Source: an uncultured Clostridia bacterium
GTDB taxonomy: Bacteria; Bacillota; Clostridia; Oscillospirales; Acutalibacteraceae
Length of the DNA stretch: 64,000 nt
Assembly (NCBI GenBank): GCA_944383495.1
Contig: CALWPT010000032.1
Coordinates: 1-64,000, forward strand
Direction: 5' to 3'
Below the pieces are notes generated by a model. It was not told where the DNA came from, did no database searches, and saw nothing but the letters and a program-made list of their open reading frames with translations. The position numbers and the translations under genes were made by a program. This document shows positions 1 to 64,000 of the stretch, piece by piece. Position 1 is the stretch's first letter. Each line of letters opens with the position of its first letter.

Positions 1-38
1 GGGGATATTTATTGTGCTCACGATAGTGTATATTTTTC

Positions 39-2297
39 TCACATGAAATCAATCAATTGGCCTGTTTTGGTCAGGTTAAAACGGACAAAAACAGTAAACC
101 GGCTTTTTTTCTGCGTAGCATACCAACTTTTGGATATTGTTTTCCAAGCCTCTGGATCCTCTGACTGTACCATTCGTCCCAGGCCCGCTATATCGTATTC
201 CTCTTTTGCCTGTGCATTCAAATATTCCTGGCAAAGCTGGGATAGTTCCCGACTGAGCCTATCTTCGAGGAATTCCACCTGATCCAAGGTGACGCTTTTG
301 GTGCTGCTTTTTTCCAGCTCCGAGACGCCGCCTTTTCCCTCTAACTCTATGGTGAAATTTGGAACTCCATTTTCAATGGTTACCAATCGGGAGGTTTTCA
401 TTGCATCCACTTTAACCGATACTTGCCCAAATTTTTCCGTTTCAAAGGTAACGATCCCCGTATCAAATTTGCCCGAGGCCAATAGAAACCCCCGGGTCTC
501 CTTTAGCGTTAGAATCGTTTGCAGGCGGCCCTGCTGAAAAATTGCCGTCCCGCAGACCTCTAAAGTGGATCCGACTTTTTCCCCTTCCTCGTCGGGATTC
601 TGTTCCCGCTGGCTGTTTTCCACCGCACGGAGCACAGGCGCATACATGCCCACGCCAGAATCGGCGTATCCCGCCGCTAGATCCAGCAGCTTTACATTGA
701 CTCCCAGTGAATTTCGGCTGGTTTGTTCGATGACAAAAATCATCTCCTGCGTGGGAATAATATTGTTGTTCATATTGACCTGTACCAGTGGCCCTGCTTC
801 CTCCTCCGCCATGGCGACATGAACCGCTGAACGGGATTCATAATCCCGCATTAAATAATCAATCGCGGAAAAAAGATCATTTTCAGCGATGCTGCGGCCT
901 AAAATAATCAGTCGATTTTTAGAATAGACCGGCCGCTTTCCGCTTTTTAGCGATATATTTTGAAAGGCTTCTGATAAGCTTTGTCCTTCGCAGGAAAAGA
1001 TGCTAGTTGGAGTTTGGCCGGTATCTTCTCCAGCGGGGGATCCCTGGGTAGGCGTAAACACCTGCATGGTAATTCTATAGCCCTGTTCCGTTTTGTCCAC
1101 TGCCATGCATTCGATAAACAGCAGCCGCTGGGTAACCGAACTCGTTGCACAGGAGGTCAGGAGCAAAATTGGGATCAGCAAAAGGGCCAGCGCCGCTTTT
1201 TTCTTTGGCTTCCTGTTGGACTTGGAAGGGCGGCTTTTTATGCGGTATCCGATGAGCAAAAGCAGCGGCAGGATCACGGCGAGGAAAGCCATTAATAATT
1301 GAAACCCCGTATACAAAAGCCGCAGCTCATAAAATTTTACATCACCGCTGTAAAAGGAAGAAATCAGCGCGCAAATCACCGCTCCCGTCCAAATGGCAAT
1401 TTTGCCAAACCGTCCTTTGGTCAGCTTATGAAACGCCTGGCGCAGTACATATAATAGCAATGCCAGCTTAATAAAGATCCCCAGAGACCAGATACTCGTG
1501 GTAAACGCGTCGAACCGCTGGGCAATTAGCTCGTCGGCAATGCTGGAAACCTCGTAAAAGGGAAAAAACAGGAGCGTTGCAAATTTTCCCAGCAGGTTGG
1601 TGGGAAGGAACACGATTCCTTCCAGTACTAGGGTCAGCACAACCAGAAGAATTGAAAAGCTCCGGCCCTTTTTTTTCTTCGCACATGGGAGTAAAAACGC
1701 GGCTGCGGCCAGCTCGGTGGTGCGGGATAGCTCCAGAGCCACCGTTTTGAAGCCCCCGGAAAGGGTAGGATGCGGAATCGGCATCAGACTGAAATCCAGC
1801 TGTGGCGTAACTGTGATCCCAATGAAAGCAAACGATAATAAAACCACAATGCAGATAACCACACCGATACGGCAGATTGGTTCAATTCCTAATGTCGCGG
1901 CGTAAGCAGCGGCGGCTAGCACCATACAGGAAAAAATAAAAATGGGAATTTTTGTTATGGAGCTGGAGGCAAAAAAGTGGAATTGGGAGGTTATAATGCT
2001 TCCATCATATATAAAATAAAACAAAAATAGGATGGCAGTCACCCGGGAAGCGCCCTTTCCCATAACATCCTCGGCGCAATCCAAAATGTTTTTTCCAGGG
2101 TGCGCTCGAAACAAAAGGTACAATGGCAGTGCGCAAGCAAATAATAGCAAGGCAAAAAAGGGAAGATAAAGAAGGCTTTCCGTGGTAAACAAATTCACCC
2201 CTTTAACGGGAGAATACGTCAGCGTCACCACTATTCGGCTGACCAGCAGGGTAAGGAACAGCTGGTTAGCGGTAATAATTCCCTTGGTTTTCTCCAA
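39..2297 (-). CDS. Fused spore germination permease (GerB) and Ger(x)C-type lipoprotein
   Basis: The 752-residue protein joins two normally separate germinant-receptor subunits. Residues 1 to about 350 form a GerAB-like amino-acid-permease fold with around ten membrane helices. A basic run (about 354-367, rich in Arg and Lys) leads into a hydrophobic segment ending in LLTSC, with Cys383 in a lipobox. Residues 384-752 match the Ger(x)C (GerAC) family. The start is TTG with AAAGGAG about nine bases upstream. The gene follows gerA closely on the same strand, so the operon encodes a complete A/B/C receptor in two genes. If the permease C-terminus is cytoplasmic, as in GerAB, the internal signal-like segment would place the GerC part outside the inner membrane. 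Signal peptidase II might cleave there and lipidate Cys383; that is inference. Confidence 0.9.
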   Translation of the reverse strand: MEKTKGIITANQLFLTLLVSRIVVTLTYSPVKGVNLFTTESLLYLPFFALLLFACALPLYLLFRAHPGKNILDCAEDVMGKGASRVTAILFLFYFIYDGSIITSQFHFFASSSITKIPIFIFSCMVLAAAAYAATLGIEPICRIGVVICIVVLLSFAFIGITVTPQLDFSLMPIPHPTLSGGFKTVALELSRTTELAAAAFLLPCAKKKKGRSFSILLVVLTLVLEGIVFLPTNLLGKFATLLFFPFYEVSSIADELIAQRFDAFTTSIWSLGIFIKLALLLYVLRQAFHKLTKGRFGKIAIWTGAVICALISSFYSGDVKFYELRLLYTGFQLLMAFLAVILPLLLLIGYRIKSRPSKSNRKPKKKAALALLLIPILLLTSCATSSVTQRLLFIECMAVDKTEQGYRITMQVFTPTQGSPAGEDTGQTPTSIFSCEGQSLSEAFQNISLKSGKRPVYSKNRLIILGRSIAENDLFSAIDYLMRDYESRSAVHVAMAEEEAGPLVQVNMNNNIIPTQEMIFVIEQTSRNSLGVNVKLLDLAAGYADSGVGMYAPVLRAVENSQREQNPDEEGEKVGSTLEVCGTAIFQQGRLQTILTLKETRGFLLASGKFDTGIVTFETEKFGQVSVKVDAMKTSRLVTIENGVPNFTIELEGKGGVSELEKSSTKSVTLDQVEFLEDRLSRELSQLCQEYLNAQAKEEYDIAGLGRMVQSEDPEAWKTISKSWYATQKKSRFTVFVRFNLTKTGQLIDFM

Positions 2298-2342
2298 AAT
2301 TTTGCCGCTCCTTTCTGAGAGAATGATTTCGTTGCTTTTCTA

Positions 2343-3845
2343 TCAGCCGTTTTCCTGTTGATCCTCCGGCTCAATGGGCTCCCGGCCGGGCATATCCTGT
2401 ACCAGCAGCCGGTTGGACTGTAGCTTCCGCCAGCTCTGGCGGAACAATACATCCCGCCAGGATTTTGCGCGGAAGGGCGTCAGCGGAGAAGTATAGGGAA
2501 GGCCGTAATTGTTCACAGAGCAAATATTAACCCCCAATACGCCCAAACCAATCATAATTCCATAAATGCCCAAAAAGCCGCCAACAATGGTAAAAATTAA
2601 CCGCAGCAAGGACATAGGCTCGTATAAAGAAGGAATGATAAAGGATCCAATTGCCGTCAATGCTACCACAATGACCATCGGCGCTCCGACCAGTCCCGCG
2701 GTCACAGCGGCCTGCCCGATGACTAAGCCGCCGACAATGCTAACCGTTCCGCCCACCGCCTTGGGCAAACGCAGGCCTGCTTCACGAATGATTTCAAACA
2801 CCACGTAGGTAAAGATCGCTTCCACCAGCAACGGAAATGGCGTTGTGGCATCCGCTTTTGTGACGTTGTATAATACCCAGTCAGGAAACAACTCCTGATG
2901 AAAGGTACCGATGGCAACGTAGAAGGCGGGAAGGGTAATGGTAATGACAAAGGAAATGGCCCGCAGAGTCCGCATAAATAATGCATAAAAAGGGGCAAAG
3001 AAGTAATCGTCGGCATTTTGAAAGTTTTCGTAAAACAGGTAGGGGACGATGAGAACAAAGGGAGAGCCGTCCACCATGATGACCACTCGCCCCTCGTTCA
3101 TTTTAGAGCAGGCCACATCAGGTCGCTCGGTCAAGCCCACCTGTGTAAAGAAGCTTTTTTTGTCCTTCTCCAGAAAGGGGATGAGATAGCTGGAATCCAA
3201 AAGTGCGTCAATTTCAATTATTTGCAGACGGCGCCGGATCTCCTTTAGGATTTCCTCACTGACCCTGCTTTTTAGGTAACACAGGGAGACCTCCGTTTGG
3301 CTGACAGTTCCCACCTGCATGGTTTCAAACTTCAGATCAGGGGTTTTCATGCGCCTGCGCAGCATAGACATATTGAGATGCAGAACCTCGCAAAGAGCTT
3401 CTTTTGTACCGCGGAGAGAGGTTTCCGACGATGGATCGCTGACCGATCGGGTAGGGAAGCTCTGAATCCCCACGGCAAGTATTTTTGGCACGCCGTCCAG
3501 CAGGATCAGCAGAAAGCCGCTCATTGCTCGGTAGGCCGCTTGGCTGTAGTCATCCACATCGCTTTGATCCACGCTGCCGAGAACCTCGGTTTTGATATGA
3601 TTCCATAAGGCTTCTGGCGTAAACGTTCCGCTTACGGCGCTTAATGGTTTTACAACCGAGTCCGCCACATTATGTTTGTCAGTCATATTGTCCACCATCA
3701 TCAGCGCACCGCGATGTCCGGCGATACGTATAGATCGCATGGTGAAATCCACTGTCCCTGCAAACTGCTCCTTAAACCAAGCTACACCTTGGTTCAACTC
3801 GGCGGAAACGGGCATTTTTGGATGGCTGCCGTTGCTTGCGCCCAC
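2343..3845 (-). CDS. GerA/GerKA-family spore germination protein
   Basis: This is the A subunit of a nutrient germinant receptor in the spore inner membrane. It is about 500 residues, close to the family norm. A soluble N-terminal half is followed by a hydrophobic C-terminal half with several helices, including a Gly/Val-rich segment around residues 370-400, and a short charged tail. I chose the GTG at 3845 because a GGGGGGA run lies six bases upstream, much like the G-run that serves spo0A here. An in-frame ATG at 3866 would add seven residues but has no Shine-Dalgarno. The fused gerB-gerC gene starts about 45 bases downstream and should be cotranscribed. Sigma-G control is expected from family knowledge, but I could not identify a convincing promoter. 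Confidence 0.93.
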   Translation of the reverse strand: MGASNGSHPKMPVSAELNQGVAWFKEQFAGTVDFTMRSIRIAGHRGALMMVDNMTDKHNVADSVVKPLSAVSGTFTPEALWNHIKTEVLGSVDQSDVDDYSQAAYRAMSGFLLILLDGVPKILAVGIQSFPTRSVSDPSSETSLRGTKEALCEVLHLNMSMLRRRMKTPDLKFETMQVGTVSQTEVSLCYLKSRVSEEILKEIRRRLQIIEIDALLDSSYLIPFLEKDKKSFFTQVGLTERPDVACSKMNEGRVVIMVDGSPFVLIVPYLFYENFQNADDYFFAPFYALFMRTLRAISFVITITLPAFYVAIGTFHQELFPDWVLYNVTKADATTPFPLLVEAIFTYVVFEIIREAGLRLPKAVGGTVSIVGGLVIGQAAVTAGLVGAPMVIVVALTAIGSFIIPSLYEPMSLLRLIFTIVGGFLGIYGIMIGLGVLGVNICSVNNYGLPYTSPLTPFRAKSWRDVLFRQSWRKLQSNRLLVQDMPGREPIEPEDQQENG

Positions 3846-3977
3846 TTTTAATCCCCCCGTTTTCATTCATACATATTACTATTTTGGACATCAAACGGCA
3901 AATGATACGAAAAGAAAGTGCAAAATGAATCTTTTCTGCATAAATTTAAAAAATTGCGTTTTTAGTTTGACCTGCGA

Positions 3978-4006
3978 TTGTAATTTGGATAAAATTGCGT
4001 TATAAT
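3978..4006 (+). promoter_or_regulatory. Sigma-A-type promoter of oadG-oadB
   Basis: A TTGTAA -35 box and a perfect TATAAT -10 box are separated by 17 bases. They lie about 43 bases upstream of the oadG start, in the divergent gap between gerA and oadG. Confidence 0.6.
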
Positions 4007-4048
4007 AATTACCATATATCATAATAAAAGGAAAGGGATGGCTTTCCC

Positions 4049-4423
4049 ATGAATTTAGGCTTTGCTCTGCTGGTCACCTTTTGCGGCATTTTCATTGTGT
4101 TCCTTTCATTGGTGGCGCTCATTCTTTTAATTACTCTTTTTGGTAAAGTAACAGTTGCACTGGATAACCGTGCGGTGCGGCCCAAAAAAGCAAAAGAAGG
4201 GGAAGCGATTGAGACGGAGGAGCTGGCGTCTGCATTTCAAGCACCGCTGGCTGCTCCTGCTTCTTTACAAAACAATGATGTAATTGCCGCTATAACGGCT
4301 GCTGTATATATTTTGGGTGAAAAAAAGGGCAAAACCTATGCAGTGCGATCGGTGCGTCCCGCCGTAAGCGGGCAGAATCCGTGGGCGGCCGCTGGGCTGC
4401 GGAATAATGTTCGGCCTTTTTAA
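4049..4423 (+). CDS. OadG-family sodium-pump decarboxylase gamma subunit
   Basis: The 124-residue protein has one N-terminal membrane helix (about residues 4-32), followed by a charged, Ala/Pro-rich linker and a short C-terminal region. This is the layout of OadG/MmdD subunits, which anchor Na+-translocating carboxylic-acid decarboxylases. It is 30 bases upstream of the beta subunit, and the pair shares a promoter. No alpha (carboxyltransferase) or biotin-carrier gene lies nearby, so those partners must be elsewhere if the pump is complete. The substrate (oxaloacetate, methylmalonyl-CoA or glutaconyl-CoA) cannot be told from this subunit. GGAAAGGGA precedes the ATG. Confidence 0.8.
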   Translation: MNLGFALLVTFCGIFIVFLSLVALILLITLFGKVTVALDNRAVRPKKAKEGEAIETEELASAFQAPLAAPASLQNNDVIAAITAAVYILGEKKGKTYAVRSVRPAVSGQNPWAAAGLRNNVRPF

Positions 4424-4453
4424 GAGAATTTCAGAGGAGAGGAAGAATCTTAC

Positions 4454-5722
4454 ATGGAATTGCTCACCAACTTTTGGAACACTCTGGTGCAGATCCTGGC
4501 TGACTCGGGCTACAACAGCCTAATTGGTCAGTTTTTGGGGGGCGGCTGGAAAAATTTTTTAATGCTCGTTGTTTCCTGCGTGCTTTTGTATCTTGCCATT
4601 AAACGGGAATTTGAGCCTCTGCTGCTTCTTCCTATCGCTTTCGGCATGCTGCTGGCAAATCTGCCGCTGGCCGGGCTGATGGCACAGCCGAAAATTGATT
4701 TAATTCCCTATGAGGATTTTATTGCGCAGAACATGGGCAATGTCGCAGATTATTCCACTGTGGTGCAAAACGGGATTACCTACGTTCAAAAGGTAACCAA
4801 CGGCGGCTTGCTCCAGTATCTATACCAAGGCGTTAAGCTGGGAATTTATCCGCCTCTGATTTTCCTCGGGATCGGCGCGATGACCGATTTCGGTCCCCTA
4901 ATCGCGAATCCCAAAAGCTTTATTCTCGGCGCGGCCGCTCAAATTGGAATTTTTGTTACCCTCATTGGGGCAATTCTGTTGGGATTTGACGAAGCGCAGG
5001 CTGCGGCCATCGGCATTATTGGCGGCGCGGATGGCCCCACCGCGATTTATGTCACGACTAAGCTGGCGCCCGAACTGCTGGGCTCTATCGCAGTGGCGGC
5101 GTATTCTTACATGGCGTTGGTTCCAATCATTCAACCGCCGATTATGAGGCTGCTTACCACGAAAAAGGAACGTTCGGTGGAGATGCAGCAGCTTCGTTCT
5201 GTGTCCAAGCGGGAAAAGATTTTGTTTCCCATTATAGTTGCCATCGTGGTGATTCTATTGCTGCCGGAAACAGCGCCCTTGATCGGCATGCTGATGCTGG
5301 GCAATCTCATGCGGGAAAGCGGTGTGGTTGACCGAATCAGCAAAACGGCGCAAAACGAGCTGATGAATATTGTGACGATCTTCCTCGGCCTTTCTGTGGG
5401 CGCAACGACGGACGGCACCAAGTTTTTGAATCTGCAAACCGTCAAAATTATTGCTTTGGGGCTGTTCGCCTTCTGCCTTGGGACAGCCTTTGGCGTGATT
5501 TTTGGAAAGATTATGTATGTGGCGACCAAGGGCAAGGTCAATCCACTGATTGGCTCCGCCGGCGTTTCCGCTGTTCCTATGGCGGCACGGGTCTCTCAGA
5601 AGGTGGGCCAGGAGGCCAATCCCGCCAACTTCCTGCTCATGCATGCCATGGGCCCCAACGTCTCTGGCGTTATTGGTTCTGCGATTGCAGCAGGCGTACT
5701 GCTGAAAATGTGCGGGGCGTAA
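4454..5722 (+). CDS. Sodium ion-translocating decarboxylase beta subunit (OadB/MmdB family)
   Basis: This integral membrane subunit couples decarboxylation of carboxybiotin to Na+ export. It is 422 residues with many hydrophobic helices. The family hallmark GGADGPT, containing the Asp implicated in Na+ and carboxybiotin chemistry, lies near residue 195. A second conserved patch (SVGATTDG) occurs near residue 315. AGAGGAG lies upstream of the ATG. It follows oadG and ends before a strong terminator, so the transcription unit is only gamma plus beta. In related Clostridia the alpha and biotin-carrier subunits can be encoded apart, which fits this arrangement. Confidence 0.93.
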
Positions 5723-5738
5723 TCTACTAGCTTCCATG

Positions 5739-5773
5739 AAACCGCCTGCCGGGTAATCGACAGGCGGTTTTTT
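5739..5773 (+). terminator. Intrinsic terminator of oadGB
   Basis: ACCGCCTG and CAGGCGGT form a GC-rich stem around a short loop, followed by a T-run, directly after the oadB stop. Confidence 0.92.
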
Positions 5774-5852
5774 ATAGACATGTTTCCCCTCTTTTTCGAC
5801 AGCATTTTACCGTAGGGGAAAAAGCTTTCTCAACAGAATGGAGATACGCAGA

Positions 5853-6440
5853 ATGAATCGGGACAGGGCTTTGTTCATGCGTTGTTTAATCATGGCGCTC
5901 ATTTTAATTTTGGTTACCGGCTGTGCCGATACTGCGGCGCCGGCCGGTCCTGCCGATGTGCAATCCGGCACGGCGACTGATACAAAGGCAGAAACGCTTT
6001 CAAGCAGCGCGGAGGCGGTTGCGCCTGCGGATCCGCCGCCCGCCAATAGAGTTCCCATTTCAATAGAACAGGCGGAAAAGGATCCGCAAATTATGTGTAA
6101 GCTGTTAGAAGACGAAATGGAGTTTTTGATCACTGACACTCAGCCTTTTGCGTTTATGGATCAGATGGAAAAGCAGCAGCCAGCTCAGCTAGATGTCGCT
6201 ACCTATATAGGCGGCTACGACAATTCTGAACCAGAGTTGGTCGCTTGGTTTTGCTTGATGTTCGATGGCGCTCATGGTTTTTATTATCAGTATCGATGGG
6301 ATGGCGGCGTTTTTATCCGACAGGATCCACCTGTCGTCTTTACTGCGTTAACATACGAAATGAACGAATTTGGCACGGAGTATTATGTGGTCACGCAGCA
6401 GGGAGAAAAAATCCTTGTGCTGAGCCAGGCGTACTATTAA
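5853..6440 (+). CDS. Putative lipoprotein of unknown function
   Basis: I do not recognise the family. The protein is about 195 residues with a classic lipoprotein signal: basic N-terminus, hydrophobic core and lipobox LVTGC. The mature part begins with an Ala/Pro/Thr-rich, low-complexity stretch of about 45 residues, typical of a surface-tethering linker. A globular domain of about 110 residues follows and is rich in Tyr and Phe. The chosen ATG has GGAG eight bases upstream. An in-frame ATG 15 bases earlier is possible but lacks a ribosome site. It stands alone between the oadGB terminator and the convergent spoIIR. Confidence 0.75.
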   Translation: MNRDRALFMRCLIMALILILVTGCADTAAPAGPADVQSGTATDTKAETLSSSAEAVAPADPPPANRVPISIEQAEKDPQIMCKLLEDEMEFLITDTQPFAFMDQMEKQQPAQLDVATYIGGYDNSEPELVAWFCLMFDGAHGFYYQYRWDGGVFIRQDPPVVFTALTYEMNEFGTEYYVVTQQGEKILVLSQAYY

Positions 6441-6500
6441 CCAATCGCTTGATGCTGTCCAATCCTTGCATAGCATAAGAAGATCCTACACTTAATGCTG

Positions 6501-7124
6501 TTACCGTTCTGACAGCCACTGCTTAAAGCTTTCAAACAACTCCACCGCTTTGAAACGAAACTCATATTTCGGTTGGTTTTTTACAATATCCGTCTGCTCC
6601 TTGGTCAGGACGTCCTGCAGCTCTGCGTTCGGTTCGGCGGCAGGGATACACATCGGAGGAAACATTACGCACCACCAATTTTTGCCGCCGCCCTCGCCGA
6701 TAAGCACCCGCAGGGCGTTATATTCACCTGCTGGAAGGGTAACGTCGCTATATTCCCGGGTATCGAACCAGGCACGACAAAGCTGAACTGTAACGGAGTA
6801 ATCATATCCCTCGGAACGAACCACCTGTTCTGCGGCTAATTTCAGTTCGTCTAGCCGCTGGGCGGCGACCTGCTCAGCCTCCGATTCGGTATTGACCTGG
6901 TCGAAAAGTCCCGAACCGACCTCCAAAAGCCGGTTGCGCACCTTCAGCTTTAAGGCCTGATCAGCGGGGGAGTCGGAGTTGGCGAGAATATGAAGCCGCA
7001 GCACCCGGGTGGAAATATCCTCGCATTCGGCTGTAAAGCTGCAAAGGCTGGCGATGATACAAACGCAAAGTCCAATCAGGAGAGCGGCCTCCCATTTTTT
7101 CAAAATACATTTTTTCTTCTCCAT
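6501..7124 (-). CDS. spoIIR: Stage II sporulation protein R
   Basis: SpoIIR is the forespore-made signalling protein that activates the SpoIIGA protease and so triggers pro-sigma-E processing in the mother cell. The roughly 207-residue protein has an N-terminal hydrophobic signal/anchor (about residues 12-30). Family features follow, such as LRLHILANSDS and NWWCVMFPP. I chose the ATG at 7124 because AAAGGACGG lies just upstream. An in-frame ATG 31 codons earlier has no ribosome site, and those extra residues are not family-like. It is monocistronic and convergent with the lipoprotein gene. Confidence 0.94.
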   Translation of the reverse strand: MEKKKCILKKWEAALLIGLCVCIIASLCSFTAECEDISTRVLRLHILANSDSPADQALKLKVRNRLLEVGSGLFDQVNTESEAEQVAAQRLDELKLAAEQVVRSEGYDYSVTVQLCRAWFDTREYSDVTLPAGEYNALRVLIGEGGGKNWWCVMFPPMCIPAAEPNAELQDVLTKEQTDIVKNQPKYEFRFKAVELFESFKQWLSER

Positions 7125-7428
7125 GCTTTGATCCCGTCCTTTTGGTTTTGTAACCACAGTATGGACGGAAAGTTTTGGAAATATACAAAAGTTTTTAAAA
7201 TCATATTTGCATGACAAAGCCTATGAGACAGCCCAAGCATTGATATAAAAAGCTCTTTTTTCGGTTTTACGCCTTCCACTGCACATGGAAATGTGCTATA
7301 ATTTTAAAAAGCCGTAATATGAACGCAGCAATACAAAATGACAGCGGCGGCAGGGCCAAGGTATAGGAACTTAAAATATGACCTGATTGATAAAAACGAA
7401 TGTTGAAACGCAAAAGAGGTGTTAATAA

Positions 7429-8175
7429 ATGCTTAGTTTAAATCAAATATCCTGGGCGGCTCCGGGCGGCGGCAGAATTTTGCAGGGAATTGATCTAGTC
7501 GTCCCCGATCAAAAATTGGTTGTGATTACCGGACCGAACGGGGGCGGAAAAACCACATTGGCCAAACTGATCGCCGGTTTGGAAAAACCCGATTCTGGAC
7601 AGATTCTTTTGGATGGTCAGAATATCACCGATTTTGATATTACCCAGCGGGCCAAAGCAGGCATCAGCTATGCTTTTCAGCAGCCGGTGCGGTTCAAAGG
7701 CCTCACTGTAGCTGATCTTTTGGAATTGGCGGCTGGCAGGAAACTTTCGGAGCACGCGGCCTGCGATTATTTAATACGTGTGGGCCTTTGCGCAAGAGAA
7801 TATATTCACCGAGAAGTCAATGCTACGCTGTCCGGCGGAGAAATCAAGCGGATAGAACTTGCAACGGTTCTGGCCCGGCACACTCGGTTAACAATTTTTG
7901 ATGAGCCGGAGGCGGGGATTGACCTTTGGAGCTTTCATAATTTAATTGGCGTTTTTAAGGAGATGCAGGAGGATTTAAAGGGTTCCATGATTATCATCTC
8001 TCATCAAGAGAGAATCCTGTCTATTGCCGACGAAATTATCGTTATAGCAGATGGGAAAGTCAGCGCCCATGGGCCCGCCGCTGGAATGCTTCCTCAGCTT
8101 CTGAACGAGGAGTCGGGCTGTGAGCAGTGCCCGAAGAAGGAAATTGTGTATTGTGGAGGCGGACGGGATGAATAA
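7429..8175 (+). CDS. SufC-like ABC ATPase of a minimal Fe-S assembly system (SmsC-like)
   Basis: This 248-residue ATPase has Walker A (GPNGGGKTT) near residue 37, a signature LSGGE near 140 and Walker B ending in DEPEAG near 164, with the EAG pattern seen in SufC. No membrane domain is encoded nearby, so it is not a transporter. It overlaps the following SufB/D-like gene by eight bases, which implies translational coupling. There is no sufS, sufU or second sufB/D homologue beside it. This matches the compact two-gene SUF-like (SMS) layout known from anaerobes. An RBS (AGAGG) precedes the ATG. A weak promoter, TTCCAC-N17-TATAAT at 7274-7302, lies upstream. Confidence 0.88.
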   Translation: MLSLNQISWAAPGGGRILQGIDLVVPDQKLVVITGPNGGGKTTLAKLIAGLEKPDSGQILLDGQNITDFDITQRAKAGISYAFQQPVRFKGLTVADLLELAAGRKLSEHAACDYLIRVGLCAREYIHREVNATLSGGEIKRIELATVLARHTRLTIFDEPEAGIDLWSFHNLIGVFKEMQEDLKGSMIIISHQERILSIADEIIVIADGKVSAHGPAAGMLPQLLNEESGCEQCPKKEIVYCGGGRDE

Positions 8176-9085
8176 TATTACCAAGGAACTGCTTCAGGCT
8201 GTCTCTGATTATAGCGATGGCTATAAAGACGCTTACAGTATTCGTGAAAACGGCTGCTGTGTCGATCGAAAGTCCACGGATCATATTAAAATTGAAAGCA
8301 AAGCCGGCGAACCGGGTCTTGTTATTCACATTCTTTCCGGAACCAAGGGAGAGCGCGTATCCATTCCTGCCTGTGTGACCCATGGAAATGTGGATGATTT
8401 GGTTTATAATGATTTTTATGTGGGAGAAGGGGCAGACGTTCTGATCGTTGCCGGATGCGGCGTTCATGTGGAAACGGGGGAACCGGCCCGGCATAGTGGG
8501 ATCCACCGTTTCTTTGTGGGAAAAAACGCACATGTGGTTTACCAAGAAAAGCATATCGGAGCAGGCTCCGGAGCGGGTATCCGCTCGATTGATCCCGTGA
8601 CAGAGATTACGTTAGAGGAAGGCTCTGAACTGGAGATGGATTCCTTACAGCTTGGCGGCGTGGATCAGACATTGCGCCGCACGACAGCTGTTTTAGAAAA
8701 AGGGGCCCATTTAATCATCCGGGAAAGAATTCTCACCGATGGAGAGCAGCAGGCTAAAACCGATTTTACAGTAGAGATGAACGGCGCGGATTCCAGCGTT
8801 AATTTGATTTCCCGGTCGGTTGCCAAGGGGAATTCCCATCAAATTTACCGTTCCAAGATTATTGGCAACGCCCCTTGTGCCGGGCATTCCGAGTGTGATG
8901 CTATTATCGTTGATAAAGGCAGGGTGGACGCCGCGCCCGAGCTTACCGCCAACCATGAGGACGCCGCACTGATCCACGAGGCCGCAATTGGGAAGATTGC
9001 CGGTGAACAAATCATGAAGCTGCGTACTTTAGGGTTAACTGAGGAGGAAGCAGAGGCGAAAATTGTTGCCGGCTTTTTGAAATAA
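8168..9085 (+). CDS. SufB/SufD-like Fe-S scaffold protein (SmsB-like)
   Basis: The roughly 305-residue protein is the single SufB/D-family partner of the SufC-like ATPase. It is much shorter than canonical SufB (about 470 residues), mainly for lack of the N-terminal region. The C-terminal beta-helix core is recognisable: GHSECDAI with a Cys at the position used for cluster assembly, a downstream HEAAIG, and the EQxxxLRTLGLTEEEA motif. I chose the ATG at 8168, overlapping the sufC-like stop and preceded by GGCGGACGG. It is predicted to form a B2C2-type complex in the cytosol. A terminator follows. The sulfur donor is not encoded next door; a cysteine desulfurase lies about 45 kb away. Confidence 0.88.
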   Translation: MNNITKELLQAVSDYSDGYKDAYSIRENGCCVDRKSTDHIKIESKAGEPGLVIHILSGTKGERVSIPACVTHGNVDDLVYNDFYVGEGADVLIVAGCGVHVETGEPARHSGIHRFFVGKNAHVVYQEKHIGAGSGAGIRSIDPVTEITLEEGSELEMDSLQLGGVDQTLRRTTAVLEKGAHLIIRERILTDGEQQAKTDFTVEMNGADSSVNLISRSVAKGNSHQIYRSKIIGNAPCAGHSECDAIIVDKGRVDAAPELTANHEDAALIHEAAIGKIAGEQIMKLRTLGLTEEEAEAKIVAGFLK

Positions 9086-9147
9086 GCTGGAAGAATTCCT
9101 AAATTCTCTGTTCTAAAAGGCCGGGCGAAATTTCGGCCGTTGAATTC

Positions 9148-9191
9148 AAAAAAGCGCCGCGCAATATACCAACATTGCACGGCGCTTTTTG
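9148..9191. terminator. Bidirectional terminator between smsCB-like genes and reverse rubrerythrin
   Basis: A long stem (AAAAAGCGCCG paired with CGGCGCTTTTT, extended by GCAAT/ATTGC) is flanked by A-runs and T-runs. It can end transcription in either direction between convergent units. Confidence 0.9.
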
Positions 9192-9247
9192 TTATGTAAG
9201 GCTATTGATAAAACAAACCTTTTGGGCGGATTTTTCCCCGCCGTCAA

Positions 9248-9790
9248 TCAGCCGAAATACCGGGCGAGCAGGCCTTTAAATCCGGCTCCGTGGCGGGCTT
9301 CATCCTTGGCCATCTCGTGGACGGTGTCGTGAATCGCGTCGTATCCCAGTTCCTTGGCGCGTTTAGCAATATCCAGTTTGCCCGCACAGGCGCCCGCTTC
9401 CGCTTCCGCGCGCATTTGCAAATTCTTTTTGGTACTGTCAGTTACAACTTCGCCCAGCAGCTCGGCGAATTTCGCGGCATGCTCGGCCTCCTCAAAAGCA
9501 TATTTCGCAAATGCGGCGGCAATTTCAGGGTATCCTTCCCGGTCAGCCTGCCGGCTCATGGCCAGATACATTCCTACTTCACAGCATTCACCGTTAAAGT
9601 TGGCCACAAGACCGTCATATACCATCTGATCCACGCCCTTAGCCACGCCAATTTCATGAGCACACGCAAATCCCGCTTCCTCGGCCATTTCCTTGAATTT
9701 TTCCTTGGGCGCTTTGCACTGGGGGCAAAAATCGGGAGCGCTATCCCCTTCGTGAACATAGCCACAGACAGAGCAAACGTACTTTTTCAT
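9248..9790 (-). CDS. Reverse rubrerythrin (rubredoxin domain N-terminal)
   Basis: This is an NADH-dependent peroxidase-type protein that detoxifies H2O2 and O2 in anaerobes. An N-terminal rubredoxin-like domain has Cys6, Cys9, Cys22 and Cys25. It is followed by a rubrerythrin/ferritin-like diiron four-helix bundle with EEAEHAAKF and DEARHGAGF motifs. This is the inverse of the domain order in classical rubrerythrin. The protein is 180 residues. GGAGG precedes the ATG. It lies 64 bases downstream of a perR-like gene on the same strand, which indicates peroxide- or metal-controlled expression. Confidence 0.95.
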
Positions 9791-9854
9791 AAAACCATTC
9801 CTCCAAAAAATTGTATAATGACCTCAGCGGTTAAACCGCCGAGGATCTTGCCTC

Positions 9855-10244
9855 TTATTTTCTGCACTCGGCGCACATACCGTACAACAATAAGTTCTGG
9901 CTTTCCACCTTCAGACCGTACCTTTGCTCGATCTGCGCGAGAGAGGCGTCGTCCGCCAATTCCCCTTCAATATCCAGCACAGCGCCGCATCCACGACAGA
10001 TAAAATGCATATGGGGCTCCACATTTGCGTCAATCCGCTCTTGGCCATTGACCACTGCCACGGCCACGACCGCCCCCTGCTCCTTAAACCGGGCAATATT
10101 TCGGTAAACCGTTCCCAAGCTTAAATCGGGATAATCCCGTTTAAGCGTGGTCAACAGCCACTCAGCGCTGGGATGGCAGGCGGAGGAACAAATGGCACGG
10201 TAAATGGCTTCCCGTTTTTGACTATAGTTCTGGCGCTTTTCCAT
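9855..10244 (-). CDS. Fur-family repressor, PerR-like
   Basis: This 129-residue winged-helix metalloregulator has a DNA-binding region (SLGTVYRNI) and a metal-binding segment HMHF. Two CxxC pairs (ICRGC and MCAEC) form the structural zinc site typical of Fur and PerR. PerR is favoured because the gene is cotranscribed with a peroxide-reducing rubrerythrin and is preceded by an AT-rich palindrome resembling a Per box. I chose the ATG at 10244, with GGAG six bases upstream. A TTG four codons earlier is less likely. A Fur or Zur role cannot be excluded from sequence alone. Confidence 0.88.
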   Translation of the reverse strand: MEKRQNYSQKREAIYRAICSSACHPSAEWLLTTLKRDYPDLSLGTVYRNIARFKEQGAVVAVAVVNGQERIDANVEPHMHFICRGCGAVLDIEGELADDASLAQIEQRYGLKVESQNLLLYGMCAECRK

Positions 10245-10259
10245 TTTCTTCTCCAAAAC

Positions 10260-10275
10260 AATAATAATTATTATT
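10260..10275. promoter_or_regulatory. Putative Per/Fur box
   Basis: The 16-base perfect palindrome AATAATAATTATTATT lies just upstream of the perR-like start. It resembles the AT-rich Per-box consensus and suggests autoregulation of the perR-rubrerythrin operon. Confidence 0.6.
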
Positions 10276-10354
10276 TTTATTATAACAAATTTTTTTGATT
10301 TGTAAAGGGGTAATTTAATTTTAATACATAAACAATACTCTATATGACGATATC

Positions 10355-10398
10355 AAAAACCTGTCATAAAACCCAATTGGGTTTTATGACAGGTTTTT
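10355..10398 (-). terminator. Terminator of the ABC exporter operon (perfect 44-base palindrome)
   Basis: The two 20-base arms are perfectly complementary around a central AATT, with five As and five Ts at the outer ends. It lies just past the stop of the downstream exporter gene and could work in both directions. Confidence 0.85.
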
Positions 10399-10429
10399 GA
10401 AATTGAACAAACTTTTTTAAACGTCATTT

Positions 10430-12337
10430 TCAGTCTAGCTCCAGAGCGCCTGTAAACAGCTGATAATACGTCCCTTTTAAAGCCAATAGGTCCTCATGCG
10501 TGCCGCGCTCAATAATCCGGCCATGGTCCAAAACCATGATCGCGTCAGAGTTCTGCACCGTGCTGAGCCGATGGGCGATGACAAACACCGTCCGTCCCGT
10601 CATCAGCGCATCCATGCCCTGCTGCACAATGGCCTCGGTTCGGGTGTCGATGGAACTGGTGGCTTCATCCAGGATCATAACCGGCGGATCGGCTACTGCG
10701 GCTCTGGCAATCGAAAGGAGCTGTCTTTGCCCCTGAGACAAGCTCGCTCCGTTACCGGAAAGGGGCGTATCGTATCCCTGGGGCAGCCGAGTAATGAAAT
10801 CATGCGCACCCGCCAGCTGTGCGGCGGCAATGCACTCTTCATCGCTGGCTTCTAGCCTTCCGTATCGAATATTATCCATAACGGTGCCGGTGAACAGGTT
10901 AGTATCCTGCAGCACCATGCCAAGGCTGCGGCGCAGATCGGATTTGTGAATCTTGTTAATATTGATCCCGTCGTACCGAATCTTTCCGTCTGCAATATCG
11001 TAAAAGCGGTTAATCAGATTGGTTATGGTGGTTTTTCCGGCGCCGGTGGAACCTACAAAGGCAACCTTCTGGCCGGGCTTCGCATAAAGAGAAACGTCGT
11101 GCAGCACTGTTTTGCCCGGTTCATAGCCAAAATCAACGTCGAACATGCGCACATCCCCGGCAAGGCGCGTATAGGTCACCGTCCCGTCGCCGTGGGGATG
11201 TTTCCACGCCCACACGTTTGTACGTTCATCGCACTCTTCTAGAGTGCCGTCTCTCTTTTCCCGGGCATTCACAAGCGTTACATAGCCGTTATCCACCTCC
11301 GGCTCTTCGTCGATGAGATCAAAAATACGCTTCGTGCCAGCCAGCCCCATAATTACTGAGTTTAGCTGATTGGAAACCTGGCTGATATTTCCAGCAAACT
11401 GCTTGGTCATATTCAGGAAGGGAACAACAATGCTGATGTTAAAGGCAAGGCCGGACACGCTTATGTTAGGGGCATGGCTCAGCAGCAGGATACCGCCCAC
11501 CAAAGCCACAACAACATACAGCACGTTACCGATGTTGTTTAAAATCGGCATTAGCATATTTGCATAGCGGTTTGCTTTTTCCGAATCGGAAAACAGCGAG
11601 TCGTTAATGACGTCAAACGCCTCCTTGGTCTCTTCTTCATGGCAGAAGACCTTAACGACCTTCTGGCCATTCATCATTTCCTCAACAAAGCCCTCTGTGC
11701 GTCCGATGGCCTGCTGCTGGCGAATAAAATACCGTGCCGAGCTTCCGCCGATTTTTTTGACCACTAGCGTCATGGCAACGACGCCCAGGAGTACAACTAA
11801 AGTAAGCCATATGCTGAAGTAGAGCATAATGCAGAGGACGGTAATGACGGTAACAGCTGATATGATCAGCTGAGGTATACTCTGGGAGATCATCTGGCGC
11901 AGTGTGTCGATATCATTGGTATAATAGCTCATGACATCGCCGTGGTTATGGGTATCAAAATATTTGATAGGAAGATCCTGCATCCCATTAAACATTTTTT
12001 CCCGCATTTTAGCAAGAACCCCCTGGGTAATGACGGCCATCAGCTGCGTGTAGACAAAACCGGCCGCAAGGCTCAGCACGTAAAAAGTGGCCAAAATGCC
12101 CACAAGTCCCAGAATTTGGCCAGACACGCCTGCCCAATCGCCGGTCTGCCAGCTTTTTTCTACAGCCGCAATAATATTCTGCATAAAGACAGAGGGCACC
12201 GAGCTAATAATTGCGTTGAATAGGATGCAAATTAGAGTTATGGGAAGAAGAACCGGATAAAAGCTGAACAGCATGCGGACAAGCCGAAGCAATACAGCCT
12301 TTCGTCCGCCATCGTTTCTTGGTTTCCTATTGGACAT
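10430..12337 (-). CDS. ABC exporter, fused permease-ATPase (subunit with canonical site)
   Basis: This type IV ABC exporter half-transporter has about 635 residues. A six-helix membrane domain spans roughly residues 15-325. The nucleotide-binding domain has Walker A GSTGAGKTT, a signature in the form LSQGQ, and Walker B MILDEATS with the catalytic Glu. About 40 residues are inserted between the membrane domain and the ATPase core, where a charged, Trp-containing segment replaces the usual short linker. I chose the ATG at 12337, with GGCAGG eight bases upstream. The start region overlaps the end of the partner gene by about 11 bases, so the two are likely coupled and heterodimeric. The substrate is unknown; related pairs export drugs or peptides. 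Confidence 0.93.
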   Translation of the reverse strand: MSNRKPRNDGGRKAVLLRLVRMLFSFYPVLLPITLICILFNAIISSVPSVFMQNIIAAVEKSWQTGDWAGVSGQILGLVGILATFYVLSLAAGFVYTQLMAVITQGVLAKMREKMFNGMQDLPIKYFDTHNHGDVMSYYTNDIDTLRQMISQSIPQLIISAVTVITVLCIMLYFSIWLTLVVLLGVVAMTLVVKKIGGSSARYFIRQQQAIGRTEGFVEEMMNGQKVVKVFCHEEETKEAFDVINDSLFSDSEKANRYANMLMPILNNIGNVLYVVVALVGGILLLSHAPNISVSGLAFNISIVVPFLNMTKQFAGNISQVSNQLNSVIMGLAGTKRIFDLIDEEPEVDNGYVTLVNAREKRDGTLEECDERTNVWAWKHPHGDGTVTYTRLAGDVRMFDVDFGYEPGKTVLHDVSLYAKPGQKVAFVGSTGAGKTTITNLINRFYDIADGKIRYDGININKIHKSDLRRSLGMVLQDTNLFTGTVMDNIRYGRLEASDEECIAAAQLAGAHDFITRLPQGYDTPLSGNGASLSQGQRQLLSIARAAVADPPVMILDEATSSIDTRTEAIVQQGMDALMTGRTVFVIAHRLSTVQNSDAIMVLDHGRIIERGTHEDLLALKGTYYQLFTGALELD

Positions 12338-14072
12338 CAGTATCACCTGCCTTGTTTTGAGAGGTATAAACCTCGCGATAGATTTCGCTTGTCTTCAAAA
12401 GCTCGTCATGGGTCCCCACAGCGCTGATGCTGCCGCCTTCCATCACGACGATGCGGTCTGCATCCTGCACAGAGGCGATGCGCTGAGCGATAATGATCTT
12501 GGTGGTCTCGGGAATAAAGCGCCGGAACGCCTGGCGGATCAGGGCGTCCGTGCGCGTATCCACAGCGCTGGTGGAGTCATCTAAAATCAGGATCTTCGGC
12601 TTTTTTAGCAGAGCGCGTGCAATGCATAGGCGCTGCTTCTGGCCGCCGGATACGTTGCTGCCTCCCTGTTCAATGTATGTGTCATATTTGTCAGGAAACT
12701 GTTGGATAAATTCATCCGCTTGAGCCAGTTTACAGGCTTCCTCTAGCTCTGTGTCCGTGGCGTCCTTATTGCCCCATCGGAGGTTTTCCTTAATCGTGCC
12801 GGAAAACAGTTCATTTTTCTGCAGCACCACAGCCACCTGGTTGCGCAGCGCCGTCAGATCATATTCCCTTACATCCACTCCGCCTACCTTCACGCTTCCC
12901 TCTGTTGCGTCGTAAAGACGGGGGATCAGCTGGATCAGGCTTGATTTTGAGGAGCCCGTGCCGCCTATGATGCCGATGATCTCGCCGGGACGGATGTGCA
13001 GATCTATATTAGAAAGCGACATCCGCGCCGCATTTTTAGAGTATTTAAAGCTGACATGGTTAAAATCAATGGAACCATCCCGAATCTCTGTAATGGCATG
13101 CTCCGGACTTTGCAGCGTGCTTTCCTCGCTCAGCACCTCTACAATCCGCTCGGCGGATTCCGTTGCCATGGTGATCATTACAAATACCATGGAGAGCATC
13201 ATCAGGCTCATAAGAATTTGAAAGCTGTATGTCAGCAGAGAAGACATCTGGCCGACATCCAAAGCCAACCCCTGGGAGGTGATCACAGTATAGGAGCCAA
13301 AGGAAAGCACAAATACCATGACCCCGTACACGCAAAATTGCATGAGGGGATTGTTGATTGCTAAAATGCGTTCTGCCTTTGTAAAGTCGGCCTTTACATT
13401 TTCAGCGGCCGCGTTGAATTTTTTCTTTTCGTAATCCTCCCGCACATAGGCTTTTACCACGCGCATCCCGCGAATATTTTCCTGAATAGAGCTGTTGAGA
13501 GCATCGTATTTTTTAAAGACCCGGCGGAACACAGGCATCGTTTTTCGAATTACTATGATCAGCCCAATGCCCAGTATGGGAATCGTCGCAAGAAAAATCA
13601 TAGCCATTTTGCCGCCCATGATAAAGCCCATTACAAAAGAGAATACTAGCATTAAAGGACATCGAACAGCTGTGCGAACAATCATCATATAGGCCATTTG
13701 AACATTGGTGATGTCCGTTGTAAGACGCGTTACAAGGCTGGAAACAGAAAACTTGTCGATATTCTCAAAGGAATATCCCTGTATTTTGTAAAACATATCC
13801 TTTCGAAGATTGCGAGCAAAGCCACAGCTGGCAGTAGCGCAGGCGGATCCGGCAAGAGCGCCGAAGGCCAGAGAAAGTCCCGCCATGAGCACAAGGAGCG
13901 CTCCATATTGAACCAGTACCTTTATCGAACACCCATTTTTAATTTCGTTTACAAGATTGGCAATAATAAACGGGATAATACATTCCAACACCACTTCACC
14001 AGAAACAAATATCGGCGCCAGCAACGACGGCTTTTTATATTCCCGAATACTTTTGGCAAGGGTTCTGATCAT
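12327..14072 (-). CDS. ABC exporter, fused permease-ATPase (partner with degenerate site)
   Basis: This 581-residue first gene of the operon is the partner half-transporter. Membrane helices fill roughly residues 15-310 and the ATPase domain follows. Walker A reads GGTGSSKSS. The signature is VSGGQ. Walker B ends in LILDDSTS, so an Asp replaces the catalytic Glu. This asymmetry, with a canonical site in the other subunit, is typical of heterodimeric exporters of the TM287/288 or BmrCD kind. AAAGGAAGG precedes the ATG. The substrate cannot be inferred and no dedicated regulator lies beside it. Confidence 0.93.
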   Translation of the reverse strand: MIRTLAKSIREYKKPSLLAPIFVSGEVVLECIIPFIIANLVNEIKNGCSIKVLVQYGALLVLMAGLSLAFGALAGSACATASCGFARNLRKDMFYKIQGYSFENIDKFSVSSLVTRLTTDITNVQMAYMMIVRTAVRCPLMLVFSFVMGFIMGGKMAMIFLATIPILGIGLIIVIRKTMPVFRRVFKKYDALNSSIQENIRGMRVVKAYVREDYEKKKFNAAAENVKADFTKAERILAINNPLMQFCVYGVMVFVLSFGSYTVITSQGLALDVGQMSSLLTYSFQILMSLMMLSMVFVMITMATESAERIVEVLSEESTLQSPEHAITEIRDGSIDFNHVSFKYSKNAARMSLSNIDLHIRPGEIIGIIGGTGSSKSSLIQLIPRLYDATEGSVKVGGVDVREYDLTALRNQVAVVLQKNELFSGTIKENLRWGNKDATDTELEEACKLAQADEFIQQFPDKYDTYIEQGGSNVSGGQKQRLCIARALLKKPKILILDDSTSAVDTRTDALIRQAFRRFIPETTKIIIAQRIASVQDADRIVVMEGGSISAVGTHDELLKTSEIYREVYTSQNKAGDTDVQ

Positions 14073-14297
14073 ATAGTTCCTTCCTTTCTAGAAAATGCTT
14101 TCTTTTTGTCATATCAGAATAGATTTTAAAATAATTTGAAACATAAATCAATAGGGATTTTATCTATTGAAACCGTTTTGAACATCCACCGTTACCAACG
14201 GCTATTAGCCAGGGCCGGGGAATTTTTGAAAATAGAAAAAGACAGACAAACATAACGCTGGCTGCCTTTTCGTCTAGCGGGCGAAAAGCCCCAAATT

Positions 14298-14331
14298 GAA
14301 AAACCTGCGGTGCGCGAATGCTCACCGCAGG
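14298..14331 (-). terminator. Terminator after the tRNA-Ser pair
   Basis: CCTGCGGTG pairs with CACCGCAGG. On the minus strand the hairpin is followed by TTTTT, immediately 3' of the tRNA-Ser(GCT) CCA end. Confidence 0.8.
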
Positions 14332-14333
14332 TG

Positions 14334-14424
14334 TGGCGGAGAAGGGGAGACTCGAACTCCCGCGCCGGTTACCCGACCTACGCCCTTAGCAGGGGCGCCT
14401 CGTCACCAACTTGAGTACTTCTCC
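14334..14424 (-). tRNA. tRNA-Ser (anticodon GCT)
   Basis: This is a 91-base class II tRNA with a long variable arm. The acceptor stem GGAGAAG pairs with CTTCTCC, followed by discriminator G and an encoded CCA. The anticodon loop CTGCTAA gives GCT, reading AGC and AGU serine codons. It lies downstream of tRNA-Ser(TGA) on the same strand. Confidence 0.95.
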
Positions 14425-14450
14425 ATGGTAACAAATGCACACTATAGAAT

Positions 14451-14537
14451 TGGCGGAGAGAGAGGGATTCGAACCCCCGGCTCTTGCGAGTCACTGGTTT
14501 TCAAGACCAGCTCCATAAACCACTCGGACATCTCTCC
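14451..14537 (-). tRNA. tRNA-Ser (anticodon TGA)
   Basis: This is an 87-base class II tRNA with acceptor GGAGAGA pairing with TCTCTCC, discriminator G and encoded CCA. The anticodon loop CTTGAAA gives TGA, reading UCA serine codons. It is the first gene of the two-tRNA unit. Confidence 0.95.
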
Positions 14538-14849
14538 CTCTTTAGATTCGCTTTGTCATTTTACCAAATTCTCCTTTCAATGTCAAGGGATATACCTGAA
14601 ATCTTTAAACAAAATTTAACACCTAATACGATGACATTTTTCCATTGCTTTTTAGCGAACAACAACCTATTGCTAAAACCGCAGTTTCTAAATTCGTTAT
14701 TTTGATTTCCTCTTTTGGAAAATCCAAAACTGTTAAATTTGCGGTTCTGCGGCAATATTTGAAGAAATGAATTTGAAAATCTGTGGCATGATAATAGTGC
14801 GAAACAAGTGCAGGTCTGTTATTTTGCTTTGTTTCGCAGGAGATGTGAT
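14538..14849. other. Non-coding gap upstream of spoIVB
   Basis: This 312-base, AT-rich stretch separates the divergent tRNA unit and spoIVB. I find no convincing gene. A weak inverted repeat (AACCGCA near 14678 and TGCGGTT near 14738) and a sigma-G -10-like CATGATA near 14787 are the only signals. The -35 spacing for the latter is not canonical. Confidence 0.5.
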
Positions 14850-16073
14850 ATGACAAAACGAAAAACAAGCTTCAGCATGAAAAAATTCTTTAAAAGCTGC
14901 AGTCTGTGTTTAGGTTTTGCCGCAATCGCCTCGTTATGCACTGCGACGATCCTCGGAAACGCCTTGCCCGCCTCTTATCAAGTGGTGGAGGGTCAGGTTT
15001 TATCCTTTGGCAACAGCCTTCCAATTTCGGCGCGGCAGGATGCGGAGTCACCGTCACAAGATGGATATACCACAACCCTAAAGCTGTTTGGTATTATACC
15101 GGTTAAAGAAGCTCAGGTTCAGGTGGTTAGTAAAACCTATGTCCAGCCCGTCGGAGAACCCTTCGGCATTAAAATTTTTACTGACGGGGTTATGGTAGTA
15201 GGCATGACCGATGTGGATTCCAGCAACGGGCTGGTGAATCCAGCGAAAAAAGCCGGTATTGCCATAGGCGACGTGATCCACACGTTGAATGGCGCTAAGG
15301 TGGTTTCCAACGAACATCTTGCCGCTTTATTGGAAAAGTGTAATGGTAAAACAGTAACCCTTGAAACCTCACGCGGCAATGATAAAAGGATTGTACAATT
15401 AACTCCTGTACGGTCTAAATCCGATGGCTTGTATAAAGCCGGTATGTGGGTACGGGACAGTTCGGCCGGCATTGGAACCATGACTTTTTATGTTCCCTCC
15501 ACCGGAATGTATGGGGGCCTGGGCCATCCCATATGTGACGCCGATACGGGAGAAATTTTGCCCCTCAGCAAAGGATCCATCGTAGGCGCGAAAATACAGT
15601 CGGTCATACCCTCGGAAAACGGCAGAACAGGGGAACTGTGCGGACAATTTGATGAATCGCAGCAGTTAGGCTCTCTTTCACTGAATACCATCAGCGGCGT
15701 TTATGGAAGTACTAAACAGCCCGATTCCCAATTTGGTTTGGTTCCCATTGCATTGCCGCAAGAGGTAAAAGCTGGACCGGCTCAGGTTATCACAACAATT
15801 GACAACGAGGGCCCGAAAGCATATGACTGCATGATTGAAAAGGTTGATTTGCGGGACGACGATGGAATTCAAAATCTTGTCGTGCGTATTACCGACACAC
15901 AACTGCTGCAAAAAACCGGCGGCATTGTTCAGGGGATGAGCGGCAGCCCCATTCTGCAAAATGGGAAATTAGCGGGCGCAGTAACGCATGTGTTTGTTAA
16001 CGATCCCCAGCGAGGTTATGGTATTTTTGCCCATACCATGTATGAAACCGCCGCAAATGCCGCGAAAGGTTAG
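14850..16073 (+). CDS. spoIVB: SpoIVB peptidase
   Basis: SpoIVB is the serine peptidase secreted from the forespore that starts pro-sigma-K processing by cutting SpoIVFA. It is about 407 residues. An N-terminal membrane/signal segment comes first, then a PDZ domain (roughly residues 105-180). The S55 peptidase domain carries GLGHPICD (His) and QGMSGSPI (catalytic Ser). I chose the ATG at 14850 because GCAGGAGA is correctly spaced upstream. A GTG/ATG further upstream would add non-family residues. spo0A follows after a strong terminator, the same gene order as in Bacillus and most Clostridia. Confidence 0.96.
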   Translation: MTKRKTSFSMKKFFKSCSLCLGFAAIASLCTATILGNALPASYQVVEGQVLSFGNSLPISARQDAESPSQDGYTTTLKLFGIIPVKEAQVQVVSKTYVQPVGEPFGIKIFTDGVMVVGMTDVDSSNGLVNPAKKAGIAIGDVIHTLNGAKVVSNEHLAALLEKCNGKTVTLETSRGNDKRIVQLTPVRSKSDGLYKAGMWVRDSSAGIGTMTFYVPSTGMYGGLGHPICDADTGEILPLSKGSIVGAKIQSVIPSENGRTGELCGQFDESQQLGSLSLNTISGVYGSTKQPDSQFGLVPIALPQEVKAGPAQVITTIDNEGPKAYDCMIEKVDLRDDDGIQNLVVRITDTQLLQKTGGIVQGMSGSPILQNGKLAGAVTHVFVNDPQRGYGIFAHTMYETAANAAKG

Positions 16074-16088
16074 TAAAAATCTGTCTCT

Positions 16089-16126
16089 TAAGGAAAAAAG
16101 CCGCTGAAAAGCGGCTTTTTTCCTTA
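16089..16126 (+). terminator. Terminator of spoIVB
   Basis: A perfect stem (TAAGGAAAAAAGCCGC with its complement) surrounds a TGAAAA loop and is followed by T-rich sequence. It separates spoIVB from spo0A. Confidence 0.92.
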
Positions 16127-16233
16127 TAAAGGCCCAATAAAAATTATTTTTACAGATTTTACCAAAATACCTCTTGCAAGGATTTCCAATATATGGTAAT
16201 ATAAAGTCACCAAATAAAAAACGGGGGTTAAAA

Positions 16234-17013
16234 ATGATGGAAAAGAAACTAAAAGTGCTGATCGCTGACAATTCAACAGAGTTTGGCCAAGCCTGTGCTG
16301 CGGTGCTGAAAACATATGGAATGGAGGTTATAAATACAGCAAAAGACGGCTTAAAGCTCATGGAGGATATCAAAGACTTGCGTCCCGACGTCGTGCTGGC
16401 TGATGTGTTTATGAGCCGGCAGGATATTCTAGGGGTGCTGGGACAGATCAAAACGGCTGATCTTCCTACGAAGCCAATGATTATGGCCATGTCCAGCTTT
16501 GATAACCCGCGCTTGGAGCAGGAAACGCTAAACGCGGGCGCGGCTTATTATTTTTTAAAGCCGTTTGATTTTGACATGCTGGCGGAGAGAATCGTACAGC
16601 TGACCGGTTGGAAAAACGGCAGGGAACCGATGGCGCAGAAGCTGGCACAGCCGAAACCGGATTTGGAAATGATGGTAACCGATATTATTCATCAAATCGG
16701 TGTGCCTGCCCATATCAAAGGGTATCATTATCTGCGGGAAGCAATTATTCTGGCCATTGAAAACCCCGATATTATAAATTCTATTACCAAGCAGCTGTAT
16801 CCGACGGTTGCCAAAAAATTTTCAACCACCTCCTCGAGGGTCGAAAGAGCCATACGCCACGGAATTGAAGTTGCGTGGGACAGGGGGGATGTGGATGTTT
16901 TAAATTCTTATTTTGGATATACAATCCATGTCGGACGCGGAAAGCCGACTAACTCAGAATTTATTGCAATGATTGCTGATAAGCTCCGCCTGCGTATGAA
17001 GGCCTCGGCATGA
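16234..17013 (+). CDS. spo0A: Sporulation master regulator Spo0A
   Basis: Spo0A is the phosphorylated response regulator that commits cells to sporulation. It is 259 residues. The N-terminal receiver has the acidic pair at Ala11-Asp12, phosphoacceptor Asp57 and Lys near residue 109. The C-terminal Spo0A DNA-binding domain contains the near-invariant helix SRVERAIRH and EVAWDRGD. The receiver has MSRQDILG after the acceptor, where most receivers have MPxxDG, so the usual Pro is Ser. The start is one of two adjacent ATGs, with CGGGGGTT upstream. It lies after spoIVB as in other spore formers. Confidence 0.97.
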
Positions 17014-17035
17014 CAAGGGGCTTTTTTAAAGCGTC

Positions 17036-17075
17036 AAAATACCGGCTCAGGAACTTTTCGGGGCCGGTATTTTTC
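17036..17075 (+). terminator. Terminator of spo0A
   Basis: AATACCGGC and GCCGGTATT form a stem followed by TTTTCTTTTT, 23 bases after the spo0A stop. Confidence 0.88.
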
Positions 17076-17264
17076 TTTTTCCGACATTGGAAATGCGAAA
17101 ATAAAACAGGGCATGGGGCGGCGGCTGGAATCGGTTTGTATAGCAGTGGTATACGCATGCGCATATTTTTTGTTTTTATAGCATCTCTGGATAGCTCACG
17201 GCGGTTGCAAATCTGAATCGCTCATGGTAAAATTGGACAAAATGCAATGAAGCGGGTGTAGGAT

Positions 17265-18251
17265 TTGCGGATTGGGAATCTGGAAATACAGGGAAAAGCG
17301 GCCCTTGCGCCAATGGCGGGCGTTGCCGATCGAGCGATGCGGGAGCTTTGCCGGGACTATGGCGCTGCTTATGTGGTGGGAGAGTTGGCCAGCGCAAAGG
17401 GGATTGCCCGGCGAGATCGAAAGTCGGCGGCGCTTTTGGAGGTTTGCGCAAAGGAACATCCCATGGGCAGTCAGCTGTTTGGCGACGATCCAAAGCTTAT
17501 GGCGGCGGCAGCCTGCCGCGCTATGGATTTTTTACCGGATTTCATTGATATCAATATGGGCTGTCCCGCTCCTAAGGTGGCAAACAATGGCGGCGGCGCG
17601 GCCTTAATGAAACGTCCGGTGCTGGCTGCGGAAATTGTACGCGCCATTGTCAAGGCGGTTCCGGTTCCCGTAACGGTAAAAATTCGAGCTGGGTGGGATG
17701 AGCAGTCCCTCAACGCTGTGGAAGTGGCGCGCCGTTGTGAGGATGCGGGCGCGTCGGTGATAACCGTGCACGGAAGATCCAGAAAGCAAATGTACGCCCC
17801 GCCGGTGAATTTGGAAATCATCCGGGCGGTAAAGCAATCAGTGTCGGTGCCTGTGGTGGGAAACGGCGATGTGGATTCTCCCCAGGCGGCGGCGCGCATG
17901 CTGGAGCAGACGGGCTGCGATTTAATAATGGTCGGCCGGGCGGCAGCGGGTGCGCCGTGGATTTTTTCCCAGATTAACGCTTATTTAAAGGATGGAACCC
18001 TTTTGCCGGATCCGCCGGTGAGTGAACGTATGCTTGTGCTTTTGCGGCAGGTTTCCCGCATGGCGGAATACAAGGGGGAGAGAATTGCGCTGCGGGAAGC
18101 GAGAAAGCATGCCGCTTGGTACATGCGAGGACTCAAAAACGCCGCCGCATACCGGCGGCAATGCGGGGGGCTGGAAACCATGCGGCAGCTGGAGGAGCTT
18201 TGCTGCCGGGTGTGTATGGAACAGGAAAGGATGAGAGAACATGATTCGTAA
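17265..18251 (+). CDS. dusB: tRNA-dihydrouridine synthase (DusB family)
   Basis: This FMN-dependent enzyme reduces uridine to dihydrouridine in tRNA D-loops. The 328-residue TIM-barrel protein has APMAGVAD near the N-terminus, the catalytic-Cys motif INMGCPAPKV near residue 95, VKIRAGWD, VHGR and NGDV barrel-strand motifs, and a MVGRAAAGAPW segment. The start is TTG with TAGGA just upstream; no better in-frame ATG is present. The end overlaps the following GNAT gene by 11 bases, so the two are probably cotranscribed. Confidence 0.94.
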   Translation: MRIGNLEIQGKAALAPMAGVADRAMRELCRDYGAAYVVGELASAKGIARRDRKSAALLEVCAKEHPMGSQLFGDDPKLMAAAACRAMDFLPDFIDINMGCPAPKVANNGGGAALMKRPVLAAEIVRAIVKAVPVPVTVKIRAGWDEQSLNAVEVARRCEDAGASVITVHGRSRKQMYAPPVNLEIIRAVKQSVSVPVVGNGDVDSPQAAARMLEQTGCDLIMVGRAAAGAPWIFSQINAYLKDGTLLPDPPVSERMLVLLRQVSRMAEYKGERIALREARKHAAWYMRGLKNAAAYRRQCGGLETMRQLEELCCRVCMEQERMREHDS

Positions 18252-18684
18252 ATTATTGCCTGAGGATCGGGAGATATTTTTGCAGCTGGCGGACGATTTT
18301 TATCATTCCCCCGCAGTGCTGTATCCTGTTCCAAGAGAGCATTTGGAAAACACCTTTGCCGAAATGGTATCCGGCAGTCCTTACACAACGGGCTTTTTGT
18401 TTGAGCAGGATGGAAGGCCGGCCGGCTATGCAATCATCGCTTTTACCTATTCAAACGAAGCGGGGGGAATTGTGCTGTGGATAGAGGAGATTTATATTCC
18501 GACTGCATACCGGGGCCATGGATTGGGAAGCGAATTTCTGCATTATATTGAAACCGAATACCGCGGCAGGGTGGCTCGGCTCCGGCTGGAGGTGGAACGG
18601 GATAATAAAGGCGCAGTTCGCTTATACGAACGAATGGGATATCATGAACTGGCATATATGCAGATGATCAAAGAAAAATGGTAA
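18241..18684 (+). CDS. GNAT-family N-acetyltransferase
   Basis: This 147-residue single-domain acetyltransferase has the acetyl-CoA-binding loop (YRGHGLGSEFL) near residue 98 and the family C-terminal pattern (NKGAVRLYERMGY). It resembles RimI-like enzymes but its substrate cannot be assigned. The ATG sits inside the end of dusB with AAAGGATG upstream, suggesting translational coupling. A bidirectional terminator follows directly. Confidence 0.9.
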   Translation: MIRKLLPEDREIFLQLADDFYHSPAVLYPVPREHLENTFAEMVSGSPYTTGFLFEQDGRPAGYAIIAFTYSNEAGGIVLWIEEIYIPTAYRGHGLGSEFLHYIETEYRGRVARLRLEVERDNKGAVRLYERMGYHELAYMQMIKEKW

Positions 18685-18742
18685 CAAAAAACGCCGCTGG
18701 AGGCTTTGTCCCCAAAGGGACCCGCCTCCGACGGCGTTTTTT
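18685..18742. terminator. Bidirectional terminator between GNAT and trxA
   Basis: A long hairpin (AAAAAACGCCG, GGAGGC and their complements) is flanked by A-runs and T-runs between convergent genes. Confidence 0.9.
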
Positions 18743-18773
18743 ATGGCTGACACTTTTGTGCGAGTCATTACAT

Positions 18774-19085
18774 TCATTCAGCGCTTTCAATCATTTTTAG
18801 AATTTCCTCCTTTGGACGGACGCCGACAGACGTAGAAACCGCCGCGCCGTCCTTCATAACCACCAGGGTGGGAATACTCATGACCCCAAAGCGCTGTGCC
18901 AGCTCTGGCTGATCGTCTACATCAACCTTGCAGACTTTAAAGCCGTCGTTTTCTTCCGCGATTTCATCAACGACCGGGGAGAGCATGCGGCAAGGGCCGC
19001 ACCAGGAAGCCCAAAAGTCAATTAAAGCCTTACCCTGGGCCACCTCCGCATCAAAATTTTCCTTTGTTAACGCAACAACTTCCAT
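18774..19085 (-). CDS. trxA: Thioredoxin
   Basis: This 103-residue cytosolic thiol-disulfide oxidoreductase has the WCGPC active site near residue 28, the cis-Pro motif SIPTL near 71 and the standard alpha/beta thioredoxin fold. I chose the ATG at 19085 with GGGAGGT upstream. A longer form from an upstream ATG would run into the end of the Rrf2 gene and is unlikely. It is the second gene of an rrf2-trxA operon, pointing to redox-responsive control. Confidence 0.95.
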   Translation of the reverse strand: MEVVALTKENFDAEVAQGKALIDFWASWCGPCRMLSPVVDEIAEENDGFKVCKVDVDDQPELAQRFGVMSIPTLVVMKDGAAVSTSVGVRPKEEILKMIESAE

Positions 19086-19114
19086 TTGAAATACCTCCCA
19101 TTTGTGTTTTAGCA

Positions 19115-19567
19115 TTATATCCATTCAGGAGCAGGAGTATTCTCCTTTTCCTCCTTGCCGGCGAAAATTTGACGGCGGATATCCAAAATCGAAATATTAT
19201 CTATCCGTTCTAGACATATGCGATTGAGATCGTTATAAATCCCATCCATAATATCCGCCATGCCGGAGGCAATCATGCATTTCTTATGAATATCTCCGCT
19301 GCGCCAGGAAACGCCGACAAATCGAACTCCCACCGCTTTGGCCACCTCGCAGAGAGAAACCTTCTCCGGCGCGAGAACAAAGGAGTATCCGCCTTCAGCC
19401 CCTTCCTTGGTTTCAATCAGTCCGGCTTTTTTCAGCTTGGACATAATTTTCCGCACGCGGGCCGGGTTGGTGCAAATATTTTGAGCCAGCTCTTCGCTGG
19501 AATGCGTCGTTTGCCTGTGGCTCAGAAACACCAGGGCATGAACGGCAACACCGAATTCACTGGTCAT
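19115..19567 (-). CDS. Rrf2-family transcriptional regulator
   Basis: This 150-residue winged-helix regulator has the Rrf2 N-terminal signature and the wing motif EGGYSF. The cluster region contains only Cys97 (HKKCM) and a later Cys near 117, not the three-Cys pattern of IscR. It may therefore sense redox or a metal differently, or use other ligands. It precedes trxA by about 30 bases. A strong sigma-A promoter lies upstream, and the GTAAT/ATTAC inverted repeat near 19597 is a candidate autoregulatory operator. Confidence 0.9.
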   Translation of the reverse strand: MTSEFGVAVHALVFLSHRQTTHSSEELAQNICTNPARVRKIMSKLKKAGLIETKEGAEGGYSFVLAPEKVSLCEVAKAVGVRFVGVSWRSGDIHKKCMIASGMADIMDGIYNDLNRICLERIDNISILDIRRQIFAGKEEKENTPAPEWI

Positions 19568-19624
19568 AACAGCCTTCTCCTTTTACCCGGAACTGTAATC
19601 AAATCAATTACACTCTTTAATGTT

Positions 19625-19653
19625 ATTATATTAGTTACAGTTTCGTTTGTCAA
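19625..19653 (-). promoter_or_regulatory. Promoter of rrf2-trxA
   Basis: Perfect -35 TTGACA and -10 TATAAT boxes sit 17 bases apart on the minus strand. An imperfect inverted repeat GTAAT-N7-ATTAC (about 19597-19613) lies between promoter and start. Confidence 0.85.
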
Positions 19654-19711
19654 CACAAAATTTTAAATTTTGCTTTGCGGCGTATTGGGAAAAGGAAAAA
19701 GACAATAATGC

Positions 19712-19740
19712 TTGTAAATTGTAGACAACGGTGGTATAAT
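19712..19740 (+). promoter_or_regulatory. Promoter of the zinc-ribbon protein gene
   Basis: TTGTAA and TATAAT are separated by 17 bases, about 88 bases upstream of the start codon. Confidence 0.7.
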
Positions 19741-19827
19741 AAACCAAAATAAAAGGACAAGACAGGAAATGTGCCGCTGGCATAAAACGGGCAATGAAAC
19801 ATATTGTTAAATAAGGAGCTGACAAAA

Positions 19828-20229
19828 ATGGGTATGGTAGAGGATACCGTTGTTAAGGCAAAAGAGGCCTTCGACGTTGCCGCGAAAAAAACCAACGAAG
19901 TAATTGCACTTCAGAAGCTGAAGGTGAGCGCTTCCGCGGTCAATTCTCAGATGACCAAGGCCTATGGCGTATTAGGGCGTTTGACGTATGATATGCATGT
20001 GACAGGAAAAGATAATACGACTGCCATTGATGCGCTGCTGGAAGAGCTGGATGGGTATCAAAAGGAACTGGAAGCATTGGAAGGAAAGATCGCTTTGGCC
20101 AAGGGGCTAAAGATTTGCGCCACCTGCGGGCAGAAAAACTCCGCCGCTTCTGATTTTTGCGGAAAATGCGGCAGCAAGCTGGGGGCCGCGGAAAAGCAGT
20201 CCCCCGCGGATGAGCAGGATAGCGAATAA
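19828..20229 (+). CDS. Coiled-coil zinc-ribbon protein of unknown function
   Basis: The protein has about 133 residues. The N-terminal 90 residues are Lys/Glu/Ala-rich and predicted helical or coiled-coil (VVKAKEAFDVAAKK and later EELDGYQKELEALEG). A C-terminal zinc ribbon follows with CATCG and CGKCG knuckles, then an acidic tail. Similar small proteins are common and uncharacterised in Clostridia. I cannot assign a role. The start ATG has AAGGAG well placed upstream. It is followed after about 90 bases by the nucleosidase gene, possibly in the same transcript. Confidence 0.8.
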   Translation: MGMVEDTVVKAKEAFDVAAKKTNEVIALQKLKVSASAVNSQMTKAYGVLGRLTYDMHVTGKDNTTAIDALLEELDGYQKELEALEGKIALAKGLKICATCGQKNSAASDFCGKCGSKLGAAEKQSPADEQDSE

Positions 20230-20319
20230 AATCTTTTGAAGGAAAAATGCGGGATTGGGAATAAAGGGGCAAGAAATTGCCTCTTTTCTCATTCTGATTC
20301 AGAAAACGGGGAATGATAT

Positions 20320-21036
20320 ATGGACTGTAGCAAAATCCATAAAGCGGGGATCGTTGTGGCGGATACACAGGAATTTCTGCCAGTGAAGCAAAGCTTTCAT
20401 GCGGTGCCGCCGAGTCGTTTCCTGCCGTTTGAAGCAGCGGAAAAGACCCTGGAGCAGAATGGAAAAGCGTTGCATATTACCGCTGTGCGCAGCGGCGTCG
20501 GCAAAGTAAACGCCGCTAGCGCTGCCGCATTTCTGATTGCTTTTGGCGCGGATTTAATCTTGGGATACGGATTATCCGGCGCTGTGCATAACCTTCGTAA
20601 GGGAGAAACGGCTTTTGGGGAAAGCTATGTGGAGTACGATTTTGATCTATCGCCGCTGGGGTATGAGGCCGGCGTCAAGCCGGATCAGGATGCCTGGCTG
20701 TATCATGCGGATCCGGATTTGATGAAGCTGGCGCTTGCGTTGTATCCGGATGTGAAAAAGTGCCATGTCGCTACCGGAGACCGGTTTGTGGCGGACAGTG
20801 CATTTCAAAAAACGCTGATCGGCGGATACGATGCAGTCTGCTGTGAAATGGAGTCGGCGGCGGTGGCTTCGGTCTGTCATAGAAGCGGCGTTCCATTTTT
20901 GGCGGTTCGGAGCATGTCGGACGATGCGGGGGATTATGCGGCAGAAGCATATGCCGCGGAAAACGCACGGGCGGAGGATACAGCCTTTCAGATGGTCATG
21001 AATATTTTAACCGAGGCGCTTCGCCGGGGAGCGTAG
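20320..21036 (+). CDS. 5'-methylthioadenosine/S-adenosylhomocysteine nucleosidase family protein
   Basis: This PNP/UDP-family phosphorylase-fold enzyme has 238 residues. It shows the typical RSGVGKVNAA N-terminal motif, ATGDRFV near residue 147, the nucleoside-binding CCEMESAAVA near 172 and the catalytic Asp context SMSDDAG near 200. These match MTA/SAH nucleosidases, which cleave adenine from methylthioadenosine and S-adenosylhomocysteine. Futalosine hydrolase is a related alternative, but nothing nearby suggests menaquinone synthesis. GGGGAA lies upstream of the ATG, and the gene ends 24 bases before the flippase gene. Confidence 0.87.
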   Translation: MDCSKIHKAGIVVADTQEFLPVKQSFHAVPPSRFLPFEAAEKTLEQNGKALHITAVRSGVGKVNAASAAAFLIAFGADLILGYGLSGAVHNLRKGETAFGESYVEYDFDLSPLGYEAGVKPDQDAWLYHADPDLMKLALALYPDVKKCHVATGDRFVADSAFQKTLIGGYDAVCCEMESAAVASVCHRSGVPFLAVRSMSDDAGDYAAEAYAAENARAEDTAFQMVMNILTEALRRGA

Positions 21037-21060
21037 CCTTTTTGTTTTGAGGTGTTGCAT

Positions 21061-22836
21061 TTGGAACTGAAGCATACGAAAAAGCGCGGTAAAGCGAAGC
21101 ACCAGTCCATATTGTATGGAACATTGATTTTAACCGTTGCCACTGGCCTTGCCAAGGTGATTGGCGCGCTGTTTAAAATTCCTCTGGGCCGTTTTTTGCT
21201 GGATGGAGAAGGGATGGGCTATTTTTCGGCTGCCTATGAGCTATATCTTCCCATGTACGCGATTTCCATGGCAGGGCTGCCCATCGCCATCTCCCGCATG
21301 GTGGCAACCAGTATCGGAGAGGGAAGGTATCGGGATGTCCGGGCGATCCAGCGGGTGGCCCGGCGGGCATTTCTGGTAACAGGCCTTATTGGATTTGTGG
21401 TTATGCTGGCAGGATCGGTTCCGTATATCCTGTTTATTAAGGATGGCGATTTCAGCTCGATTTACTGCATTCTTGCGATTGCGCCGGCGCTGCTGTTCTG
21501 CTGCGTAATGTCCTCTTATCGGGGATATTACGAGGGCCTGCGAAACATGTATCCCACCGCGGTTTCCGAGATCATCGACGTGGGCGGAAAGCTGGTTTTT
21601 GGCATTATCGGCGCGTTCGCGATCATTCAAATTGGTCTGGCGCAGTTTAAAAGCACCGGTGTGGTATTCGGGCAGGCTATGGAGGGAGCGGCCTCCTCGG
21701 AGGTGCTCAAGATGCTGCAGCCGTACGCAGCGGCGGGCGCGGTTTTGGGCGTTACAGCCGGTTCCGCCTTGGGAGCTTTATTTCTGGTGCTGCGCCACCG
21801 TATCGTAGGCGATCATATCACGGCCCAACAGCTTGCCGCGTCACCGGAGCAAACGCCTTCCCGCCAGATTTTAAAAAGCATGCTGATCATCGCGTTTCCC
21901 ATCGTGATCGGCGCACTGGCCAACAATATTTCCAGTCTGATCGACGTTCTGACAGTGCAGCAGCGGCTGGAAAGCGTTGTTGCCGTTCACGGCGATGAAA
22001 TTTACGCTATGTATGGCGCCAGCTTGGATGGCGTGAACAAGGTGCCTGATTTTTTGTTCGGCTGTTATAAGGGGTACTCATATTCCTTCTATAATTTGGT
22101 TCCCACCATCGCTTCGGTAATTGGAATCAGCGCCTTGCCGGCGGTGGCCACGGCGTGGTCCGGGCGAGATCGGGCGGAAAGCAAGAAAAGCATGGAATCG
22201 GTCATTCGTATGACGGCGCTGATTTCTTTTCCCGGCGGAATCGGTCTATCGCTTCTGTCCCACCCCATTATGCAGTTGGTTTTCGGCGCCGGCCGCGCCG
22301 GGGAAGCGCAGATTGCCGGGGACTTGCTGACCATACAGGGGATCACGGCGATTTTTGCCGGCTTGACCTTACCGCTCAATAGTATGCTCCAGGCGCTGGG
22401 GAAGGAAAAAATTCCTATGTTCAATATTCTCATAGGGTCTGTCATCAAGATTTCTTTGAACTGGTACCTTGTGGGCTTGCCGCAATACAATGTCAAAGGC
22501 GCGGTGGTTGGCTCTTTGGCGTGTTATGTGTTTATGTTTGTTTCCGACCTGTTTTTCCTATGCAAATCCAGCAAAATTATTCCCAATGTCTGGAGCACGC
22601 TTGTAAAGCCCCTGATTGGAGCTGTGTTATGCGGCGCGACGGCCTTTGTCACATACAATGGTCTGGCACGGGTCATTTCTGGAAATCTAGCGACGGTTGC
22701 GTCCCTGTGCGCCGCCGTTGTGGTTTACGTTTTGGCAATCGGACTCATGCGCGTGATGAGCCGGGAAGAGGTGGAAACGCTCCCAAAGGGAGATAAAATT
22801 GCCGGATTACTGGATAAAATGCACTTTTTGGCTTAA
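21061..22836 (+). CDS. Polysaccharide/lipid flippase of the MOP superfamily (YabM/SpoVB-like)
   Basis: This is a roughly 590-residue polytopic membrane protein with about 14 helices. It belongs to the polysaccharide transporter branch that includes SpoVB, MurJ and Bacillus YabM. The N-terminal signature GLAKVIGALFKIPLG and the SRMVAT segment are characteristic. Position directly before mazG and rqcP-yabP-yabQ matches YabM in Bacillus. It may flip lipid-linked cell-wall or spore-cortex precursors, but that is inferred. The start is uncertain: TTG at 21061 has GAGGTG six bases upstream, while GTG at 21052 overlaps that ribosome site. Confidence 0.88.
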   Translation: MELKHTKKRGKAKHQSILYGTLILTVATGLAKVIGALFKIPLGRFLLDGEGMGYFSAAYELYLPMYAISMAGLPIAISRMVATSIGEGRYRDVRAIQRVARRAFLVTGLIGFVVMLAGSVPYILFIKDGDFSSIYCILAIAPALLFCCVMSSYRGYYEGLRNMYPTAVSEIIDVGGKLVFGIIGAFAIIQIGLAQFKSTGVVFGQAMEGAASSEVLKMLQPYAAAGAVLGVTAGSALGALFLVLRHRIVGDHITAQQLAASPEQTPSRQILKSMLIIAFPIVIGALANNISSLIDVLTVQQRLESVVAVHGDEIYAMYGASLDGVNKVPDFLFGCYKGYSYSFYNLVPTIASVIGISALPAVATAWSGRDRAESKKSMESVIRMTALISFPGGIGLSLLSHPIMQLVFGAGRAGEAQIAGDLLTIQGITAIFAGLTLPLNSMLQALGKEKIPMFNILIGSVIKISLNWYLVGLPQYNVKGAVVGSLACYVFMFVSDLFFLCKSSKIIPNVWSTLVKPLIGAVLCGATAFVTYNGLARVISGNLATVASLCAAVVVYVLAIGLMRVMSREEVETLPKGDKIAGLLDKMHFLA

Positions 22837-22872
22837 GGACGGGAAATATCACTTGATTTTTGGTGGATGATT

Positions 22873-23670
22873 ATGTATAATGACTACAGATTAGATGGAA
22901 GCTATAGCATTGTGGATCTGCTCCGGATTATAGAAATTTTGCGGGGAGATAATGGGTGCCCATGGGACAGGGAGCAGGATCATCATTCCATTCGCAATAA
23001 TTTCTTAGAGGAAACCTATGAGGTGCTAGACGCAATTGATCGGGATGACGTTGAAAATCTGCGGGAGGAATTAGGCGATGTGCTGCTGCAGGTTGTGTTT
23101 CACTCCCGCATGGAGGAGGAAGCCGGTCGGTTCGGGTTTAAAGACGTGTGCGATCGGATTTGTAAAAAGCTGATCTTGCGTCACCCGCATGTGTTTGGCG
23201 ACGTGCGGGCGGAAACCTCTGCTGAGGTTTTAAACAATTGGGATGAGATTAAAAAGAAGGAAAAAGGACAGGATACCTTTACGGATACGCTGAACAGCGT
23301 GCCTCGCGCGTTTCCTGCTTTGATGCGGGCGGCCAAGGTGCAAAAGCGCGCTGCGAAGGCGGGCTTTGACTGGGCGGACTGCGCCGGGGCCATGGACAAG
23401 CTTGAGGAGGAAATGGCGGAACTGGAAGCGGCGAGAACCGACGGCTCAGCGGAGGAAACGCTGGAAGAAATGGGCGACCTGTTGTTTTCAATGGTTAATG
23501 TTTCCCGATTCCTGCATTGTGATCCTGAAGAGGCGTTGACAAAAGCCACGGATAAATTTATTCGCCGGTTTGCCAAGGTTGAGCGGCTTGCAGCAGAAAA
23601 GGGACTGGACATGCGTTCTGCTTCTATGACGGAGCTGGACAAGCTGTGGGAGCAGGCCAAGCAATGTTAG
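22873..23670 (+). CDS. mazG: Nucleoside triphosphate pyrophosphohydrolase MazG
   Basis: This house-cleaning enzyme hydrolyses (d)NTPs to monophosphates and pyrophosphate. It is about 265 residues with two tandem MazG domains. The first carries EETYEV and EELGDVLLQ. The second carries EEEMAELE and EEMGDLLFS, which give the metal-binding ExxE and ExxD sets. Bacillus YabN also carries a tetrapyrrole-methylase domain at the N-terminus; this protein lacks it. The start is one of two nearby ATGs, the second with GGTGG upstream. It sits in the yabM-mazG-rqcP cluster. Confidence 0.93.
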   Translation: MYNDYRLDGSYSIVDLLRIIEILRGDNGCPWDREQDHHSIRNNFLEETYEVLDAIDRDDVENLREELGDVLLQVVFHSRMEEEAGRFGFKDVCDRICKKLILRHPHVFGDVRAETSAEVLNNWDEIKKKEKGQDTFTDTLNSVPRAFPALMRAAKVQKRAAKAGFDWADCAGAMDKLEEEMAELEAARTDGSAEETLEEMGDLLFSMVNVSRFLHCDPEEALTKATDKFIRRFAKVERLAAEKGLDMRSASMTELDKLWEQAKQC

Positions 23671-23727
23671 ACGTTATTTACAATCAATTGAGATTGTAAA
23701 AATATAATTTTTTTGGAGGACTTTTTA

Positions 23728-24003
23728 ATGAACAAGACAGAATTAGTTGTCGCTGTTGCGGAGCAGGCGGGGATTGCCAAGAAAGATGCGGAAAAAGCGG
23801 TAGCCGCTGTTATTGATTCTATCACTTCCGCCCTGGCTTCCGGCGACAAAGTACAGCTTGTCGGTTTCGGTACATTTGAGGTGCGCGAGCGTGGCGAGCG
23901 GACGGGCCGCAACCCCCAGACGAAAGAAACTATCACCATTCCTGCTTCCAAGCTGCCTGTGTTTAAAGCCGGCAAGGCTTTTAAAGACGCGGTTGCAAAA
24001 TAA
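23728..24003 (+). CDS. hup: HU-type DNA-binding protein
   Basis: This is a 91-residue histone-like nucleoid protein. The N-terminal MNKTELVVAVAEQ, the GFGTFEVRER hinge and the DNA-intercalating arm RNPQTKETI are all canonical. TTGGAGG lies upstream of the ATG. It is inserted between mazG and rqcP, a common position in Clostridia. An inverted repeat (TACAATC-N6-GATTGTA, 23679-23698) followed by TATAAT precedes it and may be part of its own promoter. A terminator follows. Confidence 0.97.
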   Translation: MNKTELVVAVAEQAGIAKKDAEKAVAAVIDSITSALASGDKVQLVGFGTFEVRERGERTGRNPQTKETITIPASKLPVFKAGKAFKDAVAK

Positions 24004-24017
24004 TTTTTCGATTTAGG

Positions 24018-24050
24018 ATAAGGGCGGGAAATCCCGCCCTTATTTGTTTT
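24018..24050 (+). terminator. Terminator of hup
   Basis: ATAAGGGCGGGA pairs perfectly with TCCCGCCCTTAT and is followed by a T-rich tract, 15 bases after the hup stop. Confidence 0.9.
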
Positions 24051-24077
24051 ACTAGAAATATTGAATCGAGGTGCCCT

Positions 24078-24320
24078 ATGCGGCTGGATAAATTTTTAAA
24101 GGTATCCCGGATTATCAAACGGCGGACTGTTGCAAACGAAGCCTGCGACGCTGGCCGCGTGCTGGTCAATGGCAAACCAGCCCGCGCTTCCTACGACGTG
24201 AAGGAAGGGGATGTATTGGAAATAACGCTTGGCAGCCGGAATCTGAAAGCGCAGGTATTGCAGGTCAAGGAAACGGTTCGGAAGGACGACGCGGCGTTAT
24301 TGTATAAAATTGTCGATTAA
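24078..24320 (+). CDS. rqcP: S4-domain ribosome quality control protein RqcP (YabO)
   Basis: This 80-residue S4 RNA-binding protein works with RqcH on stalled 50S subunits during alanine tailing. The S4 core (MRLDKFLKVSRIIKRRTVANEACDAG, cited here only as positions 1-26) and the GKPARASYDVKEGD strand fit the family. GAGGTG lies just upstream of the ATG. It heads a run of rqcP-yabP-yabQ-divIC-yabR exactly as in Bacillus. Confidence 0.93.
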   Translation: MRLDKFLKVSRIIKRRTVANEACDAGRVLVNGKPARASYDVKEGDVLEITLGSRNLKAQVLQVKETVRKDDAALLYKIVD

Positions 24321-24387
24321 CGCATAAACTGCCCAGGCGGTTCATAGGTATTACTATAGGAAACGACTGATAGCAGGAGGAATCCAT

Positions 24388-24675
24388 ATGAACGCCAATG
24401 AGGAAAAAAGCATTGTAGCCAGGCCGAACCACATCAAGCTTGAAGACCGGAGTGTTTTGCAGGTTTCGGGCGTGAAGGATGTAGACAGCTTTGACGAGCA
24501 GACAGTGGTGGCTTACACAGATCTAGGGGAATTGACCATTAAGGGAACGTCCTTACATATTGAAAAGCTCAACGTACAGACCGGCGATCTTGCCCTGTCC
24601 GGCAATATATTTGGTCTGGTGTATTCCGACGATGGCGGCAAAAAGAACGGGTTTTTCAGCCGCCTGTTTAAATAA
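24388..24675 (+). CDS. yabP: Sporulation protein YabP
   Basis: This 95-residue protein belongs to the YabP/YqfC sporulation family needed for normal spore formation. It shows HIKLEDRSVLQVSGVKDVDSFDE near the start (positions 16-38) and the LTIKGTSLHIEKL segment with GLVYSDD near the end. GGAGGAAT lies upstream of the ATG. It ends three bases before yabQ, so the two are almost certainly coupled. Confidence 0.95.
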   Translation: MNANEEKSIVARPNHIKLEDRSVLQVSGVKDVDSFDEQTVVAYTDLGELTIKGTSLHIEKLNVQTGDLALSGNIFGLVYSDDGGKKNGFFSRLFK

Positions 24676-24678
24676 GGC

Positions 24679-25245
24679 ATGATCATATTATCCAATCTGT
24701 CTCAGTACGGGACGATGCTGCTGGCCTTGATATTGGGATTCGGCTGCTGTCTGTTTTACGATGTTTTTCGCATCCTGCGGAAAGGCTGTCGGTTTTCTGC
24801 GGCGGATGTCGGGCTTCAGGATGTTGTCTGCGGCATTGTATTTGCGGTGCTGACCTTTTTGCTTTTACTGACCCGATGCATGGGCGAGGTTCGGTTTTAC
24901 GTCCTGTTTTGCGAGGGCGCGGGCTTTTTAATTTGCCGTGCGACACTGAGCCGCGTGCTGCTGGGTATGGCGACCGCGATTATCAATACAGCGAAACGAA
25001 TCAAAAATTGGTTTGCCCGTCGAATTTTTCGGCCGGTGGGCCGGGGACTTCGGAAAGCGGCCGGCTTTCTTTTCCGTCATGGATTATCTTTTTTTAAAAA
25101 AGTTGGAAAATGGCTGAAAAAGTGCTTGAAAGGCACCTGCTGTTGGGTGTATAATAAAAGAAAAGCTGTAGCCAAACAGGAGAAACCGCGTCATGAAAAG
25201 AACCAAAAGCGTCAAAAGACAAAAAAAAGGCAGCGTGCTGCTTAG
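24679..25245 (+). CDS. yabQ: Spore cortex biosynthesis protein YabQ
   Basis: This 188-residue membrane protein is required for cortex formation. About four N-terminal hydrophobic helices (roughly residues 8-105) are followed by a very basic C-terminal tail rich in Lys and Arg (about 115-188). The YabQ pattern GFGCCLFYDVFRILRK is visible near residue 20. The start lies three bases after yabP and AAGG is the only ribosome-site remnant. Its end overlaps divIC by about 53 bases. Confidence 0.93.
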   Translation: MIILSNLSQYGTMLLALILGFGCCLFYDVFRILRKGCRFSAADVGLQDVVCGIVFAVLTFLLLLTRCMGEVRFYVLFCEGAGFLICRATLSRVLLGMATAIINTAKRIKNWFARRIFRPVGRGLRKAAGFLFRHGLSFFKKVGKWLKKCLKGTCCWVYNKRKAVAKQEKPRHEKNQKRQKTKKRQRAA

Positions 25246-25495
25246 GGTAGCTCTGCTTGCTTTTTGTATTTACGTCGTTTGGTCTTTGGTTTCCCTTCAG
25301 TCGACGCTTATGGAGAAGAATAAGGAACTGACCCGGCTGAATCAGGAAATCAAAACGGTTTCTGAACGGAATGCGGATATAGCGCAACTGTTGGAAAACG
25401 GTTCCGAGTCCGATTTTATCGAGCGTGCGGCCAGGGATAAATTGGACTATGTTTATGCCAATGAAGAGGTGTATATTGACATCTCAGGAAAATAA
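25193..25495 (+). CDS. divIC: Septum formation initiator (DivIC/FtsB family)
   Basis: This 100-residue bitopic cell-division protein has a basic N-terminus, one membrane helix (about residues 15-35) and then a coiled coil with heptad leucines. The C-terminal signature RAARDKLDYV is typical of FtsB/DivIC. CAGGAGA precedes the ATG. The gene begins inside the end of yabQ, so expression is likely coupled. It should act in the FtsL-FtsQ/DivIB complex at the septum. Confidence 0.92.
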   Translation: MKRTKSVKRQKKGSVLLRVALLAFCIYVVWSLVSLQSTLMEKNKELTRLNQEIKTVSERNADIAQLLENGSESDFIERAARDKLDYVYANEEVYIDISGK

Positions 25496-25525
25496 ACAAA
25501 GCTTGAGGAGGATCATTGTAGTTTT

Positions 25526-25966
25526 ATGCAGCTTGAAGTAGGTATGATTTTAGAGGGAAAGGTCACGGGAATTACGAACTTTGGCGCGTTTATTGAACTG
25601 CCGGAAAAAAAGACCGGCATGGTTCACATTTCAGAGGTGGCTCCTACCTTTGTAAACCAGATCCGAGACCATCTGACGGAAAACCAGGTGGTTAAGGTGA
25701 AGATTCTTTCCATTGGGGATGATGGCAAGATTTCCCTGAGTATAAAAAAGGCAATGGACCCTCAATCCCGCCAGCAGCGTCGCCGCCCGGCGGTTTCACC
25801 CGGCAGACCTGATGGATTTGAATGGACGGCTAAAAAACAGGATAATCTGTCGTTTGAAGATATGATGTCCAAATTTAAATCCTCCAGTGAGGAAAAAATG
25901 TCGGATCTCAAGCGAAAAAACGCTGGGATGAGCCGTTCCGGTGGTTCCCGGCGCGGATCAAAATAA
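25526..25966 (+). CDS. yabR: S1 RNA-binding domain protein (YabR-like)
   Basis: This 146-residue protein has one S1 domain (residues about 4-75, with the GKVTGITNFGAF and MVHISEV motifs) and a basic, disordered C-terminal half ending in a Ser/Gly/Arg-rich tail. It matches YabR and the general-stress S1 proteins. Its position after divIC supports YabR. The GAGGAGG site is 14 bases from the ATG, longer than usual. A weak GC-rich hairpin lies 20-40 bases after the stop. Confidence 0.9.
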   Translation: MQLEVGMILEGKVTGITNFGAFIELPEKKTGMVHISEVAPTFVNQIRDHLTENQVVKVKILSIGDDGKISLSIKKAMDPQSRQQRRRPAVSPGRPDGFEWTAKKQDNLSFEDMMSKFKSSSEEKMSDLKRKNAGMSRSGGSRRGSK

Positions 25967-26043
25967 TGCTGCGGCAACTAATGTGGCGGGCGGAGCGTGT
26001 GGCTGCGTCCGCTTTTGCCGTTGTACGGAAGGATAGGTTATAA

Positions 26044-27195
26044 ATGCGGATTATCAATGCCAAGCTGTTTCCCATGTCCGGCCCGGTGCTCGAACGTGGC
26101 TATATTGATTTTGACAAGAAGATTACCGGTATCGGAGAAATGGCGGACATGCCTTTTTCTGATGATCCAGTGCTGGACGCCTGCGGCGCCAGTGTGTATC
26201 CTGGTTTTATTGATGCCCACACCCATCTAGGAATGTGGGAAGACGCTTTAGGATTTGAAGGGGATGACGGGAATGAGGATACGGATCCCGTGACCCCCCA
26301 ACTTCGTGGAATTGATGCGGTGAATCCTACGGATAAGTGCTTTACCGAAGCTTTGGAGGCGGGCGTGACCACAGTTCTGACTGGCCCTGGAAGCGCCAAC
26401 CCGGTTGCGGGACAGATTCTTGCGATGAAGACCATGGGCCGGCGGGTGGACGATATGGTTCTTTGTGCTCCTGCCGCAATAAAGTTTGCCCTGGGGGAGA
26501 ATCCCAAAACGGTATATCACGGAAAAAGCCAAGCGCCCGTGACTCGCATGGCGACAGCGGCGTTGATTCGTGAAATGTTAGCTAAGGCCCAGAAATACAG
26601 AGCAGCAATTGTTCGCGCCCAATGTGATGAAGATGCGGAGGAGCCGGAGTTCGACGCTAAATGCGACGCGCTGCTGCCGCTGATTGAAGGGAAAATACCG
26701 GCTCATTTTCATGCCCACCGCAATGATGATATTTTCACGGCCATCCGGATTGCAAAGGAATTTGGCCTGCGATATATAATCGTTCACGGAACGGAAGGAT
26801 ACACCGCCGCCGATCTTTTGGCGGCGGAAGGCGCCCCCATTTTATGCGGGCCGCTGTTGGTGGACCGGGGTAAGCCAGAAATGGCGGCGCTGACCCCCGC
26901 CGCGCCGGGAATTCTGCAAAAAGCGGGTGTTCCCATCGCGATTGTAACGGATCACTCGGTGGTTCCAATCCAGTATCTGCCCTTGTGCGCTGGACTAGCG
27001 GCTGCGGAGGGGCTGGAACGCATGGAAGCGCTGAAGGCAATAACAATTTATCCCGCGCGTATTTGCGGCATTGATAGATGTGTTGGTTCCTTGGAGGCGG
27101 GCAAGGACGCGGATATGGTATTGTTCGACGGCGATCCCCTCTCACTGGGGGCCAAACCGCGTGCGGTATTCTGTAATGGAAAGCGGGTGAAGTAA
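26044..27195 (+). CDS. Amidohydrolase superfamily protein
   Basis: This 383-residue metal-dependent hydrolase of the imidazolonepropionase/dihydroorotase-like group has the metal-binding GFIDAHTHLG near residue 57. Later come HFHAH near 224, HGTEGY near 247 and TDHS near 303. The C-terminal metal-hydrolase ending GSLEAGKDADMVLFDG is classic. The substrate is unknown; close relatives are annotated only as amidohydrolases. GGAAGGAT precedes the ATG. Its stop overlaps the fumarase alpha start by one base, so the two genes are translationally coupled, an uncommon pairing. Confidence 0.9.
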   Translation: MRIINAKLFPMSGPVLERGYIDFDKKITGIGEMADMPFSDDPVLDACGASVYPGFIDAHTHLGMWEDALGFEGDDGNEDTDPVTPQLRGIDAVNPTDKCFTEALEAGVTTVLTGPGSANPVAGQILAMKTMGRRVDDMVLCAPAAIKFALGENPKTVYHGKSQAPVTRMATAALIREMLAKAQKYRAAIVRAQCDEDAEEPEFDAKCDALLPLIEGKIPAHFHAHRNDDIFTAIRIAKEFGLRYIIVHGTEGYTAADLLAAEGAPILCGPLLVDRGKPEMAALTPAAPGILQKAGVPIAIVTDHSVVPIQYLPLCAGLAAAEGLERMEALKAITIYPARICGIDRCVGSLEAGKDADMVLFDGDPLSLGAKPRAVFCNGKRVK

Positions 27196-28037
27196 TGCGA
27201 GAGGTACCGGTCTCACAGGTCAGCGAAACGGTTGCAAGGCTGTGTATTGAAGCGAATAAAAAGCTGCCTGCGGATGTTGAAACCAGAATCCGGTGGGGGT
27301 GTGTGGCAGAACGTTCCCCTCTGGGCAAGACTATCATGGACGATCTTTTGTGCAATCTGGACGCGGCGCGGGAAATGGATATTCCCATTTGCCAGGACAC
27401 GGGCATGGCCGTGGTGTTCTTGGAAATCGGCCAGGAGGTGCACTTTACCGGGGGACGAATTACCGACGCGGTCAATATTGGCGTTGCAAAGGGGTATACG
27501 GATGGTCTTCTTCGGTGTTCAGTGGTTTCAGATCCGCTGAAGCGGGTGAACACTGGAAACAATACACCGGCGGTTATCCACATGACTTTAACAGAAGGCG
27601 ATCAGGTGAAGGTCACCGTTGCGCCTAAGGGCTTTGGCAGTGAGAATATGAGCGGCATGAAGATGCTGACGCCCGCCGCCTCCCGGCAGGATGTCATCAC
27701 CTCGGTGGCAGAGATCGTTCAGCGTGCCGGAGGAAATCCCTGTCCGCCCATGGTGATCGGAGTGGGGCTGGGCGGCGATTTTGAGCTATGCGCTCTACTG
27801 GCCAAAAGGGCTCTCTGCCGTTCGCTGGATTCCCGCCATCCGGACGAGGATTATGCCCTGCTGGAGGAAGAAATGCTGGAAGCGGTCAATCAAACCGGAA
27901 TCGGCCCGCAGGGATTCGGCGGGACTGTTACGGCGCTCAAGGTGAATGTGGAGACCTTTGCCACGCATATTGCCGGACTGCCGTTGGCGGTCAATATTGG
28001 CTGCCACGTAACGCGGCATGCATCGGCTATTGTATAA
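27195..28037 (+). CDS. Class I fumarate hydratase (or tartrate dehydratase) alpha subunit
   Basis: This oxygen-sensitive [4Fe-4S] hydro-lyase subunit has 280 residues. It has the expected cluster cysteines: Cys66 in PICQDTG, Cys183 in GGNPCPP and Cys270 near the C-terminus, plus the GSENMSGMK substrate motif at 148-156. Two-subunit enzymes need a beta subunit, normally the next gene. None is found in this window: the next gene is hpf, after a promoter. The ATG overlaps the amidohydrolase stop. The enzyme may pair with a beta subunit encoded elsewhere, or its role may differ. Confidence 0.9.
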   Translation: MREVPVSQVSETVARLCIEANKKLPADVETRIRWGCVAERSPLGKTIMDDLLCNLDAAREMDIPICQDTGMAVVFLEIGQEVHFTGGRITDAVNIGVAKGYTDGLLRCSVVSDPLKRVNTGNNTPAVIHMTLTEGDQVKVTVAPKGFGSENMSGMKMLTPAASRQDVITSVAEIVQRAGGNPCPPMVIGVGLGGDFELCALLAKRALCRSLDSRHPDEDYALLEEEMLEAVNQTGIGPQGFGGTVTALKVNVETFATHIAGLPLAVNIGCHVTRHASAIV

Positions 28038-28082
28038 TTGTATCAAAGCCTTGAACAAAAAGAAAACTTTTCCAAAAACCGC

Positions 28083-28111
28083 TTTTCATTTTTTGGACGA
28101 TGTGGTATACT
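28083..28111 (+). promoter_or_regulatory. Promoter of hpf
   Basis: TTTTCA and TATACT are separated by 17 bases, in the gap between the fumarase alpha gene and hpf. Confidence 0.55.
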
Positions 28112-28200
28112 AACAATAGATGAAAGGATCCCCGAAAAACGCTTTCATCGGCGGCGGGGAAATGCTGGCCCCGGCGCAAAATTGCAAAGGAGTGGCAGAC

Positions 28201-28725
28201 ATGAAGCTCAATGTTATTTTAAAAAAGGTCAGCTTGCGAGACAAAACAAGAGAGCACATTGAGGCAAAGCTGAATAAACTGGAGCGGTTTTTCCGCGATC
28301 CATCTGCCGGTCTGATGGTTAAAAGCTTTAAGGATCAAGTGATTGTTGAGCTGACGATAAAGGATGGCGGCATGATCTACCGTGCGCAGGATACGGGAGC
28401 CGATGTTTCTGATTCCTTCGACCGGACGGTGGACATTATCATCCGTCAGATCAGAAAAAACAAAACGCGACTGGAAAAGCGCCTTCGCAGCACCTCCTTT
28501 GAGGAAGCTTTCCCGGTAGAGCCGATAGAGGAAGAGCGGGAATTCAAAGTCGTTAAAAACAAAAGGTTTGAGGTTAAACCACTGTCTGTGGAAGAAGCGA
28601 TCCTGCAAATGGAGCAGATTGGCCATCAGTTTTATATGTTTATGAACGATGAGACGGATCAGATCAATGTGGTTTACCGCCGGAATGACGGAGATTATGG
28701 GCTGATTGAACCAGAGGCCCGGTAA
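28201..28725 (+). CDS. hpf: Ribosome hibernation promoting factor, long form
   Basis: This protein drives formation of 100S ribosome dimers in slow growth. It is 174 residues. An N-terminal S30AE domain (about 1-95) and a C-terminal dimerisation domain (about 115-174, with KRFEVKPLSVEEAILQM and NVVYRRNDGDYGLIEP) together define the long form. AAAGGAG precedes the ATG. Twenty-seven in-frame codons upstream are not family-like and were left out. Confidence 0.95.
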   Translation: MKLNVILKKVSLRDKTREHIEAKLNKLERFFRDPSAGLMVKSFKDQVIVELTIKDGGMIYRAQDTGADVSDSFDRTVDIIIRQIRKNKTRLEKRLRSTSFEEAFPVEPIEEEREFKVVKNKRFEVKPLSVEEAILQMEQIGHQFYMFMNDETDQINVVYRRNDGDYGLIEPEAR

Positions 28726-28750
28726 CAGTTGTTTTTGAGCGCAGTAAAGG

Positions 28751-28794
28751 GACTGCTGCACGATGCGTATTTGCATTGCGCGGCGGTCTTTTTT
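28751..28794 (+). terminator. Terminator of hpf
   Basis: An imperfect GC-rich hairpin (GACTGCTGC with GCGGCGGTC) is followed by six Ts, just after the hpf stop. Confidence 0.75.
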
Positions 28795-28847
28795 CAAAAG
28801 GCGGGAAGCAAAAGGCCTTGGAGCCGGAATTGCTGGAGGAGTTTATA

Positions 28848-29438
28848 ATGATACAAGCTATGATGGATAGACGAAGCATTCGCAAATACAAAGCGAAAAA
28901 CGTTCCCCAGCCCATTCTCATGGAAATCATAAGGGCAGGGTCTTTGGCGCCTTCGTCGAAAAACAGGCAGCCATGGAAATTTGTGGTTATACAAGGGGCG
29001 TCTAAGGAAACGATGCTGGCGGCTATGGAAAAAGGGCTTGCAAGAGAAAAAAGCGATCCGCTTCTTCCAAATAGCGCAAAGTACTTGAACGGCGCGGAAT
29101 GCACATTAAGCATCATGAGGCAGGCCCCTGTTGTTATTTTGATTGTGAACCCATTGGGATTGTCCATGGACAGAAAGATAAATGCCGAGGAACGCATTTA
29201 TGAAATCTGTAATGCACAATCTATAGGTGCGGCTGTTGAAAATATGTCACTGACCGCAACTGATTTGGGGCTGGGCAGCCTGTGGATTTGTGATACATAT
29301 TTTGCTTACAAAGAATTACGGGATTGGCTGCGTATAAAAGGAGAATTGTATGCGGCCATGGCAATAGGATTTGCAGATGAAATGCCCTCTGCCAGGTCAA
29401 GAAAGCATATCAGCGACATCATTGAATGGAGAAGCTGA
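28848..29438 (+). CDS. Nitroreductase family protein
   Basis: This 196-residue FMN-dependent oxidoreductase has the N-terminal RRSIRKYK and the SLAPSSKNRQPWKF flavin-binding segment. The central IGAAVENMSLTATDLGLGSLW motif (about residues 125-145) also fits the family. The physiological substrate is unknown. GGAGGAG precedes the ATG. It stands alone between the hpf terminator and the methyltransferase gene. Confidence 0.9.
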   Translation: MIQAMMDRRSIRKYKAKNVPQPILMEIIRAGSLAPSSKNRQPWKFVVIQGASKETMLAAMEKGLAREKSDPLLPNSAKYLNGAECTLSIMRQAPVVILIVNPLGLSMDRKINAEERIYEICNAQSIGAAVENMSLTATDLGLGSLWICDTYFAYKELRDWLRIKGELYAAMAIGFADEMPSARSRKHISDIIEWRS

Positions 29439-29524
29439 TGTAACAGCAGGCCAGGATGTAAGCGGCCGCGTTATTGGTCTTTGGAAAGTACCAGGAAATG
29501 AAAGGGAAATGGAGTTAAATTAGC

Positions 29525-30649
29525 ATGCAGCTGTACCGCTTTGCCGCCCCTTGTCTGTTGGGGCTGGAGGGACTCGTTTCGGAAGAATTAAAAGCAATGG
29601 GAGCACAAGATGTTCTGGCGGAAAACGGAAGAGTGATGTTTTCCGGCGGAAAAGAGATGCTTTGCCGGGCCAATGTATGCTGCCGGTACGCCGAGCGGAT
29701 TTTGCTGCTAATGGGAGTCTTTCCGGCCCGGAGCTTTACAGAGCTGTTCGACGGCGTGAAAGCCCTGCCGTGGGATCAGTTTATTGGAAAAAACGACGCG
29801 TTTCCCGTAAAGGGCTGGGCTCGTCAATCAGCGCTTTATTCCATTCCCGATTGCCAATCAATTATCAAAAAAGCTGTTGTAGAACGTTTGAAATCGACCT
29901 ATCGCGTTGACTGGTTTTTGGAAACGGGTCCGGTCTGCCAGATTCAATTTTCCATTATGAAAGATACGGCGTTTATTATGCTGGATACCTCCGGCGATGG
30001 GCTGCATAAACGGGGATACCGGCGCAATGCAGCAGCCGCGCCGATCCGGGAAACGCTGGCAGCGGCGATGTGCCAACTGGCGCGCATCTATCCCGATACA
30101 GCACTATACGACCCATTTTGCGGCTCCGGGACACTGCTGATCGAAGGCGCTTTGCTGGCTAACCAAATGGCTCCGGGGGTGCATAGGGCATTTGCCGCCG
30201 AGCGTTTCGGCTGGTTGGAGGAATCTAGTTGGCGGCAGGAGCGATCCCGGGCGCTGGAATGCATGAAACGCAGCTCTGATTTTACCGCAGTGGGAAGCGA
30301 TATTGATTCCGCCGTGCTGGAACTGACTATGGCAAATGCGAAAAAGGCCGGGGTTGGCGGGCACATCAGGACGGTTTGCCGGGATATTTCGGAATTTATC
30401 TGTGCGGGGGAGCGGGGACTGATTGTTACCAACCCGCCGTACGGTGAACGCCTGTTGGATCAAAGGGCGGCGGAGAAGCTGTATCGTACGATGGGAAGCG
30501 TTTTTGCGGAAAAAACCGGCTGGAGGTATGGTATCATTAGTCCCCATGAGGAATTTGAAAAAATCTTTGGACGAAAAGCCGATAAACGGCGTAAGCTGTA
30601 TAACGGTATGCTAAAATGCCAATTTTACCTATACTTTCGTCAGAGGTGA
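29525..30649 (+). CDS. THUMP-domain class I RNA methyltransferase (RlmL N-terminal/YpsC type)
   Basis: This SAM-dependent methyltransferase of the 23S rRNA m2G family has 374 residues. An N-terminal ferredoxin-like plus THUMP region spans about 1-160. The Rossmann domain has DPFCGSGTLLIEGA near residue 198 and the catalytic TNPPYGERL near 302. It lacks the second methyltransferase domain of E. coli RlmKL, as in Bacillus YpsC. GGAG lies nine bases upstream of the ATG. It ends five bases before the lipid kinase start. Confidence 0.92.
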   Translation: MQLYRFAAPCLLGLEGLVSEELKAMGAQDVLAENGRVMFSGGKEMLCRANVCCRYAERILLLMGVFPARSFTELFDGVKALPWDQFIGKNDAFPVKGWARQSALYSIPDCQSIIKKAVVERLKSTYRVDWFLETGPVCQIQFSIMKDTAFIMLDTSGDGLHKRGYRRNAAAAPIRETLAAAMCQLARIYPDTALYDPFCGSGTLLIEGALLANQMAPGVHRAFAAERFGWLEESSWRQERSRALECMKRSSDFTAVGSDIDSAVLELTMANAKKAGVGGHIRTVCRDISEFICAGERGLIVTNPPYGERLLDQRAAEKLYRTMGSVFAEKTGWRYGIISPHEEFEKIFGRKADKRRKLYNGMLKCQFYLYFRQR

Positions 30650-30654
30650 GGACT

Positions 30655-31614
30655 ATGCTGCATGTATTTATTATCAATCCCGCTGCAAACAGCGGAACGC
30701 AACGCCCCGGTCTCGTAGCAGACATTGAAAATTATTTTCATGCGCATGGCGGCGCTTATGAAATCCGGTATACGGCCGCTCCAGGGGAGGGAGAACGTCT
30801 GGCGCGCGAGTATGTCCAGACCGGTTCGCCCGTTCGCTTGTATGCCTGCGGGGGGGACGGGACGCTCCACGAGGTTGTCAATGGCGCATATGGATACCCC
30901 AATGCGGAAATCGGCGCAGTGCCCTGCGGCCGATGCAATCATTTTATAAAAGCCTTCAGCGGCTATGATTTTTCCAGTATTTCCGGTCAGGTGACCGGAT
31001 CGGCGCTTCCCGTGGATTTAGTTCAGGTTAACGATCGTCTGGTCTGTAACGCCTGCTGTCTGGGGCTTGATCCTGCCGCGGCCGGTTGCGACCTACCGGG
31101 TTCCCTTTCCAGGCGTATGACGGAATTTTATGCGTTATATAAAGCAAGAGCCCACTATTTTCTTATTGAACCGGAAAACGGGGTCCCCATGGAGGGGGGA
31201 TTTTTGTACTTGACAGCGGCAAACTGTCCTTGGTATGGAGACATTTTGCCTTGCGTTTCCACCGCTCAGCCTTTTGACGGATTGTTTGATTTTTTGTCAG
31301 TGGGAGCGGAATCAAGGCTGAAGCGGTTGTATTTGGCGTCTGGAAAAGAGGAGCCGCATCATACGATTCAGCAGATGACGGGAGCGGTGATCACTTCGAA
31401 AAAATCTTTTCCGCTTTTGTTGGATGGAGAAAAAAGAAAAGCCGACCGGGTCAAGCTAAAAATAATTGAAAAAGGAATGCCGTTTATCATTCCGTCTGTA
31501 AAAACGGAAAAGCCGCCGGAACAGGAGCGGCAAAAGCAAATATTGTTTTCTAAAGGACGTAAGGCGGCCCCTGTTTGCTGCGAGGGGAAAATGAAAAATT
31601 ATAAATGTAAATAA
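30655..31614 (+). CDS. Diacylglycerol/lipid kinase family protein
   Basis: This 319-residue protein has a DAGK catalytic N-terminal domain: INPAANSG for nucleotide binding near residue 7 and GGDGTLHEVVNG near 65. The C-terminal beta domain is followed by a basic tail rich in Lys and Arg. It probably phosphorylates diacylglycerol or a related lipid at the membrane; substrate specificity is not visible. GAGGTGAGG precedes the ATG, and the spacing to the methyltransferase gene suggests one operon. The CIRCE-controlled groE operon follows. Confidence 0.88.
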   Translation: MLHVFIINPAANSGTQRPGLVADIENYFHAHGGAYEIRYTAAPGEGERLAREYVQTGSPVRLYACGGDGTLHEVVNGAYGYPNAEIGAVPCGRCNHFIKAFSGYDFSSISGQVTGSALPVDLVQVNDRLVCNACCLGLDPAAAGCDLPGSLSRRMTEFYALYKARAHYFLIEPENGVPMEGGFLYLTAANCPWYGDILPCVSTAQPFDGLFDFLSVGAESRLKRLYLASGKEEPHHTIQQMTGAVITSKKSFPLLLDGEKRKADRVKLKIIEKGMPFIIPSVKTEKPPEQERQKQILFSKGRKAAPVCCEGKMKNYKCK

Positions 31615-31639
31615 ATTTTAAAATATATGGTAAAAGCAC

Positions 31640-31667
31640 TTGATTTTTCCAAAAAAATGATTACAAT
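31640..31667 (+). promoter_or_regulatory. Promoter of groES-groEL
   Basis: TTGATT and TACAAT are separated by 16 bases, immediately upstream of the CIRCE operator. Confidence 0.65.
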
Positions 31668-31672
31668 AGAGT

Positions 31673-31699
31673 TTAGCACTCGAGAACCGAGAGTGCTAA
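31673..31699. promoter_or_regulatory. CIRCE operator (HrcA binding site)
   Basis: A perfect TTAGCACTC-N9-GAGTGCTAA inverted repeat lies between the groE promoter and groES. HrcA repression of the chaperonin operon is therefore expected. Confidence 0.97.
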
Positions 31700-31725
31700 A
31701 TATAATCAGCTGTAAATTTATATAG

Positions 31726-32022
<297 letters not shown>

Positions 32023-32049
32023 TTCAATATTTTAGATAGAAAGGTTTGA

Positions 32050-33699
<1,650 letters not shown>

Positions 33700-34051
33700 T
33701 CATAATCGGTTGGCTAATGCATTGTAAAGCGAGTTATATGAGCGTTTGCGATGCTTAAGAAAAGTGAATGCGGCGTCCATTCGTTCGGGTGCGGCAGTAT
33801 AGCAAGTAATAAAGACTGGCGCTGTTACCGTAAGGTACAGCGCCAGTCTGCATGTTATCGAATCTTGTGCGTTGCGCGACAGCTTTGCTTTGTGCCAAGC
33901 AGGAAATATCAGCTGGAATCTCAGAACGCTGGATAACGCCAAGCGCTCTGAGGCTTCGCGTGTTAAAGGAGTAAAATGGAAAGACCGCTTTTGAACAAGG
34001 TCTTTATAGTTTACTGGCACGAAACAGTATCAAGGTAGAGGCGAATTTTTT
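33700..34051 (+). other. Hairpin-rich non-coding region after groEL
   Basis: This 352-base gap has no convincing gene. It contains a strong 12-base-pair hairpin at 33814-33848 (GACTGGCGCTGT/ACAGCGCCAGTC) with no T-run after it. A second hairpin lies at 33920-33952 (CTCAGAACGCT/AGCGCTCTGAG, one mismatch). A third, shorter one lies at 33980-34005 (AAAGACC/GGTCTTT). A small GAATG/CATTC stem lies upstream. This could be the groE 3' UTR, a structured RNA or a decayed element. Confidence 0.5.
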
Positions 34052-34345
34052 ATGCTGCTTTATTTTGGAGTGTATCTGCTAGTGATCAATTTGTTGGCTT
34101 TTTTCATGTGCCGGCGGGACAAACGCTGTGCAGAAACTGGGCGGCGCCGCATCCGGGAACAAACGCTTTTGCTGTCTGCCTGCATGGGGGGCGCATGGGG
34201 ATTGCATCTGTCTATGAAACGGTATCGTCATAAAACAAAACACCGGAAATTTACAGTTTGGGTTCCGGTGTTGGGCTTTTTATGGCTGGCGGTAACGGCG
34301 TTTTTTTGTAGTTGGACTTTTTTTGTTTCGTTCATGCATCAATAA
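34052..34345 (+). CDS. DUF1294 membrane protein
   Basis: This 97-residue protein has three hydrophobic segments (about residues 2-20, 38-55 and 66-92). The DUF1294 pattern MCRRDKRCAE and GGAWG...MKRYRHKTKHRKF is visible. The function of the family is unknown; it is widespread in Firmicutes. The ribosome site is a modest GGTAGAGG. It is convergent with the V-ATPase operon, and no obvious terminator lies between. Confidence 0.88.
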   Translation: MLLYFGVYLLVINLLAFFMCRRDKRCAETGRRRIREQTLLLSACMGGAWGLHLSMKRYRHKTKHRKFTVWVPVLGFLWLAVTAFFCSWTFFVSFMHQ

Positions 34346-34462
34346 TGTGAGGGCGAAAAACAAAGCAGCAATGGAATTTTGTCCTTGATTCTGCGCTTTA
34401 TTAAAATCGTTATCTAATAATACCGCCTTAGGCCTCTTAAAAATGATAGGTACAGGACGGAC

Positions 34463-35071
34463 TCACTGTTTTGTGCTCTTAATGACCTTCAACCGAGAAA
34501 ATTCTTCCCGATCCTTTTCCTCCAGCGCAGCGGTGATGAATTTCGTAGTTTCCTCAAAACGGGGGATAATAATATTTTTAAGTGCGTTTGCCCGTTTTTG
34601 CGTTTTTTTGATGCCGTTTGCCAAACGGTACACGCTGTTTTCCATTTCGCATAGCTGGATGGTCATCCGCTTGACCTGCTCAAATTTTACAAAAGCCAAA
34701 TCCAGCGCGGCATTGGTACGGGTATAACCGCATAGATTGCGCAGGGGCGTGTCTTTGTGGGAAACAATGGGGATTTCAACTCCCATAACCGACCGGTAGG
34801 TCATTTGAATCCCATGGTCAATGGGAACCGATTGAGCCAGCTCATCAATGGCGCCAATGGTGATGTTGGCGGTTTGAAGAGCCTGATAGGCTTCAGCGTA
34901 AACCTGATTTATGTCCTCCTGAAGCTTAACGGCGGCGTCCATCATCGACATGGTTTCCCGAATCAGGATATTCCGTTTCCGATCCAGCAGATCATATCCG
35001 GTCTTTGCAAGTTCCAGGGATTTTTTCACGGCTAATAAATTGCCTTTGGTGGGGAATACCTGCTCCGCCAC
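34463..35071 (-). CDS. ntpD: V/A-type ATPase subunit D (central stalk)
   Basis: This 202-residue, mostly alpha-helical protein forms the rotor shaft that transmits rotation between the A3B3 head and the membrane ring. The N-terminal VFPTKGNL and RNILIRE motifs and the heptad pattern fit the family. The start is GTG, with AAAGGAGGC upstream. It is the last gene of a nine-gene minus-strand operon. Confidence 0.95.
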   Translation of the reverse strand: MAEQVFPTKGNLLAVKKSLELAKTGYDLLDRKRNILIRETMSMMDAAVKLQEDINQVYAEAYQALQTANITIGAIDELAQSVPIDHGIQMTYRSVMGVEIPIVSHKDTPLRNLCGYTRTNAALDLAFVKFEQVKRMTIQLCEMENSVYRLANGIKKTQKRANALKNIIIPRFEETTKFITAALEEKDREEFSRLKVIKSTKQ

Positions 35072-35092
35072 GGATACCGCCTCCTTTCTATA

Positions 35093-36478
35093 TTACTCCT
35101 GATCCGCGGGATGGTAATATCGGTTCAGCAGCTCGTCGTCTACCCGGTCCAGTTCTTCCCGAGGCAGCAGACGCAGCAGTTCCCAGCCCAGGTTGAGAGT
35201 TTGGGCGATAGAACGGTTCTCTGTGGGAGCCTGCGTCAAAAACCTCTGCTCAAAGGCTTTTCCAAACGCGATATATTGCTTATCCGTTCCCGAAAGCTCA
35301 TCCTCACCAATGACCGAGGCCAGGGCCCGTGCGTCCATCACCTTGTTATAGGACGCGAAAAGCTGATTGGATAGGGAAGCATGATCTGCACGGGTAAAGC
35401 CCTCTCCGATGCCGTCCTTCATCAGGCGGGATAAGGAGGGAAGAACGGAAACGGGCGGATAAACCCCTGTTCCGTCCAGCGTGCGGTCCAGCACGATCTG
35501 GCCTTCGGTAATATACCCCGTCAGGTCGGGCACCGGATGGGTGATATCGTCGTTGGGCATGGTCAAAATTGGAATTTGGGTCACTGAGCCGGGCTTTCCC
35601 TTAATCATTCCGGCCCGCTCGTAAAGGGAAGCCAAATCAGAATACAAATATCCGGGATATCCCTTCCTCCCGGGGATTTCACCTTTGGAGGAACTGAATT
35701 CCCGATTGGCCTCAGCATAGGAGGTCATGTCAGTCATGACCACCAGAATATGCATACCGTGCTCAAAGGCTAGGTACTCCGCCGCAGTCAGCGCGCAGCG
35801 AGGGGTCAGGATCCGTTCGATAATGGGGTCGTTGGACAGGTTTAAAAACATCACAACCCGTTCCAGCACCCCGGAAGATTCAAAGGAGCGGCGGAAATAA
35901 TCGGCCACGTCGTTTTTCACGCCCATGGCGGCAAACACGATGCCAAAATCTGCTCCATCCTCGTCAGAAATTTTAGCTTGACGGACGATCTGCACCGCCA
36001 GTTCATTATGCTTCATGCCTGACCCGGAAAAAATCGGAAGCTTTTGTCCCCGAATCAAAGTTGTCAGCGCGTCAATGGACGAAATACCGGTTGCGATATA
36101 ATTTCGGGGATAAACGCGAGATACAGGATTGATGGGCTGGCCGTTAATATCCCGCACCGCTTTTGGGTAGATATCCCCCAAACCGTCCAAAGGCCGGCCA
36201 ACGCCGTCAAATACCCGGCCCAGCATTTCCGGCGACAGGGACATTTCCATAGGGCGGCCGGTACAGACCGTTCGGGTGTTGGTCAGAGACAGGCCTCGGG
36301 TTCCCTCGAAAACCTGCACCACAATGCGCTCGCCGTCAATCTGAATGATACGTCCGGTGCGAGTGGATCCGTTATCCAGCCGAAGCTCCACGATTTCTTC
36401 AAAGGACGCGCCAGGCACATGATCCAGCACAACCAGCGAACCGTTGATTTCCGAAAGCCCGATGTGTTCCAGAATCAT
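35093..36478 (-). CDS. ntpB: V/A-type ATPase subunit B (non-catalytic)
   Basis: This 461-residue regulatory head subunit has the [25 protein letters not shown] region (about 150-170) in which the P-loop Lys is absent, as expected for [12 protein letters not shown] lies near the C-terminus. Its ATG overlaps the stop of subunit A by four bases (ATGA). The head A3B3 is completed with A and D. Confidence 0.97.
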
Positions 36479-38262
36479 GCTTTTTCACCCTTTCCGTGCA
36501 CTTGGATTTTGGCGATGGTTTCGTCGATATTCCGTTTATATTCCTCAAACAGGTCAAGGCGGTCATTGGGAATATCATATTTCATTTTCACAAGGGAATC
36601 ATACAGCCCCGATTCACTGATAAAGGAGGCCGGCACGCCTGACTGGATCAGTTGCTTCCCCTTACGGTACAAATAAAGGATCAGCTCCATCATTTTAAAC
36701 TGCTTTTCCAGCGGCACATACGTATCGTCTGCGTGATAAGCGTTCTGCTGCAAAAATCCCACTCGGATTACCCGGGCAATGTCGATGGTCAGCTTTTGGT
36801 CATCGGGCAGTACGTCAGCCCCAATGAGCTTGACAATTTCCATCAATGAGCTTTCCTCTCGCAAAAGCACCATCAGTTCTCCCCGGAATTTCATGAACTC
36901 GGGGTTGACGTTGTCGTTATAATACCGGGCCAGGTCCACGTCGTATTCGCTGTAGGACGTGGTCCAGTTGATAGCGGGATAATGGCGGGCGTAGGCCAAG
37001 GATTTGTCCAGCGCCCAGAAGCAGCGCGTGAACCGCTTGGTATTCTGGGTGACGGGCTCGGAAAAGTCGGCTCCCTGGGGCGAAACGGCCCCGATCACTG
37101 TGACAGAGCCCTTTTGTCCGTTCAGGGTCTCCACCATACCGGCCCGTTCGTAAAATTCTGATAAGCGGGAGGGCAGGTAAGCGGGGAAGCCCTCCTCCGC
37201 GGGCATCTCCTCCAGCCGTCCGGAAATTTCACGCATGGCTTCGGCCCAGCGGGAGGTGGAATCAGCCATCATAGCCACGTCGTACCCCATATCTCGATAG
37301 TACTCCGCCAACGTAATACCGGTATAAATGGAGGCTTCTCTGGCGGCGACAGGCATGTTTGAGGTGTTGGCGATTAGAATGGTCCGGTCGGTCAGCTTGC
37401 GGTTGGTCCGAGGATCAATAAGCCCTCCGAATTCGTCCAGCACCTGGGTCATTTCATTGCCCCGTTCGCCGCATCCGACGTAGATGATTAGATCCGCGTC
37501 GCACCATTTGGCCAACTGGTGTTGGGTCATGGTTTTACCGGTTCCGAATCCGCCTGGGATCGCGGCTGTGCCGCCTTTGGCAATGGGGAGCATAGTGTCA
37601 ATGATCCGCTGCCCCGTGATAAGAGGGACAGTGACCTCCAGCCGTTTTGCGATTGGACGGGGATTCCGGATCGGCCACCGCTGGCACAGGGTCAGTTCAT
37701 GCACCTTTCCCTTTTCGTCGGTGATCTCTACGATCCTATCGGTAATGGTATAGCTGCCGTTCTCAGCCGCGTAGGTGACGGTTCCCGACAGCTCCGGCGG
37801 CACCATGCACCGGTGTTCGATGGAGGGCGTTTCCGGGCAAGTGGCGAAAATCTGCCCTGGCTTTACAGGATCGCCGGTTTTCACCTGCAACGTTACGTTC
37901 CATCTGGTGGAAGGATTCAGCGCGTCGATCCGGCTGCCCCGGCTGATGAACGCGCCGGACTGCGCCTCGATATCCCGCAGGGGACGCTCAATACCGTCAA
38001 AAATATTGCGGATCAGCCCCGGCCCCAGCGTCAAGGACAGCGGACTCCCCGTCGGCGTGACCGGCTCGCCGGGACGCAGGCCGGTGGTTTCTTCGTACAC
38101 CTGAATAATTGTGCGGTCAGCGTCAATTCCAATGACTTCGCCAATTAGGTTTTCTTTGCCCACGTAAACCATTTCCTGCATGGAAAAATCCCGGGCGTTT
38201 TTCACCGTGACAACCGGGCCGTTAATGCCGTATATTACATTCTTTGCCATAGGAAGGTCCAT
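36475..38262 (-). CDS. ntpA: V/A-type ATPase subunit A (catalytic)
   Basis: This 595-residue catalytic subunit has the P-loop GGFGTGKTM near residue 237, the catalytic GCGERGNEM near 262 and the V/A-specific non-homologous insertion after about residue 115. The start is uncertain. The ATG at 38262 has GGAG very close (two bases). An ATG four codons later (38250) begins MAKNVIYG, nearer to typical family starts, but its spacing is long. About 168 bases separate it from subunit E. I see only a modest inverted repeat (CCATTTG/CAAATGG) in that gap. Confidence 0.96.
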
Positions 38263-38430
38263 TTCTCCGGCGACGAATATTCAAAAGAAAAAGGCTTTCC
38301 ATTTGGCCGCCGGACAAATGGAACCTGTTTTGTGATGCGCAGCATCCACATATGAATGCGTTGCTGGAATCATCTCTTTCAGCCTTACGCAAAGACGAGC
38401 GAATCGTTTTTCGGATGCAATGAATAACAG

Positions 38431-39021
38431 CTACTCGTCAAAGGTTAAGCCGCTGTTCAATTCAAACCATTTTCGCTGTGCAGCCAATCGGGAATCCAGT
38501 GTGTCGTCGGCAGCCATTCCGTCCCTTTCTCCCTTGCAGCCGCCCAGACGAATGGAAGGATCCATGCGAATCTCTTTGCAGGAAAGCGCTTTAAAAAGCG
38601 TTTCCCGCAGGGGTTCATCCTCCGGACGGATGAGCAAAATACAGTCGCCCTTTAAAGCATCGCAAACCGCTTTGCCGCATTTTTCTAAAAAGGACGGATA
38701 TTCCGGGCTTTTGGAGAACGCCTCCAGCCGTTTCTGAGCTTCGCCGATTACCTCGTTTTCCATTTCCTGCCGGCGAACAAATAACTGCCGGCGACTGTCC
38801 AACTCCTGCCGGGATAATTCACGGCCTACGTCCGCCCGCACAGCCTCCGCCCTATGCTGAATGAGATGGTAGCTGTCTTCCAGAGCCTTATCCTTGGCAA
38901 TTGCGAGTTGGTCTTCAATATATTTCTTGGTTTCCCGGGCAATTTCCTCCCGTTGTTCGTTGGCTTCCCGGGTTATGGCGTCAACAAATTTGCTGACCTT
39001 TTCCGTTTGAGACCGAGGCAT
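38431..39021 (-). CDS. ntpE: V/A-type ATPase subunit E (peripheral stalk)
   Basis: This 196-residue peripheral-stalk subunit has a long N-terminal coiled coil rich in Glu, Arg and Lys (about 1-115). A compact C-terminal domain binds the head and has GGCKGERDG near residue 160. I chose the ATG at 39021, with AAGGAG eight bases upstream, over a GTG nine bases earlier that overlaps the ribosome site. It probably pairs with the G-like coiled-coil subunit at the start of the operon. Confidence 0.9.
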   Translation of the reverse strand: MPRSQTEKVSKFVDAITREANEQREEIARETKKYIEDQLAIAKDKALEDSYHLIQHRAEAVRADVGRELSRQELDSRRQLFVRRQEMENEVIGEAQKRLEAFSKSPEYPSFLEKCGKAVCDALKGDCILLIRPEDEPLRETLFKALSCKEIRMDPSIRLGGCKGERDGMAADDTLDSRLAAQRKWFELNSGLTFDE

Positions 39022-39086
39022 TTCGCTCACTCCTTATTCAGTGTGATTAGAAAATAGAACCTACAGAGGAGGCCGTTTGCAAAGGT

Positions 39087-39395
39087 TTAAATTTTGACGC
39101 CAATGGCATCTCGAATATACCGTCGAATAGAACCTTTTGTGCGTCCCTCTGCGTGTCGGTCCGGAATTTCCACAATCAAAGGCCGGCGCAGATTCAGTTT
39201 CATTTCATAAACGATGTCAGGACACAAAGGCACCAGCCGTTCTGTAATCAGCACAACTCCGATTTCTTCATCCGCCAGCGCTTGGCGAAGGGCATCCTTA
39301 ACGCCGTCGGCTTCATGGGTCAGCACTCCGTCAATCCCGGCGAGGCGCATGCCCATAATGGTATCATGGTTATCGCTGATGAGCATAAAACGCAT
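39087..39395 (-). CDS. ntpF: V/A-type ATPase subunit F
   Basis: This 102-residue small rotor subunit attaches to subunit D. The Rossmann-like start MRFMLISDNHDTIMGMRLAG (residues 1-20) and the later EEIGVVLITE segment are typical. GGGGAGGAA lies upstream of the ATG at 39395. The proteolipid gene ends only 22 bases before this start, so the long in-frame extension upstream is not real. Confidence 0.93.
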   Translation of the reverse strand: MRFMLISDNHDTIMGMRLAGIDGVLTHEADGVKDALRQALADEEIGVVLITERLVPLCPDIVYEMKLNLRRPLIVEIPDRHAEGRTKGSIRRYIRDAIGVKI

Positions 39396-39417
39396 ACCGG
39401 ATTCCTCCCCAACCAGT

Positions 39418-39867
39418 TTACAGCAAGATGATGACGAAGGAAACCACGACGCCGTAAATACCCATGGTTTCACCCAGCGCACAGAAGGTCAGCGCCTTAC
39501 CAAAGGTTTTGGGATCCTCGGAAACCGCGCCGATTGCGGCAGGCGCGCCGCTGGCGAGGGCAATGCCGCCGCCAATGGCGCCAAGGCCCGTGCTCAGACC
39601 GGCCGCCAGATACACAAGCCCGTTTTTCTCGGCCGGCTGCGCGGCGGAGGCTTCTTCCGGCGCAGGAGCGGGATCACCGGCAGCAGCGGAAGCCATCATG
39701 GAAAAGCCCAGGCACATAACCAGCATAGCGCCCAACACAACCAGATGTCGGATAAAAGCCTTCTTGCCGCTTCCGGTTTTTTTCATTCTGCGAACGCCGG
39801 CCCATACCGCAACACCCACTGCAGCCAGGGGAAAAACAACACCGGCAATCATAATCAACGCATTCAT
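39418..39867 (-). CDS. ntpK: V/A-type ATPase proteolipid subunit K (c-ring) with N-terminal extension
   Basis: This 149-residue ring subunit carries one c-type hairpin in its C-terminal half (about 85-149). The ion-binding Glu is in ALGETMGIYG on the last helix. The N-terminal 80 residues add one or two hydrophobic helices (about 3-25 and 40-62) and an Ala/Pro-rich linker. This is longer than a single-hairpin proteolipid, and only one carboxylate hairpin is present. I see no glutamine in the first helix at the place used for Na+ in characterised rings, so ion specificity is open. Confidence 0.92.
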   Translation of the reverse strand: MNALIMIAGVVFPLAAVGVAVWAGVRRMKKTGSGKKAFIRHLVVLGAMLVMCLGFSMMASAAAGDPAPAPEEASAAQPAEKNGLVYLAAGLSTGLGAIGGGIALASGAPAAIGAVSEDPKTFGKALTFCALGETMGIYGVVVSFVIILL

Positions 39868-39932
39868 TTAACTCAACCTCCGTAAGCTTATATAATTGTG
39901 AATTGTATATTCAGCGGCCTCGCCGCAGGATA

Positions 39933-41867
39933 TCACTGTTTTGGCCCGTCAATGGTGGCGGGCTCAAAGGGCTGTCCTTCACCCTCGTAGAACCGGGAGA
40001 ACATTTCATAGAATTCCAGTCTCAGGGACTGGATCCCAACCAGCAGGCCTTCCAGCACAATGACAAAAACGTTTCCCAAAACCAGAATGATCACGCCGCC
40101 CACGCCGCCGATCATTTCAAAGAAGGTGACAAATACCATCATCAGAACAGCGTGCACCAGAACAAACGCGCCGATTCGAAGGAAGGAAACCGTGTTGGTT
40201 ACATAGCTGATCAGGGTTTCAAACAATTCGAACACGCCTTGCAGACAAAACTCCCCGATGCTATCGGGATGGTAAGGCTTTTTTTCCACCCACCCGCCAA
40301 GGAACGGTTCAAAAAACATAAGAATCAAGGGTAACGCAATGCCAAGCAGAACAATATACAGCCGGGCGGACGCCAGAACCGGTACAAACAAACTGCCGAC
40401 AATGGCGATGATCGAAAGGTAAACCAGAAGCCCTGCGATCCCGTTGGAACCGAACAACGCCTGCCCCAGCTGTCTTCGTTTAAAGCCGGCCACCACGCCT
40501 AGCACCAGTGCAAAAATCAGCATCACAACGCCCACGGCAATGGAAATCAATAATATCAAAGCAATATTATTCAGCAGCTGAAACGGTTTTCCGTCAGTGA
40601 AACCGATCATGCGGTACAGGGGGTCGAGCACATCCTCCAGGCCGAAAACACTGCCGAACAGCAGCCCGAAAATGGCGCCGGAAATACCGCACGGAATTAA
40701 AATCCGGCCCAGCCGCATTTTTTTCAGCTTCCACATCAGCCAGCCCGCCAGCGCCAGCACCAGGCCCTGGCCCACGTCGGCAAACATGACGCCGTACAGC
40801 AGCGTGTAGGTAACGGCAATAAACGGCGTGGGATCAAGCTCATTGTAAGAGGGAAGACCGAACATTTCCACATAGTATTCAAAGGATTTGAAAGGCCCTT
40901 TGTTTTTCAAGACCGTTGGCGGCTTCAGCTTTGACATGTTCTCCGGGTTTTCAATCTTATATTCAATCGCATCCACCTGATCCATGCAGTGGGCGAAGTG
41001 CTCCGACTGGGATTCCGGAATCCAGCCGATGAGCATAAACATATCATTGTACCGGGTACCAAAACGGCGAATTTCAAACGCCTCGAAAAACCGTTTCAAA
41101 TTGGTGTATACTACCTTCATGCGGTTTTCTTCTTTTTCTCGGTATTCTTGAATCTGTCCCTCTAACGCCTTGACTTTTTCTTTTGCCTGAGCCCGTTGGC
41201 GGTTCAGTTCCGCTACTGCGTCTTCAGGCGTTCCTACCGTGTCGGGAATGTGAAGCCGCTCAAAGAACAGGCTGGCGAAGATCTGATCCACTTGGTTTTT
41301 GTTATCCAGGGGAGCGACGTACATCCCCCAGTAATATTGGTTGTCCGTAGAACAGGGAAAAAAGAGAACGTAGGGATTCTCATTGTAAAACTGCAGCTTT
41401 TCATAGCTTTCAATGGGAAGCCTTCCAAACCGCACCTTAATATACCGGGAGGCGAACACCTCCGAAAGCTTAACGTTTAAGGAGGAAAAATGAGAAAGCT
41501 GGCCGGCAGCCTCCTCGTTGGTCTGAATTTCTTTTTCCGTTTCGGCTTTGGCCTGTGTCAAAGCGCCCAATTCCTCATTTACATGATCGACATACTCTAA
41601 AACGTCCTGTTCTTTCATGTGCGTATTTTCCGGATTTTCGCATACGGTTGGAACCCCTGCGCCCTCCATCAGATCGGTCAGCTTCTGCAATGGATCTGCG
41701 TAAGGATTTTCGTCGTTGATATGAACGAATCCCTTAAAGTCAGAGGTGAGCATTTGATCCGTCGCCTCCGGCTGAAAGCACCCGGAATCCAGATAGGCCT
41801 CGATGGCGTCGCCAAATTTTTCGTATTTGCCGATGACGCTGACAATTTTCATTTTCTGAACGGACAT
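39933..41867 (-). CDS. ntpI: V/A-type ATPase subunit I (membrane stator)
   Basis: This 644-residue protein forms the ion half-channels and anchors the peripheral stalks. A large soluble N-terminal domain (about 1-340, with coiled coils around 95-130 and 215-245) is followed by seven or eight membrane helices. The family signature around 350-372 includes YGVMFADVGQG. Arg-containing SFLRIGAFVLVHA near residue 560 fits the half-channel helix. GGCGGTGA precedes the ATG. It is next to C and K in the operon. Confidence 0.96.
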   Translation of the reverse strand: MSVQKMKIVSVIGKYEKFGDAIEAYLDSGCFQPEATDQMLTSDFKGFVHINDENPYADPLQKLTDLMEGAGVPTVCENPENTHMKEQDVLEYVDHVNEELGALTQAKAETEKEIQTNEEAAGQLSHFSSLNVKLSEVFASRYIKVRFGRLPIESYEKLQFYNENPYVLFFPCSTDNQYYWGMYVAPLDNKNQVDQIFASLFFERLHIPDTVGTPEDAVAELNRQRAQAKEKVKALEGQIQEYREKEENRMKVVYTNLKRFFEAFEIRRFGTRYNDMFMLIGWIPESQSEHFAHCMDQVDAIEYKIENPENMSKLKPPTVLKNKGPFKSFEYYVEMFGLPSYNELDPTPFIAVTYTLLYGVMFADVGQGLVLALAGWLMWKLKKMRLGRILIPCGISGAIFGLLFGSVFGLEDVLDPLYRMIGFTDGKPFQLLNNIALILLISIAVGVVMLIFALVLGVVAGFKRRQLGQALFGSNGIAGLLVYLSIIAIVGSLFVPVLASARLYIVLLGIALPLILMFFEPFLGGWVEKKPYHPDSIGEFCLQGVFELFETLISYVTNTVSFLRIGAFVLVHAVLMMVFVTFFEMIGGVGGVIILVLGNVFVIVLEGLLVGIQSLRLEFYEMFSRFYEGEGQPFEPATIDGPKQ

Positions 41868-41883
41868 GTTGTTTCACCGCCTT

Positions 41884-42930
41884 TCATTCAGAGGCTGCGA
41901 CCAGCAGCTTTCGAATTTCATCTGAGGATACGTGATACCGGATCCCCTCAATAATGTTGGTCACGTTTTCCACTTCCACTTCAAACAGTACCACTGTCGC
42001 CGCCATCACCACAGCCGGTTCTCCGGAGGTTCGCATCAGGCTGCGGCAATAATTAAATTGAAGACGCACGGCGGTTTCATCAATGGTTTCGTAGTTCATG
42101 CCTTTTTCCAGCCGTCCGTATCGGGTGCCGGCCAGTCGCTTTTGCATCTGGGGAGCGTCGGAGGAGGTCAGAAGTTCCTCCAATTCCGCCTTTTTCAGAT
42201 AATGACGAATATTGATCAGTTGAGCCCGGATCGCATCCACCGGCACATTGTAGTATAATTTAGCCCGGTAAATACGCCGAATATTGTCTAGCTCCGCCTT
42301 GAAAGCGATTAACCCTAGGAGCTTGTCTCGGGTTTTTCCAATAAAATTAATCCGCATAATTTCCATCGACCGGGAAATCAAATACCGATCCAGCGCTGCC
42401 TCAATATCTGCAAACTCCAGCGCCTGCCCATCCAAGGGTTCAAAGGGAGCCAAAATCCTGGAATAGGGAGTGTCCTTCAGTACATCCACTACCTGATGAA
42501 AGGTTTTGGCCTGGGACAACCCGATCAAGTTAAGGGATGTATGCTTGTTAAAAAAGCCCGGAAGCGCAAAAAGGTATTCCGAAGCCTTTCCCGCGTTAAA
42601 ATAACGGAGAAAATTCAAAAGCTCATCCACTTCTCCCCGCAGCAAAAGATACTCAAAATAATGCTCGCCGATAGATCGCTCAAATCGGCAGAGCTCAGCA
42701 AAATCTGCAAAGATCTTCCCCTTCAAAAGCGCCTCCAGGTTTCCCCGATGAACGGCGGATTCCTGAATTCCCTCCAATGCGGAGGAAAAATGAGTGTGGC
42801 TTTTTAAATAGCTCGCCACTTCCGCCACACTGCCGCATGACAGCAGCTCCCGATAATTCGATGGGGTCAGCCGCTTTCCATATTTTGCACGGGATTTGGT
42901 TAAAATCGCGTAGGCTGCCTGATTGGTCAA
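41884..42930 (-). CDS. ntpC: V/A-type ATPase subunit C (socket)
   Basis: This 348-residue alpha-helical subunit links the D/F shaft to the proteolipid ring. Three similar helical domains are expected. The N-terminal YGKRLTPSNYRELL and a KAELDNIRRIYRAK-like motif near residue 210 support the call. The start is TTG with AAAGGAGGGCGG upstream; no ATG of suitable position exists. It lies 17 bases upstream of subunit I. Confidence 0.92.
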   Translation of the reverse strand: MTNQAAYAILTKSRAKYGKRLTPSNYRELLSCGSVAEVASYLKSHTHFSSALEGIQESAVHRGNLEALLKGKIFADFAELCRFERSIGEHYFEYLLLRGEVDELLNFLRYFNAGKASEYLFALPGFFNKHTSLNLIGLSQAKTFHQVVDVLKDTPYSRILAPFEPLDGQALEFADIEAALDRYLISRSMEIMRINFIGKTRDKLLGLIAFKAELDNIRRIYRAKLYYNVPVDAIRAQLINIRHYLKKAELEELLTSSDAPQMQKRLAGTRYGRLEKGMNYETIDETAVRLQFNYCRSLMRTSGEPAVVMAATVVLFEVEVENVTNIIEGIRYHVSSDEIRKLLVAASE

Positions 42931-42969
42931 GAAAAACCGCCCTCCTTTCTTTTAAACCTCTGACGACGG

Positions 42970-43284
42970 TTATTCCATTAATGTCCGCTGCACAATTTGC
43001 TCTATCCATTCATCCCTGTGTTTAGCAAACCGGGTCTCCAAATTCTTTTTCAGCTTCTCATGCTGTTCTTCCTTTGCCGCAAGCTGCTGCTTGGCTTGTT
43101 CCTGCTCGGTGTGTTCCAACCGGGCAATGTGCTCTTGCGCATCTTTCATATACTGGTCGTGAATTTCCGCGGCCTGCTTGCCAATTTCCGACTGAGCCTT
43201 AATCCGGGCTTTTTCAGCGTCAGCCGTCATATTTCTCGCCTGGCGGTCAATTTCCAAGATCCGTTTGATCATATCCTCCATCAT
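42970..43284 (-). CDS. V/A-type ATPase G/H-like coiled-coil stalk subunit
   Basis: This 104-residue protein is almost wholly charged coiled coil (Glu, Lys, Gln, Arg) and is the first gene of the ATPase operon. Its size and place fit the G/H peripheral-stalk subunit that pairs with E, although coiled-coil sequence alone cannot prove it. The start is one of two adjacent ATGs with GGGAGGCGG upstream. A 41-codon in-frame extension with a hydrophobic stretch has no ribosome site and was excluded. Confidence 0.8.
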   Translation of the reverse strand: MMEDMIKRILEIDRQARNMTADAEKARIKAQSEIGKQAAEIHDQYMKDAQEHIARLEHTEQEQAKQQLAAKEEQHEKLKKNLETRFAKHRDEWIEQIVQRTLME

Positions 43285-43359
43285 GTCCGCCTCCCTGATT
43301 GTCGCGCCGTTTCCCGGACGCCCAAGAATAATAATTATAACCGCAAACAGCATAGCTAT

Positions 43360-43387
43360 ATAATAGCACGCTTGCCTCAAATTGCAA
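43360..43387 (-). promoter_or_regulatory. Candidate promoter of the V/A-ATPase operon
   Basis: On the minus strand TTGCAA and TATTAT are separated by 16 bases, about 80 bases upstream of the G/H-like gene. An AT-rich AATAATAATTATAA (43327-43340) just downstream partly resembles the Per-box-like palindrome found upstream of perR. Confidence 0.45.
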
Positions 43388-43500
43388 GAGCAATATTGCT
43401 CAAACATTGTTTCTGCTTTTCCACGAAAATAGGAAGAATTGTTATCAGGAATCCTATGAAAGTCAGAAACAATACTTTGATTTTCCTGTAGAAAAAAGGG

Positions 43501-43529
43501 TTGCTTTTTTACATTATTTATATTATTAT
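43501..43529 (+). promoter_or_regulatory. Candidate promoter of the Na/Pi cotransporter gene
   Basis: TTGCTT and TATTAT are separated by 17 bases, about 80 bases upstream of the start codon. Confidence 0.5.
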
Positions 43530-43538
43530 TAACCTTGT

Positions 43539-43564
43539 CTTAACAAAGCGGTCGTTTTGTTAAG
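43539..43564. promoter_or_regulatory. Inverted repeat, candidate operator upstream of Na/Pi gene
   Basis: CTTAACAAA-N8-TTTGTTAAG has perfect nine-base arms. It lies just after the candidate promoter, about 44 bases before the ATG. The TTAACA core is like Pho-box half-sites, but here in inverted rather than direct orientation. Confidence 0.5.
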
Positions 43565-43607
43565 AGCGAAAAATGGAAATGTGCGGGTTTTCGAAAGAGG
43601 GAACAGA

Positions 43608-45221
43608 ATGCAGATTGACATGGTTGCGGTTTTGCTGGGACTGGCCGGTGGACTGGGATTATTCCTATTCGGTATGCGATTGATGAGCGAAGGGCTGGAG
43701 CTCGCCTCCGGGTCTAAGCTGCGCCGTCTGCTGGAGGTCTTGACCAGCAACCGATTGATCGGTGTTCTTGTCGGCTTGGCTGTGACAGCGGTTATTCAAA
43801 GCTCTTCTGCGACCACAGTTATGGTGGTTGGTTTTGTCAACGCAGGATTGATGAATCTGTCACAGGCCGTCGGCGTAATTATGGGCGCTAATATCGGCAC
43901 CACTGTTACCAGCGTTTTGGTTTCCATTAATCCAACGATGATCGCCCCGGCAGCGGTGCTGGGCGGCGTTGTGATGATCACATTTTTCAAAAAGAAAAAC
44001 GTTCAGCATATCGGGCAGATATTTGCGGGGCTTGGCATTTTGTTTATGGGACTGGATGCGATGTCCGGCGCTATGGAGCCCTTGCGCGATTTTGAGCCGT
44101 TTATCAATATTATGCAAGCATTCAGCGGCAATCCATTGCTGGCGATTTTGGCGGGCTTGGTGGTAACGGCCATCATTCAAAGCTCCTCTGCTTCCGTAGC
44201 GATTTTGCAGGCAATGGTGCTTTCCGGCTTGATTGGATTTAAAGGCGCGGTGTTTGTGCTTTTCGGGCAGAATATTGGCACCTGTGTCACCGCTATCCTT
44301 GCATCTATTGGAACCACGAAAACCGCCAAGCGCACCGCGGTGGTGCATCTTTTATTCAATGTGATTGGGGCGACGATTTTTTCGCTGGCAGCTTATTTCT
44401 TGCCCTTTGCCGAAACCATTGAAAAGTTCGTTCCTTTGGAGTGGCAAATTGCGGTGGCTCATATTATCTTCAATGTAGTGACAACGCTGCTGTTGCTCCC
44501 GTTTGCCAATGTTTTGGTACGGTTGGCCAATCTGATCGTACCTGGAAAGGACAAGCATACCGGCGCGCTGCGGCTGGAGTATTTGGATGCCCGGATCTTG
44601 AAAACACCCACCATTGCCGTTGCCCAGGCGTTGAAGGAAGTTGAGCGCATGGCGGTGCTGGCGCGGGAAAATATATCCCGCGCGGTGGATATGCTGCGGG
44701 AACCTTCGCAAGATGCTATGAAGCGTCTGGAGGAAACGGAAAAGGCGATCAATTTTTTGAATCATCATATTACTGATTATCTGGTGAAAATCAATGCACT
44801 GGAACTTCAGGAAGCCGATTCCCAAATCATTGGCACTTTGTTTCATGTGGTAAACGATATTGAGCGGGTGGGCGACCATGCAGAGAACATTGCGGAGAAC
44901 GCCATGCAGAACAATGCAAGGCTTTCTTCTTTTGCATTAGATGAGATTTATAAAATGTTTGACAGCGTCATGTTCGTTTTTGATTCGGCGTTGGGGATGT
45001 TTCATAACCAGGTGTATAATAGTGAACTGGTGCAGGAAATCAATGCCACTGAGGAATCCATTGATGAAATGGCCAGATCGTTTCAGGAAAACAATGTTGC
45101 CCGTCTGAATCAGCATGCCTGCACCTCTCAGTCCAGCATGACATTTTACAATGTCATTTCCAATTTGGAACGGGTAGCCGATCATTCCACCAATATTGCT
45201 TATTCGGTCAACACGAAATGA
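43608..45221 (+). CDS. Na/Pi cotransporter family protein with PhoU-like domain
   Basis: This 537-residue protein has an N-terminal NptA/YjbB-like membrane domain with two inverted repeats, each carrying QSSSA (near residues 63 and 189). A C-terminal cytoplasmic PhoU-like helical domain (about 340-530) has ERVGDHAENI and ERVADHSTNI metal-binding motifs. It is expected to move phosphate with Na+, though some relatives act mainly in export or regulation. I chose the ATG at 43608, with AAAGAGGG upstream. It is divergent from the V/A-ATPase operon. Confidence 0.93.
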   Translation: MQIDMVAVLLGLAGGLGLFLFGMRLMSEGLELASGSKLRRLLEVLTSNRLIGVLVGLAVTAVIQSSSATTVMVVGFVNAGLMNLSQAVGVIMGANIGTTVTSVLVSINPTMIAPAAVLGGVVMITFFKKKNVQHIGQIFAGLGILFMGLDAMSGAMEPLRDFEPFINIMQAFSGNPLLAILAGLVVTAIIQSSSASVAILQAMVLSGLIGFKGAVFVLFGQNIGTCVTAILASIGTTKTAKRTAVVHLLFNVIGATIFSLAAYFLPFAETIEKFVPLEWQIAVAHIIFNVVTTLLLLPFANVLVRLANLIVPGKDKHTGALRLEYLDARILKTPTIAVAQALKEVERMAVLARENISRAVDMLREPSQDAMKRLEETEKAINFLNHHITDYLVKINALELQEADSQIIGTLFHVVNDIERVGDHAENIAENAMQNNARLSSFALDEIYKMFDSVMFVFDSALGMFHNQVYNSELVQEINATEESIDEMARSFQENNVARLNQHACTSQSSMTFYNVISNLERVADHSTNIAYSVNTK

Positions 45222-45302
45222 TAAGAAACTCGCGTCGTGCGCAATGCATTTGTTAGGTCAGCATTGTTAGCATGCCGCAATTTGGAATACGAAAAAAAAT
45301 CA

Positions 45303-45336
45303 GTGCTCCGGACGTTCCCGCCCGGAGCACCTTTTT
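45303..45336 (+). terminator. Terminator after the Na/Pi cotransporter gene
   Basis: GTGCTCCGG pairs with CCGGAGCAC and is followed by CTTTTT. It lies between the convergent cotransporter and SASP genes. Confidence 0.85.
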
Positions 45337-45348
45337 AGGAATTGCGAG

Positions 45349-45540
45349 TTATTTGAGGCCGTTTTCGTAAGCTTCGATCATTTTCTTGACCATCTGTCCA
45401 CCCACAGAACCAGCCTGGCGGGAGGTCAGGTCGCCGTTGTAACCGTTCTTCAGGTTAACGCCCACTTCGCTGGCCGCTTCCATCTTGAACTTGTCCATGG
45501 CTTCGCGAGCCTGAGGGACGTTGATTTTGTTGTTGCTCAT
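45349..45540 (-). CDS. Alpha/beta-type small acid-soluble spore protein
   Basis: This 63-residue spore DNA-protecting protein has the germination-protease site MEAASEVGV and the family C-terminal pattern LTSRQAGSVGGQMVKKMI. The ATG at 45540 has GAGGAGTGG upstream; the 15-codon in-frame extension is not family-like. A CATAATA on the minus strand (45586-45592) resembles a sigma-G -10 box, but no well-spaced -35 was found. Confidence 0.96.
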   Translation of the reverse strand: MSNNKINVPQAREAMDKFKMEAASEVGVNLKNGYNGDLTSRQAGSVGGQMVKKMIEAYENGLK

Positions 45541-45634
45541 TTCTTTTTCCACTCCTCTGTCTATAAAATAAATCAGCGTTTGCACTATTATGATGGGAAA
45601 AAGAATGCAAATTATAACCGAAAAATTTTGCCAG

Positions 45635-46177
45635 TTATATAGTCATTTCATATATTCTGCTTCCGCTTAAAAGCAGTACAGCGCAGCCGGCCATTAAAGC
45701 GTACTGGGAGACCGGTTTGCCGAATGAAACGGGAAATTCTCCGGCCTCCGATATTTGCCCTTGCAAATTTTCTAAATCTCGTTGCAGGCATATACAAGCG
45801 GAATTTTCACTAATGCTGGATAAGCTGAGAGTATCCCGTAAGGATAGGCCACAAGTGACGGCGGGCAGTTTCAGCCTTTGCAAAAGCTTCAATCCGTTTT
45901 CGCAGCCGGAATCCACAATGGCAGGATAATTGAGTGGGATAGATAAGCGGGCGAGAGGGGATACGTCCTGCTTTAAAATCAAAATACCCTTTCCGCCCTC
46001 TGCCGTGCAGCCCACCGGTGTTTCATATAAAAGAAATGTCAATTGTGCCTTTTCGCTTGGAATCAAGAGGTGATTTTTTTCTAAATGCAGACAGGAGCCT
46101 AAAGGTGATAAAATACGGGTCAGCTCCCGGACGAAGCGATTGTCGTCCGGCTTTCCATAAACGATGATTGGAACCAT
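45635..46177 (-). CDS. Conserved-looking hypothetical protein
   Basis: I do not recognise this 180-residue protein. It has a short N-terminal beta-strand-like start (MVPIIVYGK), a central region with AVTCGLSLRDTLSLSSIS and a hydrophobic stretch near the C-terminus (about 158-172). The AVTCGLS...SLSSI pattern looks like a nucleotide-binding or ligase-type fold, but I cannot place it. AGAGGGA precedes the ATG. It lies between the SASP gene and the rpmG operon. Confidence 0.7.
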   Translation of the reverse strand: MVPIIVYGKPDDNRFVRELTRILSPLGSCLHLEKNHLLIPSEKAQLTFLLYETPVGCTAEGGKGILILKQDVSPLARLSIPLNYPAIVDSGCENGLKLLQRLKLPAVTCGLSLRDTLSLSSISENSACICLQRDLENLQGQISEAGEFPVSFGKPVSQYALMAGCAVLLLSGSRIYEMTI

Positions 46178-46281
46178 TGCAAATCCCTCTTCTCATTATT
46201 CGCGCAGGTTTTCCATTAGTATGCGGCGGCTTGTGATATTTATGTGGTCAAAATGCTAAAAAGAGAGATAAGAAAAAGGGC

Positions 46282-46310
46282 TTGACAGCGGGTAAAAGCT
46301 ATGGTATCAT
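46282..46310 (+). promoter_or_regulatory. Promoter of rpmG-secE-nusG-rplK-rplA
   Basis: Perfect -35 TTGACA and -10 TATCAT boxes are separated by 17 bases, about 90 bases upstream of rpmG. Confidence 0.82.
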
Positions 46311-46399
46311 AATTTTACCTCTGGACGGGTCTTTTTTTTTGCGCCGATTTTGCCCGGTTGAGGGAGGCTAAATATTTCCGTAAAACGGGAGGTGCCGTC

Positions 46400-46549
46400 A
46401 TGAGAGTCAAAATTACCCTGGCTTGCACGGAATGCAAGCAACGCAATTACGACACAGTTAAAAACAAGAAGAACGATCCCGATCGGCTTGAGATGAACAA
46501 GTATTGCAGATTTTGCAGAAAGCACACGCTTCACAGGGAAACGAAATAG
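46400..46549 (+). CDS. rpmG: 50S ribosomal protein L33
   Basis: This 49-residue zinc-ribbon form of L33 carries CTEC and CRFC knuckles (the C+ paralogue type). Its place before secE-nusG is canonical. GGGAGGTG lies upstream of the ATG. It ends 12 bases before secE. Confidence 0.96.
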
Positions 46550-46561
46550 GGGGACGCGGGA

Positions 46562-47287
46562 ATGAAACAAATCAGTATGGTTCTAAGGGCGCTGTCCTGC
46601 GCTGCGGCCGCTGTTGTGATTGCCATGTTCCTTTTCGATTTCATTACGGTGACGTCGGCGGCGGGGCAGAGCTATGGCATGACCGGCCTGGAGATGTGCT
46701 TTGGTACCAGTCAGACCATTGGCGATGCGGCGATGCAAACGGCGAAATCCGCTAAGTACCTGTTTGCCTTGATTCTCAGCCTGCTTGGGCTGGTGACCGC
46801 CGCTCTTTCTTATAAATTTAAGGGCGCTGGTATTACGTCGGCCGCGTTTCAGCTGGCGTCGGGTATAGCGTTTCTTGTTTATTTTTGCAATCCGATCCAC
46901 AGGTTCGCGGATCTTCGTCCCTTTACGTATGGCGCAACGGATCAGGGACTTAAAATCGCATCTGTTCGATTCGAATTATTTTTTATCATTGCCCTTGCTG
47001 CCGCCATCGCGGGTTTTGTCTTTATCACGGCGGCTGTGCTGATTGGCGATAAGGCGGAAGCGTTGGCTTCCAATGGCGCCAGGAAAACCATTCCCCAAAG
47101 GATTGGCCGCTGGTTTAAGGGGATTATCGGCGAAATCAAAAAAATTGTTTGGCCGGGTAAAAACACCGTCTTTAAAAACACGGTGGTTGTGCTGACGATG
47201 TGCCTGATTATCGGTGCGTTTATATGGATTGTGGACTTCGGCTTTGCAAAGCTGCTTGGTTTGATTTTGGGCGGTATTGATCTGTAA
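46562..47287 (+). CDS. secE: SecE translocase subunit fused to a four-helix N-terminal membrane domain
   Basis: The C-terminal 60 residues (about 181-241) are a typical SecE: the amphipathic helix with EIKKIVWPGK near residue 191, then one membrane helix (about 205-230). SecE is essential for the SecYEG channel. The 180 residues before it are unusual: four hydrophobic helices (about 7-30, 66-86, 91-108 and 136-162) with no recognised family. The ATG has GGGGGACG upstream and lies 12 bases after rpmG. I see no in-frame start just before the SecE core, so the fusion appears real. The extra domain could be a membrane partner that co-folds with SecE. Confidence 0.9.
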   Translation: MKQISMVLRALSCAAAAVVIAMFLFDFITVTSAAGQSYGMTGLEMCFGTSQTIGDAAMQTAKSAKYLFALILSLLGLVTAALSYKFKGAGITSAAFQLASGIAFLVYFCNPIHRFADLRPFTYGATDQGLKIASVRFELFFIIALAAAIAGFVFITAAVLIGDKAEALASNGARKTIPQRIGRWFKGIIGEIKKIVWPGKNTVFKNTVVVLTMCLIIGAFIWIVDFGFAKLLGLILGGIDL

Positions 47288-47313
47288 AAATTCGTTGCCT
47301 GGGGGTTTACAAC

Positions 47314-47835
47314 ATGTCAGAGGCAAAATGGTATGTGGTGCACACGTACTCCGGTTACGAAAACAAAGTTGCTGATAATTTGAGAAAGATAGTGGAGAAC
47401 CGCAAACTCCAGGATTGGATCGCCGACGTGAAGGTCCCCACGGAAATTGTGGAGGAAATCAAGGATGGGGCGAAAAAAGAAGTTGAACGTAAGTTGTTTC
47501 CCGGCTATGTGCTGGTGAAAATGGTGTTGACTGACGACAGCTGGTTTGTGGTTCGCAATACCCGTGGCGTGACTGGGTTTGTGGGCGCCGTTTCTACGGA
47601 TCCTATGCCTTTGTCTGATAAAGAGGTAGAGGCGTTAGGCGTAGAAAAGCGGGAAGTGATCGTCAACTATGATGTTGGCGACAATGTGAAGATCGTCGAT
47701 GGTCCTCTGGAGGGATTTATGGGCATCGTCGAGGAATTGGACGCGGCGAAGGATCATGTTCGCGTCATGATTTCCATGTTTGGCCGGGAAACTCCTGTTG
47801 AGCTTCAGCTGGATCAGGTGGAAATTGTATCATAA
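47314..47835 (+). CDS. nusG: Transcription termination/antitermination factor NusG
   Basis: This 173-residue protein has an N-terminal NGN domain (start AKWYVVHTYSGYE, about 5-17, and KLFPGYVLVKM near 55) and a C-terminal KOW domain (VKIVDGPLEGFMG near 125). It links RNA polymerase to Rho or the ribosome. CTGGGGG precedes the ATG. It follows secE by 26 bases in the standard order. Confidence 0.97.
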   Translation: MSEAKWYVVHTYSGYENKVADNLRKIVENRKLQDWIADVKVPTEIVEEIKDGAKKEVERKLFPGYVLVKMVLTDDSWFVVRNTRGVTGFVGAVSTDPMPLSDKEVEALGVEKREVIVNYDVGDNVKIVDGPLEGFMGIVEELDAAKDHVRVMISMFGRETPVELQLDQVEIVS

Positions 47836-47943
47836 GGTTATAAACGCATTGCGTTTGTAATGGGGACGGTTGGCCGTCCCTGTGGGAGGAGCCGGTAAAG
47901 GACGGCTCCGCAATTGAACCACGATTATTTGGAGGTGCAAACA

Positions 47944-48369
47944 ATGGCTCAGAAAGTTGTCGGCTATATCAAACTGCAGATTCCTGCGGGGAAAGCCACT
48001 CCGGCGCCGCCTGTCGGCCCGGCCTTGGGTCAGCATGGCGTCAACCTCATGGCGTTCACGAAGGAATTCAATGAACGGACTAAGAACGACGCTGGCCTGA
48101 TCATTCCAGTTGTAATCACTGTGTACGCTGACCGTTCGTTTTCTTTTATTACGAAAACGCCGCCTGCCGCAGTGCTGATTAAAAAGGCTTGCGGAATTGA
48201 GAAGGCTTCCGGCGTGCCAAACAAAACGAAGGTGGCGAAAATCACCAAAGAGCAGGTCAGGAAGATTGCAGAGCAGAAAATGCCCGATCTCAATGCTGCA
48301 AGCATTGAATCCGCAATGTCCATGATTGCGGGAAGCGCTCGGAGCATGGGTATTGAAGTTGTCGATTGA
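47944..48369 (+). CDS. rplK: 50S ribosomal protein L11
   Basis: This 141-residue protein of the GTPase-associated centre has the Pro-rich N-terminal [17 protein letters not shown] (residues about 20-36) and the C-terminal RNA-binding domain ending in [17 protein letters not shown] lies upstream of the ATG. A ten-codon in-frame extension was excluded. Confidence 0.97.
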
Positions 48370-48425
48370 CCGCCCAAGGTGGGAGGAAATTTCCGTTTTA
48401 ACCACTTAATTTGGAGGTATACAAA

Positions 48426-49133
48426 GTGAAACACGGTAAAAAATACGTGAACAGCGCAAAGCTGGTCGACCGCACGAAATTATATGATTTGGAAGAAGCC
48501 GTCGCCCTGGCGGTTCAGACGAAAACAGCAAAATTTGACGAAACGGTAGAGTGTCATGTACGTTTGGGCGTTGACTCCCGGCATGCGGATCAGCAGGTTC
48601 GCGGCGCGGTTGTTCTGCCCAACGGCACTGGTAAAACCGTTCGCGCACTGGTCATCGCCAAGGGGGATGCGGCCAAAGCTGCTGAAGAGGCTGGTGCGGA
48701 TTATGTCGGCGCGGAAGAGTATGTGACAAAAATCCAGTCGGAAGGCTGGATGGATTTTGACGTTGTCATTGCCACCCCGGATATGATGGGCTTGGTAGGC
48801 CGTCTTGGTAAGGTGCTGGGTCCCCGCGGTTTGATGCCGAATCCCAAGGCCGGCACGGTAACGCCCGATGTTGCGAAGGCGGTTACGGAGGCGAAAGCTG
48901 GTAAGATTGAATACCGCTTGGATAAGACCAATATTATCCATTGTCCTGTGGGCAAGGTTTCCTTTGGCGCTGAAAAGCTGCGGGAAAACCTGGACACGCT
49001 GCTGACGGCCATTGTCAAAGCCAAGCCTGCTGCTTCCAAAGGGCAGTATATCCGCTCTTGTGCGATTGCCACCACCATGGGCCCTGGCATCAAAATCAAT
49101 CCCAATAAGGTGGGCGGACAGCAAGAGCAGTAA
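48426..49133 (+). CDS. rplA: 50S ribosomal protein L1
   Basis: This 235-residue L1-stalk protein has HGKKY at the start and the signature [12 protein letters not shown] near residue 138. The start is GTG with TTGGAGG upstream. It is the last gene of the rpmG-led operon; the rplJ promoter lies just after it. Confidence 0.97.
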
Positions 49134-49139
49134 AAAAGC

Positions 49140-49168
49140 TTGACAAAGCTGTTGCCATTTGCTATAAT
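49140..49168 (+). promoter_or_regulatory. Promoter of rplJ-rplL
   Basis: Perfect TTGACA and TATAAT boxes are separated by 17 bases, starting six bases after the rplA stop. Confidence 0.9.
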
Positions 49169-49174
49169 ATAAAA

Positions 49175-49294
49175 GCTGTTCTGACCGAAGACAGCAGGTG
49201 CATTTTGCTTAAGGAAGCTGTAGGCTTCGCCTGCCGAGGAAGGAAAACGCGAAAGCGCTAATGACGAATCTTTGGATTTGGTTATTTTGTTTTC
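49175..49294 (+). promoter_or_regulatory. Ribosomal L10 leader (rplJ autoregulatory RNA)
   Basis: The untranslated leader before rplJ has the layout of the Firmicutes L10 leader, in which the L10-L12 complex binds and promotes attenuation. The call rests mainly on position and the downstream attenuator; a covariance search would confirm it. Confidence 0.7.
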
Positions 49295-49331
49295 AAGTGC
49301 CTTTCTCAGTCGGGAAAGGCACTTTTGTTTT
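49295..49331 (+). terminator. Attenuator in the rplJ leader
   Basis: AAGTGCCTTTC and GAAAGGCACTT form a stem followed by TTGTTTT, 45 bases before the rplJ start. Confidence 0.85.
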
Positions 49332-49376
49332 AGCCCGGAAGCATCCGGCAGTTAATTGACCGGGAGGTGAATGAAT

Positions 49377-49907
49377 TTGCCAAGTGAAAAAATTTTGGAG
49401 CAGAAGAAGCAGTTGGTTATTGAATTGTCTGAAAAGCTGCAAAATGCCTGCGCGGGCGTTGTGGTAGACTATAAGGGCATTAATGTGGCCGATGATACCA
49501 AGATGCGTAAAGAGCTGCGGGAAGCCGGCGTTGAGTATTTTGTTGTCAAGAATACCATGCTTCGATTTGCGGCGGAAAACGCCCATCTGGAGGAAATGAA
49601 GGATGTGCTGGAGGGAACTACCTCTATTGCGCTGAGTCAGGATGACCAGGTGGCGGCCGCCCGCGTCATCGTCAATTATGTTGGCGAAGACAAACCCGTG
49701 AAAATCAAATGCGGCTTTGTTGACGGGAAGATTTTCAACGAGCAGGAGGTTATGGCGCTGGCCAAGCTGCCTTCCAAGGAGGTATTGGTGGCCAAGGCGC
49801 TGGGCGGCCTGAACGCTCCGATTTCCGGATTTGTCGGCGTGTTGAACGCCAATCTGCGCGGCCTTGTCTGCGCTCTCAACGCCATTGCCGAGAAGCAGGG
49901 CGCGTAA
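49377..49907 (+). CDS. rplJ: 50S ribosomal protein L10
   Basis: This 176-residue L12-stalk base protein has the N-terminal MPSEKILEQKK-type start, VVVDYKGI and KNTMLRFA. I prefer TTG at 49377, with GGGAGG nine bases upstream, because it gives the usual PSEK start. The ATG at 49371 is only three bases from the ribosome site. rplL follows after 35 bases. Confidence 0.95.
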   Translation: MPSEKILEQKKQLVIELSEKLQNACAGVVVDYKGINVADDTKMRKELREAGVEYFVVKNTMLRFAAENAHLEEMKDVLEGTTSIALSQDDQVAAARVIVNYVGEDKPVKIKCGFVDGKIFNEQEVMALAKLPSKEVLVAKALGGLNAPISGFVGVLNANLRGLVCALNAIAEKQGA

Positions 49908-49942
49908 AACATTAAATGAAATGAATTTGGAGGTAATGTAAA

Positions 49943-50329
49943 ATGGCATCTGAGAAAGTTGTTAAAATGATTGAAGACGTTAAGGCTCTGACTGTTTTAG
50001 AGCTGTCTGAACTGGTAAAGGCTCTGGAAGAGGAGTTTGGCGTTTCTGCTGCTGCTCCTGTGGCTGTTGCCGCGGCTCCTGCCGCTGGTGACGCCGGCGC
50101 CGCTGCCGCCGCTGAGAAAACTGAGTTTGAAGTGGTTCTGGCGAGTGTTGGTGCGGAAAAGATCAAGGTTATTAAAGTGGTTCGCGAGATCACCGGTCTG
50201 GGCCTGGCTGAAGCCAAGGCCTTGGTTGACGGTGCTCCCAAGACGCTGAAGGAAGGCGTTTCCAAGGACGATGCTGAAGGCTTCAAAGCAAAGCTGGAAG
50301 AAGTCGGCGCGACCGTTGAACTGAAATAA
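49943..50329 (+). CDS. rplL: 50S ribosomal protein L7/L12
   Basis: This 128-residue acidic stalk protein has an N-terminal dimerisation helix (about 1-35), an Ala-rich hinge (about 36-60) and a C-terminal factor-binding domain with [16 protein letters not shown] (about 72-87) and [18 protein letters not shown] precedes the ATG. A terminator follows and rpoB is absent from its usual place. Confidence 0.98.
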
Positions 50330-50343
50330 TTTTGTTTTAAGTA

Positions 50344-50395
50344 AAAGCCGTCTCTTGTTTCATTTGACTTATCATGAAGCAAGAGGCGGTTTTTT
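50344..50395 (+). terminator. Terminator of rplJ-rplL
   Basis: CCGTCTCTTG and CAAGAGGCGG form a long stem (with one G-U type mismatch) followed by TTTTTT. Confidence 0.9.
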
Positions 50396-50438
50396 GCGGT
50401 TGATTTTAGAAATTGAAAAGGCCGAACGGTTTTATGAG

Positions 50439-50467
50439 TTGTATAAACATCCTTTTTCAGGTATAAT
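50439..50467 (+). promoter_or_regulatory. Candidate promoter of glgB-ispD-ispF
   Basis: TTGTAT and TATAAT are separated by 17 bases, about 135 bases upstream of glgB. Confidence 0.6.
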
Positions 50468-50601
50468 AAAATAAAAGAAAACAAAAAACCAAATATCTGC
50501 CGGAGCGAGGCTTTATTCTGCTTTGAAATAAAATGCATGTTTCTTATTTCCTTCTCGTTTCAATAGCCGGCAGAATATCAATGGCTAAGGAGGAACCATC
50601 C

Positions 50602-52485
50602 ATGGAGGATTTCGCGTTTGCTTCCTTTTTGTTCCATGAAGGAACCAATTTCGAAGCCTGGCGGTTTTTAGGCGCGCACTTTTCTGAGGAAAACGGTCAT
50701 TGGGGAGTTCGGTTCCGGGTATGGGCGCCAAAGGCGTCCGGCGTGGCGGTGACAGGGGATTTTAATTACTGGGATAAAAACACAGCCTGGCATATGAACC
50801 GGGTCAGCGATCAGGGAATCTGGGAAATTTTTATTCCCGGAATCGGGGAATACACCAATTATAAATATTTAATTTACACGGCCGACGGCAGAACACTGGA
50901 AAAGTCTGATCCATTTGCTTTTCTGTCCGAGACCAAGGGTCCCACCGCCTCGCGGGTTTATGATATCGACCGCTCCTATCCCTGGACGGATGAAGCATAC
51001 CTTGCCGCGCGAAAGGAAGCCGACAGCTATCACAGCCCGATGGCGATTTACGAATGCCACCTGGGTTCCTGGCGGAAATATCCCGATGGGAATTATTTTG
51101 ACTACCGCAAACTGGCGGATGAGCTGGTTCCGTATTTATTGAAAATGGGGTATACCCATGTTGAACTGATGCCCCTTTCCGAATATCCCTTTGACGGATC
51201 GTGGGGATATCAGGTGACGGGATATTTTGCGCCTACCTCTCGATTTGGGCGGCCGGAGGACCTACAGTATTTTGTCGACCGCTGTCATAAAAATGGCATC
51301 GGTGTGATTATGGACTGGGTGCCCGCTCATTTTCCCAAGGATCCCCACGGGCTGGTGGAATTCGATGGAGGATATCTTTATGAATGCCCCAATCCCTTCC
51401 GCATGGAACATAAGGGATGGGGCACCCGCACTTTTGACTACGGACGCACGGAAATTCAATCATTCTTGGTATCCAGCGCGATGTATTGGCTGGATGTGTA
51501 CCATATTGACGGGCTGCGGGTGGACGCGGTAGCGTCCATGCTGTATCTGGACTATGACCGGGGGTATGGGGAATGGCAACCCAATGAATTTGGTTCCAAT
51601 ATCAATTTGGAGGCGGTGGCGTTCTTTCAAAAGCTGAACACTGCCGTGTTCGCCAAGCATCCCGGCATTCTCATGATCGCAGAGGAATCAACAGCATATC
51701 CGGGGGTGACGAAGCCCGTCCACAACGGAGGGCTGGGGTTCAATTACAAATGGAATATGGGCTGGATGAACGACATGCTACGGTATTTCCATACCGACCC
51801 CATCTACCGCAAGCATCACCACTCCATGATGACCAATACGTTTAATTACGCGTTCTCGGAAAACTATATTTTACCCATCTCTCATGACGAAGTTGTGCAC
51901 GGGAAGGGCTCGCTCTTATCTAAAATGCCGGGAAATTACGATGAAATGTTTGCAAATCTTCGTTGCTTTCTGGCGTTTATGACAGTGTATCCGGGAAAAA
52001 AGCTCTTGTTTATGGGCCAAGAGCTCGGCCAGTTCAAGGAGTGGGATTACGCAAACGGGCTGGATTGGAATCTGCTGGATTTTGAAAAGCACCGCAGGAC
52101 GCAGGAATACGCCGCCGCATTGTTACAATTTTACCGGTCGCATCCCTGTCTGTGGGAACTGGATTTCAGTCACGAGGGCTTCCGGTTTGTGAGTTGGGAC
52201 GATTATGAGCAGAACGTTATTGCTTTTCTTCGGCGGGATCAAAAAGGAAAAGAGCTGTTGGCGGTCTGTAACTTTTCCCCCGTGTCTCGCTGGGATTACA
52301 AAGTGGGCGCGCAGAAAGGAATTTACCATCAGGTATTCAATTCCGATGACCTGGCCTATGGGGGATACGGCGTTTCCGGCCCGGAACGGTTAGAAACCGC
52401 GGAAGTGCCTATGCATGGGTATGATCACAGCCTGCCCCTGACCCTGCCGCCGCTGGCGGTTATTCTGCTGGAACGAGAACAATAA
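50602..52485 (+). CDS. glgB: 1,4-alpha-glucan branching enzyme
   Basis: This 627-residue GH13 enzyme adds alpha-1,6 branches to glycogen. An N-terminal CBM48-type beta-sandwich (about 30-130) precedes the catalytic barrel. The nucleophile region is GLRVDAVASM near residue 302, the acid Glu is in IAEEST near 357 and the transition-state Asp in ISHDEVVHG near 424. I chose the ATG at 50602, with AAGGAGG eight bases upstream; two earlier ATGs lack ribosome sites. No other glycogen genes lie here. ispD starts 13 bases after its stop. Confidence 0.95.
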   Translation: MEDFAFASFLFHEGTNFEAWRFLGAHFSEENGHWGVRFRVWAPKASGVAVTGDFNYWDKNTAWHMNRVSDQGIWEIFIPGIGEYTNYKYLIYTADGRTLEKSDPFAFLSETKGPTASRVYDIDRSYPWTDEAYLAARKEADSYHSPMAIYECHLGSWRKYPDGNYFDYRKLADELVPYLLKMGYTHVELMPLSEYPFDGSWGYQVTGYFAPTSRFGRPEDLQYFVDRCHKNGIGVIMDWVPAHFPKDPHGLVEFDGGYLYECPNPFRMEHKGWGTRTFDYGRTEIQSFLVSSAMYWLDVYHIDGLRVDAVASMLYLDYDRGYGEWQPNEFGSNINLEAVAFFQKLNTAVFAKHPGILMIAEESTAYPGVTKPVHNGGLGFNYKWNMGWMNDMLRYFHTDPIYRKHHHSMMTNTFNYAFSENYILPISHDEVVHGKGSLLSKMPGNYDEMFANLRCFLAFMTVYPGKKLLFMGQELGQFKEWDYANGLDWNLLDFEKHRRTQEYAAALLQFYRSHPCLWELDFSHEGFRFVSWDDYEQNVIAFLRRDQKGKELLAVCNFSPVSRWDYKVGAQKGIYHQVFNSDDLAYGGYGVSGPERLETAEVPMHGYDHSLPLTLPPLAVILLEREQ

Positions 52486-52498
52486 AGGAGTCGTCGCA

Positions 52499-53236
52499 AT
52501 GCCCCAGGCTTTGGAACAATTTACATTTGCATATGAAATTGAAGAGGATGTGCCTTTTGTTTCCGCTATTGTTGCGGCAGGGGGCAGTTCCTCCCGTATG
52601 GGCTTGAACAAGCTGCTTGTCCCTTTGCAGGGCATCCCTGTGCTGGCGCGGGCGCTGTTGACGATGGAGCAGAGCCGGCTGGTGAAGGAAATTATTGTCG
52701 TCGCCCGCAAGGAGGATATGGCCGATGTATCCCGTATGGCGGAGCAGTATCGGGTGGGAAAGCTCGCCTGTGTGGTTCCCGGCGGGGAAAACCGGGTGCT
52801 TTCCGTGGCGCAGGGCCTGCAACAGTGCGATAAAACGGCGGCGTACATATGCGTGCAGGATGGAGCGCGGCCCCTGACTAGGCCGGGCCTTGTCGATCGG
52901 GTGCTGCGGGAGGCGTTTGTCAAAAAGGCCGCCGCGGCCGCTGTGCCGGTGAAGGACACCATTAAGCTGGCAAATGAGGATGGGCAGGTGCTGTCCACTC
53001 CAGCGCGGGACGTCCTCTGGGCGGTGCAGACCCCGCAGGCCTTTGCAATGGAATTGTATAAGCGGGCGCTGGAGCAGGCGCTGGAGCAAGGTGTTTATCC
53101 TACCGACGATTGCGGTATTGTAGAGCTGGCTGGAGAAAAGGTACATTTGGTTATGGGAGACTACGGCAATATCAAAATTACTACCCCGGAGGATTTAGCG
53201 GTTGCCCGGGCGTTACTGGAAGAGAGGGATCACTGA
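52499..53236 (+). CDS. ispD: 2-C-methyl-D-erythritol 4-phosphate cytidylyltransferase
   Basis: This 245-residue MEP-pathway enzyme makes CDP-methylerythritol. The nucleotide-binding loop [10 protein letters not shown] near residue 27, QDGARPL near 118 and TPQAF near 177 fit the family. About 20 residues precede the usual N-terminus. AAAGGAG lies upstream of the ATG. ispF follows after one base. Confidence 0.95.
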
Positions 53237-53237
53237 C

Positions 53238-53747
53238 ATGCGCATTGGACATGGTTATGATGTACATAAATTCATAGAAGGACGGCCCCTTCGTCTGGGC
53301 GGGGTGGAGATCCCTTATGATCGGGGGCTTTTGGGCCATTCCGATGCGGATGTGCTGCTTCACGCGGTATGCGACGCGCTGCTGGGCGCGGCGGGCTTGG
53401 GGGACATTGGTCTGCATTTCCCCGATACCGACCCGGATTATCAGGACGCGGACAGCCGGGAACTTTTGTGCCGGGTACTGAAACAGGTTAAAGGAGAGGG
53501 CTGCCGGGTGGGCAATCTGGACTGCACCATATTGGCACAGGAACCCAAACTGCGGCCTTACATCCCCGCTATGGAGAAATGCATTGCCCAATACTGCAAC
53601 GTTCCGGCAAGCCGGGTGAATATAAAGGCAACGACGGAAGAGGGTCTTGGCTTTACGGGGCGCAAAGAGGGGATTGCCGCCCACTGTGTCGCGCTGCTGG
53701 AGGAAAACGGGCCGGAGGATTGCAGGCTACTGGAATCAAGCGAGTAA
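53238..53747 (+). CDS. ispF: 2-C-methyl-D-erythritol 2,4-cyclodiphosphate synthase
   Basis: This 169-residue homotrimeric MEP-pathway enzyme has the metal-binding GHGYDVH at the start, [20 protein letters not shown] (about 33-52) and the [18 protein letters not shown] region near the end. GAGAGGG precedes the ATG. It directly follows ispD, so two consecutive-pathway enzymes are coupled. Confidence 0.97.
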
Positions 53748-53774
53748 CCGCAGGAATAAATCCTGCGGTTTTTT
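53746..53774 (+). terminator. Terminator of glgB-ispDF
   Basis: AACCGCAGGA pairs with TCCTGCGGTT around ATAAA and is followed by TTTT. It overlaps the ispF stop. Confidence 0.9.
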
Positions 53775-53988
53775 GTGGAAGCGAACCGTTTGGAGGAAAA
53801 AGCCCACTGTAATGCCGCAACCACTTTTGAAGAAGCGCGGGGAAAGAAAGAAGAAATCGTTTGAAGCATTGCCTTTCCACTATAAAATATGGTTACGCAG
53901 GAAGCCCCTGTGATGCTTTTGAAGCTTTTCCTATTTTGGGACGGGCATTTTTTCATTTCCTGCATACTATGGCATGAGGTGAATTTTC

Positions 53989-54216
53989 ATGTTCAAGGAA
54001 ATGGTTAACGTCGGTTCGGTTACCTATGCCATGGAGGGACGGGATTTGCTCCGCTCCAAGGGCTTTAAAGCATATATTCGCCGCACACCATACCATGGAG
54101 ACCGCAAGGGCTGTGGTTACAGCCTGGAGGTAGACGGCGATTTGTCCGCTGCTGAGGCCGTCCTGCGGCAGAATGGCATTAAACTTCGCGGCCGCAGTCA
54201 GGTGAGCAGGCAATGA
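53989..54216 (+). CDS. DUF3343 protein, putative Se/S carrier
   Basis: This 75-residue protein matches the DUF3343 family, which is proposed to carry sulfur or selenium. It has the GSVTYAM start, RRTPY and GCGYSLEV with a central Cys near residue 43. It overlaps the next gene, a cysteine desulfurase, by four bases (ATGA), so sulfur or selenium handover between them is a reasonable inference. No selD or selenoprotein gene is seen here. The 210 bases upstream hold no other gene. Confidence 0.85.
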   Translation: MFKEMVNVGSVTYAMEGRDLLRSKGFKAYIRRTPYHGDRKGCGYSLEVDGDLSAAEAVLRQNGIKLRGRSQVSRQ

Positions 54217-55361
54217 TATATCTGGACAATGGCGCTACGTCCTGGCCCAAGCCCCTACAGGTCAGGCGGGCATTCTGTACCGCGCTGGAAAAATACGGGG
54301 CCAATCCCGGCCGGAGCGGCCATGCGCTTTCAAGAAAAACAGCAGAGGCGGTATACCGCGTACGGAAAAAGGCAGCGGATTTTTTTGGCGGAAGGCCCGA
54401 GCAGGTCATGTTTCCTCTCAATTGCACGCAAGCGCTGAATTTTGCACTGAAGGGCTCTTTGCGGCCGGGGGATCATGTTATTACTTCGTGTCTCGAGCAC
54501 AATGCGGTGATGCGTCCACTGGAAGCGCTGAAAGCCCGGGGCGTAGCTTATAGCTGTGCGGACTTGGATGTAAAGCAGCCGGGGACTATAATTGCCAGCA
54601 TGGGCCGGCTGCTGCGGCGTAACACCCGGATGGTGGTTGTGACGGCGGGCTCCAACGTTTGCGGCATACGCCTGCCGTTGCGGGAAATTGGCGTGTTTTG
54701 CAAAAAACACAGACTGCTTTTTTGCGTAGACGCCGCCCAGGGCGCAGGCGTTATTCCGATTCATGCGCAGGAGTTGGGAATTGATTTTTTGTGCGTCGCC
54801 CCGCATAAGGGGCTGTATGCTCCGATGGGGACTGGCCTTTTGTTGGCCCGCGCGCCTTTGCGTCCCATAATCGAAGGCGGAACCGGCCTCAACTCTATGG
54901 AGTTGGTGCAGCCCGCCGATTTTCCGGAACGGCTGGAAAGCGGAACAATTAATACGCCCGGCGTGATTGCCTTGGGATCAGGAATTGATTTTGTCCGGGA
55001 AATGGGGCTGGGAAAAATTTACGCGCATGAAATGAAAATGATACAGAGCCTGTATGATTATTTGTGCCAGTGCCCGAATGTTGTTATGTACACCCCGCGG
55101 CCGGATGAGAGCTTTTGCCTGCCGCTTATGTGCTTCAACATTGGAAGCCTCCACAGTGAGGAAACGGCCGAATATCTAGATCAAGAGGGCTTTGCCTTGC
55201 GCGCCGGCCTTCACTGCGCCCCTGCCGCCCACAGGAAATTGGAAACGCTGGAACAGGGAACAGTTCGGGTATGTCCCTCTGTTTTTACAAAGGAAGAGGA
55301 AATGTTTGCGTTGGCCGAAAAAATTGAAAACTTTGCAAAAAAACATCCAATTACCCATTGA
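54213..55361 (+). CDS. Cysteine desulfurase-like class V aminotransferase
   Basis: This 382-residue PLP enzyme is of the SufS/CsdB group. It has YLDNGATS at the start, the PLP Lys199 in APHKGLYAP and the catalytic Cys335 in LRAGLHCAPAAH. It should release sulfur (or selenium) from cysteine (or selenocysteine) as a persulfide. The overlap with DUF3343 suggests a dedicated carrier pair rather than an isc/suf cluster. It may also feed the distant SufC/SufB-like module; that is untested inference. Confidence 0.92.
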   Translation: MIYLDNGATSWPKPLQVRRAFCTALEKYGANPGRSGHALSRKTAEAVYRVRKKAADFFGGRPEQVMFPLNCTQALNFALKGSLRPGDHVITSCLEHNAVMRPLEALKARGVAYSCADLDVKQPGTIIASMGRLLRRNTRMVVVTAGSNVCGIRLPLREIGVFCKKHRLLFCVDAAQGAGVIPIHAQELGIDFLCVAPHKGLYAPMGTGLLLARAPLRPIIEGGTGLNSMELVQPADFPERLESGTINTPGVIALGSGIDFVREMGLGKIYAHEMKMIQSLYDYLCQCPNVVMYTPRPDESFCLPLMCFNIGSLHSEETAEYLDQEGFALRAGLHCAPAAHRKLETLEQGTVRVCPSVFTKEEEMFALAEKIENFAKKHPITH

Positions 55362-55385
55362 ATAAATCCAAATTTGCGTTATAAT
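55358..55385 (+). promoter_or_regulatory. Candidate promoter of cdaA-cdaR
   Basis: TTGAAT and TATAAT are separated by 16 bases, starting near the stop of the desulfurase gene. Confidence 0.6.
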
Positions 55386-55461
55386 AAAATTAATTGTAGT
55401 TTGCTTTGAGGCTTCAGCGTATCATGGGCCTCCCAAAGCGGGCGCGAATCTGGAAAACTGT

Positions 55462-56367
55462 GTGGTGAGCGGGACAGTGGCGGAATTTTTCGCTGGACTT
55501 TGGGATCAATTTACGGGGATTTTTACGCTTGTTAAAAATCCCCTTGTTGATATTTTAGATATTTTATTGGTAGCGTTTATCTTCTATAAAGCCGTTCAAT
55601 TTATGCGGGAGACACGGGCTGAACAGCTTATCAAGGGGATTGCGATTTTCGCCGTGGTTTTCTTTTTATCCAGTTTTTTGTCAATGCGGGCGACATCATG
55701 GCTTATGCGGGCAGTGATTCAAAACGGCATTCTGGCCATTATTGTGCTTTTCCAGCCGGAATTGCGATCCGCGCTGGAGCGCATGGGCCGCAGCAAGCTG
55801 CGGGGTATCTCTAAGGCGGTATCGGATCAGGAATATGAGAAAATGCAGAACGCCATAGTGGAATTGTGCAAAGCGGTACATTCGCTGCATATGAGCAAAA
55901 CCGGCGCCCTGATTGTGATGGAGCGGGAAACAATGCTGGGCGATATTGTTCAAACCGGTACGATAGTGGATGCCGCTGTTTCCAAAGAGCTTTTGTGCAA
56001 CCTGTTTTATCCCAACACTCCATTGCACGACGGGGCCGTGGTGATCCGCGGCAGCCGGATTGTGGCCGCCGGATGCATCTTGCCTTTGACGCAGCGCAAG
56101 GAACTGGAGGATAGCCAGCTTGGTACCCGTCACCGGGCGTCTTTAGGCTGTTCAGAGAATTCTGACGCGTTGGTCATTGTCGTTTCTGAGGAAACGGGCA
56201 CAATTTCCGTTGCGCAGAATGGCGTGCTGGAACGGAATTTTAATTTTGCATCCATTCGCTCCCGCGTGGAAACAACCTTTTTGGGCGGAGACGATCCAAA
56301 GGATGAAAATTTTATTGTAAGACTGAAAAAAAGGCTATGGAAAAAAGGAGGGCGGAAACGTGGCTAA
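55462..56367 (+). CDS. cdaA: Diadenylate cyclase CdaA
   Basis: This 301-residue membrane-bound cyclase makes c-di-AMP from two ATP. Three N-terminal helices (about 30-95) precede the DAC domain, with LHDGAVVI near residue 190 and GTRHRASLG near 221. The start is uncertain: GTG at 55462 (two consecutive GTGs, weak GGAAAA upstream) or GTG at 55477, giving MAEFFAGL, closer to other CdaA starts. Its end overlaps cdaR by eight bases. The usual third partner glmM does not follow. Confidence 0.95.
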   Translation: MVSGTVAEFFAGLWDQFTGIFTLVKNPLVDILDILLVAFIFYKAVQFMRETRAEQLIKGIAIFAVVFFLSSFLSMRATSWLMRAVIQNGILAIIVLFQPELRSALERMGRSKLRGISKAVSDQEYEKMQNAIVELCKAVHSLHMSKTGALIVMERETMLGDIVQTGTIVDAAVSKELLCNLFYPNTPLHDGAVVIRGSRIVAAGCILPLTQRKELEDSQLGTRHRASLGCSENSDALVIVVSEETGTISVAQNGVLERNFNFASIRSRVETTFLGGDDPKDENFIVRLKKRLWKKGGRKRG

Positions 56368-57610
56368 GCGGAAGTTCTCCCTTAGTGCTTTGGTGTCTAA
56401 CAATAAGCTGGTATTCTTTTTCGCCCTGCTTGTGGCCATTGTGCTGTGGGTCGCGGTGAGTCCCAGCGGCACTCGGGTAATTAGCGGCATTAAGGTCAAT
56501 ATCGTCACGGAAGGAACCCCTGCGGGCAACAGCGGGTTTCAGGTGGTCAGCGGTCAAGGACAAGAGGTAGCCGTAACCATTTCCGGCGAGTTTTCCGTTT
56601 TGAACGGAATCAGCGCGTCGGATATTGAAATCGGCTACTCTTTGGCGGATGTCAACGCCGCGCGGGAATACAGCTTGAAGCTAACGGCTAAGCCGGTCGG
56701 ACGCAGCGACTTTACCATTACTGCTGTCACTCCGGACACCATTAAAGTCCGGTTTGACCAAAGCGCCAGCAATACCTTTATTGTCCAGCCCCAGGCCAAG
56801 GGTGCAGTAGCGGAAACTGGCAAGGTGGCGGAGGCCGCGGTTATGGCTGACAGCAATCAGAATACCATTCGGATTACGGGGCCCAAGACTGATATCGACA
56901 GAATTGTGACTGTTCAGGCTGTCGCAGAGGTCAACAAAACCATGAGTCAGACAGAATCATTTCCGGCCAAAATTGTCTTGCTGGATAAAGACAATCAAGA
57001 AATTGACCAGAGTTTAATGGAACTGTCTTTTCAGGATCCCCAGATCACCGTGCAAATCAGCAAAACCAAAACGGTAAAGGTGGTTCCCACCTTTGAAGGG
57101 ATTCCGGGATATTATCAGGAAAACGATATCCCATATGAATTAAACGTATCTGAAATTACTGTGATCGGAACGCCGGAAACGGTGGATGAAATGACGGAAA
57201 TTGCGCTTCCGGCTATTGATTTCAACACCCTGTTAAACAAGAAAAACGTTTTTAATCTGGAGGTTAATTTGCCTCTGGGCGTGCGTTCGTCAGACAATGT
57301 CACCCAAGTTACTGTTACGGTGGATCTCTCCAGAATGCGAACAGATTCCTGGACAGTGCGGCGCTTTGAGGCTGCCAACGCTCCGGCTGACAAAACCATT
57401 ACCGTTGTTACCAGCTCCAGGCAGGTAACGCTGGTGGGGAACCGGTATTCTATTTGGGATATATCCAGCGACGATATTACGCTGGTATATGACCTGCAGG
57501 ATATTAATGTATCCCAGGGCGAGCATCTTGTTCCAGCCCGCGTAAGGGTTGATGGCTACGATAATGTCTGGGGCGTGGGTGAATATGATGTGCAGGTGCG
57601 CATTGAATAG
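56360..57610 (+). CDS. cdaR: CdaA regulatory protein CdaR (YbbR domains)
   Basis: This 416-residue protein has one N-terminal membrane helix (about 12-34) and then about four YbbR-type beta-rich repeats outside the membrane. It modulates CdaA. The start is GTG with AAAGGAGGGCGG upstream, inside the end of cdaA. About 115 bases separate it from the next gene. Confidence 0.93.
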   Translation: MAKRKFSLSALVSNNKLVFFFALLVAIVLWVAVSPSGTRVISGIKVNIVTEGTPAGNSGFQVVSGQGQEVAVTISGEFSVLNGISASDIEIGYSLADVNAAREYSLKLTAKPVGRSDFTITAVTPDTIKVRFDQSASNTFIVQPQAKGAVAETGKVAEAAVMADSNQNTIRITGPKTDIDRIVTVQAVAEVNKTMSQTESFPAKIVLLDKDNQEIDQSLMELSFQDPQITVQISKTKTVKVVPTFEGIPGYYQENDIPYELNVSEITVIGTPETVDEMTEIALPAIDFNTLLNKKNVFNLEVNLPLGVRSSDNVTQVTVTVDLSRMRTDSWTVRRFEAANAPADKTITVVTSSRQVTLVGNRYSIWDISSDDITLVYDLQDINVSQGEHLVPARVRVDGYDNVWGVGEYDVQVRIE

Positions 57611-57726
57611 GCCTCGGTAGGTTGTTAAGAAATTTGTAAAAAGTTTATCCGCTAATCCGTAAGATTTTTCGGATATCCTAATGCCTGTAAGGATAAATAC
57701 GAAGCTGAGGATGGCGGTAAAATCGA

Positions 57727-58446
57727 ATGGAGCGGAATCAACGAACAATCCTATGGAGGAAACTCGTCGGCGTTAGCCTTCTGGCCTTATCAGCGGCCGG
57801 ACTGGTTTACGCCGGCGCTGTATATGGCGGACGCATAATCGCGTTTATTTCTGATGGAACGCAGTTTCGCGCATGGGTGAAGGCGCAGGGAATATGGGGA
57901 CGTTTCGCCATGATGGGGATTATGGCGGTTCAAATTATACTGGCATTTTTGCCGGGCGAACCAGTGGAAATTGCCGCGGGCTTTGCTTTCGGCCCCGTGG
58001 AGGGGGCTGTGCTGTGTCTTGCAGGCGCGGCGGCGGGCTCTGCCGTTGTGTTTTTTCTGGTCCGGCTTTTGGGAATGAGGGTAGCAACGCTGTTCATTAC
58101 CAAGGAAAAGTTTCAATCGATTTCCTTTATGCGGAGCACCAAATGCCTGCATCTTCTGACTTTTGTTTTATTTTTTATACCTGGTTCTCCTAAGGATGTG
58201 CTGACCTATTTTATGGGACTCACGCCTATGAAGGCGGCCGTATTCCTGCCCTTGTCAACGGCCGCTCGAATTCCTTCGGTTTTTACCTCCACCGTGGGCG
58301 GTTCCGCTATGGGGGAGGGGAACTTTTGGTTTGCGGCGTTGGTTTTTGGGGCGACAGCGCTCATCAGCCTGGGGGGGATCTGGGCGTACCGGCAGGTCTG
58401 CAAACGGGAGAAAGGAGAGGCGCAGGGGCCTCTTGAGGAGAAATGA
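57727..58446 (+). CDS. TVP38/TMEM64 (VTT-domain) membrane protein
   Basis: This 239-residue polytopic protein of the SNARE-associated/DedA-related VTT family has the hallmark FLPGEPVEIAAGFAFG near residue 75 and FIPGSPKDVLTYFMG near 150, plus a basic C-terminus. The family is linked to lipid scrambling or envelope maintenance, but the role here is unknown. Its stop overlaps the next start by four bases. Confidence 0.9.
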   Translation: MERNQRTILWRKLVGVSLLALSAAGLVYAGAVYGGRIIAFISDGTQFRAWVKAQGIWGRFAMMGIMAVQIILAFLPGEPVEIAAGFAFGPVEGAVLCLAGAAAGSAVVFFLVRLLGMRVATLFITKEKFQSISFMRSTKCLHLLTFVLFFIPGSPKDVLTYFMGLTPMKAAVFLPLSTAARIPSVFTSTVGGSAMGEGNFWFAALVFGATALISLGGIWAYRQVCKREKGEAQGPLEEK

Positions 58447-58925
58447 GTGAAATGCGCAGAACGGATAGGAAAGTAACGGCTTTTACGGAAATCGTGGAGA
58501 TCATGAAGGAATGCGACGTTTGCCGGATTGGATTTGCCGTTGGAAACGAGGCCTATATTGTTCCGCTTAATTTTGGCCTTAAATTGGAATTTGGGCGGCT
58601 GACGCTTTATTTTCATTGCGCTGCCGCGGGGCGTAAGCTAGAGCTTATGCGGCGGAATCCCCGGGTATGCTTTGAAATGGACCGGGCGCATCGTCTTATT
58701 ACCGGATCCATGGCCTGTCAATATTCTATGGAGTATGAGAGCGTTATGGGAGAAGGCAAGCTGGAGCTTATTCAGCAAGCGGAAGGAAAACGCAGGGGCT
58801 TGGAATGCATTATGGAGCATTATGAAAAAGGCCAGCGATTCTCCTTTGACAATGCACAGCTGGAAAGAGTCGAGGTGTTGAAGCTAACGGTGGATTCGTT
58901 GTCGGGTAAACGGGCGAGGAGGTGA
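58443..58925 (+). CDS. Pyridoxamine 5'-phosphate oxidase-family flavoprotein (Nim-like)
   Basis: This 160-residue split-barrel FMN protein resembles NimA-type 5-nitroimidazole reductases and related small flavoproteins: MRRTDRKV start, IVPLNFG, LYFHCAAAGRKLELMRRNPRVCFEM (about 57-81) and YESVMGEGKLE. Resistance function cannot be inferred from sequence alone. The start may be at 58443 (GGAG close by) or three codons later. It overlaps the TVP38 gene. Confidence 0.87.
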   Translation: MSEMRRTDRKVTAFTEIVEIMKECDVCRIGFAVGNEAYIVPLNFGLKLEFGRLTLYFHCAAAGRKLELMRRNPRVCFEMDRAHRLITGSMACQYSMEYESVMGEGKLELIQQAEGKRRGLECIMEHYEKGQRFSFDNAQLERVEVLKLTVDSLSGKRARR

Positions 58926-58974
58926 TCAGTCGCGGGCGGTTAGACTGCGGCTTGATTAAGCGACAGCGGTTCAT

Positions 58975-59015
58975 TAAACCCCACTGCCAGATCAATATCC
59001 GGCAGTGGGGTTTAA
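58975..59015. terminator. Bidirectional terminator between the Nim-like and P-type ATPase genes
   Basis: AAACCCCACTGCC and GGCAGTGGGGTTT form a strong stem between convergent genes. Confidence 0.88.
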
Positions 59016-59038
59016 TAAGCTTCAGATAAAAAACCACG

Positions 59039-61555
59039 TTATTCTTTCCTTTTGTTTTTGCTTCGCAGCACAGCCTTAACAGCCTCATACCATATCACAC
59101 AAAAGCATCCGGCGGCCAAAGCAGCCGTGGCCTGCGGCAAGGACAAGGGCGCCAGCTTTAAAAAGCTGTGCAGCGGTGAATATAAAACAATGCCAAGGCC
59201 TGCCAGCGTTCCAAAACAGATTCCCCAAAAAACCTTATCTTTCCGCAGCCGTTTGAAAGAGGAGAAAAGTCCGGCCCTGGCTGAGCTGCCTTCTAAAACC
59301 AAAAACAAATTGGCGATCAATAAAACAGTGAGCCCCATGGATCGGGCAATTTCAGCACCTTGGGTTTGCAGCGTGATAAAATAAAGCCCAAAGGAGACCG
59401 CGAACAAAGCCAAGCCCTGGATTACGCTTTTCAATAAAATCGGCCCGGTCAATAGCTTGCTCCCCGGCTTCCGGGGCGGACGGTTCATGATATCCGCTTC
59501 GGCGGGCTGCCGCTCTAACACAACGGAACAGGTGGGATCAATTACCAACTCCAATAGCACCACATGCAGGGGTAAAAGCAGCAGGGAAGCGGCGCCAATT
59601 CCCAATAATGGCGCCAGCAGAGAAGCAAGGGCAATGGGAATGTGAATGGCGAAAACATATCCCACGGCTTTTTGTATATTATCGAAAATTCGGCGGCCAT
59701 CCCGAATGGTATCCACAATGGTAGAAAAATTATCGTCCAGCAGGATCAGGTCGGCTGCCTCCCGGGATACATCGGAGCCGCGGCCGCCCATGGCAATTCC
59801 AATATCCGCATACTTCAGCGCTGGCGCGTCGTTCACGCCATCACCGGTCATAGCGACAACCTCGCCTACGCTGCGCAGCGCTTTTACAATCCGCATTTTG
59901 TGGGCGGGGGTCACACGGGAAAAAATATTGACGGTTTTGACTGCTTCAAGAAGCGTTTCTTCATCCATTTCTTCCAGCATATCGCCTGTAACGATCCTTC
60001 CGGCGTTGGGGATACCAACCTGCTTGGCAATTGCCCCGGCGGTCACGCCGTTATCTCCGGTGATCATCATGACCCGGACGCCAGCATGTAAACAGCGGGC
60101 AATATCCTCCTGGACGCCCGACCGAGGCGGATCGCTCAAGCCTACAAGCCCGCAGAATTCAAAAGAGCAATCTGTCAGCTTTGCGGGAATATCTTCTTCT
60201 CGCTCCAGCCGCGCATGGCCCACAGCGATCACCCGGAGGCCCTCGCGGGATAGGGCATCGGTCTTTCCCTGCACCTGGGAAAACGCTTCTTCTGATAATC
60301 CGCAAAGAGGCAGAAAGCGTTCGGGTGAGCCTTTAGCGGCAATTTGAATGCCGCTATCCTGCCGCCAGACATGGCCCATCATTTTGTTTTCGTTGGTGAA
60401 GGGGTATTCCTTTAAAAAGTCGCCGCTGAACAACTTGCCTGGCTCTAAATCATGCTTTTGGCAATAACGAAGCATCGCCTGCTCCATGGGATCATAGGCG
60501 TCGATTTCGCAAGCAAGCCCCATGGTTTCGCACATGGTTTTTTCATCGTGCTGGTACGGCCAGACCGACTGAACATCCATTTGATTCATGGTAATGGTGC
60601 CGGTTTTGTCGACGCACAGCACCGAAACCGCACCCAGGGTTTCCACCGAAGGGAGTCTTCGTACCAAAGAGTTTTTTTGGGCAAGGCGCCATGCACCCAT
60701 GGATAAAAACACCGTCAGAATAACTGGAAATTCTTCCGGAATCATAGCCATGGCCAATGTGATACCTGACAACACGCTTTGAACAAAGCGGCTTTTAAAC
60801 GGAAGATCTGACAAATTGAAGTACGTAATTACGCCGACCAATAAAAATAGAACGGCGGCAATGATGGCGCAGAGGGTTACTAGACGGCCGGTCTGTTTTT
60901 GCAGTGGCGTGGGCATGTCGGGCGCTTCCGCGACCTGCCGCCCAATTGTTCCGTATTCCGTGCGCAAGCCGGTTTGCGTTACCTCTACATAGGCGCTCCC
61001 CTGCAATACCATCGTTCCGGCATAACAGTGGTCTTTTTTCCAAACGTCCTTTTCCGATGAGTTCCTGTTGGTTTCATGCTTCCAAACGCCTTGTGCCTCC
61101 CCGGTGAGAGAGGATTCGTCTACGCACAGGTCGTTTTGGCGCAGAATTTTTCCGTCGGCGGGGATTTTCACACCCTCCTCCAGCAGCATGATATCGCCGG
61201 GGACCAGTTCCTCACTGTTGACCGTGACCGTTTGGCCGTTCCGGATCACGCTGATTTTAGGCGCGGACAAATCCTTCAGCGCTTTTAAGGTTTTATCTGT
61301 TTTCCATTCCTGCACGGTTTCAATCCCGATAACGCCGGCTACGAAAACAAGCATAATCGCGCCGTCCCGCGGTTCGCCCAAAATAAAATATATAACGGCG
61401 GCAATGAAAAGCAGCAGAAACATCGGTTCAGTAATGACGTCTATTATTTTGCGAAAAAGGCTGTTTTTTTTCACAGGCGCCAACTGGTTTTTTCCGTGCT
61501 GCTCCTGGCGTTTTTTCACTTCCAGATCCGAAAGGCCCTTGTAAGGCAGGGACAT
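59039..61555 (-). CDS. P-type cation ATPase under NiCo riboswitch control
   Basis: This 838-residue protein has the P2-type domain order. Its motifs are TGEA (151-154), the phosphorylated Asp316 in DKTGT, KGS near 408 and TGDGVND (570-576). The fourth-helix signature is PEEFP (273-277) instead of PEGLP or CPC. The sixth-helix region reads ELVIDPTCS (669-677) where Ca2+ pumps have NLVTDG. No N-terminal metal-binding CxxC domain is present. The NiCo-type riboswitch upstream indicates export of Co2+, Ni2+ or Fe2+, rather than Ca2+; this is inference. AGGAGGAAT precedes the ATG. Confidence 0.92.
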   Translation of the reverse strand: MSLPYKGLSDLEVKKRQEQHGKNQLAPVKKNSLFRKIIDVITEPMFLLLFIAAVIYFILGEPRDGAIMLVFVAGVIGIETVQEWKTDKTLKALKDLSAPKISVIRNGQTVTVNSEELVPGDIMLLEEGVKIPADGKILRQNDLCVDESSLTGEAQGVWKHETNRNSSEKDVWKKDHCYAGTMVLQGSAYVEVTQTGLRTEYGTIGRQVAEAPDMPTPLQKQTGRLVTLCAIIAAVLFLLVGVITYFNLSDLPFKSRFVQSVLSGITLAMAMIPEEFPVILTVFLSMGAWRLAQKNSLVRRLPSVETLGAVSVLCVDKTGTITMNQMDVQSVWPYQHDEKTMCETMGLACEIDAYDPMEQAMLRYCQKHDLEPGKLFSGDFLKEYPFTNENKMMGHVWRQDSGIQIAAKGSPERFLPLCGLSEEAFSQVQGKTDALSREGLRVIAVGHARLEREEDIPAKLTDCSFEFCGLVGLSDPPRSGVQEDIARCLHAGVRVMMITGDNGVTAGAIAKQVGIPNAGRIVTGDMLEEMDEETLLEAVKTVNIFSRVTPAHKMRIVKALRSVGEVVAMTGDGVNDAPALKYADIGIAMGGRGSDVSREAADLILLDDNFSTIVDTIRDGRRIFDNIQKAVGYVFAIHIPIALASLLAPLLGIGAASLLLLPLHVVLLELVIDPTCSVVLERQPAEADIMNRPPRKPGSKLLTGPILLKSVIQGLALFAVSFGLYFITLQTQGAEIARSMGLTVLLIANLFLVLEGSSARAGLFSSFKRLRKDKVFWGICFGTLAGLGIVLYSPLHSFLKLAPLSLPQATAALAAGCFCVIWYEAVKAVLRSKNKRKE

Positions 61556-61670
61556 GGATCATTCCTCCTGTTCATATAATAGATTCATAGCTTTGTTGTG
61601 TCATACGCTTTTTCAGCCACGTCGCCGGACGAAAATTAGCAGAAATATCCCGCTTATGTACTGCATCTAT

Positions 61671-61708
61671 AAAAATACCTGCGGGAACAGAATCACTGTC
61701 CCGCAGGT
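61671..61708 (-). terminator. Riboswitch-controlled terminator upstream of the P-type ATPase
   Basis: On the minus strand ACCTGCGGGACAG pairs with CTGTTCCCGCAGGT (one bulge) and is followed by TTTTT. The 5' arm is also the last conserved part of the aptamer, so ligand binding would prevent termination. Confidence 0.92.
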
Positions 61709-61786
61709 ACCTGCTTCAATTCCTGCTGCCCGAAGGCCCGGCTCCATGCCGCTTGCATATCGGCATTGCCTGCTCAGCTTGAACTG
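61688..61786 (-). promoter_or_regulatory. NiCo (czcD) riboswitch aptamer
   Basis: On the minus strand the conserved core is present in order: CTGAGCAGGCAATG, a hairpin (ATGCCG/CGGCAT), GGAGCCGGGC, a UUCG-closed hairpin, GCAGCAG, a hairpin (GCAGG/CCTGC) and GGGACAG. This is the four-helix architecture of the NiCo/czcD riboswitch, which binds Co2+ and Ni2+, with Fe2+ also reported. The closing helix P1 (CAG-UCA-CU with AG-UGA-CUG) contains bulges. It overlaps the terminator, so it is an ON switch for the P-type ATPase. Confidence 0.93.
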
Positions 61787-61831
61787 TATTTTCGTCGCAA
61801 GGGGTGTATATGCAGTGCAAAGAATAGCTTT

Positions 61832-61861
61832 AGTCTATCATATGCTTTTTCTATTAGTCAA
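61832..61861 (-). promoter_or_regulatory. Candidate promoter of the riboswitch-P-type ATPase transcript
   Basis: On the minus strand TTGACT and TAGACT are separated by 18 bases, about 46 bases upstream of the aptamer. Confidence 0.5.
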
Positions 61862-61944
61862 GTGCAACTTTTACGCAGAGAATCGACTGTGTAGTTTTGA
61901 TAAAAGCATGGTAATTCCGGCAGGAATTTCTACAAAATTCAGTA

Positions 61945-61973
61945 TTGATATTTTTTTAACAAAGTGGTATGAT
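61945..61973 (+). promoter_or_regulatory. Promoter of the ferredoxin-hydrogenase operon
   Basis: TTGATA and TATGAT are separated by 17 bases, 46 bases before the ferredoxin start. Confidence 0.75.
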
Positions 61974-62019
61974 GAATAAAAAGAAAATGCTTGGCAGCTT
62001 GGGTGAAAGGATGGGTTTT

Positions 62020-62265
62020 ATGGATATTTCGGTATGCATTGGCAGCTCCTGTCATTTACGGGGATCGTATGACATTATTAAGGGGCTGGAGGCGCTGATT
62101 GAGCAGCACGGACTACAGAATCAAATCAACCTTGCGGCGGCGTTTTGTCTTGGTAATTGCACAAATGGCGTAACCATTAAGGTGAATGACCGGATTGTCA
62201 CCGGCGTCAGCACAGAAAATCTTCCTCAGGTGTTCAAAGAGCATGTGCTGAAGGCGTTATCGTAA
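62020..62265 (+). CDS. Thioredoxin-like [2Fe-2S] ferredoxin
   Basis: This 81-residue single-domain protein resembles the NuoE/HydC C-terminal ferredoxin fold. The four cluster cysteines are in CIGSSC near the start and CLGNC near residue 43. I chose the ATG at 62020 with AAAGGATGGG upstream; upstream in-frame ATGs would overlap the promoter. It is 26 bases before the hydrogenase-like gene and likely donates or accepts electrons for it. Confidence 0.88.
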   Translation: MDISVCIGSSCHLRGSYDIIKGLEALIEQHGLQNQINLAAAFCLGNCTNGVTIKVNDRIVTGVSTENLPQVFKEHVLKALS

Positions 62266-62291
62266 TTTTGGTTTAGGAAGGGGAGAGCGGC

Positions 62292-63977
62292 ATGAGCGTT
62301 CTACAATTGAAAAAGGCCAATTGCAGGGACTGTTATAAATGCATCCGCAGCTGTCCTATCAAGTCGATTGAAGTGGTGGATCACCAGGCGCAGATTATTG
62401 AAAACGACTGCGTTTTGTGTGGAAGCTGCGTGCTGGCCTGTCCTCAAAATGCCAAAGAAGTCCGCAACGACGTGGGTAAGGTGAAAGAGCTGCTGGCTGG
62501 GGAACTTCCGGTGATTGCCAGCGTTGCTCCTTCATTCATTGCCGATTTTGCTGTAAGCGGCATTGGTGAATTTCGGGAATCTCTGCAAAAGCTGGGCTTT
62601 GCCGGTGCGGAAGAAACCGCACAGGGCGCGTATATCGTCAAGAGTAAATATGAAAAGCTGATAGAGCATGCGTATAGCAGTGTTATTATTTCCTCCTGCT
62701 GCCATACGGTGTTGAAGCTCATCCAAAAATATTATCCGGAGCTGATCGGGAATATCGCCCCAGTGGTCACGCCCATGCAGGCCCACGCGAAGCTCTTGAA
62801 ATCCCAACACGCATGCCGGGTGGTTTTCATTGGCCCTTGCATTTCCAAGAAGGACGAGGCGGCCGGAAAGGATTCCGCTGTGGACGCGGTTTTAACCTTT
62901 GAAGAGGTCTATGACTGGCTGAAGGAGGAAGGCGTTTCTGTTGGAAGCGACCACGAGCTGGACGATAGCCGCAATATTTCCCGGTTTTTTCCGAAGGCCG
63001 GCGGAATTTTGGAAACCATGGAAAAATCCCTTGCATATCGGTACATAACGGTGGATGGCATGGAAGACTGCATGGAAGCCCTCAACGAGCTGCGCCAGGG
63101 TAAGCTGGAGCATTGCTTTATTGAGATGAGCGCCTGTAAGGGGAGCTGCATCAACGGGCCCTCCATCCGCAAGCACGCGCAGAACCGCCTTCAGGCGACC
63201 CTGCGGGTGAATCAGTACGCTGACAGTCCCGAGCGGCGGGATTTTGGCGTGGAGGCGACATTTGAAACGGCGAAAACCTTTCAGGACGAATATGTGGATG
63301 TGGTCACGCCGGGAGAAAAGGCCATTCAGGATATTATGTATCAGATGGGCAAATTCAGCCCTGAGGATGAACTGAACTGCGGCACGTGCGGATACAATAC
63401 CTGCCGGGAAAAGGCCATTGCGGTATATTATGGTAAAGCGGACGTCAGCATGTGTCTGCCGTATATGAAAAAGCGGGCGGAATCCTTTTCCGATAAGATT
63501 ATCGACGCAAGCCCCAACGGAATCCTCACGGTGGATAAAAATTTGAATGTCCAGCAGGCAAACAGCGCGGCATGTGCGATCTTTAATCTCGGCGATCCGC
63601 GGGATATTGTGGGAAGCCCTGTTTCCCGATTTATGGATGAATTTGATTTCACCAAGGCCTTTGCCACCGAGCGAAAAAAAGCGGAGCAAAAGCTTTACTT
63701 AGCAGAATACGAAAAGTATGTGGAGCAGACCCTGGTGTATGACCGGGAGGATGAAATCGTTATTTGTCTTTTGAAGGATGTGACGGATCGGGAAAGGCAA
63801 ATTGACAAAATGAAAAAAAGCCGGGAAAGCGCCGCCGACATTGCCGGCAAAGTTATTGACAAACAAATGCGAGTGGTACAGGAAATCGCCTCCCTTCTGG
63901 GCGAAACCACGGCGGAAACTAAAATTGCCCTTTTGAAGCTGAAGGATACTACGCTGATGGAGGATGAAAAGCCATGA
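62292..63977 (+). CDS. PAS-containing [FeFe]-hydrogenase-like protein (putative sensory HydS type)
   Basis: This 561-residue protein has two N-terminal [4Fe-4S] ferredoxin motifs (Cys11/14/17/21 and Cys40/43/46/50). The H-cluster domain has SSCCH (136-137), GPCISKKDE (Cys183) and SACKGSC (Cys282 and Cys286). It is followed by a further [4Fe-4S] motif (Cys363, 366, 371, 388) and a PAS domain (about 400-505) ending in a coiled coil. The order matches putative sensory, group C-like hydrogenases. The motifs differ from those of catalytic enzymes (TSCCP and MPCxxKKxE). It is predicted to sense H2 or redox state. A new gene starts inside its stop codon. Confidence 0.92.
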   Translation: MSVLQLKKANCRDCYKCIRSCPIKSIEVVDHQAQIIENDCVLCGSCVLACPQNAKEVRNDVGKVKELLAGELPVIASVAPSFIADFAVSGIGEFRESLQKLGFAGAEETAQGAYIVKSKYEKLIEHAYSSVIISSCCHTVLKLIQKYYPELIGNIAPVVTPMQAHAKLLKSQHACRVVFIGPCISKKDEAAGKDSAVDAVLTFEEVYDWLKEEGVSVGSDHELDDSRNISRFFPKAGGILETMEKSLAYRYITVDGMEDCMEALNELRQGKLEHCFIEMSACKGSCINGPSIRKHAQNRLQATLRVNQYADSPERRDFGVEATFETAKTFQDEYVDVVTPGEKAIQDIMYQMGKFSPEDELNCGTCGYNTCREKAIAVYYGKADVSMCLPYMKKRAESFSDKIIDASPNGILTVDKNLNVQQANSAACAIFNLGDPRDIVGSPVSRFMDEFDFTKAFATERKKAEQKLYLAEYEKYVEQTLVYDREDEIVICLLKDVTDRERQIDKMKKSRESAADIAGKVIDKQMRVVQEIASLLGETTAETKIALLKLKDTTLMEDEKP

Positions 63978-64000
63978 GCAGTATCTGTATGGAGACTGGA
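63974..64000 (+). CDS. Start of a downstream gene, cut by the window end
   Basis: An ATG overlaps the hydrogenase-like stop (ATGA) and opens a frame of nine codons (MSSICMETG) to the window end. In similar operons a SpoIIE-type serine phosphatase follows; too little is visible here to say. Confidence 0.6.

What the first reader, a model, noticed from the sequence alone, without database searches (positions are those of the whole stretch)
61671..61861. NiCo (czcD) riboswitch driving a P-type ATPase of unusual type
The minus-strand leader carries all conserved NiCo blocks in order. Its last block, GGGACAG, is shared with an intrinsic terminator, giving a clear transcriptional ON switch. The gene it controls would be guessed as Ca2+ ATPase by homology. 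The riboswitch instead argues for Co2+, Ni2+ or Fe2+ efflux.
Basis: partly seen in the sequence, partly recalled or inferred. Interest (0 to 1): 0.75.

Follow-up and report, generated by a model that had tools for sequence, protein, structure and literature searches.

The report
Metal riboswitch unmasks "calcium" pump family
A bacterial gene that homology would call a calcium pump sits behind an RNA switch of the nickel/cobalt/iron-sensing class and lacks most of the usual calcium-binding residues, so it likely exports a transition metal, probably iron, as its widespread relatives would too.

Summary
A full-length NiCo (RF02683) aptamer lies at 61787-61694 (-), 70.2 bits against a cut-off of 37; its last block GGGACAG is in the 5' arm of a terminator (61708-61671). 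The 838-aa gene behind it is a P2-fold ATPase closest to solved Ca2+ pumps, yet below every curated Ca2+-ATPase cut-off.

Beyond the finding: (1) NiCo precedes 25 of 31 clade ATPases from 197 + 391 genomes and 29 of 35 named close relatives, but none of 20 ordinary P2 ATPases. (2) The cation site differs: E275, H638, E669, C676 in 28 of 28, against G, N, N, P in 12 of 12 ordinary pumps. (3) Distant relatives in many phyla largely share it; 1 of 45 has NiCo. (4) The genome has no CDF exporter, the switch's usual client, but two FeoB importers.

Most likely a riboswitch-induced transition-metal exporter; Fe2+ is the best guess, Co2+/Ni2+ the main rival, Mn2+ not excluded. Nothing was tested at the bench. 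The primary NiCo papers were not readable here, so earlier listing of such ATPases cannot be excluded.

The parts
61832..61861 (-). promoter-like TTGACT-18-TAGACT upstream of the leader
   Evidence: consensus scan, 9 of 12, TG before the second hexamer; 1.6 such sites expected by chance in the region
61694..61787 (-). NiCo riboswitch aptamer (RF02683), full length
   Evidence: cmscan 70.2 bits, cut-off 37, model 1-96 of 96; only match in the genome
61671..61708 (-). intrinsic terminator whose 5' arm contains the aptamer's GGGACAG; cannot form together with the aptamer's last helices
   Evidence: sequence, fold -22.5 kcal/mol, same arrangement in 25 of 25 ATPase-linked NiCo loci, this one included
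61564..61569 (-). AGGAGG ribosome-binding site
   Evidence: sequence
59039..61555 (-). 838-aa P2-fold P-type ATPase with altered cation site (E274 E275 / H638 P640 / E669 D673 C676)
   Evidence: ORF, Pfam, NCBIfam, PDB sequence, AF2 + Foldseek, alignment

Best explanation
A NiCo-class riboswitch lies directly upstream of an 838-residue P2-fold ATPase and overlaps an intrinsic terminator, so surplus Fe2+ (or Co2+/Ni2+) would likely bind the RNA, stop the terminator from forming and switch on a pump predicted to export that metal. Shown: aptamer, overlapping terminator, gene order, recurrence of the pair in many genomes, and the conserved replacement of Ca2+-site residues by Glu/His/Cys. Inferred: transcriptional ON control by metal, from the characterised class. 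Inferred: the pump moves a divalent transition metal outward through E274/E275 (TM4), H638 (TM5) and E669/D673/C676 (TM6). Inferred and least certain: Fe2+ is the main physiological metal, because a review places the class's Fe2+ (and Mn2+) response in the cellular range, and because this genome has two FeoB importers, no CDF exporter, no NiFe hydrogenase and no CbiM.
For: NiCo match 70.2 bits. GGGA-sequestering hairpin plus U-tract in 25 of 25 ATPase-linked loci and 31 of the 33 R1 matches at named loci, the 2 failures being rejected matches; shuffles pass the same lenient test in 400 of 1120. P1 covaries: at two P1 positions 48 of 56 loci have CU/AG, 4 UA/UA, one each CG/CG, CA/UG and UG/CG, and 1 is mispaired. 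NiCo directly upstream of 8 of 10 clade ATPases in the order sample and 18 of 22 in the class sample; none near 20 ordinary P2 ATPases (best 13 bits, E 0.19). Of 73 distinct NiCo loci: 25 this clade, 46 CDF exporters, 2 neither. Clade 28 of 28 aligned (of 31): E275, H638, P640, E669, C676, against G, N, G/S, N, P in 12 of 12 aligned ordinary P2 ATPases (of 20 fetched). CDF absent from 5 of 10 clade genomes against 14 of 187 others, Fisher p 9e-4; 4 of 8 against 6 of 147 in good-quality genomes, p 6e-4. Own genome: no CDF, 2 FeoB, no NiFe hydrogenase, no CbiM, and other P2 ATPases with PEG/PES in TM4. Literature: Fe(II) response of the class and a Listeria NiCo-linked PfeT-like exporter giving Fe(II) resistance (PMC7689651, passages); called an Fe2+ riboswitch in PMC11477304 (passages).
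Against: No metal binding, termination or transport data. Two of 10 order-sample clade members (one, G168, in the window's own family) and 4 of 22 class-sample members have no NiCo match, one of these four being cut at a contig end. Five of 10 clade genomes also have a CDF. Only 1 of 45 distant relatives has NiCo. The same review says Mn(II) too could bind the switch in cells and that the cognate metal remains unclear. The Fe2+ preference rests on four marker families in one genome; urease, CODH, Nik transporters and cobalamin genes were not searched. The terminator test is lenient. The named loci were found partly with the pattern MAMIPEE, so their TM4 letters are partly by construction. The genomes in the CDF test are not phylogenetically independent. 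SERCA residue roles and numbers are recalled.
Confidence: 0.6

Rival explanations
1. Same switch and same outward pump, but the physiological metals are Co2+ and/or Ni2+ (detoxification), as the riboswitch was first described.
For: Original class assignment with cooperative Co2+/Ni2+ binding (passages in PMC7689651; PMC7917058). A His/Glu/Cys site would suit Co2+/Ni2+ as well.
Against: The own genome has no NiFe hydrogenase and no CbiM, so Ni/Co traffic may be low, though other Ni/Co genes were not searched; the review calls the Co2+ and Ni2+ affinities too weak for a selective response in cells.
Confidence: 0.24
2. Mn2+ (or Zn2+, or a broad set of divalent metals) is the real cargo and signal.
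For: The review says only Fe(II) and Mn(II) would be able to bind the switch in cells, and that the Listeria exporter also gave some Mn2+ and Zn2+ resistance; a Listeria plasmid NiCo precedes a ZosA-like putative zinc transporter (PMC6985202, passages); a Mn2+ riboswitch precedes a P-type ATPase (YoaB/CD2503) elsewhere (PMC11477304, passages).
Against: The aptamer is NiCo, not yybP-ykoY; reported Mn2+ affinities of the class are the weakest listed.
Confidence: 0.1
3. A Ca2+ pump as annotated, induced incidentally by transition metals.
For: Nearest solved structures are LMCA1, SPCA1 and SERCA; 12 of the 27 named rows among the 120 relatives listed bear a calcium name.
Against: Below the NCBIfam PMR1 and SERCA cut-offs (501 against 798; 411 against 703). 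Asn/Glu/Asn/Thr of the Ca2+ sites replaced in 28 of 28. NiCo upstream of 25 of 31; ordinary P2 pumps exist elsewhere in the genome.
Confidence: 0.03
4. The hit is a non-functional NiCo element, or the pump works inward.
For: No experiment; no transcript data.
Against: The conserved G blocks and the terminator are intact; the pair is conserved over many families; the other client of the switch is a family of exporters, CDF.
Confidence: 0.03

Closest known systems
NiCo (czcD) riboswitch, RF02683, driving CDF exporters (Erysipelotrichaceae bacterium 3_1_53, C. scindens; PMC6985202, passages)
   Same: aptamer, overlapping intrinsic terminator, transporter gene directly downstream
   Different: client is a P2-fold ATPase instead of a ~300-aa CDF protein
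NiCo riboswitch driving a ZosA-like (627-aa) P-type ATPase on a Listeria plasmid (PMC6985202, passages) and a PfeT-like P1B-ATPase of Listeria (PMC7689651, passages)
   Same: riboswitch-linked P-type ATPase; the review reports Fe(II) resistance from the PfeT-like one
   Different: those are of the P1B kind; this one is 838 aa, P2 fold, TM4 PEEFP, with no CPx-type motif
Mn2+ riboswitch driving YoaB / CD2503 P-type ATPase (PMC11477304, passages)
   Same: metalloriboswitch in front of a cation-translocating P-type ATPase
   Different: different aptamer (yybP-ykoY), described there as an OFF switch, and a different metal
LMCA1 (lmo0841), SPCA1/PMR1 and SERCA Ca2+-ATPases
   Same: fold, domain order, P-type catalytic motifs, first Glu of the TM4 PE motif and the Asp of TM6
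   Different: against ordinary P2 pumps of the same order: Gly to Glu275, Asn to His638, Glu to Ile641, Asn to Glu669, Thr to Ile672, Pro to Cys676; no NiCo switch near 20 such homologues

Membership tests
NiCo riboswitch (RF02683) | covariance-model score at or above the curated cut-off over the full model | tested here: met
   70.2 bits against 37, positions 1-96 of 96
NiCo riboswitch (RF02683) | invariant G runs that coordinate the metal (GCCGGGCC and GGGAC blocks) | tested here: met
   G49-G51 and G86-G88 of the window aptamer are invariant in 43 aligned loci; coordinating role as described in PMC7689651 (passages)
NiCo riboswitch (RF02683) | expression platform: terminator overlapping the last aptamer block | tested here: met
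NiCo riboswitch (RF02683) | binds Co2+/Ni2+/Fe2+ and turns the gene on | not testable with these tools
   needs in-line probing, ITC or transcription assays
P2A Ca2+-ATPase (PMR1/SERCA type) | NCBIfam equivalog cut-off | tested here: not met
   PMR1 501.3 against 798.3; SERCA 411.3 against 703.4; PMCA 376 against 507
P2A Ca2+-ATPase (PMR1/SERCA type) | Ca2+-site residues of TM4-TM6 (E309, N768, E771, N796, T799, D800; SERCA numbering recalled) | tested here: not met
   only E274 and D673 kept; the N, E, N, T positions are H638, I641, E669, I672
P-type ATPase, P2 fold | DKTGT, TGE, TGDGVNDAP, Cation_ATPase_N and _C domains | tested here: met
   Foldseek TM-score up to 0.85 on the query, to SERCA, in the 50 rows shown
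P1B heavy-metal ATPase | CPx/SPC-type motif in the membrane and the IB family cut-off | tested here: not met
   TM4 is IPEEFP; TIGR01525 262.3 against 346.25
Transition-metal exporter | metal-dependent ATPase activity and efflux | not testable with these tools
   inferred from riboswitch and site residues only

The most novel reading that the evidence does not exclude
A large family of P2-fold ATPases, found here in Bacillota, Actinomycetota, Nitrospirota, Acidobacteriota, Cyanobacteriota, Chloroflexota, Pseudomonadota and archaea, signature PEEFP / HxPI / ELxIDPxCS, and often named calcium pumps, is in fact a distinct class of divalent transition-metal (Fe2+ first) exporters with an acidic-histidine-cysteine site; the NiCo riboswitch, present on two separate branches of the family (the window's clade and L171), is the natural label that reveals it.
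Probability: 0.55. Interest if true: 0.7.

Novelty: new variant of a known kind. Interest (0 to 1): 0.55.

Why it matters
Known bacterial iron exporters are few and mostly of the CDF, P1B and MFS kinds (recalled). If this family exports Fe2+ (or Co2+/Ni2+), a P2 fold known for Ca2+, Mn2+, Na+/K+ and H+ (recalled) has been re-tooled for transition metals by a handful of residues, and calcium names on it are wrong: 12 of the 27 named rows among the 120 relatives listed, out of 3240 scored at E <= 1e-180 (how many of the rest bear such names was not seen). The disputed ligand of the NiCo switch also gets many new natural clients to test, several in species in culture, such as Acetobacterium paludosum and Acetanaerobacterium elongatum.

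Tried and rejected
A Mn2+ (yybP-ykoY) or any other known riboswitch on distant relatives: 31 of the 45 distant loci and 3 close ones (L156, L166, L170) were scanned at gathering scores and gave only tRNAs; 3 more distant ones were; L204-L214 were not scanned with Rfam. NiCo at L200 and L203: R1 scores 22.7 and 25.3 bits, but no Rfam match at E <= 0.1 and no terminator, so not counted. A missed diverged NiCo in L028, L030, L077, L078, L079, L080: no R1 match at E <= 5; for L028 and L030 also no NiCo with Rfam at E <= 1. The large NiCo screens used stricter filters that lose weak matches, so their counts are lower bounds. Literature for a P2-type ATPase under NiCo, or for the motif: none seen in the listings, nor in the passages opened; most listed papers were not opened, and the three primary NiCo papers are not held, so this is no proof of absence. 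My first terminator count was faulty, since long folds swallowed the U-tract; one search replaces it.

Full report
OBSERVATION. The minus-strand leader was read and scanned. Rfam NiCo (RF02683) matches 61787-61694 (-) end to end with 70.2 bits against a curated cut-off of 37. It is the only match in the genome G000, which has 1,728,724 bases in 51 contigs and is 95.8% complete. The last aptamer block GGGACAG is inside the 5' arm of a 13-pair hairpin with one bulged U and a UUUUU tail, 61708-61671. The leader folds well below its shuffles, z -4.98. The gene starts at 61555 behind AGGAGG and ends at 59039; the next long ORF downstream (58443-58925) is on the other strand. The pump gene therefore appears to be transcribed alone.

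WHAT THE GENE IS. Pfam gives cation-ATPase N- and C-terminal, E1-E2 ATPase, Cation_ATPase and HAD hydrolase domains. NCBIfam lists the PMR1-type Ca2+ ATPase first, but at 501 bits against a cut-off of 798; only the general P-type model TIGR01494 passes. The nearest solved sequences are LMCA1 of Listeria, then SPCA1 and SERCA. The AlphaFold2 model (pLDDT 84.2, pTM 0.77) matches LMCA1, SPCA1 and SERCA, with a TM-score up to 0.85 on the query in the 50 rows shown. Of 120 relatives listed (3240 scored at E <= 1e-180), 27 bear a name; 12 of these say calcium, the rest 'cation-translocating P-type ATPase' or the like.

THE PAIR IS CONSERVED. In 197 genomes of the window's order, 21 have NiCo. The ATPase search shows a sharp gap: 10 proteins at 53-100% identity, then nothing above 39% in the matches listed. 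Eight of the 10 have NiCo directly upstream; L028 (G048) and L030 (G168, same family as the window) do not, also under a permissive scan. In 391 genomes of the class, 22 such ATPases (E <= 1e-165) lie in 21 genomes, and 18 of 22 have NiCo directly upstream; G260, G287 and G468 do not, and G229 is cut at the contig end. The samples share the window, so the union is 25 of 31, or 25 of 30 where upstream DNA exists. Seen from the RNA side, 73 distinct NiCo loci of these samples lead to 25 ATPases of this clade, 46 CDF-like proteins (BLAST to one CDF, E <= 2e-24) and 2 neither, L093 and the weak L134. The 6 misses are L156, L159, L161, L164, L166 and L170; L159 and L161 lack upstream DNA, and L164's NiCo lies 2.2 kb upstream in front of other genes. 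Rfam agrees for L162, L164, L171, L165 and L157 and puts L163 at 36.2, just under 37. As a control, 20 loci of ordinary P2 ATPases from the same order give nothing better than 13 bits, E 0.19.

TREE. In a FastTree of 116 ATPases (the window, 27 of its 30 clade kin, 76 of 80 named loci, 12 of 20 ordinary pumps; fragments and near-duplicates left out), the ordinary pumps, used as the root, form one side of a branch (support 100). NiCo-linked proteins sit in one supported group (96) of 59 rows, 52 with NiCo, plus L171, which lies inside the distant, multi-phylum group of 45. The label needs 8 changes, against 38.6 in shuffles. L171's aptamer and terminator (ACCCGUGGGACCG ... CGGUUCCGCGGGU) are clear by eye, and its P1 carries its own matching pair (CGG with CCG). 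The switch was thus gained more than once, or kept from a common ancestor and mostly lost.

THE SWITCH. In 25 of 25 ATPase-linked NiCo loci, GGGA is sequestered in a hairpin followed by a U-tract; so it is in 31 of 33 R1 matches at named loci (L164 included; the failures are the rejected L200 and L203) and in 45 of 48 CDF/other loci. Shuffled downstream sequence passes in 400 of 1120 cases, so the single-locus test is lenient, while 56 of 56 ATPase-linked or accepted named loci is far more than that rate gives. Two P1 positions covary with the block that the terminator must also match: 48 CU/AG, 4 UA/UA, 1 CG/CG, 1 CA/UG, 1 UG/CG, 1 mispaired, of 56. This fits the published ON mechanism (passages in PMC7689651, and PMC7917058); direction and ligand were not tested here.

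THE CATION SITE. In 28 of 28 aligned clade members TM4 has MAMIPEEFP, TM5 (I/V)H(I/V)PIA, and TM6 E..(I)DPTCS. In 12 of 12 aligned ordinary P2 ATPases of the same order these are AA(I/M)PEGL, N..E and N..TD. Mapped on SERCA (numbering recalled): E309 and D800 are kept as E274 and D673; N768, E771, N796 and T799 become H638, I641, E669 and I672; a second Glu (E275) and a Cys (C676) are added. The 80 named loci keep H638 and P640 in 79 of 79 readable rows, E275 in 80 of 80, D673 in 77 of 78, C676 in 75 of 78, E274 in 76 of 80 and E669 in 72 of 78; the TM4 letters are partly by construction of the search pattern. Four rows (L185, L188, L196, L209) have N or D at 274, and exactly these four have H at 669, a swap that suggests the two positions act on the same ion. 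Replacement of Ca2+ oxygen ligands by His/Cys and extra Glu fits a transition metal (inference).

WHICH METAL. The window's genome has no Cation_efflux (CDF) match, while 178 of 197 genomes of the order do. CDF is missing from 5 of the 10 clade genomes against 14 of 187 others (p 9e-4), and from 4 of 8 against 6 of 147 among good-quality genomes (p 6e-4). These genomes are not phylogenetically independent, and five clade genomes do keep a CDF. The genome has two FeoB, no NiFe hydrogenase and no CbiM; other Ni, Co and Fe genes were not searched. The review passages report Fe(II) responses of this class, say that only Fe(II) and Mn(II) would bind it in cells, describe a Listeria PfeT-like exporter that protects against Fe(II), and conclude that the cognate metal remains unclear (PMC7689651); a second review lists it as an Fe2+ riboswitch (PMC11477304). 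Together these favour Fe2+, with Co2+/Ni2+ a strong second and Mn2+ possible. The genome also encodes at least four other P2-like pumps with PEG/PES in TM4 and a CPC-type ATPase, so this one is not needed as the Ca2+ pump.

KNOWN AND NEW. The riboswitch class, its terminator platform, its control of CDF exporters and its link to ZosA/PfeT-like P-type ATPases are in print (passages in PMC6985202; PMC7689651). I saw no paper on a P2-fold client or on the PEEFP/HxP family in the listings or in the passages opened, but most listed papers were not opened and the three primary NiCo papers are not held; they may list such ATPases. Hence: known riboswitch, new variant of client, and a testable substrate reassignment.

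Noticed in passing
window 61969-62265 and 62292-63977 (+): Divergent from the pump: a 98-aa NuoE-like [2Fe-2S] thioredoxin-fold protein and a 561-aa [FeFe]-hydrogenase-like protein with ferredoxin, FeS and PAS domains, perhaps of the sensory kind. An iron-rich neighbour, possibly coincidental.
   Followed up: partly
window 49167-49337 (+): L10 ribosomal protein leader, 71.7 bits against a cut-off of 44.
   Followed up: no
window 14337-14537 (-): Two tRNA genes in tandem found by Rfam.
   Followed up: no
window 55462-57610 (+): Two ORFs (301 and 416 aa) that look like CdaA diadenylate cyclase and YbbR; names recalled, not searched.
   Followed up: no
L093 1501-1611: Strong NiCo (76.1 bits) with terminator but no CDF or ATPase match in the 1.5 kb downstream: an orphan or a new client.
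   Followed up: partly
L164 1220-1311: Lentisphaeria-labelled NiCo (60.9 bits) in front of a 555-aa frame and a 173-aa frame, with the ATPase third: maybe one metal operon.
   Followed up: partly
L185, L188, L196, L209: Distant pumps with N/D at the E274 position and H at the E669 position, 4 of 4 together: a natural double swap in the ion site.
   Followed up: partly
L156: A Bathyarchaeota-labelled contig carries a 62% identical pump without NiCo: lateral transfer or mis-binning.
   Followed up: no
L118, L124 (G391, G430): A second NiCo-ATPase subtype (53% identity to the window's) with UA-type P1 and a UAGUC terminator arm; G391 carries both subtypes, each with its own switch.
   Followed up: partly
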